Virus record (IMG/VR): IMGVR_UViG_3300023223_000028
Span: 1-35,636 of that record
DNA from: a virus
Direction: 5' to 3' (one strand)
Length of the DNA stretch: 35,636 nucleotides
Shown here one piece after another: positions 1-35,636 of the stretch. A program made the translations under genes and the position numbers. Within the stretch, counting starts at the first letter, position 1. Each line of letters opens with the position of its first letter. The notes beneath the pieces are model-generated. The model did no database searches and was not told the DNA's origin. It saw only the letters and a program-made list of their open reading frames with translations.

Positions 1-144
1 TTTAAAACTGATTTAGAATATACTACTGCTTTGGTTAATATTCTTTGCCATACAAACGGTAAGGATTTAAAGGTTGAAGCACTAAATGAAATAGCAGGAT
101 TAATAGGGTTCTTATCAAAGGAGCTAAAAGCCGAGAGAAAAGAC
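1..144. repeat. Terminal direct repeat, left copy
   Basis: Bases 1-144 are identical to 35493-35636. The repeat lies inside a coding region, not at an intergenic cos-like or att-like site, and the reading frame continues through the join. This is what an assembler leaves when it closes a circular or circularly permuted genome. The unit length would be 35,492 bp. A true physical terminal repeat is possible but less likely, because the repeat splits a gene. Confidence 0.95.
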
Positions 145-603
145 ACCGTTGTAGTTGACCATTCAGAAAAGTATCAATGGATAGGAGACTTTAACAGTAT
201 TACAGTAGGTGAAATGTTAAGCATTGAGCAAGTAATAGATATGGAGAAGTTAAACTATAACATATCTGTTGATATTATTTGCAGTGTTCTTTTAAGAAAG
301 GGTAAAGAGAAGTTTAACGCAAAGCTATTTAATAAGAGAAGAGAGTTATTTGGGGAGTTGCCAATAACTGACGTAATAGGAATGGTAAATTTTTTTTCAA
401 ATGGAGGGAGGCTCTCTATTCAAAATACAAAGGACTATTTAATAACCCCGATGATGAAGAGGAGTACGAGGAGGAGGAGAACAAAGCTAATCCTTTGGAG
501 GGTTACAAATGGCTTTCAATGGTTGATAAACTTGCAGGACAAGATATTACAAAGCATGAGAAGGTATATGATGAGAATTACATTAACGCCCTCAATCTCT
601 TAG
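1..603 (+). CDS. Tail assembly chaperone-like protein, zero-frame product (3' part; 5' part at 35406)
   Basis: This is the continuation of the gene beginning at 35406; joined, the zero-frame product is 229 residues. The N-terminal half (including IGDFNSITVGEMLSIEQ and LFGELPITDVIGMVNFF) reads as a normal protein. After a run of eight T at 390-397 the zero-frame sequence becomes odd, with a run of arginines (RSTRRRRTK), and ends at TAG 601-603, while the -1 frame becomes protein-like. A short upstream product plus a frameshifted longer one is the hallmark of tail assembly chaperones of long-tailed phages (lambda G/GT type). These normally sit just before the tape measure gene, which here starts at 9166. 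The functional name is therefore an inference from the frameshift and the position at the start of the tail block. Confidence 0.6.
   Translation, partial: FKTDLEYTTALVNILCHTNGKDLKVEALNEIAGLIGFLSKELKAERKDTVVVDHSEKYQWIGDFNSITVGEMLSIEQVIDMEKLNYNISVDIICSVLLRKGKEKFNAKLFNKRRELFGELPITDVIGMVNFFSNGGRLSIQNTKDYLITPMMKRSTRRRRTKLILWRVTNGFQWLINLQDKILQSMRRYMMRITLTPSIS
390..396 (+). promoter_or_regulatory. T TTT TTT slippery heptamer for -1 frameshifting
   Basis: In the reading frame of the upstream gene the codons are AAT, TTT, TTT, TCA, so bases 390-396 form a canonical X XXY YYZ slippery site. Slipping back one base continues reading at 396 (TTC AAA TGG) into an 84-codon frame ending at 650. The run is eight T long, so transcriptional slippage or a base-calling error in the homopolymer are alternatives. 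Confidence 0.65.
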
Positions 604-650
604 GATACTGGAAAACATTAGACAACTTAAATAATGATAACTCTAAATAA
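396..650 (+). CDS. Frameshift extension of the chaperone-like protein
   Basis: Reading frame -1 relative to the upstream gene. It encodes 84 residues after the slip: a basic-aromatic start (FKWREALYSKYKGLF), a strongly acidic stretch (DDEEEYEEEEN), then a folded-looking segment (GYKWLSMVDKLAGQDITKHE and INALNLLGYWKTLDNL), ending at TAA 648-650. The fused product would be 245 residues. It overlaps the next gene by 17 nt, suggesting translational coupling through this frame rather than the zero frame. There is no start codon near its beginning, so it is not an independent gene. It fits the tape-measure-binding extension of chaperone fusions, but that role is inferred. Confidence 0.6.
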   Translation, partial: FKWREALYSKYKGLFNNPDDEEEYEEEENKANPLEGYKWLSMVDKLAGQDITKHEKVYDENYINALNLLGYWKTLDNLNNDNSK

Positions 651-1092
651 CATAAACAACATCTTTGAAGACATTGCAGATAATCATTTGCAAGTACATG
701 AGTTTTTTATAGGTCAAGATTATGATATTGCAGCAAGCAAGAAAATGAATCATGTATTATTAGTTATTAATCCATCGGGAGCAGTACTACCAAAAACAGA
801 TAACGGATATACTACCAATACAATTGACTACAATTTAAAGGTTGTTGATTTAGTCAGTAAGGATTTATCTAACCAGCAAGAAGTGTTAAGCGATACTCAT
901 AGTATTATTAAAGATGTAGTAATAATGTTAAACCAAAACCCTGACTTTCACGAAATGAGCCTAAACATTATAGGAGATGTAAACCTAAACCCTTTGGATG
1001 GGGTATTTGATACTGACGTAACAGGATGGGAAACAACTCTAACAATAGAAACACCTTTAGCATTAAGCTATTGTAAAACACCGATAACATGA
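634..1092 (+). CDS. Putative tail completion/terminator protein
   Basis: A protein of 152 residues, soluble and slightly acidic, with no signal peptide or membrane segment. It contains DYNLKVVDLV, an EVLSDTHSIIKDVV helix and a C-terminal segment with GVFDTDVTGWETTLTIETP. This layout (a beta strand, an EVLSDT helix, then a D-x-x-x-GW segment and an LTIETP strand) is one I associate with small tail-completion proteins of Bacteroidetes phages, between the chaperone-like gene and an HK97 gp10-like gene. It overlaps the frameshift extension by 17 nt and the next gene by the four bases ATGA. Function is inferred from context; tail terminator is the best guess. Confidence 0.5.
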   Translation: MITLNNINNIFEDIADNHLQVHEFFIGQDYDIAASKKMNHVLLVINPSGAVLPKTDNGYTTNTIDYNLKVVDLVSKDLSNQQEVLSDTHSIIKDVVIMLNQNPDFHEMSLNIIGDVNLNPLDGVFDTDVTGWETTLTIETPLALSYCKTPIT

Positions 1093-1592
1093 GTAAGGGA
1101 AACGCAATAAGAAACTTAAAAGACATTAGAGATAAGGAATCCATTATTGAAAACATGGACGGGTTGGGCGTGTCTTTGAGAAAACTAGGATTAACGTTAG
1201 AGCAAATCAACAATCCAAAGTACATGTTTGATGTGAACGTAGAAAAGTTTGCAGAGAAAGACGTAATTACTCTATACAGATATACTGCTTGGCATACTTC
1301 GGGTTATGGATCAAGCGGAATAGGAGCAGATACTAGAACATTCTGTAAAGACTTAGTAAGAAAGAATAACAAAAGCCTATTTAGTTATCAGGACATTTTA
1401 AAGATTACTCCAATGCGTGGAATGGGTCAAGGTGGCTCAAACATTTACAGCGTTTTTAAGTATCGAGGTGGTGTACATTGTAAGCACGTATGGGTAAAGT
1501 ATTTCTTTGATACCGTTAAAAGAGAGTTAGTAATTGCACCTAAGAAGGATCAACCAAAACAAATAGGAAAAGGAGATTTACCTAATGCCTAA
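1089..1592 (+). CDS. Putative minor head/neck protein with Cys-His motif
   Basis: Protein of 167 residues. Its central and C-terminal part carries RTFCKDLV (Cys 86), YSYQDILK and a GGSNIYSVFKYRGG segment followed by HCKHVW (His 130, Cys 131, His 133). This arrangement resembles the end domain of minor head proteins in Bacteroidetes phages, where a Cys and a Cys-x-His cluster recur. I could not assign a catalytic activity. It starts inside the previous stop (ATGA overlap) and overlaps the following gp10-like gene by 8 nt, so it is translated as part of the neck/tail-completion block. Confidence 0.45.
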   Translation: MSKGNAIRNLKDIRDKESIIENMDGLGVSLRKLGLTLEQINNPKYMFDVNVEKFAEKDVITLYRYTAWHTSGYGSSGIGADTRTFCKDLVRKNNKSLFSYQDILKITPMRGMGQGGSNIYSVFKYRGGVHCKHVWVKYFFDTVKRELVIAPKKDQPKQIGKGDLPNA

Positions 1593-2061
1593 GGATAAAC
1601 TAGCAACAGCACTTGATATATTCGGAAAGGAATACATTGAAGAGTTAGGCAAGGAACTAAAAGCTGCTGGTAAGGACGCAAGCGGCAACCTTATTAGAAG
1701 TTTAGATACTAGAGTAAGGAAAACAGGGTTCGGTACAAGCTACACTTTACAGATACTAAGCGAAGAATACTTAAAGTATGTAGACGAAGGAAGAAGAGCA
1801 GGAAGTAAACAACCACCTTTACAAGCAATAAAGGACTGGACAAAGTTAAAAGGATTAGACGAGGGGTTAGCCTTTCCAATTGCTAAGAAGATTGCAGAAG
1901 ATGGAATAAAAGCAACCAATGTAATTGAAAAGGCTTTAAATAAAGTACAAAGTAATGTAGCGTTCAGAAAACTAGAGGATGGTGTAGGGGATTGGGTAGA
2001 TGATTTAATAGATGAAAGATTAAGCGGATTGAGTAAGAATAAAAACATAACATTTAGGTAA
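1585..2061 (+). CDS. HK97 gp10-like head-tail/tail completion protein
   Basis: Protein of 158 residues of the HK97 gp10 type, which acts at the head-tail junction or in tail completion. Diagnostic features are an N-terminal amphipathic helix region, a central YLKYVDEGRRAGSKQPP segment (the family's 'edge of array, GR..G..PP' pattern), then IKDWTKLKGL and an FPIAKKIAEDGIKATN helix near the C-terminus. Length is usual for the family. Its stop overlaps the ATG of the next gene by one base (TAATG). The family call is from pattern recognition and is fairly secure; the exact structural role is not visible. Confidence 0.75.
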   Translation: MPKDKLATALDIFGKEYIEELGKELKAAGKDASGNLIRSLDTRVRKTGFGTSYTLQILSEEYLKYVDEGRRAGSKQPPLQAIKDWTKLKGLDEGLAFPIAKKIAEDGIKATNVIEKALNKVQSNVAFRKLEDGVGDWVDDLIDERLSGLSKNKNITFR

Positions 2062-3491
2062 TGGCAATAACTATACTATTAGAACCGCAAGCGTTTCAAC
2101 CGACATACAACGAAATTATAACCGTTCTATCTTCAACTAAGGTTGCTGAAGTAGATTTTAAGTTTGTTATTGATGTTAATATAGCTGGAGTAAATAAGAG
2201 TAGAATGAAAGTCAATCCTAACCCTGAGAATTTCGGAGTTGTTGATTTACATAAACATATCGAGCCTTTTATTTCTAGTGATATTGATTACACAGAAACA
2301 GAAACCTTTCAGCTAACACCAAACACCCAAACGAAATACGACATTACTTTATTCGAAGAGTATTTGTTAGACATTCCTTATACTGCTGTAGCAGGTAGTG
2401 GGGGATTTTGTGAGTATGACTTTGGACAACCTCATTACCTAGCAATAGGAGACAACGCTTTAATATCTAACTCAACCGTTCCTGCTTATGATGGGGTACA
2501 GTTGGTTACATCAGTACCTACAGCAAACAAGATAGTAACAGACAAAGCGTTTACTTTAACAGCTACAGGGGATATGCAAAGAGCAGACGGAGGCAGTACA
2601 CTAATTCCTTCTGCAACTGTTTTTAGCGAATCAAAGTACGCTAATAGTTCTGTACTAGATTGGTTAGATGTACCAAACTTTGACGAAGACGATTACAAAA
2701 TTAACTCTACTGATACAGGTTTATTATTAACAACAGGTCAACTTAATTATGTCAGGGAGGATAGTAAGTGTTTTTTAAACTTTTACAACTCCAATAACTT
2801 AGGAGCTACATATTTAAGAGTAACAACAGATAATGGAGAGTTTCTAGTTACTAATGATAATTACACAGCATCAAATGATGCTCAGAAGTTTTTAACAGTT
2901 GGTTGTGGTGCTGACCAATTAGAGAACACAACTAACACGGTAATTGTAAATAGTGGTTCTTTACCAATGTTTGACTCTTCTATATTATCTTATACCGTCC
3001 AATTAGCAGACGTTGCAGAGAATGATAGTAGCCAGCTTTACACATTCAATATAAATAGAGATTGTAGTAAGTACGATCTATATAATATAGTTTATCAGGA
3101 TCAGTTAGGCTCTTTTATTCCTTTGACTTTCGATAGAGCAAGCAAAGAAACAATAACTAATAAGAAGACAAACTTCAAAAAGAACTACGGCACTTATAAT
3201 TCTGTTGCTAATACTTGGGGATACGAATCGAAAGACAGGGGAGTTAAGAGATTAGATACGGACATAACAGAAAATATAGAAATTCAAAGCAATTGGATTA
3301 CAGAGGTAGAAGGAGACAAAGTAATAGAGTTAATGAATAGTCCAGAGGTTTACTTAGATGATGGTACACAGCTTATATCTATAAATATATCTACTAACAG
3401 GATAGTTAAAAAGAAACGTGTTACAGACAGTTTAATTAACTACAAGCTATCTTTTAACTATTCATTTAAAAATACTGTACAGCGTGGATAA
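2061..3491 (+). CDS. Putative tail tip/baseplate-like protein
   Basis: Large protein of 476 residues, rich in beta-strand-like alternation and Asn/Thr, with no signal peptide or membrane helix. The N-terminal part (QPTYNEIITVLSSTKV, FKFVIDVNI and the NPENFGVVDLHKHIEPFI segment) resembles a conserved tail protein of Bacteroidetes phages lacking a precise name. The C-terminus (ISTNRIVKKKRVTDSLINYK) ends in a basic segment. It precedes an even larger tail protein with an 8-nt overlap. A role at the distal tail or as an adhesin scaffold is inferred from size and position. Confidence 0.5.
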   Translation: MAITILLEPQAFQPTYNEIITVLSSTKVAEVDFKFVIDVNIAGVNKSRMKVNPNPENFGVVDLHKHIEPFISSDIDYTETETFQLTPNTQTKYDITLFEEYLLDIPYTAVAGSGGFCEYDFGQPHYLAIGDNALISNSTVPAYDGVQLVTSVPTANKIVTDKAFTLTATGDMQRADGGSTLIPSATVFSESKYANSSVLDWLDVPNFDEDDYKINSTDTGLLLTTGQLNYVREDSKCFLNFYNSNNLGATYLRVTTDNGEFLVTNDNYTASNDAQKFLTVGCGADQLENTTNTVIVNSGSLPMFDSSILSYTVQLADVAENDSSQLYTFNINRDCSKYDLYNIVYQDQLGSFIPLTFDRASKETITNKKTNFKKNYGTYNSVANTWGYESKDRGVKRLDTDITENIEIQSNWITEVEGDKVIELMNSPEVYLDDGTQLISINISTNRIVKKKRVTDSLINYKLSFNYSFKNTVQRG

Positions 3492-6159
3492 TTTTTACAT
3501 AGAAACACCGCAAGGTAATCTTGACATTAAAGAGGGGTTCGGGTTTGGGATTAACATCTCAATTGCTGAATTATTAGATGTAAGTAAAAAGAACACCCCA
3601 TATACTAAGACAATTCTATTGCCTGGAACAAAGGCGAATAACCAAATACTAGGCAGTTTGTTTGATGTTAATGCGGACTTTACTTTTTTCAACCCTAACT
3701 TTAAGATTGACGCTAAGATTGTTGTAAATAGCACTACAGTAATAAATGGATACTTACAGTTGTTAGAGGTAAAGAAATTAAATGATAACGATTTACAAGG
3801 CAATAACATACAATACTCTGTAAAGATTTCAGATAACGTAATAAATTTTTATACTGACATTAAAGACAAGGAGCTAACAGACTTAGACCTTTCTGATTTC
3901 GACCACATACTTACTAGGACAAACATTGAGGGAAGCTGGACGAACACCTTTGAGGATACTTATACTTATCCGTTGCTTTTTAAACAATCAAACATTTATC
4001 AAACTTCAGATTTTAAGCCTGCTATATTTCACAAGGCTTATTTGCTAAAGATATTTGAAGAGGCTCAATATTCTGTAGGTGGTTCGTTTATGAATAACAC
4101 CGACTACGATAAAGAGACTATACCATTCAATAGAGAAGCTAACGTAATTGACCAAACAGAAGTAGATAGAAGAAAATTCTTTGCAGGAGCTACAGGAAAT
4201 ACTTATCCAACAATTATATTAACTGGAGGAGGCGCAGGAGGAGACATTAACGACATAGCTCCTTTCACATCTTTAGACGATGATAGTACCCCTCCATTCT
4301 TTGATAATGCTGGCGTTTGGAATACAACAACAAATTCATACACAGCAGACAGAAATGGAACATACGAACTAAAGGGTACTATAGGCTTTGAGATTGAATG
4401 GAATAGCGGAGGGTTAGATGCTTATATGTATGGTTACGACTTTACTGATCCAGCACTTGGGGAGAAGTTTGTACAATTAAACAGACCGCTTAATAGGTAT
4501 GAGGTTAGAATGAGAATGTTTAAAAACGGTTCTAAAGTATTAGATTATATTAGTCCGACTTTAGACTTCGCAAAGTCTACTGGAGTAGGATTAACTTTTG
4601 ATGCTGGTAATTCGTGGACTGTTTCACAAAACGCAGTAGTTGACATTAATCAAACGGGACTAAACCTAATTGCAGGAGATGTTATTACGTTTGACTATCG
4701 AGTGTTTACTTTCCAATTTGCAAAATATACTACAAGCGCAACGCTGGGGGCTGGTTCTGATGTTCCAGTTAATTTTATAGTTAGCGTTGATAATAATAAT
4801 GTTACTACTAGTTTATTTAATACGCCTTTATCAGGAATACTTACAGACGATGATTCGGTAGTGCTTAATTCTTTTATTCCTCAAGATATTAAACAAAGCG
4901 ATTTAATAGATGATATTGTAAAGCGTTATAATTTAGTAATAAGAACAGACAAAGATAATTCTAAAAAATTACTAATTGATACTAAGGACGATTATTATGA
5001 TGCTGGAGTAAGTTTAGATTGGACTGACAAAAAAGATTATAGTAACGAAGATAGTATTAAGTTTTTAGCTGACTTACAGAATAAGGAAATGATTTTATCC
5101 TATTCGCAAGATGATGATATTTACAATGAAAAATATACAGAATCAATAGACGGGGTAGAAATTTACGGACAAAAGAAGATAGAGTTTGATAATCAATTTG
5201 TAAAAGGAACACAGAAAATAGAAACCAAATTCTCTCCAACTCCTTTGGTTTATTCTAGCCCTAATAAAGAGATGGTGTTGCCGTTTATAAGTACAGTTTT
5301 AGAAGATGTTAACATTCGTGTTCTTTATTATGGCGGTCTTATCAATTGTTTAGGAACTGCAAATTGGTCTCTTGATTCTGTTGATTCGGGAGTTCCTACA
5401 TCTACAACTTACACTACCTATCCATACGCTGGACATTTTGATAATCCAGTTACGCCAACAGTAGATATAAATTTTGGATCAAATAGTTACCACTTTTATA
5501 ATGAGTTGTTAAATACAACAAGCAACAATCTATACAATACATATTGGATAAATACCATTAGACAAATTGCAGAAGGTAAGCTAATCACTTCTAAATTTGA
5601 TTTAACAGAAGTTGATATTGCTTTTATTATATTTAATTTGAATGCTGAGATATTTGTAAAAGATAGTTACTACAGAATAAATAAAATTATTGACTACAAT
5701 CCTTTAGAAGATGGACTAACCAAAGTAGAGCTTGTTAAGATTATAGAAATAAAGCAAATTGCAGAAGAAGACCCATTTGTAGATTCTAATCCAAATGTAG
5801 ATGTTATTTCAACAGAAACTTCTTTAAGTGGCAACATTAGCAATTCAGTAAATACGGTTGTAGCTGGTTCTAATAATTACATAGGTTTTAATAGTGAGGG
5901 AGCAATAGTTACAGGAGAAAATAATACAGTAGGGAACGAGGTAGAAAATAGTTCTATTGTTGGTGGTGAAGGGAATGTTATTGAAAGCGGATTAGAGAAT
6001 GTTTCAGTTATAGCGTCTAGTGATTTAACGATTACCAAAAGCAATACAACAGCAGTAGGAGGATTAATAGAAAGCGAAGGAACAGGTGCGGAGTCTTTAG
6101 TTATAGAAGTTCCAACAGGCATTAAAGCAAATCAAAATAATTTAACAGGATTTAATTAA
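3484..6159 (+). CDS. Large tail tip/adhesin protein with C-terminal beta-roll
   Basis: The largest protein here, 891 residues. The N-terminus carries PQGNLDIKEGFGFGINISIA and a segment containing TKTILLPGTKANNQILGSLF then DVNADFTFFNPN, a block that I recognise from tail proteins of Bacteroidetes phages. The middle contains beta-rich domains and a glycine run (TGGGAGGDIND). From about residue 790 the sequence becomes a series of short strands of the form N-S-V-N-T-V-V-A-G-S, GENNTVGNEVENSSIVGGEG, resembling the beta-roll head of trimeric autotransporter adhesins. The combination suggests a distal tail protein presenting a trimeric adhesive tip. Overlaps neighbours by 8 nt and 1 nt. Confidence 0.55.
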   Translation: MDNFYIETPQGNLDIKEGFGFGINISIAELLDVSKKNTPYTKTILLPGTKANNQILGSLFDVNADFTFFNPNFKIDAKIVVNSTTVINGYLQLLEVKKLNDNDLQGNNIQYSVKISDNVINFYTDIKDKELTDLDLSDFDHILTRTNIEGSWTNTFEDTYTYPLLFKQSNIYQTSDFKPAIFHKAYLLKIFEEAQYSVGGSFMNNTDYDKETIPFNREANVIDQTEVDRRKFFAGATGNTYPTIILTGGGAGGDINDIAPFTSLDDDSTPPFFDNAGVWNTTTNSYTADRNGTYELKGTIGFEIEWNSGGLDAYMYGYDFTDPALGEKFVQLNRPLNRYEVRMRMFKNGSKVLDYISPTLDFAKSTGVGLTFDAGNSWTVSQNAVVDINQTGLNLIAGDVITFDYRVFTFQFAKYTTSATLGAGSDVPVNFIVSVDNNNVTTSLFNTPLSGILTDDDSVVLNSFIPQDIKQSDLIDDIVKRYNLVIRTDKDNSKKLLIDTKDDYYDAGVSLDWTDKKDYSNEDSIKFLADLQNKEMILSYSQDDDIYNEKYTESIDGVEIYGQKKIEFDNQFVKGTQKIETKFSPTPLVYSSPNKEMVLPFISTVLEDVNIRVLYYGGLINCLGTANWSLDSVDSGVPTSTTYTTYPYAGHFDNPVTPTVDINFGSNSYHFYNELLNTTSNNLYNTYWINTIRQIAEGKLITSKFDLTEVDIAFIIFNLNAEIFVKDSYYRINKIIDYNPLEDGLTKVELVKIIEIKQIAEEDPFVDSNPNVDVISTETSLSGNISNSVNTVVAGSNNYIGFNSEGAIVTGENNTVGNEVENSSIVGGEGNVIESGLENVSVIASSDLTITKSNTTAVGGLIESEGTGAESLVIEVPTGIKANQNNLTGFN

Positions 6160-7349
6160 TGGCAAGCGCACAGGGTATAAACCCAGACATAATATTTAAC
6201 TTTAACGAGAATAACGCTACTACTATACGTGATTATTCTGAAAAAGGAAACGATGGAACAGGTACAAATTTAACGGTATCTGCTACTGATAGGACAGTGG
6301 GTTATGATGCTGTTTTTAATGGCATAGACTCAGAGTTAAATAGTACTATATCAGCTATTGATGATTCTTTTACTATTGCCCTAGCTATTAAACTACAAGC
6401 AAATACTGATATAGATTACATTTTTGATATAGACGGGGGTGAGGTTTTTTGCGATTGGGATGGCACGTCAATCTTGTTTTCTTTAGATACTGGAGATGGT
6501 ACATTTACACTAGAATGGAATTTAGACGTTGATATATGGTATGATATAGTATTAAAGTTAGATGATGCTACTGGTAAAATGTATATTATAGTAGATAGAG
6601 TTACAGTTATAGATAAAGCTGTAACAGGAATATTCTCCCTTTCTAATGCAGATATTGAAATAGGGCATAGCAGTAGTACTAGTCATGGTAAATTCTTACT
6701 AAATGAATTTAAGCTATTCCAAGACCAAGATACAACTACGATTGATGACGGGTTTATAGATGAGCAAAACGGTGTATTGGTTACATCGGGCAAGGTACAC
6801 GGGTTTGATTTAGGTGATATTATCGGTTACAATCCAACACTTGTAGACGCTTCTTATGCTATTGTAACATTTGTAGGATCAACAACACAATATAGAATAC
6901 AGCCAATATCTGACAACATAACTAACGGCATGGTATTCAAGCGTTGCGGTAACGTATGGAACACAGATAGGCAGTGGATGCTTTTAATAGACAATACCCC
7001 TCAAGTGTGTTTTTACGATGGTATAACACAAAGTAGTGAGGTAGGAATAGATAGTAAGAAAACTTACTGTATGGGTTTAAGCGGATTAATAAATCCGTCA
7101 GTAGGTAAAACAGACGATTACACACTAACAAATGAAGATCATACAGTTTACTTAACGGGGTCAACTGCTAAAACGTTTACTATGCCAGCAGCACCAACAG
7201 ATGATAATGAGTGGAACATTATTAATTTAAGCACAGCAGTTTTAACGATAGCAGCAAGCAGTATAAATGGCGCAAGCACACAGAATCTAATTAGTAAATA
7301 TGATTCAGCACAAATAAAGTATATTAATAGTGAATTTGTTATAAAATAG
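6159..7349 (+). CDS. LamG/concanavalin-like putative receptor-binding protein
   Basis: Protein of 396 residues. Residues 8-190 read as a LamG/concanavalin A-like jelly roll: an IIFNFNENN start, GNDGTG, AVFNGIDSEL, FTIALAIKLQ, WYDIVLKLDDATGKMYIIVD and an IEIGHSSSTSHGKFLLNEFK ending. Such domains bind carbohydrates in many phage fibres. The C-terminal 90 residues (DDYTLTNEDHTVYLTGSTA, AKTFTMPAAP, STAVLTIAASSINGA) form a short-strand domain common at the ends of phage fibres. It follows the large tail tip genes with one base of overlap, as expected for an adhesin. Substrate is not determinable. Confidence 0.6.
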   Translation: MASAQGINPDIIFNFNENNATTIRDYSEKGNDGTGTNLTVSATDRTVGYDAVFNGIDSELNSTISAIDDSFTIALAIKLQANTDIDYIFDIDGGEVFCDWDGTSILFSLDTGDGTFTLEWNLDVDIWYDIVLKLDDATGKMYIIVDRVTVIDKAVTGIFSLSNADIEIGHSSSTSHGKFLLNEFKLFQDQDTTTIDDGFIDEQNGVLVTSGKVHGFDLGDIIGYNPTLVDASYAIVTFVGSTTQYRIQPISDNITNGMVFKRCGNVWNTDRQWMLLIDNTPQVCFYDGITQSSEVGIDSKKTYCMGLSGLINPSVGKTDDYTLTNEDHTVYLTGSTAKTFTMPAAPTDDNEWNIINLSTAVLTIAASSINGASTQNLISKYDSAQIKYINSEFVIK

Positions 7350-7355
7350 AAAATT

Positions 7356-8129
7356 ATGAGTAGTATATTAAATAGAGACTTTATAATCGAGGTCAACAAA
7401 GGCAATATTGCAGGGCATAGAATGGTTGGAGTTGTATCATCTAATGAAGCCGTAGGAACTACATTTGCAGACATTTGGAGTGGTGGAGGTGATTTAGTGT
7501 ATCAAACAGGAGGCGAGACTTTAGAATTAGTATTTGCAGATGCTAATGACACAGCAGCAGGAACAGGGGCGCAAGAAGTTACTATTGTATCAATGGACGC
7601 AACAGGAGTAGAGCAAACAACTGTTACAGTGTCAAACGGGGGGACGGCTGCCGTATCAGGAACACACTATGACATTCAAAGCATTAATGTTACTGCTGTA
7701 GGAACGGTTAGAGGTGGGAATATTGGAGATATTACATTGCAAGTTTCTGGAGGAGGAGAAGTTAGGGGGAAGATTTTAGTGGGCAAAATGTCATCACAGA
7801 GTAGTCATTATACAGTCCCTTTAGGATTTACTGCATTATGGATAGAGGGATTTGCAAACTCTGTAAAAGGAGAAGATACACAAGTAAGACCATTGTTTCA
7901 ATTTGGAGGAACTGGCGTTTTTAATCAAGGCGGAACATCTAGCACTTATCAAGGTCACTTACTTTACCCTTTTAAAACATTTTTAGTAATGCCCGAAAAA
8001 TCAAGAATATTACAACAAGCAAAAAGTACAAATACAAATGTTAATATAACGTCAGTAAACGAATTTATGTTAATCGAGAATGCATTAGTAAGCATGTCTT
8101 TATCGGCATTAAATATGTGGGCAACATAA
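7356..8129 (+). CDS. Phage structural protein of the marine-phage 'GTGAQEV' type
   Basis: Protein of 257 residues, Gly/Thr/Val-rich. Segments such as TTFADIWSGGGDLVY, ANDTAAGTGAQEVTIV, MDATGVEQTTVTVSNGG, SSHYTVPLGFTALWI and VRPLFQFGG are the landmarks of a structural protein frequent in marine phages, in which a GTGA(R/Q) core is followed by YTVPAG-like and RP strands. It is thought to be a virion component; its exact site is unknown to me. It begins 6 nt after the LamG protein and precedes two small tail-region genes. Confidence 0.6.
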   Translation: MSSILNRDFIIEVNKGNIAGHRMVGVVSSNEAVGTTFADIWSGGGDLVYQTGGETLELVFADANDTAAGTGAQEVTIVSMDATGVEQTTVTVSNGGTAAVSGTHYDIQSINVTAVGTVRGGNIGDITLQVSGGGEVRGKILVGKMSSQSSHYTVPLGFTALWIEGFANSVKGEDTQVRPLFQFGGTGVFNQGGTSSTYQGHLLYPFKTFLVMPEKSRILQQAKSTNTNVNITSVNEFMLIENALVSMSLSALNMWAT

Positions 8130-8143
8130 AAAAACGTAGAAAA

Positions 8144-8455
8144 ATGATAAAAACAGAAAGAACAAGAAACACAAACGACGACCCTAATCATGGGACTGTA
8201 GATGTTAATTCGAGTACAGCTCAGACTTTGGTTGCTGCAAATCCAGACAGAATAGGATTGACCGTAAGCAATCCACACAATCAAGGGCTTTGGATTCGTC
8301 CATATCCTGCTAGTGATGACAATGACGAGGTAGGAATTTATTTAGCACCTAATCAACCGCCTTACGAAATAAAGGCAGACAACATTATAACAACAGAATA
8401 TAGTATTATTATGAATCAGGGAGGGACAAAAACAATACCTTTCGTAGAATATTAA
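8144..8455 (+). CDS. Small structural-region protein
   Basis: Protein of 103 residues from ATG 8144. A longer version could start at ATG 8117 inside the previous gene, but 8144 follows an A-rich leader typical of this genome and avoids a nine-residue mostly basic extension. Sequence landmarks are STAQTLVAANPDRIGLTVSN, LWIRPYPASDDNDEVGIYLA and the end MNQGGTKTIPFVEY. The NxxR-xGLxVxN core with a later polar strand resembles small beta-sandwich proteins that phages place beside fibres and head fibres. No function can be assigned. Confidence 0.6.
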   Translation: MIKTERTRNTNDDPNHGTVDVNSSTAQTLVAANPDRIGLTVSNPHNQGLWIRPYPASDDNDEVGIYLAPNQPPYEIKADNIITTEYSIIMNQGGTKTIPFVEY

Positions 8456-8458
8456 GAC

Positions 8459-8731
8459 ATGGCAAATTTAGTAATAACAGTAGATGGAAATAGATTTAAA
8501 GTTACATCAAACGATGTTTACACAGGGTGGGATATTGATTATATTTGGTCTCAAGACATTGAACACGTAACACAAAATGGAACTGTAGTACTTTCTTTTC
8601 ACGATGAGCGCGACCCATTCGAAATGACACACGATGGTAGTGATGGAACTTGGGAAGTAGATAGTATTAACGGAACTACAATAACAAGTAATTCACAACT
8701 TGCTACATTAATAGCAAACCTGAAAGGTTAA
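8459..8731 (+). CDS. Small tail-region protein, unknown
   Basis: Protein of 90 residues with an N-terminal strand (NLVITVDGNRFKVTSND), a central TVVLSFHDERDPFEM and a helix at the end (TSNSQLATLIANLKG). It is acidic and has no membrane segment. It starts 3 nt after the previous stop and is the last gene before the late-promoter-like motif at 8731-8761, so it probably ends the first late transcription unit. Similar small proteins occur near tail genes of Bacteroidetes phages, but I cannot name a function. Confidence 0.55.
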   Translation: MANLVITVDGNRFKVTSNDVYTGWDIDYIWSQDIEHVTQNGTVVLSFHDERDPFEMTHDGSDGTWEVDSINGTTITSNSQLATLIANLKG

Positions 8732-8761
8732 ACACTTAGGTATAATTAACTTATAATAATA
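8731..8761 (+). promoter_or_regulatory. Candidate phage late promoter, copy A
   Basis: AACACTT at 8731-8737 and TTAACTTATAATAATA at 8746-8761, start-to-start 15 nt. The same two-part motif lies ahead of 11563, 14299 and 35406. It does not match the host-type TAnnTTTG promoter used in the early region. The downstream gene begins at 8783, leaving a leader of roughly 15 nt if transcription starts just after the motif. Confidence 0.55.
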
Positions 8762-8782
8762 AACAAACTAAAATAAATAACA

Positions 8783-9166
8783 ATGGCAATTACTAACAAC
8801 GGAACGAAGAATAGTTTAAACTCTGAGCAACTACCAACAGGGTACACACTACCAACAATCACAACATTTACTGATTGGGAATATAAAAGGATTTTAAATT
8901 TAACTGTATTAAAATCTACAGTAGAAAATGCAACCCAAGCAACTACAATGACTAATATCTTTGATGATGCAACTATTGGATTAGATAAACAAGTTGTCGA
9001 TATAGTAGCGGCTGACTATTTAGCCTCTGCAACGGTTACTACTTACGCAGACCTAGTAGGGTTATCAAACAATATTACAGATGTAAATAATGGGGATGGT
9101 GTTTGGTTAGATAATATTGCAACGAGCTACACAGCTACAGTAATACTATATGTAAAAACTGCTTAA
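8783..9166 (+). CDS. Small protein preceding the tape measure
   Basis: Protein of 127 residues, Thr/Asn/Ala-rich, with landmarks NSEQLPTGYTLPTITTFTDW, YKRILNLTVLKSTVENAT and IATSYTATVILYVKTA. It is the first gene behind late-promoter-like motif A, and its stop overlaps the tape measure start by one base (TAATG). Position before the tape measure would suit a tail chaperone, but the beta-rich sequence looks more like a virion component, and the frameshift gene at 35406/1 is the better chaperone candidate. No family recognised. Confidence 0.55.
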   Translation: MAITNNGTKNSLNSEQLPTGYTLPTITTFTDWEYKRILNLTVLKSTVENATQATTMTNIFDDATIGLDKQVVDIVAADYLASATVTTYADLVGLSNNITDVNNGDGVWLDNIATSYTATVILYVKTA

Positions 9167-10881
9167 TGGCAAAAGAAATAGTAATAGATGTAAAGGTTGA
9201 CTCTAGGGAAGGTGTCAAGGGCGTTGATGCCTTAGAGTCTTCTATGGAGTCGTTGAACGAAACTACCGAGCAGACATTAGAAACAGCAGAAGGATTAGGG
9301 CAGGGATTAAAAAAAGCAGGCTCTACGGGAAAGAAGGGACTAGAAACTGTATCAAAAGGCTTTAGAGGAGTAGGGCTAGCAATTAAAGCGGCTGGCATTG
9401 GGTTAGTTATAGGTTTATTTCTAGCACTAAAAGAAGCGTTAGGCGAAAATCAAAAAGCATTAGACTTTGTAAAAACCGCTACTACTGCTGTAGGAATAGT
9501 GTTTAATGACATGTTTAATTTTGTGTCTAAAAACTTTACTCCAGCCATTGAAAGTATTAGCAATGCCTTTTCAGATATACCAGCAACATTAATAAAGGTT
9601 AAGGATGCAATAGTAAACAACATAGAAGTTAGGTTTAACGCTTTAATAGATACTTTTGGTTTATTAGGAGACGCAATAAAAAAGCTGTTTAGTGGAGATT
9701 TCGCTGGTGCTTTAGATGATGCTGGAGAGGCTGGGAAAAAGTATGTAGATGTTTTAACTGGAGTAGAAAACACTGTAGATAGAGTTGTAGACGGAGTAAC
9801 CGAATTAGTAGAAGCAACTATAGATTATACAACTTCAGTAATTGCAAACTCTAAAGCAATAGTAGCTAACACTAAAGCACTTGAATTACTAGAGTTACAG
9901 CAAACTAGAATTAGAGAACAAAGCGATAGGGATGCAGAGCGACAAAGACAGATAAGGGATGATTTTACGAAGAGCTTTGAAGAAAGAATAGCAGCCAACG
10001 AGGAGTTGGGGCGTATTTTAGAAGAGCAAGAGGTACGAGAAAAGAAAACAGTAACAGATAGAATTGCAGGACTACAAGCACAGCAAGCACAACTAGGCGC
10101 AACATTCGAGAGAAGAAAAGAAATATTTGCTTTAGAAACAGAACTACTAGCAATTGAAGCACAACAAGAAGGTTTTAGAAGTGAGCAGCAAGTAAATAAA
10201 ATAGCTTTAGAAAAAGAGCAAGAAGATGCAGATCAGGAAAGAAGAGACGAAATTGCAGCTAAAAACAAGAAGAGATTAGAAGACGAAGCAAAAGCAGAAG
10301 CTACAGTAGCCAAAACAAAAGCAGCTATAAGAAAGGCTGAAATTTCAAACGTTGAAAATGGAATAAAATTACTAGCAGGACTAGACGAAAACAGCAAAGG
10401 ACTACAAGCAGCTTCAATAATAGGGGCAAATGCTGTAGGTATTGCTAAAACTGTAATTACTACACAGGCTGCTAACGCTGCCGCTGTTGCTGAAGGGGTC
10501 GCTTTGGCAATACCCTCTGGTGGATCTTCCGTTGCTGCCGCTGCCGCTTTAGTTTCGTCTAATAACATATCTTCTGGAATAAGTATAGGGGCTTCAATCG
10601 CTGCAACAGCTAAAGGATTAGCAGCATTAAAAAAATCAGGAGGAGCAGGAAGTAAGCCAAGTTTAGTTGGCGGTGGAGGTGGTGGAGAGTCGGCTTCAAC
10701 AGGAGGATTAAACCCAGATACATTATTTAGCACTCAAGAAATAACAGGAGGAGAGGTAGATGAGCTAGGAGAAGGAGCAGGAATAAACCAGCAACCACTA
10801 AGGGCTATTGTATTAGAATCAGACATAACAAATACACAAAACCAACTACAAAACTTTGCAGAAGCAAGTCAAATAGGATAA
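9166..10881 (+). CDS. Tail tape measure protein
   Basis: Protein of 571 residues. The N-terminus (DVKVDSREGVKGVDALESS, SLNETTEQTLETAEGLGQG) is the coiled-coil start typical of tape measures of Bacteroidetes phages. A hydrophobic block follows (AIKAAGIGLVIGLFLALKEA, near residues 70-90), then helices rich in Ala, Glu, Gln and Arg (residues 235-400), then Ala/Gly/Ser-rich segments (GVALAIPSGGSSVAAAAALV) and a glycine run (SLVGGGGGGES). It sets tail length and occupies the tube lumen; 571 residues predicts a fairly short tail. It follows the small gene at 8783 and precedes the prohead protease by 10 nt. Confidence 0.8.
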   Translation: MAKEIVIDVKVDSREGVKGVDALESSMESLNETTEQTLETAEGLGQGLKKAGSTGKKGLETVSKGFRGVGLAIKAAGIGLVIGLFLALKEALGENQKALDFVKTATTAVGIVFNDMFNFVSKNFTPAIESISNAFSDIPATLIKVKDAIVNNIEVRFNALIDTFGLLGDAIKKLFSGDFAGALDDAGEAGKKYVDVLTGVENTVDRVVDGVTELVEATIDYTTSVIANSKAIVANTKALELLELQQTRIREQSDRDAERQRQIRDDFTKSFEERIAANEELGRILEEQEVREKKTVTDRIAGLQAQQAQLGATFERRKEIFALETELLAIEAQQEGFRSEQQVNKIALEKEQEDADQERRDEIAAKNKKRLEDEAKAEATVAKTKAAIRKAEISNVENGIKLLAGLDENSKGLQAASIIGANAVGIAKTVITTQAANAAAVAEGVALAIPSGGSSVAAAAALVSSNNISSGISIGASIAATAKGLAALKKSGGAGSKPSLVGGGGGGESASTGGLNPDTLFSTQEITGGEVDELGEGAGINQQPLRAIVLESDITNTQNQLQNFAEASQIG

Positions 10882-10891
10882 AATAAATATT

Positions 10892-11536
10892 ATGGAAAAG
10901 AAACCACTAGTAATCGAAATGTTAGTTTCAGAAGAAAACGAAACAGGAGTAGATATAATTTCTTTTGTTGAGAATCCAGCAATTGAAGTAGACTTTATGT
11001 TTTTTAAAGGTGAAACTAAAAGAGAATTTAAAACAACCTCAGAAGAAAAGAGAATAGTTTGCGGTGCTGCTATGATTCCTAATGAAAAGATAATCCGATT
11101 AGACGGAAACAATGAAGAGTATTTTGTTTTCTTTTCTGAAGATACAATCCGCTTATGTAATGAGATGTATTTTAAAAACGGCAACAATGTAGGGGCTAAC
11201 CTAGAACATGAGACATCAGTAACAGGAGTAACGGTTGTTGAAAGCTGGTTAATAGCAGATACAAACGTAGATAAGGCTGTTGCTTTAGGGTTTAAGGATT
11301 TGCCAGTAGGAACATGGATGGTAAGTTACAAAGTAGACAACGATGAAGTATGGCAACAAGTAAAAGCTGGTAAAGTTTTAGGCTTTAGTGTAGAGGGTTT
11401 ATTTGGACAAAAGAAAGTTGAGCTAAGTAAAGAGTTTACAGAAGAAGACTTAAAGGAATTGCTTAACAGCGACATTTCAGACGATGAAAAGCTGGCTAAG
11501 ATACGAGAAAAAATGGAACACTTAAATAATAATTAA
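10892..11536 (+). CDS. XkdF-type putative prohead protease
   Basis: Protein of 214 residues of the XkdF family (putative phage serine protease). Recognised from its ordered landmarks: GVDIISFVENPAIEVDF, VCGAAMIPNEKIIR, YFVFFSEDTIRLCNEMYF, NLEHET, VTVVESWLIADTNVDKA, LPVGTWMVSYKV and GKVLGFSVEGLFG. Such proteins lie next to the scaffold and major capsid genes and are thought to process the prohead; here scaffold-like and capsid genes follow directly. Residues 190-214 form a charged helix. I do not assign individual catalytic residues. Confidence 0.8.
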   Translation: MEKKPLVIEMLVSEENETGVDIISFVENPAIEVDFMFFKGETKREFKTTSEEKRIVCGAAMIPNEKIIRLDGNNEEYFVFFSEDTIRLCNEMYFKNGNNVGANLEHETSVTGVTVVESWLIADTNVDKAVALGFKDLPVGTWMVSYKVDNDEVWQQVKAGKVLGFSVEGLFGQKKVELSKEFTEEDLKELLNSDISDDEKLAKIREKMEHLNNN

Positions 11537-11548
11537 CTTATATTAATA
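11517..11548 (+). promoter_or_regulatory. Candidate phage late promoter, copy B
   Basis: GGAACACTT begins two bases before 11517 (AACACTT 11517-11523), followed by TTAACTTATATTAATA at 11533-11548, start-to-start 16 nt. The upstream half overlaps the end of the protease gene. The GGAAC sequence is the classic -35 core of ECF-sigma promoters, which makes this copy the most persuasive of the four. It would drive scaffold and capsid synthesis from a leader of about 10 nt. Confidence 0.6.
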
Positions 11549-11562
11549 AATAGACAAACCAA

Positions 11563-12069
11563 ATGAGCGAAGAAAAAACAATAATCGAAAAAGTAAAAGA
11601 CTTAGTCTTTGAAAAGGAAGTTGTAGAAACTCCAGCAGAAAAAGAAGTAGAACTAGCTGACATAACTACAGCAGACGGTTTAATTCTTAGATCAGAAAAC
11701 TTAGAAGCAGGAACAGCAATAGTAGTTGTTGATGCTGAAGGTGTTGAAACTCCAGCAGACGGAGATTATTCTTTAGAAGACGGAACTATTATAGTAACCG
11801 CTGAAGGTGCAGTAGTAGAAGTAAAAGAAGCAGCTGTTGAAGAAGAAGAGGCTGAAGAGTTAGAAGAAGTTAACCCTTTAGAAGAAAAGGTTGCAGACTT
11901 ATCTAATAAGCTTGATGAGGTTTTAGCAAAGTTTGAAACATTAAGCGAATCTTTTACAGCTTTATCTAAAGAACCAGCAAAAGAAGAGTTGCAGCTTTCT
12001 AGAAAAGAAACTAAAATAGCAACTAAAGATAATGCCTTAAGAAGTATTGCAAATTTCAGAACTAAATAA
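11563..12069 (+). CDS. Putative capsid scaffold protein
   Basis: Protein of 168 residues, highly acidic, with Glu/Val repeats (EKEVVETPAEKEVELADIT, EEEEAEELEEVNPLEEK) and a coiled-coil-like stretch near residues 120-150 (VADLSNKLDEVLAKFETL), then a basic tail (LRSIANFRTK). The composition, a helical core between the XkdF-type protease and the capsid gene, and the basic C-terminus able to bind capsid are typical of scaffolds. It is the first gene behind motif B. Residues 36-85 contain a small beta domain with a SENLEAGTAIVVVDAEG pattern, likewise common in such proteins. Confidence 0.65.
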   Translation: MSEEKTIIEKVKDLVFEKEVVETPAEKEVELADITTADGLILRSENLEAGTAIVVVDAEGVETPADGDYSLEDGTIIVTAEGAVVEVKEAAVEEEEAEELEEVNPLEEKVADLSNKLDEVLAKFETLSESFTALSKEPAKEELQLSRKETKIATKDNALRSIANFRTK

Positions 12070-12079
12070 AATTAAAAAG

Positions 12080-12217
12080 ATGGCAAACAAGAAAAAAGAA
12101 GTAGAAACAGTAGAAAGTGATTATTTACAAGGAGTAACAAACTTTAGAGTTCTTGCTGAAAAGCATGATAAAACTTTAAAGGAAGTTGCAGAGATAGTTA
12201 ATCCAACTAAAAAATAA
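12080..12217 (+). CDS. Small basic protein between scaffold and capsid
   Basis: Short protein of 45 residues (MANKKKEVETVESDYLQGVT start, ending EIVNPTKK). It lies 10 nt after the scaffold stop behind an A-rich leader and 24 nt before the capsid gene, on the same strand and with similar composition, so it is probably translated. The sequence could form one helix (TNFRVLAEKHDKTLKEVAE). No family recognised; a minor head component or regulator of scaffold is only a guess. Confidence 0.5.
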   Translation: MANKKKEVETVESDYLQGVTNFRVLAEKHDKTLKEVAEIVNPTKK

Positions 12218-12241
12218 TATAAACAATTAAATAAATAAAAG

Positions 12242-13141
12242 ATGAGTTTAGATTTAACAGCCTTAACGGTTTACACAGATGAAAACAAAATGGACTTGAT
12301 AAGAGCATCCATTTTAAAAGGGAAAACAATCTCTTTAATAACAGTACAGCCAGACATTAAGTCAAGCGCTGCAATCAACATCTTATCTTCTACTGGAGTT
12401 TGGCAAGCTGGAGCTTGTGGTTGGAATCCTCAAGGCTCTACCATATTAAGTCAAAGAGACTTAGCCGTTGCAGACATTAAGAAAAATGAAGCAATTTGTT
12501 TGAATGATTTAGAGGCGTATTACACGCAGTCAATGATGAAAGCAGGAAGTTATAACGAAGAAATTCCTTTCGAGCAAATGTACTCAGAAGAGTTAACAGA
12601 GCAGACTTCTAAAATGGTAGAGGATTTAGCATGGAAAGGTGATACTGGCGGAGCAGGACAGCTAGTTTATACTGACGGTTTAATCAAGTTGATTGATGCA
12701 GAGGGCGCAGTAGTAACAGGAACGGCTTTAGCTTTAGATGCAGCTAATATTATAGATGCTTTTGACGAAATGATTGCAGCTATTCCAGCAGATGCAATTG
12801 ATGCTGACGATTTAACTTTGTTTTGTGGGCATGACACTTATAGAACTTATGCAGCAGCATTAAGAAACGCTAACCTATTCCATTACGATGGTAAAGAAGG
12901 AACAGATTTTGAAATGGTTGCACCTGGAACTAACGTAAAAGTTGTAGCGGTAAGTGGATTAACAGGAACGGCTAGAATCTTCTTAGCAGAAGCGTCTAAC
13001 TTATTTGCTGGAACTGACTTATTGAATGACGCAGAGCAATTTAGAATCTTTTACTCTGAAGATAACGATGAGGTAAGAATCTTACAAAAATTCAAAATTG
13101 GTTTCCAAATGGCTTTCCCAGCGAGAATCGTTTCTAACTAA
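12242..13141 (+). CDS. Major capsid protein, HK97-like
   Basis: Protein of 299 residues. Position after protease and scaffold, length, and landmarks fit a major capsid protein: an N-terminal extended arm, the mid-protein QMYSEELTEQTSKMVEDLAW helix (spine helix) followed by GDT, a helix with IIDAFDEMIAAIPADA, the LTLFCGHDTYRTYAAALRNA stretch, then VKVVAVSGLTG and the C-terminal FKIGFQMAFPARIVSN. A strong terminator follows at 13158, as expected for the most abundant transcript. The fold assignment is by context and pattern; the role is secure. Confidence 0.8.
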   Translation: MSLDLTALTVYTDENKMDLIRASILKGKTISLITVQPDIKSSAAINILSSTGVWQAGACGWNPQGSTILSQRDLAVADIKKNEAICLNDLEAYYTQSMMKAGSYNEEIPFEQMYSEELTEQTSKMVEDLAWKGDTGGAGQLVYTDGLIKLIDAEGAVVTGTALALDAANIIDAFDEMIAAIPADAIDADDLTLFCGHDTYRTYAAALRNANLFHYDGKEGTDFEMVAPGTNVKVVAVSGLTGTARIFLAEASNLFAGTDLLNDAEQFRIFYSEDNDEVRILQKFKIGFQMAFPARIVSN

Positions 13142-13157
13142 TTAAATTAAATAATCT

Positions 13158-13194
13158 AAAAAAGGCTACTGCAAAAATGTAGTAGCCTTTTTTT
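13158..13194 (+). terminator. Rho-independent terminator after major capsid gene
   Basis: The arms GGCTACTGC (13164-13172) and GTAGTAGCC (13179-13187) pair over nine positions with one G-T wobble around an AAAAAT loop, followed by seven T. It begins 17 nt after the capsid stop. Flanking A and T runs extend the stem, so it could also work in reverse. It would limit readthrough into the 13209 gene. Confidence 0.85.
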
Positions 13195-13208
13195 ATAAAA
13201 CAAATAAG

Positions 13209-13664
13209 ATGTCAACAACACAAGAATTAATAGACAAAATAGTACAACTACCTAAGAGCCAAATTAAAAACGCTATAGATGGGGCAGTAAATGGGATTGA
13301 GGTGTCTTTAACGGCTGCGCAAATTATAGCAATGAACGCAACACCTTTAGAAATTATAACGGGTGTAGCTGGAGTAGCTTACGAAGTTGTAGGATACACC
13401 TTGATTTTTGATTACGGTACTACACAATTTACTGGAGGTGGTGCTGTAGTTTTAGAAGACTCTGCAAATACGGCTAGAGCGTTAACAGTAGCAGTCGGAG
13501 TAGTACAGGCGGCAGCAGATTCAACAACAGCGGTAGCAGGAAACGTAGGAACTCTTTTAGTAGGTTCTGGAATATTCATAACAAATGCAACAGCAGCTTT
13601 TGCAGCAGGAGATAGTGTAGCAAGATTAAAAATAAACTACAGAACCCACGTAACGGGATTATAA
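13209..13664 (+). CDS. Putative head decoration or fibre-base protein
   Basis: Protein of 151 residues, Ala/Gly/Thr/Val-rich. The first 20 residues are helical (TTQELIDKIVQLPKSQIKNA); the rest is short strands (YEVVGYTLIFDYGTTQFTGG, AVVLEDSANTARALTVAV, TLLVGSGIFITNATAAFAAG, RLKINYRTHVTGL). The pattern resembles small beta proteins adjacent to capsid genes, including decoration proteins, but I cannot assign one. It starts 15 nt after the capsid terminator and has no obvious host-type promoter, so it depends on readthrough or on a promoter I cannot see. Confidence 0.5.
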   Translation: MSTTQELIDKIVQLPKSQIKNAIDGAVNGIEVSLTAAQIIAMNATPLEIITGVAGVAYEVVGYTLIFDYGTTQFTGGGAVVLEDSANTARALTVAVGVVQAAADSTTAVAGNVGTLLVGSGIFITNATAAFAAGDSVARLKINYRTHVTGL

Positions 13665-13688
13665 TATTAACAATTAAAAAATAAAACA

Positions 13689-14207
13689 ATGGCAAATTGC
13701 GTATTAACAAACGGTATCCCTATAGAATGTATGGATAATACAGGAGGTATCAAAAATGTTTATATCGGTGCTTATAGTGATGCTACAACATTCACTTACG
13801 ATGCAGACGACATAATAGATACTGTAACAAGTTCAGAAACTTTCTATACTTTTAAATTCAGACCTCAAACATCTAGTTATACAGAAGAGGGAACTCTTTC
13901 GGTAGAGAATGGAACTAACTTTTGGACTCAAACCGTTGCAATGATTTTTCACAAAATGGATGCGGATAAAAGAAACAACGTTTTATTGTTGGCTCAAACA
14001 TCTACACACATAATTGTAGAAGATCAGAACGGTACTTACTGGTGGATTGGTTTAGCAAATGGTGCTAACATGACAAGTAACACTAACGGAGCAGGACAAG
14101 CATACGGAGACCTTAACGGGTACAATGTAGGGCTAGTAGGTTTAGAGCCTATCCCAGCTAATCAACTTAGTGCGGTTGCCTTTGCAACATTAACTATAGC
14201 AGCTTAA
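13689..14207 (+). CDS. Putative major tail tube protein
   Basis: Protein of 172 residues. The N-terminus CVLTNGIPIECMDNTGGIKN followed by VYIGAYSD is a landmark of the major tail (tube) protein of many Bacteroidetes siphoviruses, where a Cys-x-x-x-x-G-IKxVY start is followed by an FYTFKFRP-like strand and an ENGTNFWTQTV segment; both are here. The later part has HIIVEDQNGTYWWIGLANG and a GYNVGLVGLEPIPANQL ending. A terminator follows at 14229. The identification is by pattern memory and position near portal and connector. Confidence 0.65.
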   Translation: MANCVLTNGIPIECMDNTGGIKNVYIGAYSDATTFTYDADDIIDTVTSSETFYTFKFRPQTSSYTEEGTLSVENGTNFWTQTVAMIFHKMDADKRNNVLLLAQTSTHIIVEDQNGTYWWIGLANGANMTSNTNGAGQAYGDLNGYNVGLVGLEPIPANQLSAVAFATLTIAA

Positions 14208-14228
14208 TTTTCTCTATATATCTCTCAT

Positions 14229-14266
14229 TAAACCCTGCTATTTATTTAGTGGGGTTTATTGTTTTT
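14229..14266 (+). terminator. Rho-independent terminator after tail tube gene
   Basis: Arms AAACCCTGCT and AGTGGGGTTT pair over ten positions with two G-T wobbles around an ATTTATTT loop, followed by a T-rich tail (TATTGTTTTTG). The hairpin separates the tail-tube gene from late-promoter-like motif C just downstream, marking a boundary between transcription units. Confidence 0.75.
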
Positions 14267-14268
14267 GA

Positions 14269-14299
14269 AACACTTGCTTTTTTTTAACTTATATTAATA
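14269..14299 (+). promoter_or_regulatory. Candidate phage late promoter, copy C
   Basis: AACACTT at 14269-14275 and TTAACTTATATTAATA at 14284-14299, start-to-start 15 nt. It directly follows a terminator, which supports a promoter role. The motif ends on the A of the first possible ATG (14299), so either the transcript is nearly leaderless or translation begins at the in-frame ATG 14338. Confidence 0.6.
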
Positions 14300-14466
14300 T
14301 GGAGAAGAAACTTAAAAAGAAATACGAGAATAAAAAGATGTCAAATGGTAAAGTAAAGCCGTTTTTCACTTCAGATATTACGGACTCTATGATAGAATAT
14401 TATTGTAAAGCTGGATTTGAATTTATTTTTGAGGTTGTAAAGCCTAAGAAGAAAAAGAATGATTAG
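14299..14466 (+). CDS. Small lysine-rich protein upstream of the portal block
   Basis: Protein of 55 residues from ATG 14299, or 42 from ATG 14338. The short start is favoured if motif C is a promoter, because transcription would begin near or after 14299; the basic N-terminal LKKKYENKK segment argues for the long one. The rest (FFTSDITDSMIEYYCKAGFE) would form a helix, and the C-terminus is KPKKKKND. It overlaps the next gene by 8 nt. Such small charged proteins are common before portal-linked genes in Bacteroidetes phages; function unknown. Confidence 0.55.
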   Translation: MEKKLKKKYENKKMSNGKVKPFFTSDITDSMIEYYCKAGFEFIFEVVKPKKKKND

Positions 14467-14860
14467 ACTAGAACCGCTTACAGCTAATAATGTAGTAGTT
14501 ACTTTAACGGAGTTAGCAACATTAACTACTCCTTATTATCTATTTGAATTTATTAACGATAGTTCAAACGAATCTAAGATATTTACAGCAGCCAACATAA
14601 GCACTTCTAAGAGTAGATATGATGAGTTTGTTATAACTACAACAACTGGAGCAGAAAACTTATTAACGGGCGTTATAGACTTAGAAACTAAGGGTTATTA
14701 TAACTATAACATATACGAGCAAGTAAGCCCTACTAATTTACTCCTAGCTAATATCACTTCATTAGTAGAGGTTGGCAAGGTTTACTTTAATGATGCTGTA
14801 AAACCAGTTAAAAAAGACTATACGGATCAGAGCAATACTAGAAACGTTTACAATGGATAA
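14459..14860 (+). CDS. Conserved head/tail-region protein, beta-rich
   Basis: Protein of 133 residues. Landmarks are VVVTLTELATLTTPYYLFEF, NDSSNESKIFTAANISTSKS, YDEFVITT, GVIDLETKGYYNYNIYEQ and a C-terminal RNVYNG. I recognise this as a small beta-sandwich protein that recurs in Bacteroidetes phages, usually near portal or connector genes, with 'YYLFEF.ND' and 'GYY.Y.IYEQ' as its signatures. It has no experimentally assigned function that I know of. Overlaps both neighbours by 8 nt, indicating coupled translation with the portal. Confidence 0.6.
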   Translation: MIRLEPLTANNVVVTLTELATLTTPYYLFEFINDSSNESKIFTAANISTSKSRYDEFVITTTTGAENLLTGVIDLETKGYYNYNIYEQVSPTNLLLANITSLVEVGKVYFNDAVKPVKKDYTDQSNTRNVYNG

Positions 14861-16043
14861 GGAGAAAAAAGAAAATAAAGTTAATCTATTTACTTTTGGT
14901 GCGGGTAGTGATTTAAACACTCCAGTATTCAGAGAATCTAAAGCTGAATGGATTCCTTACGGAGACAAAAACAACTACGATGTATATTTAATTGACTTAC
15001 TTAACACAAGCTCTAAACATAACAGCTTAGTTAAGAAGAAAGTTAATATGACTGTAGGTAATGGATTCAAAGAGACTCCAGAAAACAAAGAGTTTATTGA
15101 TAACTCAGCAGGAAAAGACGACTTAAATACAATAGCCTTTAAGAATGGTTACGATTTAATGGTTTACGGTGGCTTTTGCAAGATTGTAACCTGGAGTAAA
15201 GACAAAAAAACCATTGCTAGACAGACGTTTATAGGATGGGACAAGGTTAGAATAGCAAAAGAGGTTGAAGAGAAGGACAATGCAGAGATGTTTAAGCGTC
15301 AACAGGACGGGGTTGTATTTTATTACATGAGTGCAGACTGGACGCAACCTAAAAAAGATAAGAATATTCCTGTATTAATTCAAGGGTTTAGCGAAAAGTA
15401 TAAAGATGAAGCCACACAGTTAGTTTACGAGGCGGAGTACAGACCTTCAGTAGACTATTACACTTACCCAGATTACATTAGTTCGGTAGATTGGATTGAA
15501 TTAGACAAAGAAATAGCCAACTTTCATTTATCTAGTGTTCATAATGGGTTTACCCCTTCAATGGTTATTAGTTTCAAGGGTGGTATTCCTTCAGACGAAG
15601 AGCAAAAGTTATTAAACAGAAAAATACAGAAGCAATACGCAGGAAGTTCAAACGGCTCTAAGGTATTTACTACATTTAGTGAGAACGCAGAAACAGCACC
15701 AGAGTTTACCCCTATTAATTTGAATAGTTCTGACGAAAGATTCTTACAACTAGAGGAACAAATACAACAAAACATTGTTATTGCTCATGGAGCTACTCCT
15801 ATTGTGGCTGGCGTTGCAATTGCTGGTAAGCTAGGTAGCTCTGACGAAGTAATAGAGGCTGAAATGATATTCCAAAAGAATGTTATTGATGCTAAACAAA
15901 CATTAATAGAGCGTAGTTTTAATGAGATAGCTAAAATTAACGGAGTAGAGCCTTTAGAATTAGAAGGTATTAAATCATTTGACGCTCCAGTAGTAGCAGT
16001 AGAAGAACCAGAACCTAAAATTATAGAAGATGCCAACGAATAA
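14853..16043 (+). CDS. Portal protein
   Basis: Protein of 396 residues of the HK97-like portal type. It forms the dodecameric channel at the capsid vertex. Landmarks: NTSSKHNSLVKKKVNMTVGN (early helix), YDLMVYGGFCKIVTW, WDKVRIAKEVEE, the long HNGFTPSMVISFKGGIPSDE segment, EQKLLNRKIQKQYAGS, and the IVIAHGATPIVAGVAIAGKL segment preceding a C-terminal helix with ERSFNEIAKINGVEPLEL. The last 25 residues are acidic and Pro/Glu-rich. It lies downstream of the capsid gene, not between terminase and capsid, so gene order is unusual. Confidence 0.8.
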   Translation: MDKEKKENKVNLFTFGAGSDLNTPVFRESKAEWIPYGDKNNYDVYLIDLLNTSSKHNSLVKKKVNMTVGNGFKETPENKEFIDNSAGKDDLNTIAFKNGYDLMVYGGFCKIVTWSKDKKTIARQTFIGWDKVRIAKEVEEKDNAEMFKRQQDGVVFYYMSADWTQPKKDKNIPVLIQGFSEKYKDEATQLVYEAEYRPSVDYYTYPDYISSVDWIELDKEIANFHLSSVHNGFTPSMVISFKGGIPSDEEQKLLNRKIQKQYAGSSNGSKVFTTFSENAETAPEFTPINLNSSDERFLQLEEQIQQNIVIAHGATPIVAGVAIAGKLGSSDEVIEAEMIFQKNVIDAKQTLIERSFNEIAKINGVEPLELEGIKSFDAPVVAVEEPEPKIIEDANE

Positions 16044-16590
16044 AACGCTGTTTGTATCAGTAGACTATGTGAGAGATAATACAGTTATCAATGGAAACGT
16101 TGACGCTGAATTATTAGAGCCTTTTATTATTTCTGCTCAAAATGTACGAATAGAATCTATAATAGGTACGGGTTTATTTAATGACTTGATTACTAATATA
16201 AATGCAGATACTATTACGGGAGACAATAAAACGTTATTAGACGACTACATACAGCCTTGTTTGATTCAATGGGTAGTATATGAGGCTTTACCCTTTATCA
16301 ACTATAAGCTAACGAACAAAGCGGTATCTACAAAGCAAAGCGACGACTCTAATAGCTCTGCATTAAACGAAGTACAGTACTTGAGGGATGATGTAAGGAA
16401 CACAGCGGAGTATATGAGTCAAAGAGTAACGGATTACTTAAGAGCTAACACTACTTTGTTTCCTTTATACTCAAACGCTGGTAATGATTGTGATACAATA
16501 CGCCCTAACTCTTCTAATTACTTTAACGGTATATTTTTAGAAGATGATAATGACAGTTGTAATTTTGGAATAAACTTACCAAACGATTAA
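16030..16590 (+). CDS. Head-tail connector-like protein (DUF6712-like)
   Basis: Protein of 186 residues. The N-terminus SVDYVRDNTVINGNVDAELL followed by EPFIISAQNVRIESIIGTGL and FNDLI closely matches the pattern 'YLKxNTxINxNVDxxLLxPxIxxAQ...ILGTxLYxxL' of a connector-like family common in Bacteroidetes phages. The helical core continues through LLDDYIQPCLIQWVVYEALP and AEYMSQRVTDYLRANTTL. It overlaps the portal by 14 nt, as expected for a ring protein below the portal. The C-terminus is Asn/Asp-rich. Confidence 0.7.
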   Translation: MPTNKTLFVSVDYVRDNTVINGNVDAELLEPFIISAQNVRIESIIGTGLFNDLITNINADTITGDNKTLLDDYIQPCLIQWVVYEALPFINYKLTNKAVSTKQSDDSNSSALNEVQYLRDDVRNTAEYMSQRVTDYLRANTTLFPLYSNAGNDCDTIRPNSSNYFNGIFLEDDNDSCNFGINLPND

Positions 16591-16591
16591 G

Positions 16592-16654
16592 ATGGCTAGT
16601 AAAAAAAATATAAATAGGATAAGGTTGTTTTTATCTAAACTTAAAAAGAAATGA
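16592..16654 (+). CDS. Tiny basic ORF between connector and fibre
   Basis: A 20-residue ORF (MASKKNINRIRLFLSKLKKK) starting after the connector stop. Its stop overlaps the ATG of the 16651 gene in an ATGA arrangement, which is the usual coupling signal in this genome, so it may be a real leader or simply serve to bring ribosomes to the fibre gene. The peptide is strongly basic and amphipathic. Short length makes the call tentative. Confidence 0.35.
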   Translation: MASKKNINRIRLFLSKLKKK

Positions 16655-17676
16655 TTTTAATAGATAATGCTTTTTGGGCTTCTGTTGGTGTTGTCTCGTC
16701 AGATGGCAATCCTGACGGTACACAATACGGTTTTTACAACAGTATTGAAATGACGAATGGCGAGACTATTTACGACCAGTACGGGTTTTTTAAAAACAGC
16801 CCTGTTGATAGCGTTTTTTATAACGATCAATTTGGATGGTATAAGGCTATAGGGGTGTTTCACAGCGAACCAATCTACGATCAATATACATTTATGCAGA
16901 ACGTTACCTTTGACGGTGTTAATGCTGTTGGTAATCAGTACGAATTCTTTAAGCAGTTAACTGATCCTTTAGGATTCTCTATATCTCACTCATTTTTATT
17001 AGATGGCATTAATGAGTATTTTAATATTCCCAACGCTGATTTAGTTGGAGCATTACAAGGAAGCGTACAGGCTTCTTGGAATTTTTTAATTTTTCCAACA
17101 GATAACACTCGTTTAAATCAATTATGGAGTAATGGGTCATCCGATAGAGGCGTGTATATGGGAATACGTTCTGCTAATGTTATTCTTCAATATATGAAGG
17201 CTGGAACATCGACAGTTGTTAATGCTGTATTTCCAGCTTCAGCTATAACTTACAATACTTGGAATTTTGTTACTTTTAGTTTAGATACTGTTGCTGGTGT
17301 TGCAAAACTAAAAGTTAATGGTTCAGAGATTACGCAAGATTCATCTACTATTGTTGCAGGCAATAATGTTAAAGCAACTGCCGATGATTTTAGATTGTAT
17401 GGTGGAGGTGTTGGAGGGTGGATGTACTTAAAGGGTAATGGGTCTCAGGGTTCAGTAATAGATAAACTAGTTAGTTTAGCAGAACACACAACAGGATACA
17501 ACAACGGGAAGCCATTAGACCCAATATCCCAATATGGTTCTGACTGTATTGCATTTTACAACCCTGATACTAGCGGAGCAACTGCTCAATTCCCAATGGT
17601 AGATTCTACAAACTCAACTACAGCAACAAGTGTAAACTTAGAGGATGCAGATAAAACAACAACAACTCCATACTAA
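16651..17676 (+). CDS. LamG-domain fibre protein with five 18-residue repeats
   Basis: Protein of 341 residues. Residues 25-102 contain five copies of an approximately 18-residue unit starting Q-(Y/F)-x-(F/W)-(Y/F/M)-(K/N/Q) at residues 25, 43, 60, 78 and 96 (QYGFYN, QYGFFK, QFGWYK, QYTFMQ, QYEFFK). Residues 108-290 form a LamG-like jelly roll (ISHSFLLDGINEYFNIPNAD, TYNTWNFVTFSLDTVAGVAK, LKVNGSEI, DDFRLYGGG). The repeats likely make a stalk or a virion-binding module and the LamG domain a carbohydrate-binding head. A second LamG protein lies at 6159. Located between connector and lysis genes. Confidence 0.65.
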   Translation: MILIDNAFWASVGVVSSDGNPDGTQYGFYNSIEMTNGETIYDQYGFFKNSPVDSVFYNDQFGWYKAIGVFHSEPIYDQYTFMQNVTFDGVNAVGNQYEFFKQLTDPLGFSISHSFLLDGINEYFNIPNADLVGALQGSVQASWNFLIFPTDNTRLNQLWSNGSSDRGVYMGIRSANVILQYMKAGTSTVVNAVFPASAITYNTWNFVTFSLDTVAGVAKLKVNGSEITQDSSTIVAGNNVKATADDFRLYGGGVGGWMYLKGNGSQGSVIDKLVSLAEHTTGYNNGKPLDPISQYGSDCIAFYNPDTSGATAQFPMVDSTNSTTATSVNLEDADKTTTTPY

Positions 17677-17891
17677 TGAATACAAACGAATACTACATAT
17701 TGGCTAAAAATAAAATCAACATGGTAAAACATCAAGATATTGTGGGAAATAAAGATGATGTTGTATGGCTGAATGATGATTTTTTTGTATGTAAAACTAA
17801 AGAAGGTATTAAAAAATCTAAAGGATTAACACCTTATACAGCATTAAATCAAGATGAAGTAGACATTGAGATAAAGAAATTGCAAGAATAA
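17676..17891 (+). CDS. Small unknown protein before lysis genes
   Basis: Protein of 71 residues (start MNTNEYYILAKNKINMVKHQ, end EVDIEIKKLQE). Soluble, with a central VVWLNDDFFVCKTKEGIK strand pair. Its ATG shares bases with the stop of the fibre gene and its stop overlaps the next ATG (TAATG), so it is in the same operon. The position behind a fibre gene could suit a fibre-assembly helper, but there is no sequence support for that. Confidence 0.5.
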   Translation: MNTNEYYILAKNKINMVKHQDIVGNKDDVVWLNDDFFVCKTKEGIKKSKGLTPYTALNQDEVDIEIKKLQE

Positions 17892-18304
17892 TGGAAAGCA
17901 CAACAGAAATAATAAAATGGAGTATAGGCTCTGGAGTAATTGGATCAATATTAACTGCTATTGTTGTTACTTTTTTAAGTAAGGTTTTAGGTAAAAAGAA
18001 GGAAGATATAGAGATTGCTTTAAGCTATCAAAAGTATTACAAAGAACATATAGGGGCGTTAGAAAATAATGTTGCAGAGCTTATAAAAGAAGTTTCAGGA
18101 TTAAAGCAGGTAGTATTAGAGCTAACCACAGAAAACAAAAAGCAGAGACTACAGATAGAAAACCAAGCTAAAAATCTTAAGGACTGGGAAGAGTCTAATG
18201 AAACATTAAGAGGCTCTGTTATTAGTGAAAGGTCAGAGAGAACTAAGTCAGACATGAGAAACGAGGAGCTAGAGAAGGAGAACGAAAAACTGAAGAGCAA
18301 GTAA
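17891..18304 (+). CDS. Membrane-anchored coiled-coil protein, spanin- or holin-like
   Basis: Protein of 137 residues with one N-terminal membrane segment (near residues 10-32, IGSGVIGSILTAIVVTFLSK) followed by a long charged coiled coil (ALENNVAELIKEVSGLKQVV, LELTTENKKQRLQIENQAKN) ending in EELEKENEKLKSK. Topology and position next to the endolysin match an inner-membrane spanin, although no partner outer-membrane lipoprotein is visible nearby. It could alternatively be a holin with a cytoplasmic or periplasmic helix. Stop overlaps the endolysin start by one base. Confidence 0.5.
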   Translation: MESTTEIIKWSIGSGVIGSILTAIVVTFLSKVLGKKKEDIEIALSYQKYYKEHIGALENNVAELIKEVSGLKQVVLELTTENKKQRLQIENQAKNLKDWEESNETLRGSVISERSERTKSDMRNEELEKENEKLKSK

Positions 18305-18780
18305 TGACAGATGAAGAAATATACGAACAGATTAAAGGCTACTTTCTTATTGAGGAATTTGTTAGCCAGAAGGTGTACAATAAGCATGGAGAGAGAGCAT
18401 GGAAGTTCTTATGTCCACGACTTTTACATACTATGCTTATAATTCGAGAAGGAATAGGAAAACCAATAACTATTAACACCTGGCACAAGGGGGGCTCTTT
18501 TAAGCAGCGAGGCTTACGATCTAACTTAGGCTACATATTTATGTCTAAATTCAAAAAGGGCGTCTTATATTTAAGCGGACACGTTTTAGGTAGGGCGGTA
18601 GATTTTGACGTTAAAGGAGTAGAAGCTAAAGACGTAAGGGATTGGATAGATTTAAACGCTGATAAGTTGCCGTATAAAGTAAGGCTAGAGAATAGGATGA
18701 AGGGAAAACAAATTAATTGGGTACATTTGGATATGCTATGGGAAAAGAAAAACCCGAAGGTGTACCGTTTCAACATTTAA
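18304..18780 (+). CDS. Endolysin, peptidase M15-like
   Basis: Protein of 158 residues. Zinc-peptidase motifs of the M15 (D-Ala-D-Ala carboxypeptidase/VanY-type) family are visible: SGHVLGRAVDFDV at 91-103 (His 93 and Asp 100 as ligands) and WVHLD at 139-143 (His 141 as third ligand). The preceding TINTWHKGGSFKQRGLRS corresponds to the usual strand before the first motif. It would cleave peptidoglycan cross-links. No signal peptide, so export depends on a holin; the adjacent membrane proteins at 17891 and 18790 fit that. Confidence 0.8.
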   Translation: MTDEEIYEQIKGYFLIEEFVSQKVYNKHGERAWKFLCPRLLHTMLIIREGIGKPITINTWHKGGSFKQRGLRSNLGYIFMSKFKKGVLYLSGHVLGRAVDFDVKGVEAKDVRDWIDLNADKLPYKVRLENRMKGKQINWVHLDMLWEKKNPKVYRFNI

Positions 18781-18789
18781 AAAATAATT

Positions 18790-19023
18790 ATGAAAAACAT
18801 TTTAAAAGTACTAGGATTAACAGGAGAAAAAGGATTGATTGGTTTAATATCTGAGAAGACAGGTAAGATCAGTTTTAAGCGTTCTGCTGCAATAATGTTA
18901 ATAACTGCTGTAGCTATACCAGATTACTTAGCTAATGGCTTAACTTTGTATAATATGGCTTTAATGGTTGGCTGTTTAGCTACTGTAGCACTACCTAAGA
19001 TATTTTCTAAGGATTCTGAGTAA
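18790..19023 (+). CDS. Holin-like small membrane protein
   Basis: Protein of 77 residues with two hydrophobic stretches (AAIMLITAVAIPDYLANGL and YNMALMVGCLATVALPKIF) separated by a short turn, and charged termini (KTGKISFKRS and FSKDSE). Two short membrane segments immediately downstream of an endolysin are characteristic of class II holins. It is the last gene before the terminator at 19051, so it closes the late transcription unit. Family not identifiable beyond topology. Confidence 0.6.
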   Translation: MKNILKVLGLTGEKGLIGLISEKTGKISFKRSAAIMLITAVAIPDYLANGLTLYNMALMVGCLATVALPKIFSKDSE

Positions 19024-19050
19024 CATCAATATTTTCTATTTAACTATTTA

Positions 19051-19080
19051 AAGCCACTCATTAACTTGGGTGGTTTTTTT
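19051..19080 (+). terminator. Rho-independent terminator ending the late region
   Basis: Arms AAGCCACTC and GGGTGGTTT pair over nine positions with two wobbles around ATTAACTT and are followed by a run of T. It lies 27 nt after the holin-like gene and insulates the late block from the early promoter 55 nt downstream. Confidence 0.85.
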
Positions 19081-19093
19081 ATGTCTAATAATC

Positions 19094-19144
19094 AACTAGT
19101 TAAGTACTTATTTCAATAATACTTATTATAATAGTTGTTATAAT
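19094..19144. promoter_or_regulatory. Cluster of palindromes at the early promoter (operator candidate)
   Basis: Three dyads in 51 nt: AACTAGTT (19094-19101), overlapping TAAGTACTTA (19101-19110), and the inverted repeat ATTATAA / TTATAAT (19125-19131 and 19138-19144) whose 6-nt spacer contains the TTG of the early promoter. TACTTATT is also directly repeated (19105-19112 and 19120-19127). Such overlap is what a repressor site looks like; no repressor gene is recognised in the window, so a host or unrecognised phage protein would have to bind. Confidence 0.5.
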
Positions 19145-19164
19145 GAATATTATATCTATCTTTA
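19135..19164 (+). promoter_or_regulatory. Early promoter, Bacteroidetes type
   Basis: TTG at 19135-19137, a 19-nt spacer, and TATCTTTA at 19157-19164, matching the TTG-N19-TAnnTTTG consensus except for the last base. Transcription would begin near 19170, 18 nt before the ATG at 19188. This rules out the longer start at 19143, which lies within the promoter. It is the only promoter I see at the head of the early block. Confidence 0.75.
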
Positions 19165-19187
19165 CATTATATTTAAAACTTAAACAC

Positions 19188-19499
19188 ATGATTACATTAA
19201 CAGGATTTGATTTAACAGAAACAAAAGAGCCATTCAGTTATGAATTAAGGGGTGACTTTGATGGCTTCTTGGAAGAGGGGTTTTATATTGAGTGTTTTAT
19301 TGATTGCGAAGAAAAAGAAGTGGGCAGTATTGATGAAGAAAATAATGATGATTCAACAGGTATAGAGGTTAACGATATTACTTTTTGGATGTTTACAATA
19401 AAAAACACAGCCAATGAAGAGGTAAACTTTAGCAGTCAAATAATTAGAGAGATTAAAAACGATTTAGAAAACGAAATAATTAAAACTTTAGAAAAATGA
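19188..19499 (+). CDS. First early gene, unknown acidic protein
   Basis: Protein of 103 residues from ATG 19188; an in-frame ATG at 19143 lies inside the promoter and is rejected. Strongly acidic, with landmarks MITLTGFDLTETKEPFSYEL, FYIECFIDCEEKEVGSIDEE and the helix SSQIIREIKNDLENEI. The first gene expressed by phages often blocks host defence or regulation, and an acidic DNA-mimic-like composition is compatible, but I have no sequence match for such a role. Overlaps the next gene by four bases. Confidence 0.6.
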   Translation: MITLTGFDLTETKEPFSYELRGDFDGFLEEGFYIECFIDCEEKEVGSIDEENNDDSTGIEVNDITFWMFTIKNTANEEVNFSSQIIREIKNDLENEIIKTLEK

Positions 19500-19768
19500 A
19501 AACAAAACACACACAAGGAGAATGGTTATTATGTAAAGGCGTGCATAAAAGAGAGGATAAACTCATACTAAGTCCTGATGGTAGGATTTGTGAAATATCT
19601 CTTGATAGAGAAGAAGCAGAATCAAACGCTAAACTAATAGCTGCTGCACCTCTTTTGTTAAAGGAATTGATTGAGTTAAGAAAATGGGTAGTGAACTTGG
19701 AAGATTGGAAAGGCATTGATCCACCAATAGAACTAGAAAGTAAAGCAATCAAAAAAGCAACTAAATAA
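19496..19768 (+). CDS. KHTQGEW family early phage protein
   Basis: Protein of 90 residues of a very widespread small phage family that begins with a (K/N)HTxGEW motif and contains an EAESNAKLIAAAPLLLKEL helix; both are present (KHTQGEWLL at 4-12, EEAESNAKLIAAAP near 40-55). The family is found in early regions of phages of many hosts, and its molecular role is unknown to me. Overlaps the previous stop by four bases (ATGA). The C-terminus is a basic stretch. Confidence 0.7.
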   Translation: MKTKHTQGEWLLCKGVHKREDKLILSPDGRICEISLDREEAESNAKLIAAAPLLLKELIELRKWVVNLEDWKGIDPPIELESKAIKKATK

Positions 19769-19774
19769 AAAGAC

Positions 19775-19975
19775 ATGAATAAAGAGAAACCAAAAGAACA
19801 AATGGGTAAGGGATTAAACCAAGACCTAGCCGACAAGGTAAGGGCTGTTAGAATAAGAGAAAGAAGACAAACCTTCTTATTAACAGAAAAAGAGCAGATA
19901 ACCCTACAAGAAAACGCTTTAAAAGAAGGGTATGTTAATATAAGTGATTACATAAGATTAAAACTAAAACTATGA
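19775..19975 (+). CDS. Putative ribbon-helix-helix DNA-binding protein
   Basis: Protein of 66 residues. After a charged N-terminal tail (KVRAVRIRERR) comes a short strand TFLLTEKEQ and two helices (ITLQENALKEG, NISDYIRLKLKL), the arrangement of CopG/MobC-type ribbon-helix-helix regulators, in which the strand forms the DNA-contacting ribbon in a dimer. It may regulate the early promoter with its palindromes 600 bp upstream, which is inference. Its stop overlaps the next ATG by four bases. Confidence 0.5.
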   Translation: MNKEKPKEQMGKGLNQDLADKVRAVRIRERRQTFLLTEKEQITLQENALKEGYVNISDYIRLKLKL

Positions 19976-20238
19976 CAATAGAGAGAGCAATAACAAGAAC
20001 AGTAGTAAAGTTCCCGATTTGGGAACATGGAGGAAGAAAGGCTATAATAAACGGAGGTAATGATATGATAGAGTTTGTTAATATGTTTTTCGATCAATAC
20101 AATGAGACAGATGGAAACGCAAAGCAGATGGAGGAGAAGTTAGGAATAGAGGTAGTAGTAACATTACAAAACTGGGCTAATAAAGAAGCAGTAAAGCAAG
20201 ATTATTTTATACAAAACGAATGTATTAAGGAGGACTAA
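19972..20238 (+). CDS. Small early protein, unknown
   Basis: Protein of 88 residues with RTVVKFPIWEHGGRKAIING at the N-terminus and an acidic helical C-terminal half (EFVNMFFDQYNETDGNAKQM, EEKLGIEVVVTLQNWANKEA). No membrane segment or metal-binding pattern. It overlaps the preceding gene by 4 nt and ends 2 nt before the ERF gene; this tight packing suggests it belongs to the recombination operon. No family recognised. Confidence 0.5.
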   Translation: MTIERAITRTVVKFPIWEHGGRKAIINGGNDMIEFVNMFFDQYNETDGNAKQMEEKLGIEVVVTLQNWANKEAVKQDYFIQNECIKED

Positions 20239-20240
20239 AA

Positions 20241-20744
20241 ATGAAAAGAATATTAGAAGTACAAAAAGAGATAGGGGTTTTATCAAAGAAAAGTGAAAAC
20301 CCATTCTTTAAATCAGATTATTTGGATTTAAACGACTTATTAAACGCTGTTAAGCCATTGTTGGAGGAAAAGGGATTAATTTTAATGCAACCACTTTTGG
20401 ATGGTAATGTTAGTACGGTTATAGTAGATGCTGTAGATGGAAAACTACTTGCGACAAGCTCAATAGCTATCCCCTCCACTCTAACAGACCCACAAAAGAT
20501 AGGCTCTTGTATTACCTATTTCAGAAGATACACGCTTAAAAGTCTTTTGGCAATAGCTGAAGAAGATGATGATGGTAATAAGGCTGCAAAGCCTACTACA
20601 GTAGTTAAAAAAGTGTTAATAAATGAACAGTTTACTAGGTTGTTATTGACAAATGACAAGAAATTATTACAGTCAGCGTCAAAAGACTATGATTTAACAA
20701 ATCAACAAGAATTAGAATTAACTGTTAAACTAGAATTACTATGA
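20241..20744 (+). CDS. erf: ERF-family single-strand annealing protein
   Basis: Protein of 167 residues, shorter than P22 Erf but within the family's range. Diagnostic landmarks: NPFFKSDYLDLNDLLNAVKP (residues 20-39), LTDPQKIGSCITYFRRYTLK followed by SLLAIAEEDDDGNK (81-114). ERF proteins bind single-stranded ends and anneal complementary strands, allowing recombination and circularisation. The remaining 50 residues form a poorly conserved helical tail (TRLLLTNDKKLLQSASKDYD). No exonuclease gene is obvious beside it; the Gp157-like gene follows after a short ORF. Confidence 0.85.
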   Translation: MKRILEVQKEIGVLSKKSENPFFKSDYLDLNDLLNAVKPLLEEKGLILMQPLLDGNVSTVIVDAVDGKLLATSSIAIPSTLTDPQKIGSCITYFRRYTLKSLLAIAEEDDDGNKAAKPTTVVKKVLINEQFTRLLLTNDKKLLQSASKDYDLTNQQELELTVKLELL

Positions 20745-20884
20745 AAAAATCAACAGACAACGGTGTAGACTTCGAGATGGATGAATTAAATAATATCATA
20801 ATTCAAAATCTAGAAGATAAAGTAATTACTCTACAAGAAATAATAGAAATTAAAGACAAACAAATTAAACTTTTAACAAAATGA
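20741..20884 (+). CDS. Small coiled-coil protein between ERF and Gp157-like genes
   Basis: Protein of 47 residues joined by ATGA overlaps on both sides (20741-20744 and 20881-20884), which strongly indicates real translation. The start MKKSTDNGVDFEMDEL is followed by one long helix with heptad-like hydrophobics (NNIIIQNLEDKVITLQEIIE). It may be a short partner of the ERF or Gp157-like protein, purely by position. Confidence 0.55.
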   Translation: MKKSTDNGVDFEMDELNNIIIQNLEDKVITLQEIIEIKDKQIKLLTK

Positions 20885-21369
20885 AACAATCACTATTTAA
20901 TATCCAAAAGGATTACAGAGAATTAATGTATGAAATTGAAATTGCTGAAGGCGTCTTAACCGAAGAACAAATAACAGCTTTAGAGATTAACGAAGGTGAG
21001 TTGCAAAGTAAATCAATTGCTTATCTTGAATACATGAAAGGAATAGAAGGTAGAACAATTCAAATAGACGAAGAAATAAAGCGTCTGTCTGCAATGAAAA
21101 AAGTAAATACTAACGTTGTATCAAGATTAAAAGAAAACCTCTTACAAGCTGTTAAAACGTTTGGAGATTTCGAGGTTGGATTAACTAAGTTTGGAACTAG
21201 GAAAAGTTCTTCTATTAGCGTAGAAGATATAAATACTTTGCCACAGATATACAAGACTATTAAGGTAACGGAATCAGCCGACAAGAAAGCACTAAAAGAA
21301 GCTATTAAAAAAGGCGAAGAAATAGAGGGTGTTTCATTGGTTGATAATTTGAATCTAAAGATTAACTAG
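20881..21369 (+). CDS. Siphovirus Gp157-like protein
   Basis: Protein of 162 residues of the Gp157 family, widespread beside ERF or other annealing proteins. Visible features: an N-terminal helix (LFNIQKDYRELMYEIEIAEG), a coiled-coil middle (IQIDEEIKRLSAMKKVNTNV), a FEVGLTKFGTRKSSSISVED strand segment and the family's ending ADKKALKEAIKKGEEIEGVS followed by LVDNLNLKIN. The family was linked to phage resistance in Streptococcus; a role in recombination or replication is suggested mainly by gene neighbourhood. Confidence 0.75.
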   Translation: MKQSLFNIQKDYRELMYEIEIAEGVLTEEQITALEINEGELQSKSIAYLEYMKGIEGRTIQIDEEIKRLSAMKKVNTNVVSRLKENLLQAVKTFGDFEVGLTKFGTRKSSSISVEDINTLPQIYKTIKVTESADKKALKEAIKKGEEIEGVSLVDNLNLKIN

Positions 21370-21371
21370 TA

Positions 21372-21689
21372 ATGCCAACTGAAGGAACAACAACAGACAG
21401 AGTAAAGGAAATGCAAAAGTATGATTTAGAGATACTTTCCAGGACAAAAACTTTTAGAGAGATAGGCGAAATGTTTGGTGTAGCACAAAATACTGTAGGC
21501 ACTGAGGTACAAAGACAGCTAGATAACAAGACATTCTACCAAAACACTTTACAAGATGTTGAGAAGTACGAGGAGAAGCTAACAGTAAAAGAATATAATT
21601 GTGGAGGAGGTTATGGTCAATGGATGAATAGTGATATACGTAGATTTGGAATTATAAACAGAAAAACAATAGAGAATGAAAGTACTTAA
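21372..21689 (+). CDS. Helix-turn-helix DNA-binding protein
   Basis: Protein of 105 residues. Residues 22-52 (LEILSRTKTFREIGEMFGVA then QNTVGTEVQRQL) read as a homeodomain-like helix-turn-helix, the type used for sequence-specific DNA recognition. The C-terminal part (KLTVKEYNCGGGYGQWMNSD) is not recognised. It lies 2 nt after the Gp157-like gene and overlaps the methyltransferase start by 14 nt. Being upstream of a methyltransferase suggests it may regulate it, but this is inference. Confidence 0.55.
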   Translation: MPTEGTTTDRVKEMQKYDLEILSRTKTFREIGEMFGVAQNTVGTEVQRQLDNKTFYQNTLQDVEKYEEKLTVKEYNCGGGYGQWMNSDIRRFGIINRKTIENEST

Positions 21690-22320
21690 TTTATATGGTG
21701 GTGTAGGTGGAAATCGTTTACTTTGGAAGAACTGCAAAGTAACTATGGTTGAAAAAGACCCTATAATTGCAGCAGCTTATCAATTACAATTTCCTGATGA
21801 CGAGGTAATAGTTGGAGATGCTATGGAGTACTTATTAAAAAACTTTTGGAAGTTTGATTTTATCTGGTGTAGTCCATCATGTCAAGAAAGTAGCAAGATG
21901 GTTAAGTTCACTAAACACAAAAGATTTGTATATCCTGATTTATCAATTTATCAACTAATTATATTCCTGGAACATTTCTTTAAAGGAAAATGGATTGTTG
22001 AAAATGTTGACCCTTATTATAAACCATTAATTCACCCAACCATACAAATAGGTAGACACTTATTTTGGAGTAATTTTGTAATAAGCAAAATTAAAATAAA
22101 AAACATTCCAAATTTTATAAATCAAGGAACAGTTGAAGCGTCAGAACGATTAAAAAAACATCTTGGTATTAAGTATGAAGGTAATTTGTATTACAAAGGA
22201 AACCATGATCCATGCCAAGTTTTAAGGAATTGTGTACCATCTGAAGTTGGACTACACATATTTAACCTAGCTCGAGGAATAATAATTGACAACAATATTG
22301 AACAAGGAAAACTATTTTAA
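21676..22320 (+). CDS. DNA (cytosine-5)-methyltransferase, short phage type
   Basis: Protein of 214 residues with motifs of the C5 class: AdoMet-binding NLYGGVGGN (5-13), VEKD (25-28) at the end of strand 2, the catalytic-loop motif CSPSCQESS (65-73; Cys 69 as nucleophile, with SPSCQ in place of the usual PPCQ), and WIVENV (106-111, the ENV motif). The target-recognition domain is very small. No cognate restriction enzyme is nearby, so the likely role is shielding phage DNA from host restriction. It starts inside the HTH gene by 14 nt overlap. Confidence 0.75.
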   Translation: MKVLNLYGGVGGNRLLWKNCKVTMVEKDPIIAAAYQLQFPDDEVIVGDAMEYLLKNFWKFDFIWCSPSCQESSKMVKFTKHKRFVYPDLSIYQLIIFLEHFFKGKWIVENVDPYYKPLIHPTIQIGRHLFWSNFVISKIKIKNIPNFINQGTVEASERLKKHLGIKYEGNLYYKGNHDPCQVLRNCVPSEVGLHIFNLARGIIIDNNIEQGKLF

Positions 22321-22330
22321 ACTAAAAACT

Positions 22331-22381
22331 ATGAAAGCAACAACACAGATTGAAGAAGTAAAATTTCATCTAATGGAGTAA
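22331..22381 (+). pseudogene. Truncated start of a helix-turn-helix protein gene
   Basis: A 16-codon ORF (MKATTQIEEVKFHLME) that resembles the first residues of a small winged-helix family common in Bacteroidetes phages, whose members begin MKATTQ-I-x-x-I-K and then continue with an ITSLEAI-type helix. Here it stops at TAA 22379-22381, and the HNH endonuclease gene begins 108 nt later. The reading frame may have been cut when the endonuclease unit inserted. Too short for certainty. Confidence 0.35.
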
Positions 22382-22387
22382 AAATAG

Positions 22388-22395
22388 TATATTTG
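22388..22395 (+). promoter_or_regulatory. Host-type -7 element upstream of HNH gene
   Basis: TATATTTG matches the TAnnTTTG consensus exactly. No TTG lies at the proper distance upstream, so strength is doubtful. It would give the homing endonuclease gene its own promoter, with a leader of about 90 nt. Confidence 0.4.
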
Positions 22396-22430
22396 TTTAG
22401 CCTAACTCATTGGTTGCTCTTTGAGGACAT

Positions 22431-22469
22431 CTTGAAACTACGACAAGTTGGCTTATTCTAATTCGTAGT
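22431..22469 (+). other. Pseudoknot-like fold in leader of HNH gene
   Basis: CTTG (22431-22434) pairs with CAAG (22444-22447), and the loop between them, ACTACGA (22437-22443), is complementary over seven bases to TCGTAGT (22463-22469). Order 1-2-1'-2' gives an H-type pseudoknot. The stem of four is weak, so this is weaker evidence than the 23661 structure. It lies just upstream of the HNH start and could delay its translation. Confidence 0.35.
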
Positions 22470-22489
22470 AATAATTAAATAGTAGTAAA

Positions 22490-22978
22490 ATGAAAAATCA
22501 AAAAGAGGTATGGAAAGACGTACTAAATTATGAGGGAATTTATCAAATATCAAACTTGGGAAGAGTTAAGAGTTTAAAGTTTGGAAAGGAAAGGATATTA
22601 AGGGTTGGAGTTGATGGTAATGGATATTTAAATGCTAATCTATCTAAAAATGGAAAAGTTAAATCAAGATGTGTGCATCAATTAGTAGTAATTGCATTTC
22701 TTAATCATACGCCTTGCGGTCTTGAATTAGTTGTTAATCATATTAACTTTAATAAAACAGACAACAGGGTTGAGAATTTAGAGGTTATTACTAATAGGGA
22801 GAACACTAATAAGAAACATTTAAAATCTAGTAGTCAATACACTGGTGTTAGCTGGTACAAACCTACTGGAAAATGGGCGTCACATATATGGATTAACGGA
22901 AAATTAAAGAATTTAGGTTTATTCATGGATGAATTAGAAGCTTCAAACGCATACCAAAACGCACTTAAAAACATATGA
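22490..22978 (+). CDS. HNH homing endonuclease (NUMOD4-HNH-AP2-like)
   Basis: Protein of 162 residues with the classic three-part layout: NUMOD4 at the N-terminus (EVWKDVLNYEGIYQISNLGR then VKSL, residues 6-29), an HNH nuclease core (VHQLVVIAFLNH at 62-73; VVNHINFNKTDNRVENLEVI at 81-100 with His 84, Asn 92 and Asn 96), and an AP2-like DNA-binding region (SSQYTGVSWYKPTGKWASHI, 114-133). It nicks or cuts a specific site to spread itself. It is free-standing: no intron or intein is recognised here. It sits between the C5 methyltransferase and a truncated HTH remnant. Confidence 0.85.
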   Translation: MKNQKEVWKDVLNYEGIYQISNLGRVKSLKFGKERILRVGVDGNGYLNANLSKNGKVKSRCVHQLVVIAFLNHTPCGLELVVNHINFNKTDNRVENLEVITNRENTNKKHLKSSSQYTGVSWYKPTGKWASHIWINGKLKNLGLFMDELEASNAYQNALKNI

Positions 22979-23055
22979 TTATGAAAGTTTATTTTTACAA
23001 AAAAATATAATGCAGTTTTATAAACTTAATCAATCAAACAATTAAATATAAAGAA

Positions 23056-23616
23056 ATGAAGAAATACACAAAAGAAGAAGTAGTGAAACTATTTAAAGAG
23101 CACTACGAAAGACAAGATTATTGTTTTCATAACTTAAAACCATTCTTAGAAGAGTTTGAACTAATTAAAGAAGAGTTTGAGGTGGGTAAGTGGTATAAGG
23201 CGGAATATGATAATAACATCCTTATAAACTTTCAAGGCAAGGATAGTGATAGCTACGGAATTAATTGTGAGTCAGAATGGACTACTTATTTTGGTGGGGG
23301 TCAACTTTGGTATGAAGACCCTAAACCAGCCACCGACAAAGAAGTAAAAGAAGCATTAATTAAAGAGTGGGAGAAAGAAAATGTAAAATTCAATACCTAC
23401 CGCTTTGTAAATGGGTTGCTTCAAGGCTCTCAAAATGTAATACAACCAAGAAGCTCTTTAACTGATTGGAAAACACTATTTTGTAACGGCAAATGGGCTG
23501 AAATATTAGAAGAAAAGAAAGAGGAAGACTTCATTGTTAAAGTATCAAAAGGAGTAATTACAATAGATGGTGAAGACTATACTCCAGAAGAGATAATAAG
23601 TAAGTTTAAAAAGTAA
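23056..23616 (+). CDS. Conserved early protein with GKWYK and W-rich core
   Basis: Protein of 186 residues. The N-terminal half is a helix (VVKLFKEHYERQDYCFHNLK), followed by FEVGKWYKAEYDNNILINF, DSDSYGINCESEWTTYFGGG and the acidic-lysine region DKEVKEALIKEWEKENVKF. The C-terminus (KVSKGVITIDGEDYTPEEII) is a short strand-turn-helix module. The G-K-W-Y-K plus G-YG pattern occurs in Bacteroidetes phage early proteins of unknown function. It is separated from the previous gene by 77 nt with no clear promoter. Confidence 0.55.
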   Translation: MKKYTKEEVVKLFKEHYERQDYCFHNLKPFLEEFELIKEEFEVGKWYKAEYDNNILINFQGKDSDSYGINCESEWTTYFGGGQLWYEDPKPATDKEVKEALIKEWEKENVKFNTYRFVNGLLQGSQNVIQPRSSLTDWKTLFCNGKWAEILEEKKEEDFIVKVSKGVITIDGEDYTPEEIISKFKK

Positions 23617-23623
23617 CTAACCT

Positions 23624-23653
23624 TTGTTATATCAATAATAATAGTTACATTTA
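23624..23653 (+). promoter_or_regulatory. Promoter for structured leader and replication genes
   Basis: TTG at 23624-23626, a 19-nt spacer, then TACATTTA at 23646-23653, the same spacing and near-consensus as the early promoter at 19135. Transcription would start near 23660, which is exactly where the structured region begins (GAAG hairpin at 23661). Confidence 0.75.
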
Positions 23654-23660
23654 CAAAATA

Positions 23661-23782
23661 GAAGCGTTGGAACTTCAAACAATTATTTTTTAACAGAACC
23701 TATCGAGAACGGTCATCCAACGCACCCTCTTGATAGGTTTCTGCATTTAACAGTTTATAGGTATCTTAAAACCTTTATAATT
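23661..23782 (+). ncRNA. Structured RNA leader with kissing-loop/pseudoknot
   Basis: Hairpin 1: GAAG (23661-23664) with CTTC (23673-23676), loop CGTTGGAA. Hairpin 2: AACCTATC (23697-23704) with GATAGGTT (23732-23739), extended by GAG (23705-23707) with CTC (23727-23729) across a TT bulge; its loop carries TCCAACG at 23716-23722. The two loops are complementary over seven bases (CGTTGGA/TCCAACG), or eight if the neighbouring G-C joins at the cost of hairpin 1. A third hairpin, TTATAGGT / ACC-TT-TATAA, ends 2 nt before the ATG at 23783. Matches no riboswitch class I know; may be a regulated leader or an independent RNA. Confidence 0.6.
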
Positions 23783-23983
23783 ATGGCAATAGAAGTAAAA
23801 TTTTTATGCACACGATCAAGTAAGGATTTTTTAAAAGTTGATTCAGCACCTAAAGAAATTATTATAGAGGGGTTTCATAATGGTATGCCTTTAAGTATTT
23901 ACCTAGACGTGACAACAGCAATTAAATTCGCTAAGACATTACGAACCGAGATTAATAAGATTAAGGAGGTTAATAATGGCTAA
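23783..23983 (+). CDS. Small protein behind the structured leader
   Basis: Protein of 66 residues (start MAIEVKFLCTRSSKDFLKVD, end TLRTEINKIKEVNNG). A beta-rich N-terminal part is followed by a helix TAIKFAKTLRTEINK. It is immediately behind the 122-nt structured leader and overlaps the replication gene by 8 nt, so translation of both is probably coupled and controlled by that RNA. No family recognised. Confidence 0.55.
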   Translation: MAIEVKFLCTRSSKDFLKVDSAPKEIIIEGFHNGMPLSIYLDVTTAIKFAKTLRTEINKIKEVNNG

Positions 23984-24752
23984 AGAACTACCATACTTCA
24001 AATTCTTTGTTTCAGAGTGGAATGATGGAGATATAACCCTCGAAGATTTAAAAACTCAAGGGCTTTATATTAACATTTGTTCTTATTATTGGTCAAATGA
24101 TTGCGAAGTTACACTAGAAAAACTACAAAAGAAGTTCAAAACAAACAGAAAACAGATAGAAAATTTAGTAAAAGCAAAAATTATTAAATTAGATTCTGAA
24201 AAAAATGTTTTAATCAACTTCTTAATTGAGCAGAATATAGAGCGCGAAAACTTATCTAAACAAAACAGCGTCAATGCTTTAAAGAGATGGAAGGAAAAGA
24301 GAGAAGAAAGCGAACGCATTGCGACCGCATTAGATTCGGATTGCGAAAGTGATGCAATAAAGAAGAGAGAAGAAGAGATAAGAAAAGAAGAGAATAAGAT
24401 AATAAAAGTAAAAGTGTACTCTATCGAGATACACAATTGTTTTAATAACTGTTTAAATTATTTTGATAAACATCTACACCCAAAAAATAATGATTCATGG
24501 TTAGACACTATTGATAAATTAAACAGGATAGATGGAATACCTTTTGAAAAGATAGAAGAGGTTGTTAAAAAAACTAGAGGGGATGATTTTTGGAAACAAA
24601 ACTTTTTATCATTAACAAAACTTAGAAAGAAAAACAAAGAAGACATTATGTATGTCGTAGTATTTAACGAAAAAATAAAAGGAAATGGAGTTACAAAGAG
24701 CAGAAGACAGAAATGGAATGATAAGATTGCAGAACGCGATAATAGTCAATAA
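23976..24752 (+). CDS. Replication initiation/helicase-loader-like protein
   Basis: Protein of 258 residues. The N-terminal domain, YFKFFVSEWNDGDITLEDLK then TQGLYINICSYYWSNDCEVT, is the winged-helix start typical of phage replisome organiser proteins of the Lin1244/DUF4373 type. A charged linker (SVNALKRWKEKREESERIAT and EEEIRKEENKI) connects to a C-terminal helical domain (WLDTIDKLNRIDGIPFEKIE, TRGDDFWKQNFLSLTKLRKK) like that of DnaD proteins. It probably binds the phage origin and recruits the host helicase. No polymerase or helicase gene is present, so the phage relies on the host. Confidence 0.65.
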   Translation: MAKELPYFKFFVSEWNDGDITLEDLKTQGLYINICSYYWSNDCEVTLEKLQKKFKTNRKQIENLVKAKIIKLDSEKNVLINFLIEQNIERENLSKQNSVNALKRWKEKREESERIATALDSDCESDAIKKREEEIRKEENKIIKVKVYSIEIHNCFNNCLNYFDKHLHPKNNDSWLDTIDKLNRIDGIPFEKIEEVVKKTRGDDFWKQNFLSLTKLRKKNKEDIMYVVVFNEKIKGNGVTKSRRQKWNDKIAERDNSQ

Positions 24753-25380
24753 TCACTTTAAAGAAGTATTTGATAAGATACTTTTAGATATTGGAATAAG
24801 AGAGCCTTTAGACTTAAATGGATTTGATTCTATATTTACTTTTCTTAAACGAAACTTTAAGGAAATGACTTTAGATGAAATTGCTTTAGCGTTTAATTAC
24901 TATTCGGCACAAGCATTAGACTTTAAAGAATCTCACTTTAATTCATTTGACCACACCTTTATATCAAAAGTTTTAAAATCTTATAAGGATAAAAAAGAAT
25001 ATGACGCGAAAAAACCTAAGATAGCTAACCAAGAAGAAAAGTATGTTTGGCAGATGCACGAAAAGGAGAGTCATTTTAACTGGTTAAAGGATGATGTATT
25101 TTTAGAAACAAGTGAAAGAAACGGAAAGAGAGGGGAGTTTCCAGGAATAGTAATAGCATCATTTAAGGATATTTACGAGTATATGCTAGATCAAAGAATG
25201 ACTATAGAACCTATGGGAGATACTTTAAAACAAAGAATTAGTGCTTGTAACGCAAGAGCTAGAGTAGAAAAAAGCGATTCAGATTCATTCGTAAGGGTGG
25301 TTAATAAATCAGATGGAATTAAAACTGCTGCATATTACAAGTATCAGGTAATGGATTACTTTAGAGAGAATATAAAATAA
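24718..25380 (+). CDS. Replication-associated unknown protein
   Basis: Protein of 220 residues from ATG 24718 (an in-frame ATG at 24685 would add 11 residues within the previous gene; the later start gives an overlap of 35 nt, more usual here). Helical N-terminus (KEVFDKILLDIGIREPLDLN), a central LDEIALAFNYYSAQALDFKE segment and basic stretches (SERNGKRGEFPGIVIASFKD, TLKQRISACNARARVEKSDS). The position after the loader-like gene suggests a role in primosome assembly. Not recognised as a known family. Confidence 0.55.
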   Translation: MIRLQNAIIVNNHFKEVFDKILLDIGIREPLDLNGFDSIFTFLKRNFKEMTLDEIALAFNYYSAQALDFKESHFNSFDHTFISKVLKSYKDKKEYDAKKPKIANQEEKYVWQMHEKESHFNWLKDDVFLETSERNGKRGEFPGIVIASFKDIYEYMLDQRMTIEPMGDTLKQRISACNARARVEKSDSDSFVRVVNKSDGIKTAAYYKYQVMDYFRENIK

Positions 25381-25435
25381 GAGATAACGGTTACTGTATG
25401 TTTAGTGCGAATTATTTACTACAAAATTTAATAGA
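25381..25435 (+). other. Intergenic repeat-like segment TAACGGTTACTGTATG
   Basis: After the stop at 25380 comes TAACGGTTACTGTATG (25385-25400). A related sequence, TAACGGTTTGGCTATG, follows the ORF at 28869-29054 (29062-29077); 13 of 16 bases match. Both lie directly behind a stop codon. I recognise similar sequences between small genes of Flavobacteriia but cannot prove a function. Confidence 0.35.
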
Positions 25436-25672
25436 ATGGAAGAATTTAATAAAGAAAGAGAATTAATAAAAGAGCTGGAAAAAGTATTTGATACTTCTAG
25501 CCACGAACTAACTCGGTTGCGTATTATGGAGAATATAATTCAAAGTAGAATTAAAGCATTAAATATACAGAATGTTAGCAAATCGTTTACTACTGGATGT
25601 GAAGTAGAAGACTGCAACCTTAAAGTATTTAGTTTAACATATTGTAAACACCACTTTTTAACCGAAGATTAA
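25436..25672 (+). CDS. Small protein with Cys-rich C-terminus
   Basis: Protein of 78 residues: a helical charged N-terminus (ERELIKELEKVFDTSSHELT) and a metal-binding-like end (CEVEDCNLKVFSLTYCKHHF, with Cys-x4-Cys then Cys-x2-His). The joint between the two halves is AATGTTAGCAA at 25571-25581, which is identical to 25884-25894 in the next gene, encoding NVSK in both. This suggests the two genes share a fusion site or repeat. The Cys/His motif resembles a small zinc knuckle. Function unknown. Confidence 0.45.
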   Translation: MEEFNKERELIKELEKVFDTSSHELTRLRIMENIIQSRIKALNIQNVSKSFTTGCEVEDCNLKVFSLTYCKHHFLTED

Positions 25673-25730
25673 TGTTTGCTAATGGTAAGTGTAACAAGCG
25701 TAATTTTTAACGATTTAAAACAGATAAAAG

Positions 25731-25997
25731 ATGGAAGAACAATTATTATTTATAAAAACAATGAATAAATACATTGGTGCAATTTGCCAAAATAATGGAG
25801 AAAGCGAAAAGGAAAGAGAACAGGCTATAATTGATTTTGCCAGCGAAGCAATACAGCAAGTTAAAGATTATGATTTGTTACACAATGTTAGCAAGCGAAG
25901 CGAACTGTTAGCGTGTAAATGCGAAACTCCAGATGTTTTAAGAATTATGCCTAATAAATGCTTTAAATGTAAAGGGCTTATAAAAGATAGCTTATAG
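25731..25997 (+). CDS. Small protein with zinc-ribbon-like C-terminus
   Basis: Protein of 88 residues. The helical N-terminus contains EKEREQAIIDFASEAIQQVK; the C-terminus has ACKCETPDVLRIMP and NKCFKCKGLI, with two CxC/CxxC pairs typical of a zinc ribbon. The same NVSK-coding joint as in the preceding gene separates the halves, and TGTTAGC appears twice around it (25886 and 25906). The stop is directly followed by TTGCTAACA, inverse complement of the joint. Function unknown; the repeats suggest assembly from mobile segments. Confidence 0.45.
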   Translation: MEEQLLFIKTMNKYIGAICQNNGESEKEREQAIIDFASEAIQQVKDYDLLHNVSKRSELLACKCETPDVLRIMPNKCFKCKGLIKDSL

Positions 25998-25999
25998 TT

Positions 26000-26053
26000 G
26001 CTAACACAGAGCTATGTCGCGTTTTTTCAATGCGATATTAGCGGGCTGTTAGC
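26000..26053. repeat. attC-like imperfect palindrome 1
   Basis: GCTAACA (26000-26006) pairs with TGTTAGC (26047-26053), a 4-nt unpaired spacer on each side (CAGA / GGGC), then GCTATGTCGC (26011-26020) pairs with GCGATATTAGC (26032-26042) with one bulged T and one G-T wobble, closing an 11-nt loop. Two paired boxes separated by an unpaired spacer with an extrahelical base is the architecture of integron attC sites. The R-box match to the GTTRRRY consensus is imperfect (GTTAGCT). Confidence 0.45.
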
Positions 26054-26092
26054 TATAGTTAAAAGGAGAGTATAAAATAAACAAATTATATT

Positions 26093-26251
26093 ATGAAAAA
26101 AAGAGATATATTTATAATAATAGCAATTGTCAATATAATATTATTAATTATTTTTTGTTGTCATAGGGATTTTATAGTTATTGGAGTATCAATAAATGCT
26201 ATATTAGCGTGGATTTGTGCAATAATATATTCTTTTCATGTAGAAAAATAA
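26093..26251 (+). CDS. Small two-segment membrane protein
   Basis: A 52-residue ORF with a basic start (MKKRD) and two hydrophobic stretches (IFIIIAIVNIILLIIFCCH and FIVIGVSINAILAWICAIIY) separated by a short loop. Such tiny two-helix membrane proteins are common in phage accessory regions. It lies just downstream of the attC-like palindrome at 26000, as a cassette gene would. Length, hydrophobic pattern and A-rich leader support translation; function unknown. Confidence 0.5.
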   Translation: MKKRDIFIIIAIVNIILLIIFCCHRDFIVIGVSINAILAWICAIIYSFHVEK

Positions 26252-26284
26252 ACCATCAAAGGATATGTTAAACAGAAAAACTAA

Positions 26285-26887
26285 ATGAAGCCTAAAGAAA
26301 AAAAATGTAAAGGATTAGGAATTGCCATCGGTCAAGGATGCGGAGAACCATCTTTATTTCGAAAATACGGCTTATGTCGTGAATGTTTAAAGAATTTCTA
26401 TATCAATACACCCGAAGGGCAGGAAAAGCTCTTAAAATCAATCCTAAAGGTTTCAGCACCTAGAAAGAGTTTAGAGAAAGCTATTAAGGTGAGTAAAGAT
26501 ACTAAAGGAATACAAGCCGCATTAACACTTACTAAGGGTGTTGTACATGAAATGGTAAGGTTAAGGGATAAGGGTCTTCCTTGTGTAAGTTGTAAGTGTC
26601 AATGGAATAAAGAATTTCAAGCAGGACATTGCTACCCTACCCGTTACCGTTCAATAAGATTTAACTTTAATAATATTAACGGGCAATGTGTAGGCTGTAA
26701 CATAGGAAAAGATGGTAACGAAACACAATATTTAATACAACTACCTATAAGAATAGGAGAAAAAGAATTTAATAGCTTAAAGAAGTTAGCAGAATTAGAC
26801 GCTAAGTTTAACAAGCATTGGACTAAGCACGAATTAAGCGAGATAAGAAAGGAAGCAAGATTAATAATTAAACAACTAGAGAAATGA
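26285..26887 (+). CDS. ninG: NinG-like recombination protein
   Basis: Protein of 200 residues of the NinG/Rap family, which supports phage recombination by branch-specific endonuclease activity. The N-terminus has a Cys-rich module (Cys 8, 19, 31 and 34). The diagnostic core is DKGLPCVSCKCQ (95-106), AGHCYPTRYRSIRFNFNNIN (113-132) and GQCVGCNIGKDGNE (133-146), followed by IQLPIRIGEKEFNSLKKLAE, as in lambda NinG with its CxxC pairs and AGH...N..QC..CN pattern. It sits beside a NinB-like gene, as in lambda-type nin regions. Confidence 0.8.
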   Translation: MKPKEKKCKGLGIAIGQGCGEPSLFRKYGLCRECLKNFYINTPEGQEKLLKSILKVSAPRKSLEKAIKVSKDTKGIQAALTLTKGVVHEMVRLRDKGLPCVSCKCQWNKEFQAGHCYPTRYRSIRFNFNNINGQCVGCNIGKDGNETQYLIQLPIRIGEKEFNSLKKLAELDAKFNKHWTKHELSEIRKEARLIIKQLEK

Positions 26888-26926
26888 ACTTGTAAGAAAT
26901 CCTTACTAGTTGAAACAATATAAATT

Positions 26927-27286
26927 ATGATTTGCGATAAGTGTAAAAAAGAAATAAAACCAACTAGAAGCTCTCAGCAAAATAAAAGTTTACATAAATA
27001 CTTTACTTTAATAGCTAATCAATTAAATGACTTAGGACAGGAGTTTTGTTTTAGTGGGATAACTGGAAAGGAATTGAGCATGAGATACACAATGAATATA
27101 ATTAAAGAGATGTTTTGGAAACCTATACAAGAAACAATGTTTGAAACTAAAAGCACTACTAAATTAACTACCCAGCAAATGAATCAGATTATAGATGTGT
27201 TTACAAAGTTCTTTGCTGATAAGGGGGTAGTGGTTGATTTTCCTAGTGTTGAGGCTATGGAGAAAAATAATTTTGATAATAAATAA
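26927..27286 (+). CDS. NinB-like recombination protein
   Basis: Protein of 119 residues. Begins with a CxxC pair (CDKC) and continues with RSSQQNKSLHKYFTLIANQL (residues 14-33), like the R-x-x-x-Q-N-x-x-L-H start of NinB (lambda Orf), then SMRYTMNIIKEMFWKPIQET and MNQIIDVFTKFFADKGVVVD. Lambda Orf binds DNA and SSB to aid recombination. The neighbour NinG-like gene supports the assignment, though similarity is by a few landmarks only. It is preceded by a 39-nt gap after NinG and ends 8 nt before the next promoter. Confidence 0.55.
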   Translation: MICDKCKKEIKPTRSSQQNKSLHKYFTLIANQLNDLGQEFCFSGITGKELSMRYTMNIIKEMFWKPIQETMFETKSTTKLTTQQMNQIIDVFTKFFADKGVVVDFPSVEAMEKNNFDNK

Positions 27287-27293
27287 TAAAATG

Positions 27294-27324
27294 TTGCATA
27301 ATATAAAGTATAGTGTTACATTTG
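27294..27324 (+). promoter_or_regulatory. Consensus Bacteroidetes promoter for lipoprotein gene
   Basis: TTG at 27294-27296, a 20-nt spacer, TACATTTG at 27317-27324. Both elements are exact matches and the spacing is in the usual range, making this the best host-type promoter in the window. The leader to the ATG at 27359 is about 30 nt. Confidence 0.8.
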
Positions 27325-27358
27325 TAGAGAATTAATTATAAACTTAAAAAAATAAATT

Positions 27359-27628
27359 ATGAAAAAATTAGTAATCATTTTATCAGCAACTTTATTATTT
27401 AGTTGTGCAGACAGTAAAAGGTTTGAAATAGACGGCAAAACAGTTATTGCAGAGCCTTATGGCATTGTTAGTGAAGATGACGAAAGAATAGATGGAGTTA
27501 TTTATGAGGTGTCTACAGGTAATGTTATTTGTAGTATCATATTTTGTGAGACTGTATTTATACCAGTATGGTTAGTTGGTTGGGATTTATACGAGCCAAT
27601 AAAACTAAAGGAAGAAGTTAAAAAATAA
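27359..27628 (+). CDS. Phage-encoded lipoprotein
   Basis: Protein of 89 residues with a lipoprotein signal: KK start, hydrophobic LVIILSATLLF and lipobox FSC (Cys 16). The mature protein contains DSKRFEIDGKTVIAEPYGIV, IYEVSTGNVICSIIF and TVFIPVWLVGWDLYEPIKL, a pattern I recall from small lipoproteins in Bacteroidetes genomes and phages. It has its own consensus promoter and lies alone, suggesting expression independent of the early block, possibly in cells already infected. A role in superinfection exclusion is plausible, by analogy with T5 Llp, but is inference. Confidence 0.65.
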   Translation: MKKLVIILSATLLFSCADSKRFEIDGKTVIAEPYGIVSEDDERIDGVIYEVSTGNVICSIIFCETVFIPVWLVGWDLYEPIKLKEEVKK

Positions 27629-27837
27629 CAGGGTAACCACAAGAGAGATTGATTGATTTTTATTATAGAGGGCAATAAAGGCTCATAAGTTAAGCGAGTT
27701 TTCCCAACGCTATTTGAGGGAAGTAAAAAACAATAATAGGGATAGTCGTTAATAAAAATTAGTAGCAAATCAATTTCATACAATCAGGAAACTGGAGAGA
27801 TTAATTTCTCTCCAGTTATTAAAAGAAAAATAAGAGC
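27629..27837 (+). other. Gene-poor intergenic region with hairpins
   Basis: This 209-nt stretch holds no convincing ORF. ATTTTTATTA (27654 area) is complementary to TAATAAAAAT near 27752, and a TTCCC/GGGAA pair lies between them, so a long imperfect fold is possible. GTTAAGC near 27690 matches the integron R-box consensus GTTRRRY, but I see no matching partner. It could contain the 3' end and an untranslated RNA of the lipoprotein transcript. Confidence 0.35.
27790..27817. repeat. Perfect 11-bp hairpin, possible transcription end
   Basis: AACTGGAGAGA and TCTCTCCAGTT pair perfectly around a TTAATT loop. No T run follows on either strand, so it is not a standard rho-independent terminator. It may protect the end of the lipoprotein transcript or halt RNA polymerase together with another factor. 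Confidence 0.6.
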
Positions 27838-27972
27838 ATGGGAAGAAATAAAAACAAACACGAAGTAGATAGGCTAACCTTTCAAGTACCTAAAGAGATA
27901 AAGGACTACTTGTATAAGTTACTAAAGCCTATAATTAAAAAAGAGGTGAAGAAATTTAAGAAACTAAAGTAA
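27838..27972 (+). CDS. Small basic DNA-binding-like protein
   Basis: A 44-residue ORF (MGRNKNKHEVDRLTFQVPKE start) whose middle reads as a strand-helix (RLTFQVPKEIKDYLYKLLKP) reminiscent of ribbon-helix-helix proteins, followed by a lysine-rich tail (KKEVKKFKKLK). It begins 20 nt after the perfect hairpin. If real, it could be a small DNA-binding regulator, but the helix-turn-helix counterpart is incomplete. Confidence 0.45.
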   Translation: MGRNKNKHEVDRLTFQVPKEIKDYLYKLLKPIIKKEVKKFKKLK

Positions 27973-27999
27973 CAATATAAACAACTAAAAAGAGGAAGG

Positions 28000-28236
28000 A
28001 TGGGAAAAACAAATAGTATATCAGAAGCATTTGAAATGGTACAAATAGCAGCATCATTTGAGGCTGAAAATGCCTCACCTTCATTATTTCAAATGTTAGG
28101 GTACAGAAAAGCAATAGCCTTACAATTATTGAGAAGTAATGGAGATAACAGAGAGCATTTAACTAAAATGTTTAATAGAGCTAATTATGATATTGGCAGA
28201 ATATTAGGAGTGAAAATTGCTAGTATCGAAGATTAA
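28000..28236 (+). CDS. Small helical early protein
   Basis: A 78-residue protein, helical throughout (SISEAFEMVQIAASFEAENA, LFQMLGYRKAIALQLLRSNG, NREHLTKMFNRANYDIGRIL). No membrane segment or metal site. It starts 27 nt after the small basic ORF and ends before the next ATG at 28268. No family recognised; helical bundle shape would suit a protein-protein interaction role. Confidence 0.55.
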   Translation: MGKTNSISEAFEMVQIAASFEAENASPSLFQMLGYRKAIALQLLRSNGDNREHLTKMFNRANYDIGRILGVKIASIED

Positions 28237-28267
28237 GTTTAACCCAACTATAACTAATAACAAAGAG

Positions 28268-28765
28268 ATGGAGAAATTAATAAGTATGACAGCATACATT
28301 GACTATTTACAAACAGGAGGTGTTACTGAAGAAATAATGGACGAATGTAGCACTATGGATTTAATGATAGTTGGAGAGTCTAAATACTCAAAGGGTGTTA
28401 ATTATAAAGAATTTCTTATCAAACCATTAGAGCTAGGGTTTTTTGTTCCTTGTGACTTAGAGGGTAATGTGCTGGAGAAGCCTGAAAAACCAAAACATGA
28501 AGATAATAATTCGATGCTGCATTATCACGATGATATTGATGTATACCAAGAGGCATTAGATCGTGTATTGTTTGAGGGGTTAGAGGTTTACAATCCTTAC
28601 TCTAGAGATGTAGATGAATTAAACGAGACTATTTTAATAAAAAAGATAAGCGAAAAGTCAACATTATTGGATTGTGTTAATGGGATGTTTGACTTTGAAA
28701 CAATAGAAGATTTGGTTGAATTAGGTTTAACCCTTACTCCTTCATCTAATAAGCAATTAAAATGA
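28268..28765 (+). CDS. Unknown acidic early protein
   Basis: Protein of 165 residues from ATG 28268, chosen over TTG 28217 because it has the usual A-rich leader (AAAGAG) and avoids overlap with the previous gene. Landmarks: MTAYIDYLQTGGVTEEIMDE, FFVPCDLEGNVLEKPEKPKH, a DVYQEALDRVLFEGLEVYNP helix and the acidic C-terminus (MFDFETIEDLVELGLTLTP). No motif recognised. It is the last sizeable gene before the cassette-like stretch at 28794. Confidence 0.55.
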   Translation: MEKLISMTAYIDYLQTGGVTEEIMDECSTMDLMIVGESKYSKGVNYKEFLIKPLELGFFVPCDLEGNVLEKPEKPKHEDNNSMLHYHDDIDVYQEALDRVLFEGLEVYNPYSRDVDELNETILIKKISEKSTLLDCVNGMFDFETIEDLVELGLTLTPSSNKQLK

Positions 28766-28793
28766 TATAATGCGGGAACGCTCAAATTTGGAA

Positions 28794-28843
28794 TAACGTG
28801 TATTGTATGTGGTCGTTTTAATGCCATATACAAAGTGTTAGGT
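28794..28843. repeat. attC-like imperfect palindrome 2
   Basis: TAAC (28794-28797) pairs with GTTA at 28837-28840, the latter starting GTTAGGT, an exact match to the integron R-box GTTRRRY. A 5-nt/3-nt unpaired spacer separates this from TTGTATGTGG (28803-28812) pairing with CCATATACAA (28824-28833; one G-T wobble), closing an 11-nt loop, the same loop length as palindrome 1. Confidence 0.45.
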
Positions 28844-28868
28844 TTAGTTTAATTTAAAAAATATAGAT

Positions 28869-29054
28869 ATGAGTGATAATTATAAATGTGATAGTTGCGG
28901 AACAAAGAACCCCGAAACATTTGAAGGAGGTAGGCTAACTAAATGTTGTGCTACTACAGATAGAGAAAAAGGTTTTTATACCGTTAAAACTAAAGATGGA
29001 AAAGACAAGAATGGCAAACAACTATATGCCAACGGTAAAACTTGGAGTTGTTAA
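28869..29054 (+). CDS. Small Cys-rich cassette-like protein
   Basis: Protein of 61 residues: NYKCDSCGTKNPETFEGGRL then TKCCATTDREKGFYTVKTKD. The CxxC...CC pattern suggests a zinc ribbon. The ORF is flanked by the inverted pair GTTAGGTTTA (28837-28846) and TAAACCTAAC (29056-29065), so each end of the gene carries the complement of the other, as expected for a circularisable gene cassette. Function unknown. Confidence 0.5.
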   Translation: MSDNYKCDSCGTKNPETFEGGRLTKCCATTDREKGFYTVKTKDGKDKNGKQLYANGKTWSC

Positions 29055-29055
29055 T

Positions 29056-29142
29056 TAAACCTAACGGTTTGGCTATGATTTGGAATTTTGAGGAACGAAA
29101 AAATTATAAAATATAGGTGGTGTTACCCACCGTTAATTTAAT
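29056..29142. repeat. Imperfect palindrome 3 between cassette-like ORFs
   Basis: ACCTAAC at 29059-29065 matches the R''-box consensus RYYYAAC. CTAACGGT (29061-29068) pairs with ACCGTTA (29129-29135), and AATTAAA on the left with TTTAATT on the right extend it after a gap. A second hairpin, GGTGG-TGTTA-CCACC, lies near 29116-29131. Less regular than palindromes 1 and 2. Confidence 0.4.
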
Positions 29143-29147
29143 TAGAT

Positions 29148-29357
29148 ATGACAAGAAAAGAAAAAAACAATTACCTAAGAATTGCACTTGGATTGCAAAA
29201 GATAGGAGTAGATAATGAAATGGCTGATAGGATAATTGAAACATACGAGAGGGTGCTAAATCTTAAAGGTGATTTCTCAATTAAAGATGCTGTTGAAATA
29301 GAACTTTCAATGGATAGGAAATATAAAGAGAAGGAACTTGATTCTAATGGTGGGTAA
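29148..29357 (+). CDS. Small cassette-like protein flanked by a 13-bp inverted repeat
   Basis: Protein of 69 residues, helical and charged (EKNNYLRIALGLQKIGVDNE, MADRIIETYERVLNLKGDFS, IELSMDRKYKEKELDSNGG). No membrane segment. It is enclosed by GGTGTTACCCACC (29119-29131) and GGTGGGTAACACC (29349-29361), which are perfect inverse complements. The second copy overlaps the stop. As for the neighbour gene at 28869, this looks like a self-contained unit. Function unknown. Confidence 0.5.
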   Translation: MTRKEKNNYLRIALGLQKIGVDNEMADRIIETYERVLNLKGDFSIKDAVEIELSMDRKYKEKELDSNGG

Positions 29358-29361
29358 CACC
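29349..29361. repeat. 13-bp inverted repeat, right copy
   Basis: GGTGGGTAACACC, perfect inverse complement of 29119-29131. It contains GGGTAAC, complement of GTTACCC in the left copy. Separated from it by 217 nt that hold exactly one ORF. Confidence 0.6.
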
Positions 29362-29502
29362 AAAGGATGTAACGTGAGGAACGAATGTTATATCATGGCT
29401 GTTATGAAACGTATGACGGAACGCAGTGAGTAATATGTTAAGCGAAAAAGTAGAGTTCGGTCATTAGAAAAAAGAGATATTAACAGTAATAAGAAGTAGG
29501 TT

Positions 29503-29748
29503 ATGGAAGGAAAGAAAAAGAAAATAGCAATAATAGGAATTGGAAATTGTTGCTTAATAGCTTCTGGGATAGCTAAAAGAGCTAAATTACAACACTCAAT
29601 CATAGAAATGGTAAACCCTGAAGAGGCTAAAGAGTTGAGCGATAGAGTTGAATTAAAAGAACTTCCATTATTACCTACATCAGAATTTACACCTCAAAAA
29701 ACACGTGCTGAAAGAAGAAAAGAAAAACGTAAGAAAAAGAATAACTAA
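29503..29748 (+). CDS. Small basic protein
   Basis: Protein of 81 residues. It starts EGKKKKIAIIGIGNCCLIAS, in which the hydrophobic strand IAIIGIG followed by NCCLIASG is reminiscent of a short nucleotide-binding strand-loop but far too short to be a domain. The C-terminus is extremely basic (AERRKEKRKKKNN). The positive charge suggests nucleic-acid binding. A 145-nt spacer without a promoter precedes it, containing several GTTATG/AACG-type repeats that I could not resolve into a regular palindrome. Confidence 0.5.
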   Translation: MEGKKKKIAIIGIGNCCLIASGIAKRAKLQHSIIEMVNPEEAKELSDRVELKELPLLPTSEFTPQKTRAERRKEKRKKKNN

Positions 29749-29805
29749 AAAAGGGGGGAATATAACCCCAACTAAATAAAGTAAAAGAACATTAAACAAT
29801 AAGAC

Positions 29806-30216
29806 ATGGAAGAGAAAAGAGAAATAAAGTTTAGAGCAAAAAGAAAATTAAATGGTGATTGGGTTGTTGGTAGCTTGGTTAAAACTTCATCAGAAGATTG
29901 GGATTTTATTATCCCTACAGACACAGAGTATGGTGACTTTGAAGAAAACAAAATAAGAGTTATTACAAAAACCATTGGACAACACACAGGCTTAAAGTAT
30001 AAGAATGGAAAGGAAATCTTCGAGGGTGACTGTGTTGATGATAAATACAATGCAATTGTAGTATTTAAGAGAGGTTCTTTTTATGTTAACCATATACATG
30101 GAAAATTAAGAAAAGACACGATTTTATTTGAGTTTATAAAATCAAGAAGAAAAGCTGGTATTCCTTGTGAAGTAATAGGCGACATATATTCTAACCCTGA
30201 ATTATTAACCCAATAA
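29806..30216 (+). CDS. YopX family protein
   Basis: Protein of 136 residues. Family landmarks: EIKFRAKRKLNGDWVVGSLV (residues 5-24), a middle that includes TKTIGQHTGLKYKNGKEIFE followed by GDCV (the IGQxTGLxDxNGxxIxEGD signature), and a C-terminus CEVIGDIYSNPELL, matching the family's EVIGNI...NPELL ending. YopX proteins are widespread in phages of Firmicutes and Bacteroidetes and have no established activity. It is intact with normal length. Confidence 0.85.
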   Translation: MEEKREIKFRAKRKLNGDWVVGSLVKTSSEDWDFIIPTDTEYGDFEENKIRVITKTIGQHTGLKYKNGKEIFEGDCVDDKYNAIVVFKRGSFYVNHIHGKLRKDTILFEFIKSRRKAGIPCEVIGDIYSNPELLTQ

Positions 30217-30226
30217 AGAAACAACA

Positions 30227-30757
30227 ATGGAAGAAGAGAAAATATTAGTCGATATAAAGTTAATTGGTTCTTATATGAATTACCATATAGGGACAGATAG
30301 TTATTCTATGAGGTGTAAAAATCACGATATTGGAGAGTTTGTAAAGAAACAATCCAAAGAAATAGCCTCTCTAAAGAAAGAGAATGAGGAGTTGAAAAGC
30401 GTTGATTTTGATAAATTAATGAAAAGCTATACTGATGTAGGTAAAGAAAACACTAAGCTAAAAGAACAGTTAGAACAACTAACAACCAATACTGAAGAGA
30501 AAGGAGAAGGATGGATAAGTGTAAAAGATAGATTTCCTAAATTAGAGGATTGCGGCACAAATTATTTATTGTCGATAAACACAAACGGTACATTTTTTGA
30601 ATATGAAATTGCTGAATGGTTCAACCCTTTACTTGAAGGTGAAATTGCTGAAGAAGAACATGAAAAACCACATTTTAATGCTAAGATTTCTTTTGTTGGT
30701 CAGCAGACTTTGGATAGAAATATCACTCATTGGAAACCATTACCTAAAACACCATAG
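30227..30757 (+). CDS. DUF551-domain protein with coiled-coil N-terminus
   Basis: Protein of 176 residues. Residues 40-90 form a coiled coil (KEIASLKKENEELKSVDFDK, ENTKLKEQLEQLTTNTEEKG). The C-terminal domain begins GWISVKDRFPK and ends ITHWKPLPKTP, the two landmarks of the DUF551 family (WISVKDRLP...HWxPLP). The family is common in phage early and accessory regions; function unknown. It follows YopX by 10 nt, a frequent neighbour pairing. Confidence 0.8.
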   Translation: MEEEKILVDIKLIGSYMNYHIGTDSYSMRCKNHDIGEFVKKQSKEIASLKKENEELKSVDFDKLMKSYTDVGKENTKLKEQLEQLTTNTEEKGEGWISVKDRFPKLEDCGTNYLLSINTNGTFFEYEIAEWFNPLLEGEIAEEEHEKPHFNAKISFVGQQTLDRNITHWKPLPKTP

Positions 30758-30771
30758 AAACAAATAGAAAT

Positions 30772-30930
30772 ATGTCAGGAAAAATAATTAAAGAGTATGT
30801 ACCTTATTTGGTTAAACACGTTGTTAAATCGGGTGGTGGAATACCAAAGACAGAAGATGAATTAATAGAGTTTTGTCAAGAACTTAGTAAAAAGATTATA
30901 AAAAAGTCTTCTGCGATATTAGATAACTAA
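30772..30930 (+). CDS. Small early protein of 52 residues
   Basis: ORF beginning MSGKIIKEYVPYLVKHVVKS and ending KKSSAILDN, with helix-rich character (DELIEFCQELSKKIIKKSSA). It follows DUF551 by 14 nt and precedes the next gene by 23 nt behind an A-rich leader. No family recognised. Codon composition resembles neighbours, so it is likely real. Confidence 0.5.
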   Translation: MSGKIIKEYVPYLVKHVVKSGGGIPKTEDELIEFCQELSKKIIKKSSAILDN

Positions 30931-30953
30931 AACAATAACTAAAAAAGATAAGG

Positions 30954-31265
30954 ATGGAAAAGAAAAAAGAATTATATGAGATTGTATTTGATAAAAATGG
31001 TATTTATATCTACGAGAATGTAAGTGAAATTCTTGGTATGCTTATGTGTGAACGTTTTGATTTAGGTGATAGGTGGTCTGAGGATAGTAGATATACTTTC
31101 TCTTTTAATGGGTACGCAACAAGTAAAACAGGGTTTAAGTTTGGCACAGGAAAGGCTTGTTTACAAAGTTATTTGATTGACAATAATAAAAGGTATGATA
31201 GGTTTAATATTAATGCTATTACGAAAAGTGGATTCAAATTAAAAATGAAAACTTTAAAAGGATAA
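30954..31265 (+). CDS. Unknown early protein
   Basis: Protein of 103 residues with an N-terminal strand (KELYEIVFDKNGIYIYENVS), a central YTFSFNGYATSKTGFKFGTG stretch and a basic end (AITKSGFKLKMKTLKG). The repeated SKTGFKFG/TKSGFKLK segments, 40 residues apart, suggest an internal duplication of a short motif. No membrane segment. The next gene begins 2 nt after its stop, so they are probably co-translated. Confidence 0.5.
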   Translation: MEKKKELYEIVFDKNGIYIYENVSEILGMLMCERFDLGDRWSEDSRYTFSFNGYATSKTGFKFGTGKACLQSYLIDNNKRYDRFNINAITKSGFKLKMKTLKG

Positions 31266-31267
31266 TT

Positions 31268-31483
31268 ATGAAAATTAGAAAACGAGCAAAAATAGGAACA
31301 CATAGCTCTTGTACGTTAGTACTTTGGAATGACAAGCCTATCGAAGTAGGTAGTAGAATATGGGCTATAGATAGTTATCTATACGATTCATTGCACTCAT
31401 CTCGAAAAAACGTTAAGAGTAACGGTTCTTGGGAAGAGTATTTAGTAGATGATATAGGAGCTGTATTGTTTTTAAGCCTGTAG
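31268..31483 (+). CDS. Small unknown protein
   Basis: Protein of 71 residues, beginning MKIRKRAKIGTHSSCTLVLW then NDKPIEVGSRIWAIDSYLYD. The N-terminus is basic and the rest beta-rich. The end (DDIGAVLFLSL) is hydrophobic but too short for a transmembrane segment. Two nt follow the previous stop. No family recognised; a role in the same process as the 30954 protein is suggested only by adjacency. Confidence 0.45.
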   Translation: MKIRKRAKIGTHSSCTLVLWNDKPIEVGSRIWAIDSYLYDSLHSSRKNVKSNGSWEEYLVDDIGAVLFLSL

Positions 31484-31525
31484 TTTAACCCAATTAGAGA
31501 GTAGAAACAAATAGAAAAAGGAATT

Positions 31526-31759
31526 ATGGCAACGAAATACAGAATAAAAGAAATCACTACAAATGATGGGAAAAGTTCGTTTAAAATACAGTATAGATTA
31601 TATATGGGATTGTGGTACGAATGGCATGATAGGAGAGAGCGATAATCTGTCTATCTTTATACTCCTATCTATAATAAATTAAAAGACGCTCAAAAAAGAG
31701 TTAAAGAATATAAAGAATCAGAGTTTAACAATTCAATAAAGAGTGTTAAATATCATTAA
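31526..31759 (+). pseudogene. Gene interrupted by an in-frame TAA
   Basis: The first part (39 residues, start MATKYRIKEITTNDGKSSFK and end HDRRER) stops at TAA 31643-31645, and the same frame continues open for another 37 codons (SVYLYTPIYNKLKDAQKRVK and on) to TAA 31757-31759. The combined layout, KYRIKEI...W-Y-x-W...A-x-x-x-V, resembles a small Bacteroidetes phage family with a beta hairpin and C-terminal helix. A simple nonsense mutation is the likeliest explanation; the truncated product might still be made. Confidence 0.5.
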
Positions 31760-31796
31760 ATAATTAAAACACTATAACAAAAACAAACTAAATAGA

Positions 31797-31898
31797 ATGA
31801 AACAATTAAAAGCGGAAGAAGAACTAACAGGATTAGAAAAAGTATTATTAGTAGCAATAGGAATAGTATCCAGTTACATCTTTATGTGTTTAATTTAA
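31797..31898 (+). CDS. Tiny membrane protein
   Basis: A 33-residue ORF: a charged N-terminus (MKQLKAEEELTGLEK) followed by one hydrophobic helix (VLLVAIGIVSSYIFMCLI) running to the end. Single-helix membrane peptides of this kind occur in phage early and lysis regions. Its stop lies just upstream of the host-type -7 element for the sigma-like gene. Small size makes the call tentative. Confidence 0.4.
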   Translation: MKQLKAEEELTGLEKVLLVAIGIVSSYIFMCLI

Positions 31899-31904
31899 GT
31901 TTAG

Positions 31905-31912
31905 TATATTTG
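31905..31912 (+). promoter_or_regulatory. Host-type -7 element for sigma-like gene
   Basis: TATATTTG, exact match to TAnnTTTG, 8 nt before the ATG at 31921. The upstream -33 element is weak (no TTG at the expected position). Given the usual spacing the transcript would begin almost at the start codon, so the sigma-like mRNA may be leaderless. Confidence 0.5.
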
Positions 31913-31920
31913 TCTACTAG

Positions 31921-32475
31921 ATGATAGAAGACATTTATTTAGATGATTTTTATAAAGGGTTTTGCCTTAAGCTAGTAAAAGATAAAGTAAAGGCAGAGGA
32001 GCTACATAGTGAGTTTATAATTCTAGTAATAGAGTTCGACAAAAACAAACTCAAACAGTTAATAGAGAACAACGAGTTTAAGTATTACGCAGTATCTATA
32101 ATAAGAAACCTAGCATTTAATAAGTACTCTATCTACAACAAGAACAATAACAACTTATTTAACGAAGAGATCAGCGACAACATAGAAGAGGAAAAAGAAG
32201 AAGCCGAATATTTAGAAGAGAAAGAAACAAGCAATTTATTAGCGTGTGTAAAAAGAAAACTACAATACGATGCAGACAAATCAACTAACGAATGGTATCA
32301 AAGCAATGTATTTTTATTATACCACACTAAGTTTAAGAGCTATAGAAAGATGAGCCAGGAAACTAAAATACCAGTAGCATCTCTTTACAACTCAGTACAA
32401 GCAACAACAGAAAAAATAAAGAACCTTTACGAAGACAGATACAACAAGCTAATTAATGACAATAGAGTATATTAA
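31921..32475 (+). CDS. Putative phage-encoded ECF-like sigma factor
   Basis: Protein of 184 residues, about the size of ECF sigma factors. Residues 10-72 resemble region 2 (a helical YKGFCLKLVKDKVKAEELHS segment, then EFKYYAVSIIRNLAFNKYSI, the part that in sigma factors recognises and melts the -10). An acidic linker follows (EEEKEEAEYLEEKE). Residues 138-170 (KSYRKMSQETKIPVASLYNS) look like the helix-turn-helix of region 4, which reads the -35. The divergent sequence lowers certainty. It follows a host-type promoter and precedes the packaging genes, a position suiting a middle-to-late switch. A different DNA-binding regulator remains possible. Confidence 0.55.
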   Translation: MIEDIYLDDFYKGFCLKLVKDKVKAEELHSEFIILVIEFDKNKLKQLIENNEFKYYAVSIIRNLAFNKYSIYNKNNNNLFNEEISDNIEEEKEEAEYLEEKETSNLLACVKRKLQYDADKSTNEWYQSNVFLLYHTKFKSYRKMSQETKIPVASLYNSVQATTEKIKNLYEDRYNKLINDNRVY

Positions 32476-32680
32476 ATATATCCCAGTAGCATTTGTTATT
32501 TCTTCTTTAGCTGGAGAGATAACTTACAGAACTAAACTAAAACCGATTAATTATTTAATTAGTAAATTAGCTTGTTTAAAGTGTGCTACATTTTGGCTAA
32601 CCTTATTCGTTACAAAAGATATTATAACAGCTTCAGTAGCTTGTGGGATAGCTTATTTAATAGATAAATACATATTATGA
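32456..32680 (+). CDS. Small membrane protein with CxxC motif
   Basis: Protein of 74 residues with two or three hydrophobic stretches (YIPVAFVISSLAGEI; ATFWLTLFV; TASVACGIAYLIDKYIL) and a CLKCATFW motif between them. This C-x-x-C-x-(T/S)-FW signature occurs in small phage and bacterial membrane proteins of unknown function. It overlaps the end of the sigma-like gene by 20 nt and the next start by 4 nt (ATGA), so it belongs to the same transcript. Confidence 0.5.
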   Translation: MTIEYIKYIPVAFVISSLAGEITYRTKLKPINYLISKLACLKCATFWLTLFVTKDIITASVACGIAYLIDKYIL

Positions 32681-32874
32681 AGTTTAAAGAGTGGGCAGAT
32701 AAAGGAATTAATGTAGCAATACGACATAAGTATAAATATAGCCCTGATAAAACATTGTACTATGCAGATATAAGCAGAAAAGGAATGAACGGTAGGATGA
32801 TTAAAGATGAAGATATGTTTGATAATTGGGAAGAGGCTTACAATGATGCAGTAAAAAAGGTTAATAAGCTATGA
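32677..32874 (+). CDS. Small unknown protein
   Basis: Protein of 65 residues: MKFKEWADKGINVAIRHKYK at the start, LYYADISRKGMNGRMIKDED and a final helix (WEEAYNDAVKKVNKL). It has the look of a small two-strand plus helix fold. It is joined to both neighbours by 4-nt overlaps. No family recognised. Confidence 0.5.
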   Translation: MKFKEWADKGINVAIRHKYKYSPDKTLYYADISRKGMNGRMIKDEDMFDNWEEAYNDAVKKVNKL

Positions 32875-33044
32875 CACTAAAGGAAGTATCTAAGTTAACA
32901 GTAGCATCTCCTCAACAAGTAACAGATATGTTTAACCTACATAGAAAGATATTTGGAAGCACCATAAAGCTATGTACCTCTTGTCCTTCAGTAGTTAGGG
33001 CAGCACAAAAAAGATTAACAGATTATTACATTAATAATAAATAA
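32871..33044 (+). CDS. Small protein with Cys pair
   Basis: ORF of 57 residues beginning MTLKEVSKLTVASPQQVTDM and containing KLCTSCPSVVRAAQKRLTDY. The first helix-like region with a following turn could be a DNA-binding fold and the CTSC pair a metal site, but neither is secure. Its ATG overlaps the previous stop (ATGA), supporting translation. No function assigned. Confidence 0.5.
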   Translation: MTLKEVSKLTVASPQQVTDMFNLHRKIFGSTIKLCTSCPSVVRAAQKRLTDYYINNK

Positions 33045-33047
33045 ATT

Positions 33048-33344
33048 ATGAAAACAATACTATTAACAACAACACTATTATTATCAATATCTTTATTCAG
33101 TCAAGAGATTAAAAGCGAAGTATCTCTAGCAGGAACAGAATTAAAGAAGTATAAGAATAAAAAAGTTTCTTCATTACTCTTAATTGCTGGAGGTGGCTTA
33201 CTAGCCTTTGTGAGTACAACAGATGAACAAGCAAAGCCAATGTTATACATAGGCGGTCTAATGTCATTTGCAGGGATAACGGTCAACATAAGCTCTCTAA
33301 GTAACTTAGGGAAGGCTTCTAAGCATTTAATAGAGTTTGAATAG
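33048..33344 (+). CDS. Exported or membrane protein with signal sequence
   Basis: Protein of 98 residues. The N-terminus is a signal peptide: KTILLTTTLLLSISLFSQE with a probable cleavage after FSQ. Further hydrophobic stretches follow (VSSLLLIAGGGLLAFVST; MLYIGGLMSFAGITVNI). It may be a membrane-inserted accessory protein acting on the envelope, for example in superinfection exclusion or lysis control; there is no direct evidence. Starts 3 nt after the preceding stop. Confidence 0.5.
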   Translation: MKTILLTTTLLLSISLFSQEIKSEVSLAGTELKKYKNKKVSSLLLIAGGGLLAFVSTTDEQAKPMLYIGGLMSFAGITVNISSLSNLGKASKHLIEFE

Positions 33345-33367
33345 TCTAATAGTAGATAACAATAGAC

Positions 33368-33640
33368 ATGGCAGATAAGAACGGTAATAAAACAGGAGGC
33401 AGAACAGTAGGGACTAAGAATAAGGTAGATTCTAAGACTAAGCTATTCTACGCTGGGTTAATAGAAAAGAACCACGCTAAGATAGAGAAGGAATTAGACA
33501 CATTAGAAGGTAAGACATTTATAGATGCTATTAATAGCCTATCAGAATACTGCCTACCAAAGTTATCAAGGGTAGAAGTAGAAGGAGAAATAGACGCTAC
33601 CTTATTTACAATAGGGTTTGGAGAAACTAAAAAGGATTAG
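33368..33640 (+). CDS. Terminase small subunit candidate
   Basis: Protein of 90 residues. The N-terminal GGRTVGTKNKVDSKTK is the glycine/lysine-rich 'GRPKGxKNK' start characteristic of small-terminase-like or related DNA-binding phage proteins in Bacteroidetes; the rest is helical (LFYAGLIEKNHAKIEKELDT, SLSEYCLPKLSRVEVEGEID). It is two genes upstream of the large terminase, where the small subunit often lies. It is shorter than typical small subunits (about 150 residues), so an accessory role is possible. Confidence 0.45.
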   Translation: MADKNGNKTGGRTVGTKNKVDSKTKLFYAGLIEKNHAKIEKELDTLEGKTFIDAINSLSEYCLPKLSRVEVEGEIDATLFTIGFGETKKD

Positions 33641-33642
33641 AT

Positions 33643-33933
33643 ATGGCTAACTGCAAAAGAAACAAGAGAGTAAGAAAGGTTAAGCAAATCGACTATAAAA
33701 AAAAGGGGTTAGATGCTCAGGGATTTTTTGAACATATGTTACTTAATGAAAAGACATCTAAGCTGTTTCATGAAGCGTTATTAAAAGACAAGAGATTCTT
33801 AAAAGAAGAGAAGGGTGATTTGATAGAACTTCACGATGGATTAACAACGTGTGATAAATGTTTTAAGAAGAAAAGAATAGGGATTCAATGTATCAATACA
33901 ACATCTATAAGATGCCAATACGCAATAGACTAA
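33643..33933 (+). CDS. Small protein with Cys-pair zinc motif
   Basis: Protein of 96 residues. Basic N-terminus (KRNKRVRKVKQIDYKKKGLD), a helix (FFEHMLLNEKTSKLFHEALL), and CDKCFKKKRIGIQCINTTSI with CxxC followed later by two further Cys. A treble-clef-like zinc finger is plausible. It is 2 nt downstream of the small-terminase candidate and may assist packaging, by position only. Function not recognised. Confidence 0.5.
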   Translation: MANCKRNKRVRKVKQIDYKKKGLDAQGFFEHMLLNEKTSKLFHEALLKDKRFLKEEKGDLIELHDGLTTCDKCFKKKRIGIQCINTTSIRCQYAID

Positions 33934-33940
33934 ATAGATT

Positions 33941-34093
33941 ATGAAAACAATAATAATTACATCAGAGATGATAGCTAAAGTGATGCGTGGTAAAACGATT
34001 GAAATTATACCAGCAGTTAAGTATCACGAACACGTTGTTTATTTTAATAAATACGTAAAGGGTTTTACCTATAGTACGTTTTGTTTAAATTAG
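33941..34093 (+). CDS. Small unknown protein before terminase
   Basis: ORF of 50 residues: MKTIIITSEMIAKVMRGKTI at the start, ending FTYSTFCLN. It starts 7 nt after the previous stop. The strand-rich content (EIIPAVKYHEHVVYFNKYVK) suggests a small beta fold. No family recognised. The following 57 nt before the terminase contain a possible TTAGT/ACTAA hairpin with no clear promoter. Confidence 0.45.
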   Translation: MKTIIITSEMIAKVMRGKTIEIIPAVKYHEHVVYFNKYVKGFTYSTFCLN

Positions 34094-34150
34094 TTGTCTC
34101 CACGTACTGCAAGAAGTAGACTAACTTATTGATAATTAATATAATAGTAA

Positions 34151-35374
34151 TTGCCAAAAATAGAATTATACACACCTCATCGACATCAAAAACCTATACA
34201 TACCTCCTGCAATGATTCTACCTCCTTCTTTATATCTGTAAACGCAGGAAGACAATCAGGCAAGACAGCACTATCACAACAACAAGCATTATATTGGGCT
34301 ATAGATAAACCTAAAGTAATAGTATACTGGGTTAGTCCTACACAATCACAAGTATCTAAAGTCTACAAACAAATACTAGAAATGGTTGTTGAAGTTCCTA
34401 TAACTAAATCTTATAAGGGAGCAATGGGAGATACTGAAATAGTATTTAAGAACGGTAGTCAAATCAAGTTTAGAAGTGGAGCGCAAGAAGATAGCTTAAG
34501 AGGTGAAACAATCGACTACTTAATTATAGATGAAGCAGCCTTTGTAAAACAATCAGTATTTCAGGAGATATTATTGCCGATGTTAAACGTTAGGGGTAAG
34601 AAGTGTTTATTAATATCTACACCCAAAGGTAAGAACTGGTTTTTCCATCAGTACCAAAGAGGGTTAGATTCTGATGCCTTGTACAAATCGTTTAAGTTTA
34701 CCAGTCAAGATAATCCGTATAGTAATATGGAGATTATCAAGATAGCAAAAGACAACCTACCCGACATATTATTTAGACAAGAGTACTTAGGTGAGTTTGT
34801 AGATAGTGCCGCCATATTTGAAAACCTAGAAGAGTTAAGTGTTGTTAATATGCTAGACGATCCAAACAAAGATGATATGTATTTTATAGGTATTGATATT
34901 GCTTTGAAGGATGATTACACAGTAGTTAATATTATCAATCAACACGATGAAGTAGTTTATTATGATAGGTTTAATCAAACAACCGCCCCCGATTTAAAGG
35001 ATAGACTAATAAAGATATTCGATAAGTGGACTCCTAAAAAGATAATGATAGAAGAAAACAATCAAGGGCTTCCAATATTACAGGACTTAAAGAAAGCAGG
35101 GGTTAAACATTTGGTAGGATTTAAAACAACAGCACCAAGTAAGCTACATATTATTAACAATCTAATCAATGCATTTGCAAGTAAGACAATCAAAGTGCCT
35201 AACTGTGATACTTACAAGAGTGAGTTAGAAGTATTTGAAATGACTATAAGCCCAAACGGACAACCTAAGTTCTCAGCACCATCACCTTTTCATGATGATA
35301 TTCCTATGAGTCTAGCAATAACATGGGAGTGTAAAAACAAATATAAATACTCAGGACAATACAACTTCATATAA
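34151..35374 (+). CDS. terL: Terminase large subunit
   Basis: Protein of 407 residues. Motor domain: Walker A NAGRQSGKT (residues 31-39), Walker B LIIDEAAF (124-131), and the coupling segment ISTPKGKNWF (155-164). Nuclease domain: FIGIDIALKDDYTVV (near 243-257), KIMIEENNQGLPIL, and FHDDIPMSLAI near the C-terminus, giving the acidic active-site set. The start is TTG: an in-frame TAA ends immediately before it, and the family N-terminus (YTPHRHQKPIH) is complete only from this codon. It packages DNA into the prohead, cutting concatemers. The position after the candidate small subunit fits. Confidence 0.92.
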   Translation: MPKIELYTPHRHQKPIHTSCNDSTSFFISVNAGRQSGKTALSQQQALYWAIDKPKVIVYWVSPTQSQVSKVYKQILEMVVEVPITKSYKGAMGDTEIVFKNGSQIKFRSGAQEDSLRGETIDYLIIDEAAFVKQSVFQEILLPMLNVRGKKCLLISTPKGKNWFFHQYQRGLDSDALYKSFKFTSQDNPYSNMEIIKIAKDNLPDILFRQEYLGEFVDSAAIFENLEELSVVNMLDDPNKDDMYFIGIDIALKDDYTVVNIINQHDEVVYYDRFNQTTAPDLKDRLIKIFDKWTPKKIMIEENNQGLPILQDLKKAGVKHLVGFKTTAPSKLHIINNLINAFASKTIKVPNCDTYKSELEVFEMTISPNGQPKFSAPSPFHDDIPMSLAITWECKNKYKYSGQYNFI

Positions 35375-35404
35375 ACAGATGATAATAATTAACTTATATA
35401 AATA
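35374..35404 (+). promoter_or_regulatory. Candidate phage late promoter, copy D
   Basis: AACAGAT at 35374-35380 (AACA shared with the other copies) and TTAACTTATATAAATA at 35389-35404, start-to-start 15 nt. The ATG at 35406 follows two bases later, so a transcript starting here would be essentially leaderless. It would begin the tail part of the late block. Confidence 0.5.
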
Positions 35405-35405
35405 G

Positions 35406-35636
35406 ATGCAACAGACTATTAAAGTTCCTACAAGCTGGGAGGACATAACGGTAAATCAATACCAACTATTAAACACCATCAAACGTGAGGCGTTTAAAAC
35501 TGATTTAGAATATACTACTGCTTTGGTTAATATTCTTTGCCATACAAACGGTAAGGATTTAAAGGTTGAAGCACTAAATGAAATAGCAGGATTAATAGGG
35601 TTCTTATCAAAGGAGCTAAAAGCCGAGAGAAAAGAC
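35406..35636 (+). CDS. Tail assembly chaperone-like protein (5' part; continues at 1)
   Basis: The start of the gene that continues across the contig junction to 603, or by -1 frameshift to 650. The N-terminus MQQTIKVPTSWEDITVNQYQ is like the 'VPTSWxDITVxQY' start that I recognise in chaperone-like tail genes of Bacteroidetes phages, which supports the frameshift assignment at 390-396. The frame is uninterrupted into the repeated 144 bases. It lies 31 nt after the large terminase stop and 2 nt after motif D, without a normal leader. Confidence 0.65.
   Translation, partial: MQQTIKVPTSWEDITVNQYQLLNTIKREAFKTDLEYTTALVNILCHTNGKDLKVEALNEIAGLIGFLSKELKAERKD
35493..35636. repeat. Terminal direct repeat, right copy
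   Basis: Identical to bases 1-144. See the left copy: the overlap closes the genome into a 35,492-bp circle. Confidence 0.95.

Follow-up and report, generated by a model that had tools for sequence, protein, structure and literature searches.

A terminase-linked ECF-type sigma factor and four candidate late promoters in an uncultured phage of a probable Bacteroidota host

The window analysed here is the whole 35,636-nucleotide stretch of IMG/VR record IMGVR_UViG_3300023223_000028. It carries an exact 144-nt direct terminal repeat (1-144 = 35493-35636); the record is a whole circular assembly, and the late genes therefore carry on across the record ends. Virion genes extend from the window start to about 18.8 kb and resume from the terminase large subunit gene, terL, across the ends. 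The recombination and replication genes (Erf, Gam, DnaD-like, NinG and NinB) lie at 20-27 kb, followed by small genes, then the gene of a sigma-like protein, P0001, and then terL, 1.7 kb downstream of the sigma gene. The host is likely a member of the Bacteroidota, because NinG has its best isolate match in Olleya phage Harreka_1 (44% identity), Shine-Dalgarno-like words occur at 16% of gene starts vs 17% at any ATG, and A is favoured at -3 of the starts (60% vs 41%). A lack of Shine-Dalgarno sequences at gene starts has been reported for Bacteroidetes (PMC6847099). The features relevant to the mechanism are as follows.

8729..8761, + strand: late promoter candidate 2, AAACA-N17-TATAAT, before gene 8783
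11516..11548, + strand: late promoter candidate 3, AACA-N18-TATATT, before 11563 and the virion-protein gene 12242
14229..14258, + strand: hairpin with a T tail resembling an intrinsic terminator, immediately before candidate 4; a transcription-unit boundary
14267..14299, + strand: late promoter candidate 4, AAACA-N17-TATATT, before the portal block (14459, 14853)
31905..31912, + strand: TATATTTG, a weak TAnnTTTG match and candidate host-read promoter, 8 nt before the sigma ATG
31921..32475, + strand: P0001, ECF-type sigma-70-family protein of 184 aa by profile, fold and family evidence; region 2 at about 9-75, acidic linker at 78-105, region 4 at about 122-178
33368..33640, + strand: small protein ahead of terL, without a match among profile families; from position alone, possibly the small terminase subunit
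34151..35374, + strand: terL, terminase large subunit (Terminase_6N, E 1e-19), conserved downstream neighbour of the sigma gene
35372..35404, + strand: late promoter candidate 1, AAACA-N17-TATATA, between the terL stop and the next ATG (35406)

A reading of the DNA from sequence alone had described a 184-residue protein at 31921-32475 with a region-2-like segment, an acidic linker and a region-4-like helix-turn-helix. The coordinates and length are right, the ORF starts with ATG, and all three parts are present in the AlphaFold model (mean pLDDT 86). The region 2 helices span residues 2-7, 9-19, 22-38, 41-49, 53-66 and 71-75, and those of region 4, which include the helix-turn-helix, 122-138, 141-148 and 152-179. 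A low-confidence stretch, 83-96, lies inside the acidic linker (EEISDNIEEEKEEAEYLEEKE). The model thus has the region 2 helices, linker and region 4 helix-turn-helix of an ECF factor, with region 3 absent. The structure prediction and profile search that the sequence-only reading had called for both point to a sigma factor: sigma factors lead the Foldseek lists of both structure models, P0001 and a relative, and the family profile aligns with ECF sigma factors along almost its whole length.

The top 33 Foldseek matches of the P0001 model are sigma factors, headed by an ECF factor (probability 0.99, E 0.035). A relative with a short linker is modelled with both domains confident (pLDDT 93); about its top 40 matches are sigma factors, again with ECF first (probability 1.00, E 0.003), and its region 4 superposes at 1.9 Å on that of sigma-E in complex with -35 DNA. 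No Foldseek E-value falls below 0.001, since a flexible joint leaves the two domains free in their relative orientation. Searched alone, P0001 matches Pfam Sigma70_r2 at E 0.05 with 13.8 bits, below the curated cut-off of 24, which is an annotation threshold and not a biological feature. It also matches PHROG 1740 (E 2.7e-4); this match was rejected as proof of sigma identity, as the profile also matches 14 of 14 control genomes, archaea included. Taken together, the profile, fold and family evidence assigns P0001 with high confidence to the ECF type of the sigma-70 family.

The family was assembled from loci gathered by terminase alone, all ORFs of which were then screened for members. Used as a single sequence, P0001 found nothing in viral contigs; tblastn of P0001 and three relatives detected no homologue in 50,697 isolate-phage records; and in genome contigs the search yielded nothing but distant terminases, in MAGs of Lokiarchaeota and Zixibacteria. 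Clear relatives were found by phmmer (L007, E 1e-27; L008, 1e-11; and others), and the iterated profile converged on about 40 proteins. Thirty of the 36 terminase-fetched loci that extend 4.5 kb or more upstream of terL contain a member, 0.8-7 kb upstream of terL and on its strand in 29 of the 30, although near-duplicates reduce the loci to fewer independent lineages, perhaps twenty. The sole member on the opposite strand (L031 2440-3051, minus) lies 7 kb from terL.

Against the PDB, the family profile finds SigW best (E 1.6e-10, profile positions 11-171 of 175); a reduced profile, with outlying members removed, finds sigma-H (7e-5) and SigW (1.3e-4). At E <= 0.05, Pfam region 2 is matched by 7 of 36 members (best 5e-6) and region 4 by 6 of 36 (best 4.5e-5). 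In the alignment, the place of the DLVQE-type motif of sigma region 2.2 is taken by a stretch of the [DE]-[DE]-L-x-x-E type; a helix resembling region 2.3/2.4 follows, then a linker that is acidic or variable, and finally the C-terminal helix-turn-helix. Mean column identity is 19% with no invariant residue, a divergence that would suit an inactive or anti-host sigma mimic which occupies core RNA polymerase and shuts off host transcription. Such a role is very improbable, as the family retains region 4 and is accompanied by promoter-like elements specific to each phage.

Some loci depart from the simple arrangement. L016 has paralogous members 1.1 kb apart (6098-6649 and 7786-8361), the first nearer to ordinary ECF sigma factors; a middle and late pair is possible. 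L004 has two sigma-like genes (2009-2692 and 3796-4371), one of them a PHROG 351 sigma (E 5e-10), and the family member of L004/G001 is borderline (E 4e-4). The family matches G017 18789-19235 and G029 3909-4385 contain an in-frame TAG or TGA, for which recoding, decay or sequencing error are possible.

The repeated two-part motif that the sequence-only reading connected with P0001 is real and was recovered de novo. An unbiased repeat search returned 33-nt repeats at 8729, 14267 and 35372, and a pattern search added the fourth copy at 11516. The site consists of AAACA, 17-18 nt, and TATAWT inside TTAACTTATAWTAATA, with AAC 15-16 nt before the core. The core, TTAACTTATATTAATA, is the genome's most repeated 16-mer (at most one mismatch), with four copies vs a maximum of three in 30 shuffles. 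In leave-one-out weight matrices each site ranked fourth of 70,984 positions, right behind the three training sites; the sites scored 18-28 bits and the next non-site at most 11. Genome-wide and on both strands there are exactly four sites, all on the coding strand. Four full-motif matches in viral contigs were discarded as chance from their context and the absence of family members.

As the sequence-only reading had proposed, the motif goes with late genes and an AAC-centred upstream box. All four sites stand at the heads of late (virion) gene blocks; with about 11 of 28 upstream gaps late, the chance of this is P ~0.02, modest alone. The block from 8783 includes a virion protein and a protease, and the virion-protein gene at 12242 probably encodes the major capsid protein. 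AACA is found at a fixed offset in 4/4 sites (P ~5e-4). An AAC-containing -35 box is typical of bacterial ECF sigma promoters.

Regulators of the RinA, ArpU, Ltr and Q kind are without region 2 and act with the host sigma. P0001 shares with them its position, between the replication/recombination genes and the terminase, and its presumed role, and could be a late activator or antiterminator that aids or modifies the host holoenzyme at one late promoter. Phage_antitermQ is matched weakly by 3 of 36 relatives (best E 0.011), the Q-like PHROG 79 by four (best E 0.012), and complexes of the antiterminator AlpA rank low among the Foldseek matches of P0001. However, these Q-type matches are far weaker than the full-length ECF match, which takes in region 2, and profiles of phage antitermination protein Q left P0001 unmatched. 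Four dispersed promoters, rather than one site, suit a sigma factor, and the host TAnnTTTG box is absent from all four sites. Despite the genome position, which is that described for Ltr/RinA (PMC13123087), such a regulator is distinctly improbable, and a sigma factor remains the preferred reading of P0001.

A segment following terL recurs before other genes of the same phage, with a sequence that differs per phage. In several relatives, a segment of the post-terL gap is found again in three or more other gene-upstream gaps of the genome concerned. Recurrence P values are.005 for the window, G001 and G005,.010 for G009,.015 for G007 and.025 for G006. The repeated post-terL elements of the relatives are:

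L004/G001: TACAATATTTAAAAA
L011/G005: AAACTAT-N-AAGTATTTATAAATA
L012/G006: ATATTTATA
L013/G007: TAATATATAA
L016/G009: AAAACA-N-ATATCTAT

In the distant relative G009/L016, AACA stands at an identical offset before ATATCTAT in 4/4 sites (P ~5e-4). The G006 and G007 elements are weaker and may partly be AT-rich start context. G018 has a repeated element in one of two settings only; a clear one was not seen in G008, G016, G023 and G027, which have a gap after terL, and several relatives have no such gap. The G001 motif is not assignable to one sigma, because a borderline family member and the second, PHROG 351 sigma gene coexist; copies of the repeated element of this relative, TACAATATTT, are also arranged as a divergent pair, at G001 24629 (minus) and 24663 (plus). 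In these AT-rich genomes, the sharing of 8-mers by post-terL and other gaps for the most part fell short of significance, and 16-mer repeats were uninformative in most relatives; longer weighted segments are needed to show sharing among gaps. Terminators look enriched ahead of motif sites (7 of 31 vs about 0.5 expected at random positions), but this was set aside as evidence because the random positions were not matched for intergenic location.

That P0001 reads the motif, as first proposed from the window, is supported because the relatives' diverged sigma proteins accompany different elements at the same place. This link between protein and motif is indirect, and P0001 could be a sigma while the motif is read by a host alternative sigma or a repressor, or is a translation-start context. 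TATAWT -10 boxes are generic, one site scoring 10 of 12 vs the consensus of E. coli, and at one site a mere 2 nt separate the end of the core from the ATG. But the core-to-ATG distance varies among the sites while the AACA spacing is fixed, the two-part sites are genome-unique, and the start context of window genes is another motif, AAATAAATTATGAAAA. Moreover, a fixed host factor would not give an element whose sequence changes between phages while its location stays the same. Recognition by something other than P0001 is on these grounds unlikely.

The preferred interpretation is that an ECF-type phage sigma, consisting of regions 2 and 4 only, probably sends the host core to the four two-part late promoters. 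We infer that the protein binds core and recognises these promoters, the timing of these steps, and that a host promoter serves the sigma and packaging genes. The sigma gene would be switched on mid-infection by host polymerase, probably from the weak box ahead of it, which matches the flavobacterial primary-sigma -7 box (PMC9723704). The host-type -7 element of the sequence-only reading is indeed present there, but it is weak and the pattern is not enriched genome-wide (46 found vs 53 expected in the window). The sigma and packaging genes may share one transcript, since no terminator-like site was found from 30 kb through terL. The sigma protein would then bind host core RNA polymerase, where the sequence-only reading had it replace the host sigma late in infection, and the complex would go to the sites with AAACA as -35 and TATAWT as -10. 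From there the four promoters would start the virion gene blocks. The sigma gene is upstream of the packaging genes, as the sequence-only reading had noted, but no copy of the motif stands ahead of terS/terL or the sigma gene. The first copy follows terL, and late expression of terS/terL is not accounted for by the motif.

Known phage sigma factors provide the closest parallels. SaPh711_gp47 of Salmonella phage 7-11 makes host core read bipartite late promoters, in few copies per genome, with the consensus GTAAtg-16-aCTA shown by in vitro transcription (PMC8948821). Here too a phage sigma is combined with a few bipartite promoters upstream of late genes, but the phage is uncultured and the AAACA-17-TATAWT promoter is known from sequence. 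phi32_gp36 of phiEco32 is a phage sigma with its own middle/late promoters; its relative gp47, at 15% identity, has a different motif at similar positions (PMC8948821, PMC4331800), as is the case between the phages compared here. The gp36 promoter is a single element, tAATGTAtA, explained by the lack of region 4 homology (PMC8948821, PMC4331800), whereas region 4 and a second promoter box are present here. By analogy, P0001 most likely works like gp47 and gp36. With SigW, SigH and SigE it shares regions 2 and 4, the absence of region 3 and a full-length profile match; unlike bacterial ECF factors, its sequence is very divergent and an anti-sigma gene was not identified adjoining its gene. Flavobacterial ECF promoters have a CGT-type -10 box (PMC9723704), unlike the AT-rich -10 box of the window sites.

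A sigma-plus-promoter pair, which the sequence-only reading had considered novel, is of a kind already known from phiEco32 and 7-11. What is new here is a probable phage late sigma system in a lineage without a detected isolate homologue of the sigma; a defined late-transcription system for a Bacteroidota phage was not found in the literature searched. We tentatively suggest, with slightly less than even confidence, a terminase-linked late sigma family that is undetected in isolates and widespread in uncultured, probably Bacteroidota, phages. Each member would have its own -10 element, with the AAC-type -35 kept in some, giving mutually orthogonal sigma/promoter pairs. Such pairs could become tools for orthogonal expression in Bacteroidota, and the way in which protein and promoter diverge in pairs among relatives is a data set on the evolution of sigma specificity. 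With four promoters, all sharply defined, the small sigma lends itself to direct tests in vitro.

Three further observations concern the gene content of the window. The portal profile phrog_33693 is matched by 14853-16043 and 1089-1592, at profile positions 126-346 and 443-507, respectively; these are far apart on the genome and may reflect a shared domain or a split portal. A hairpin (GGCTACT...AGTAGCC) with a T run lies at 13164-13194, directly 3' of the probable major capsid gene (12242-13141). The DNA methyltransferase ORF at 21676-22320 matches only the interior of its profile (54-170 of 327) and may be truncated or split.
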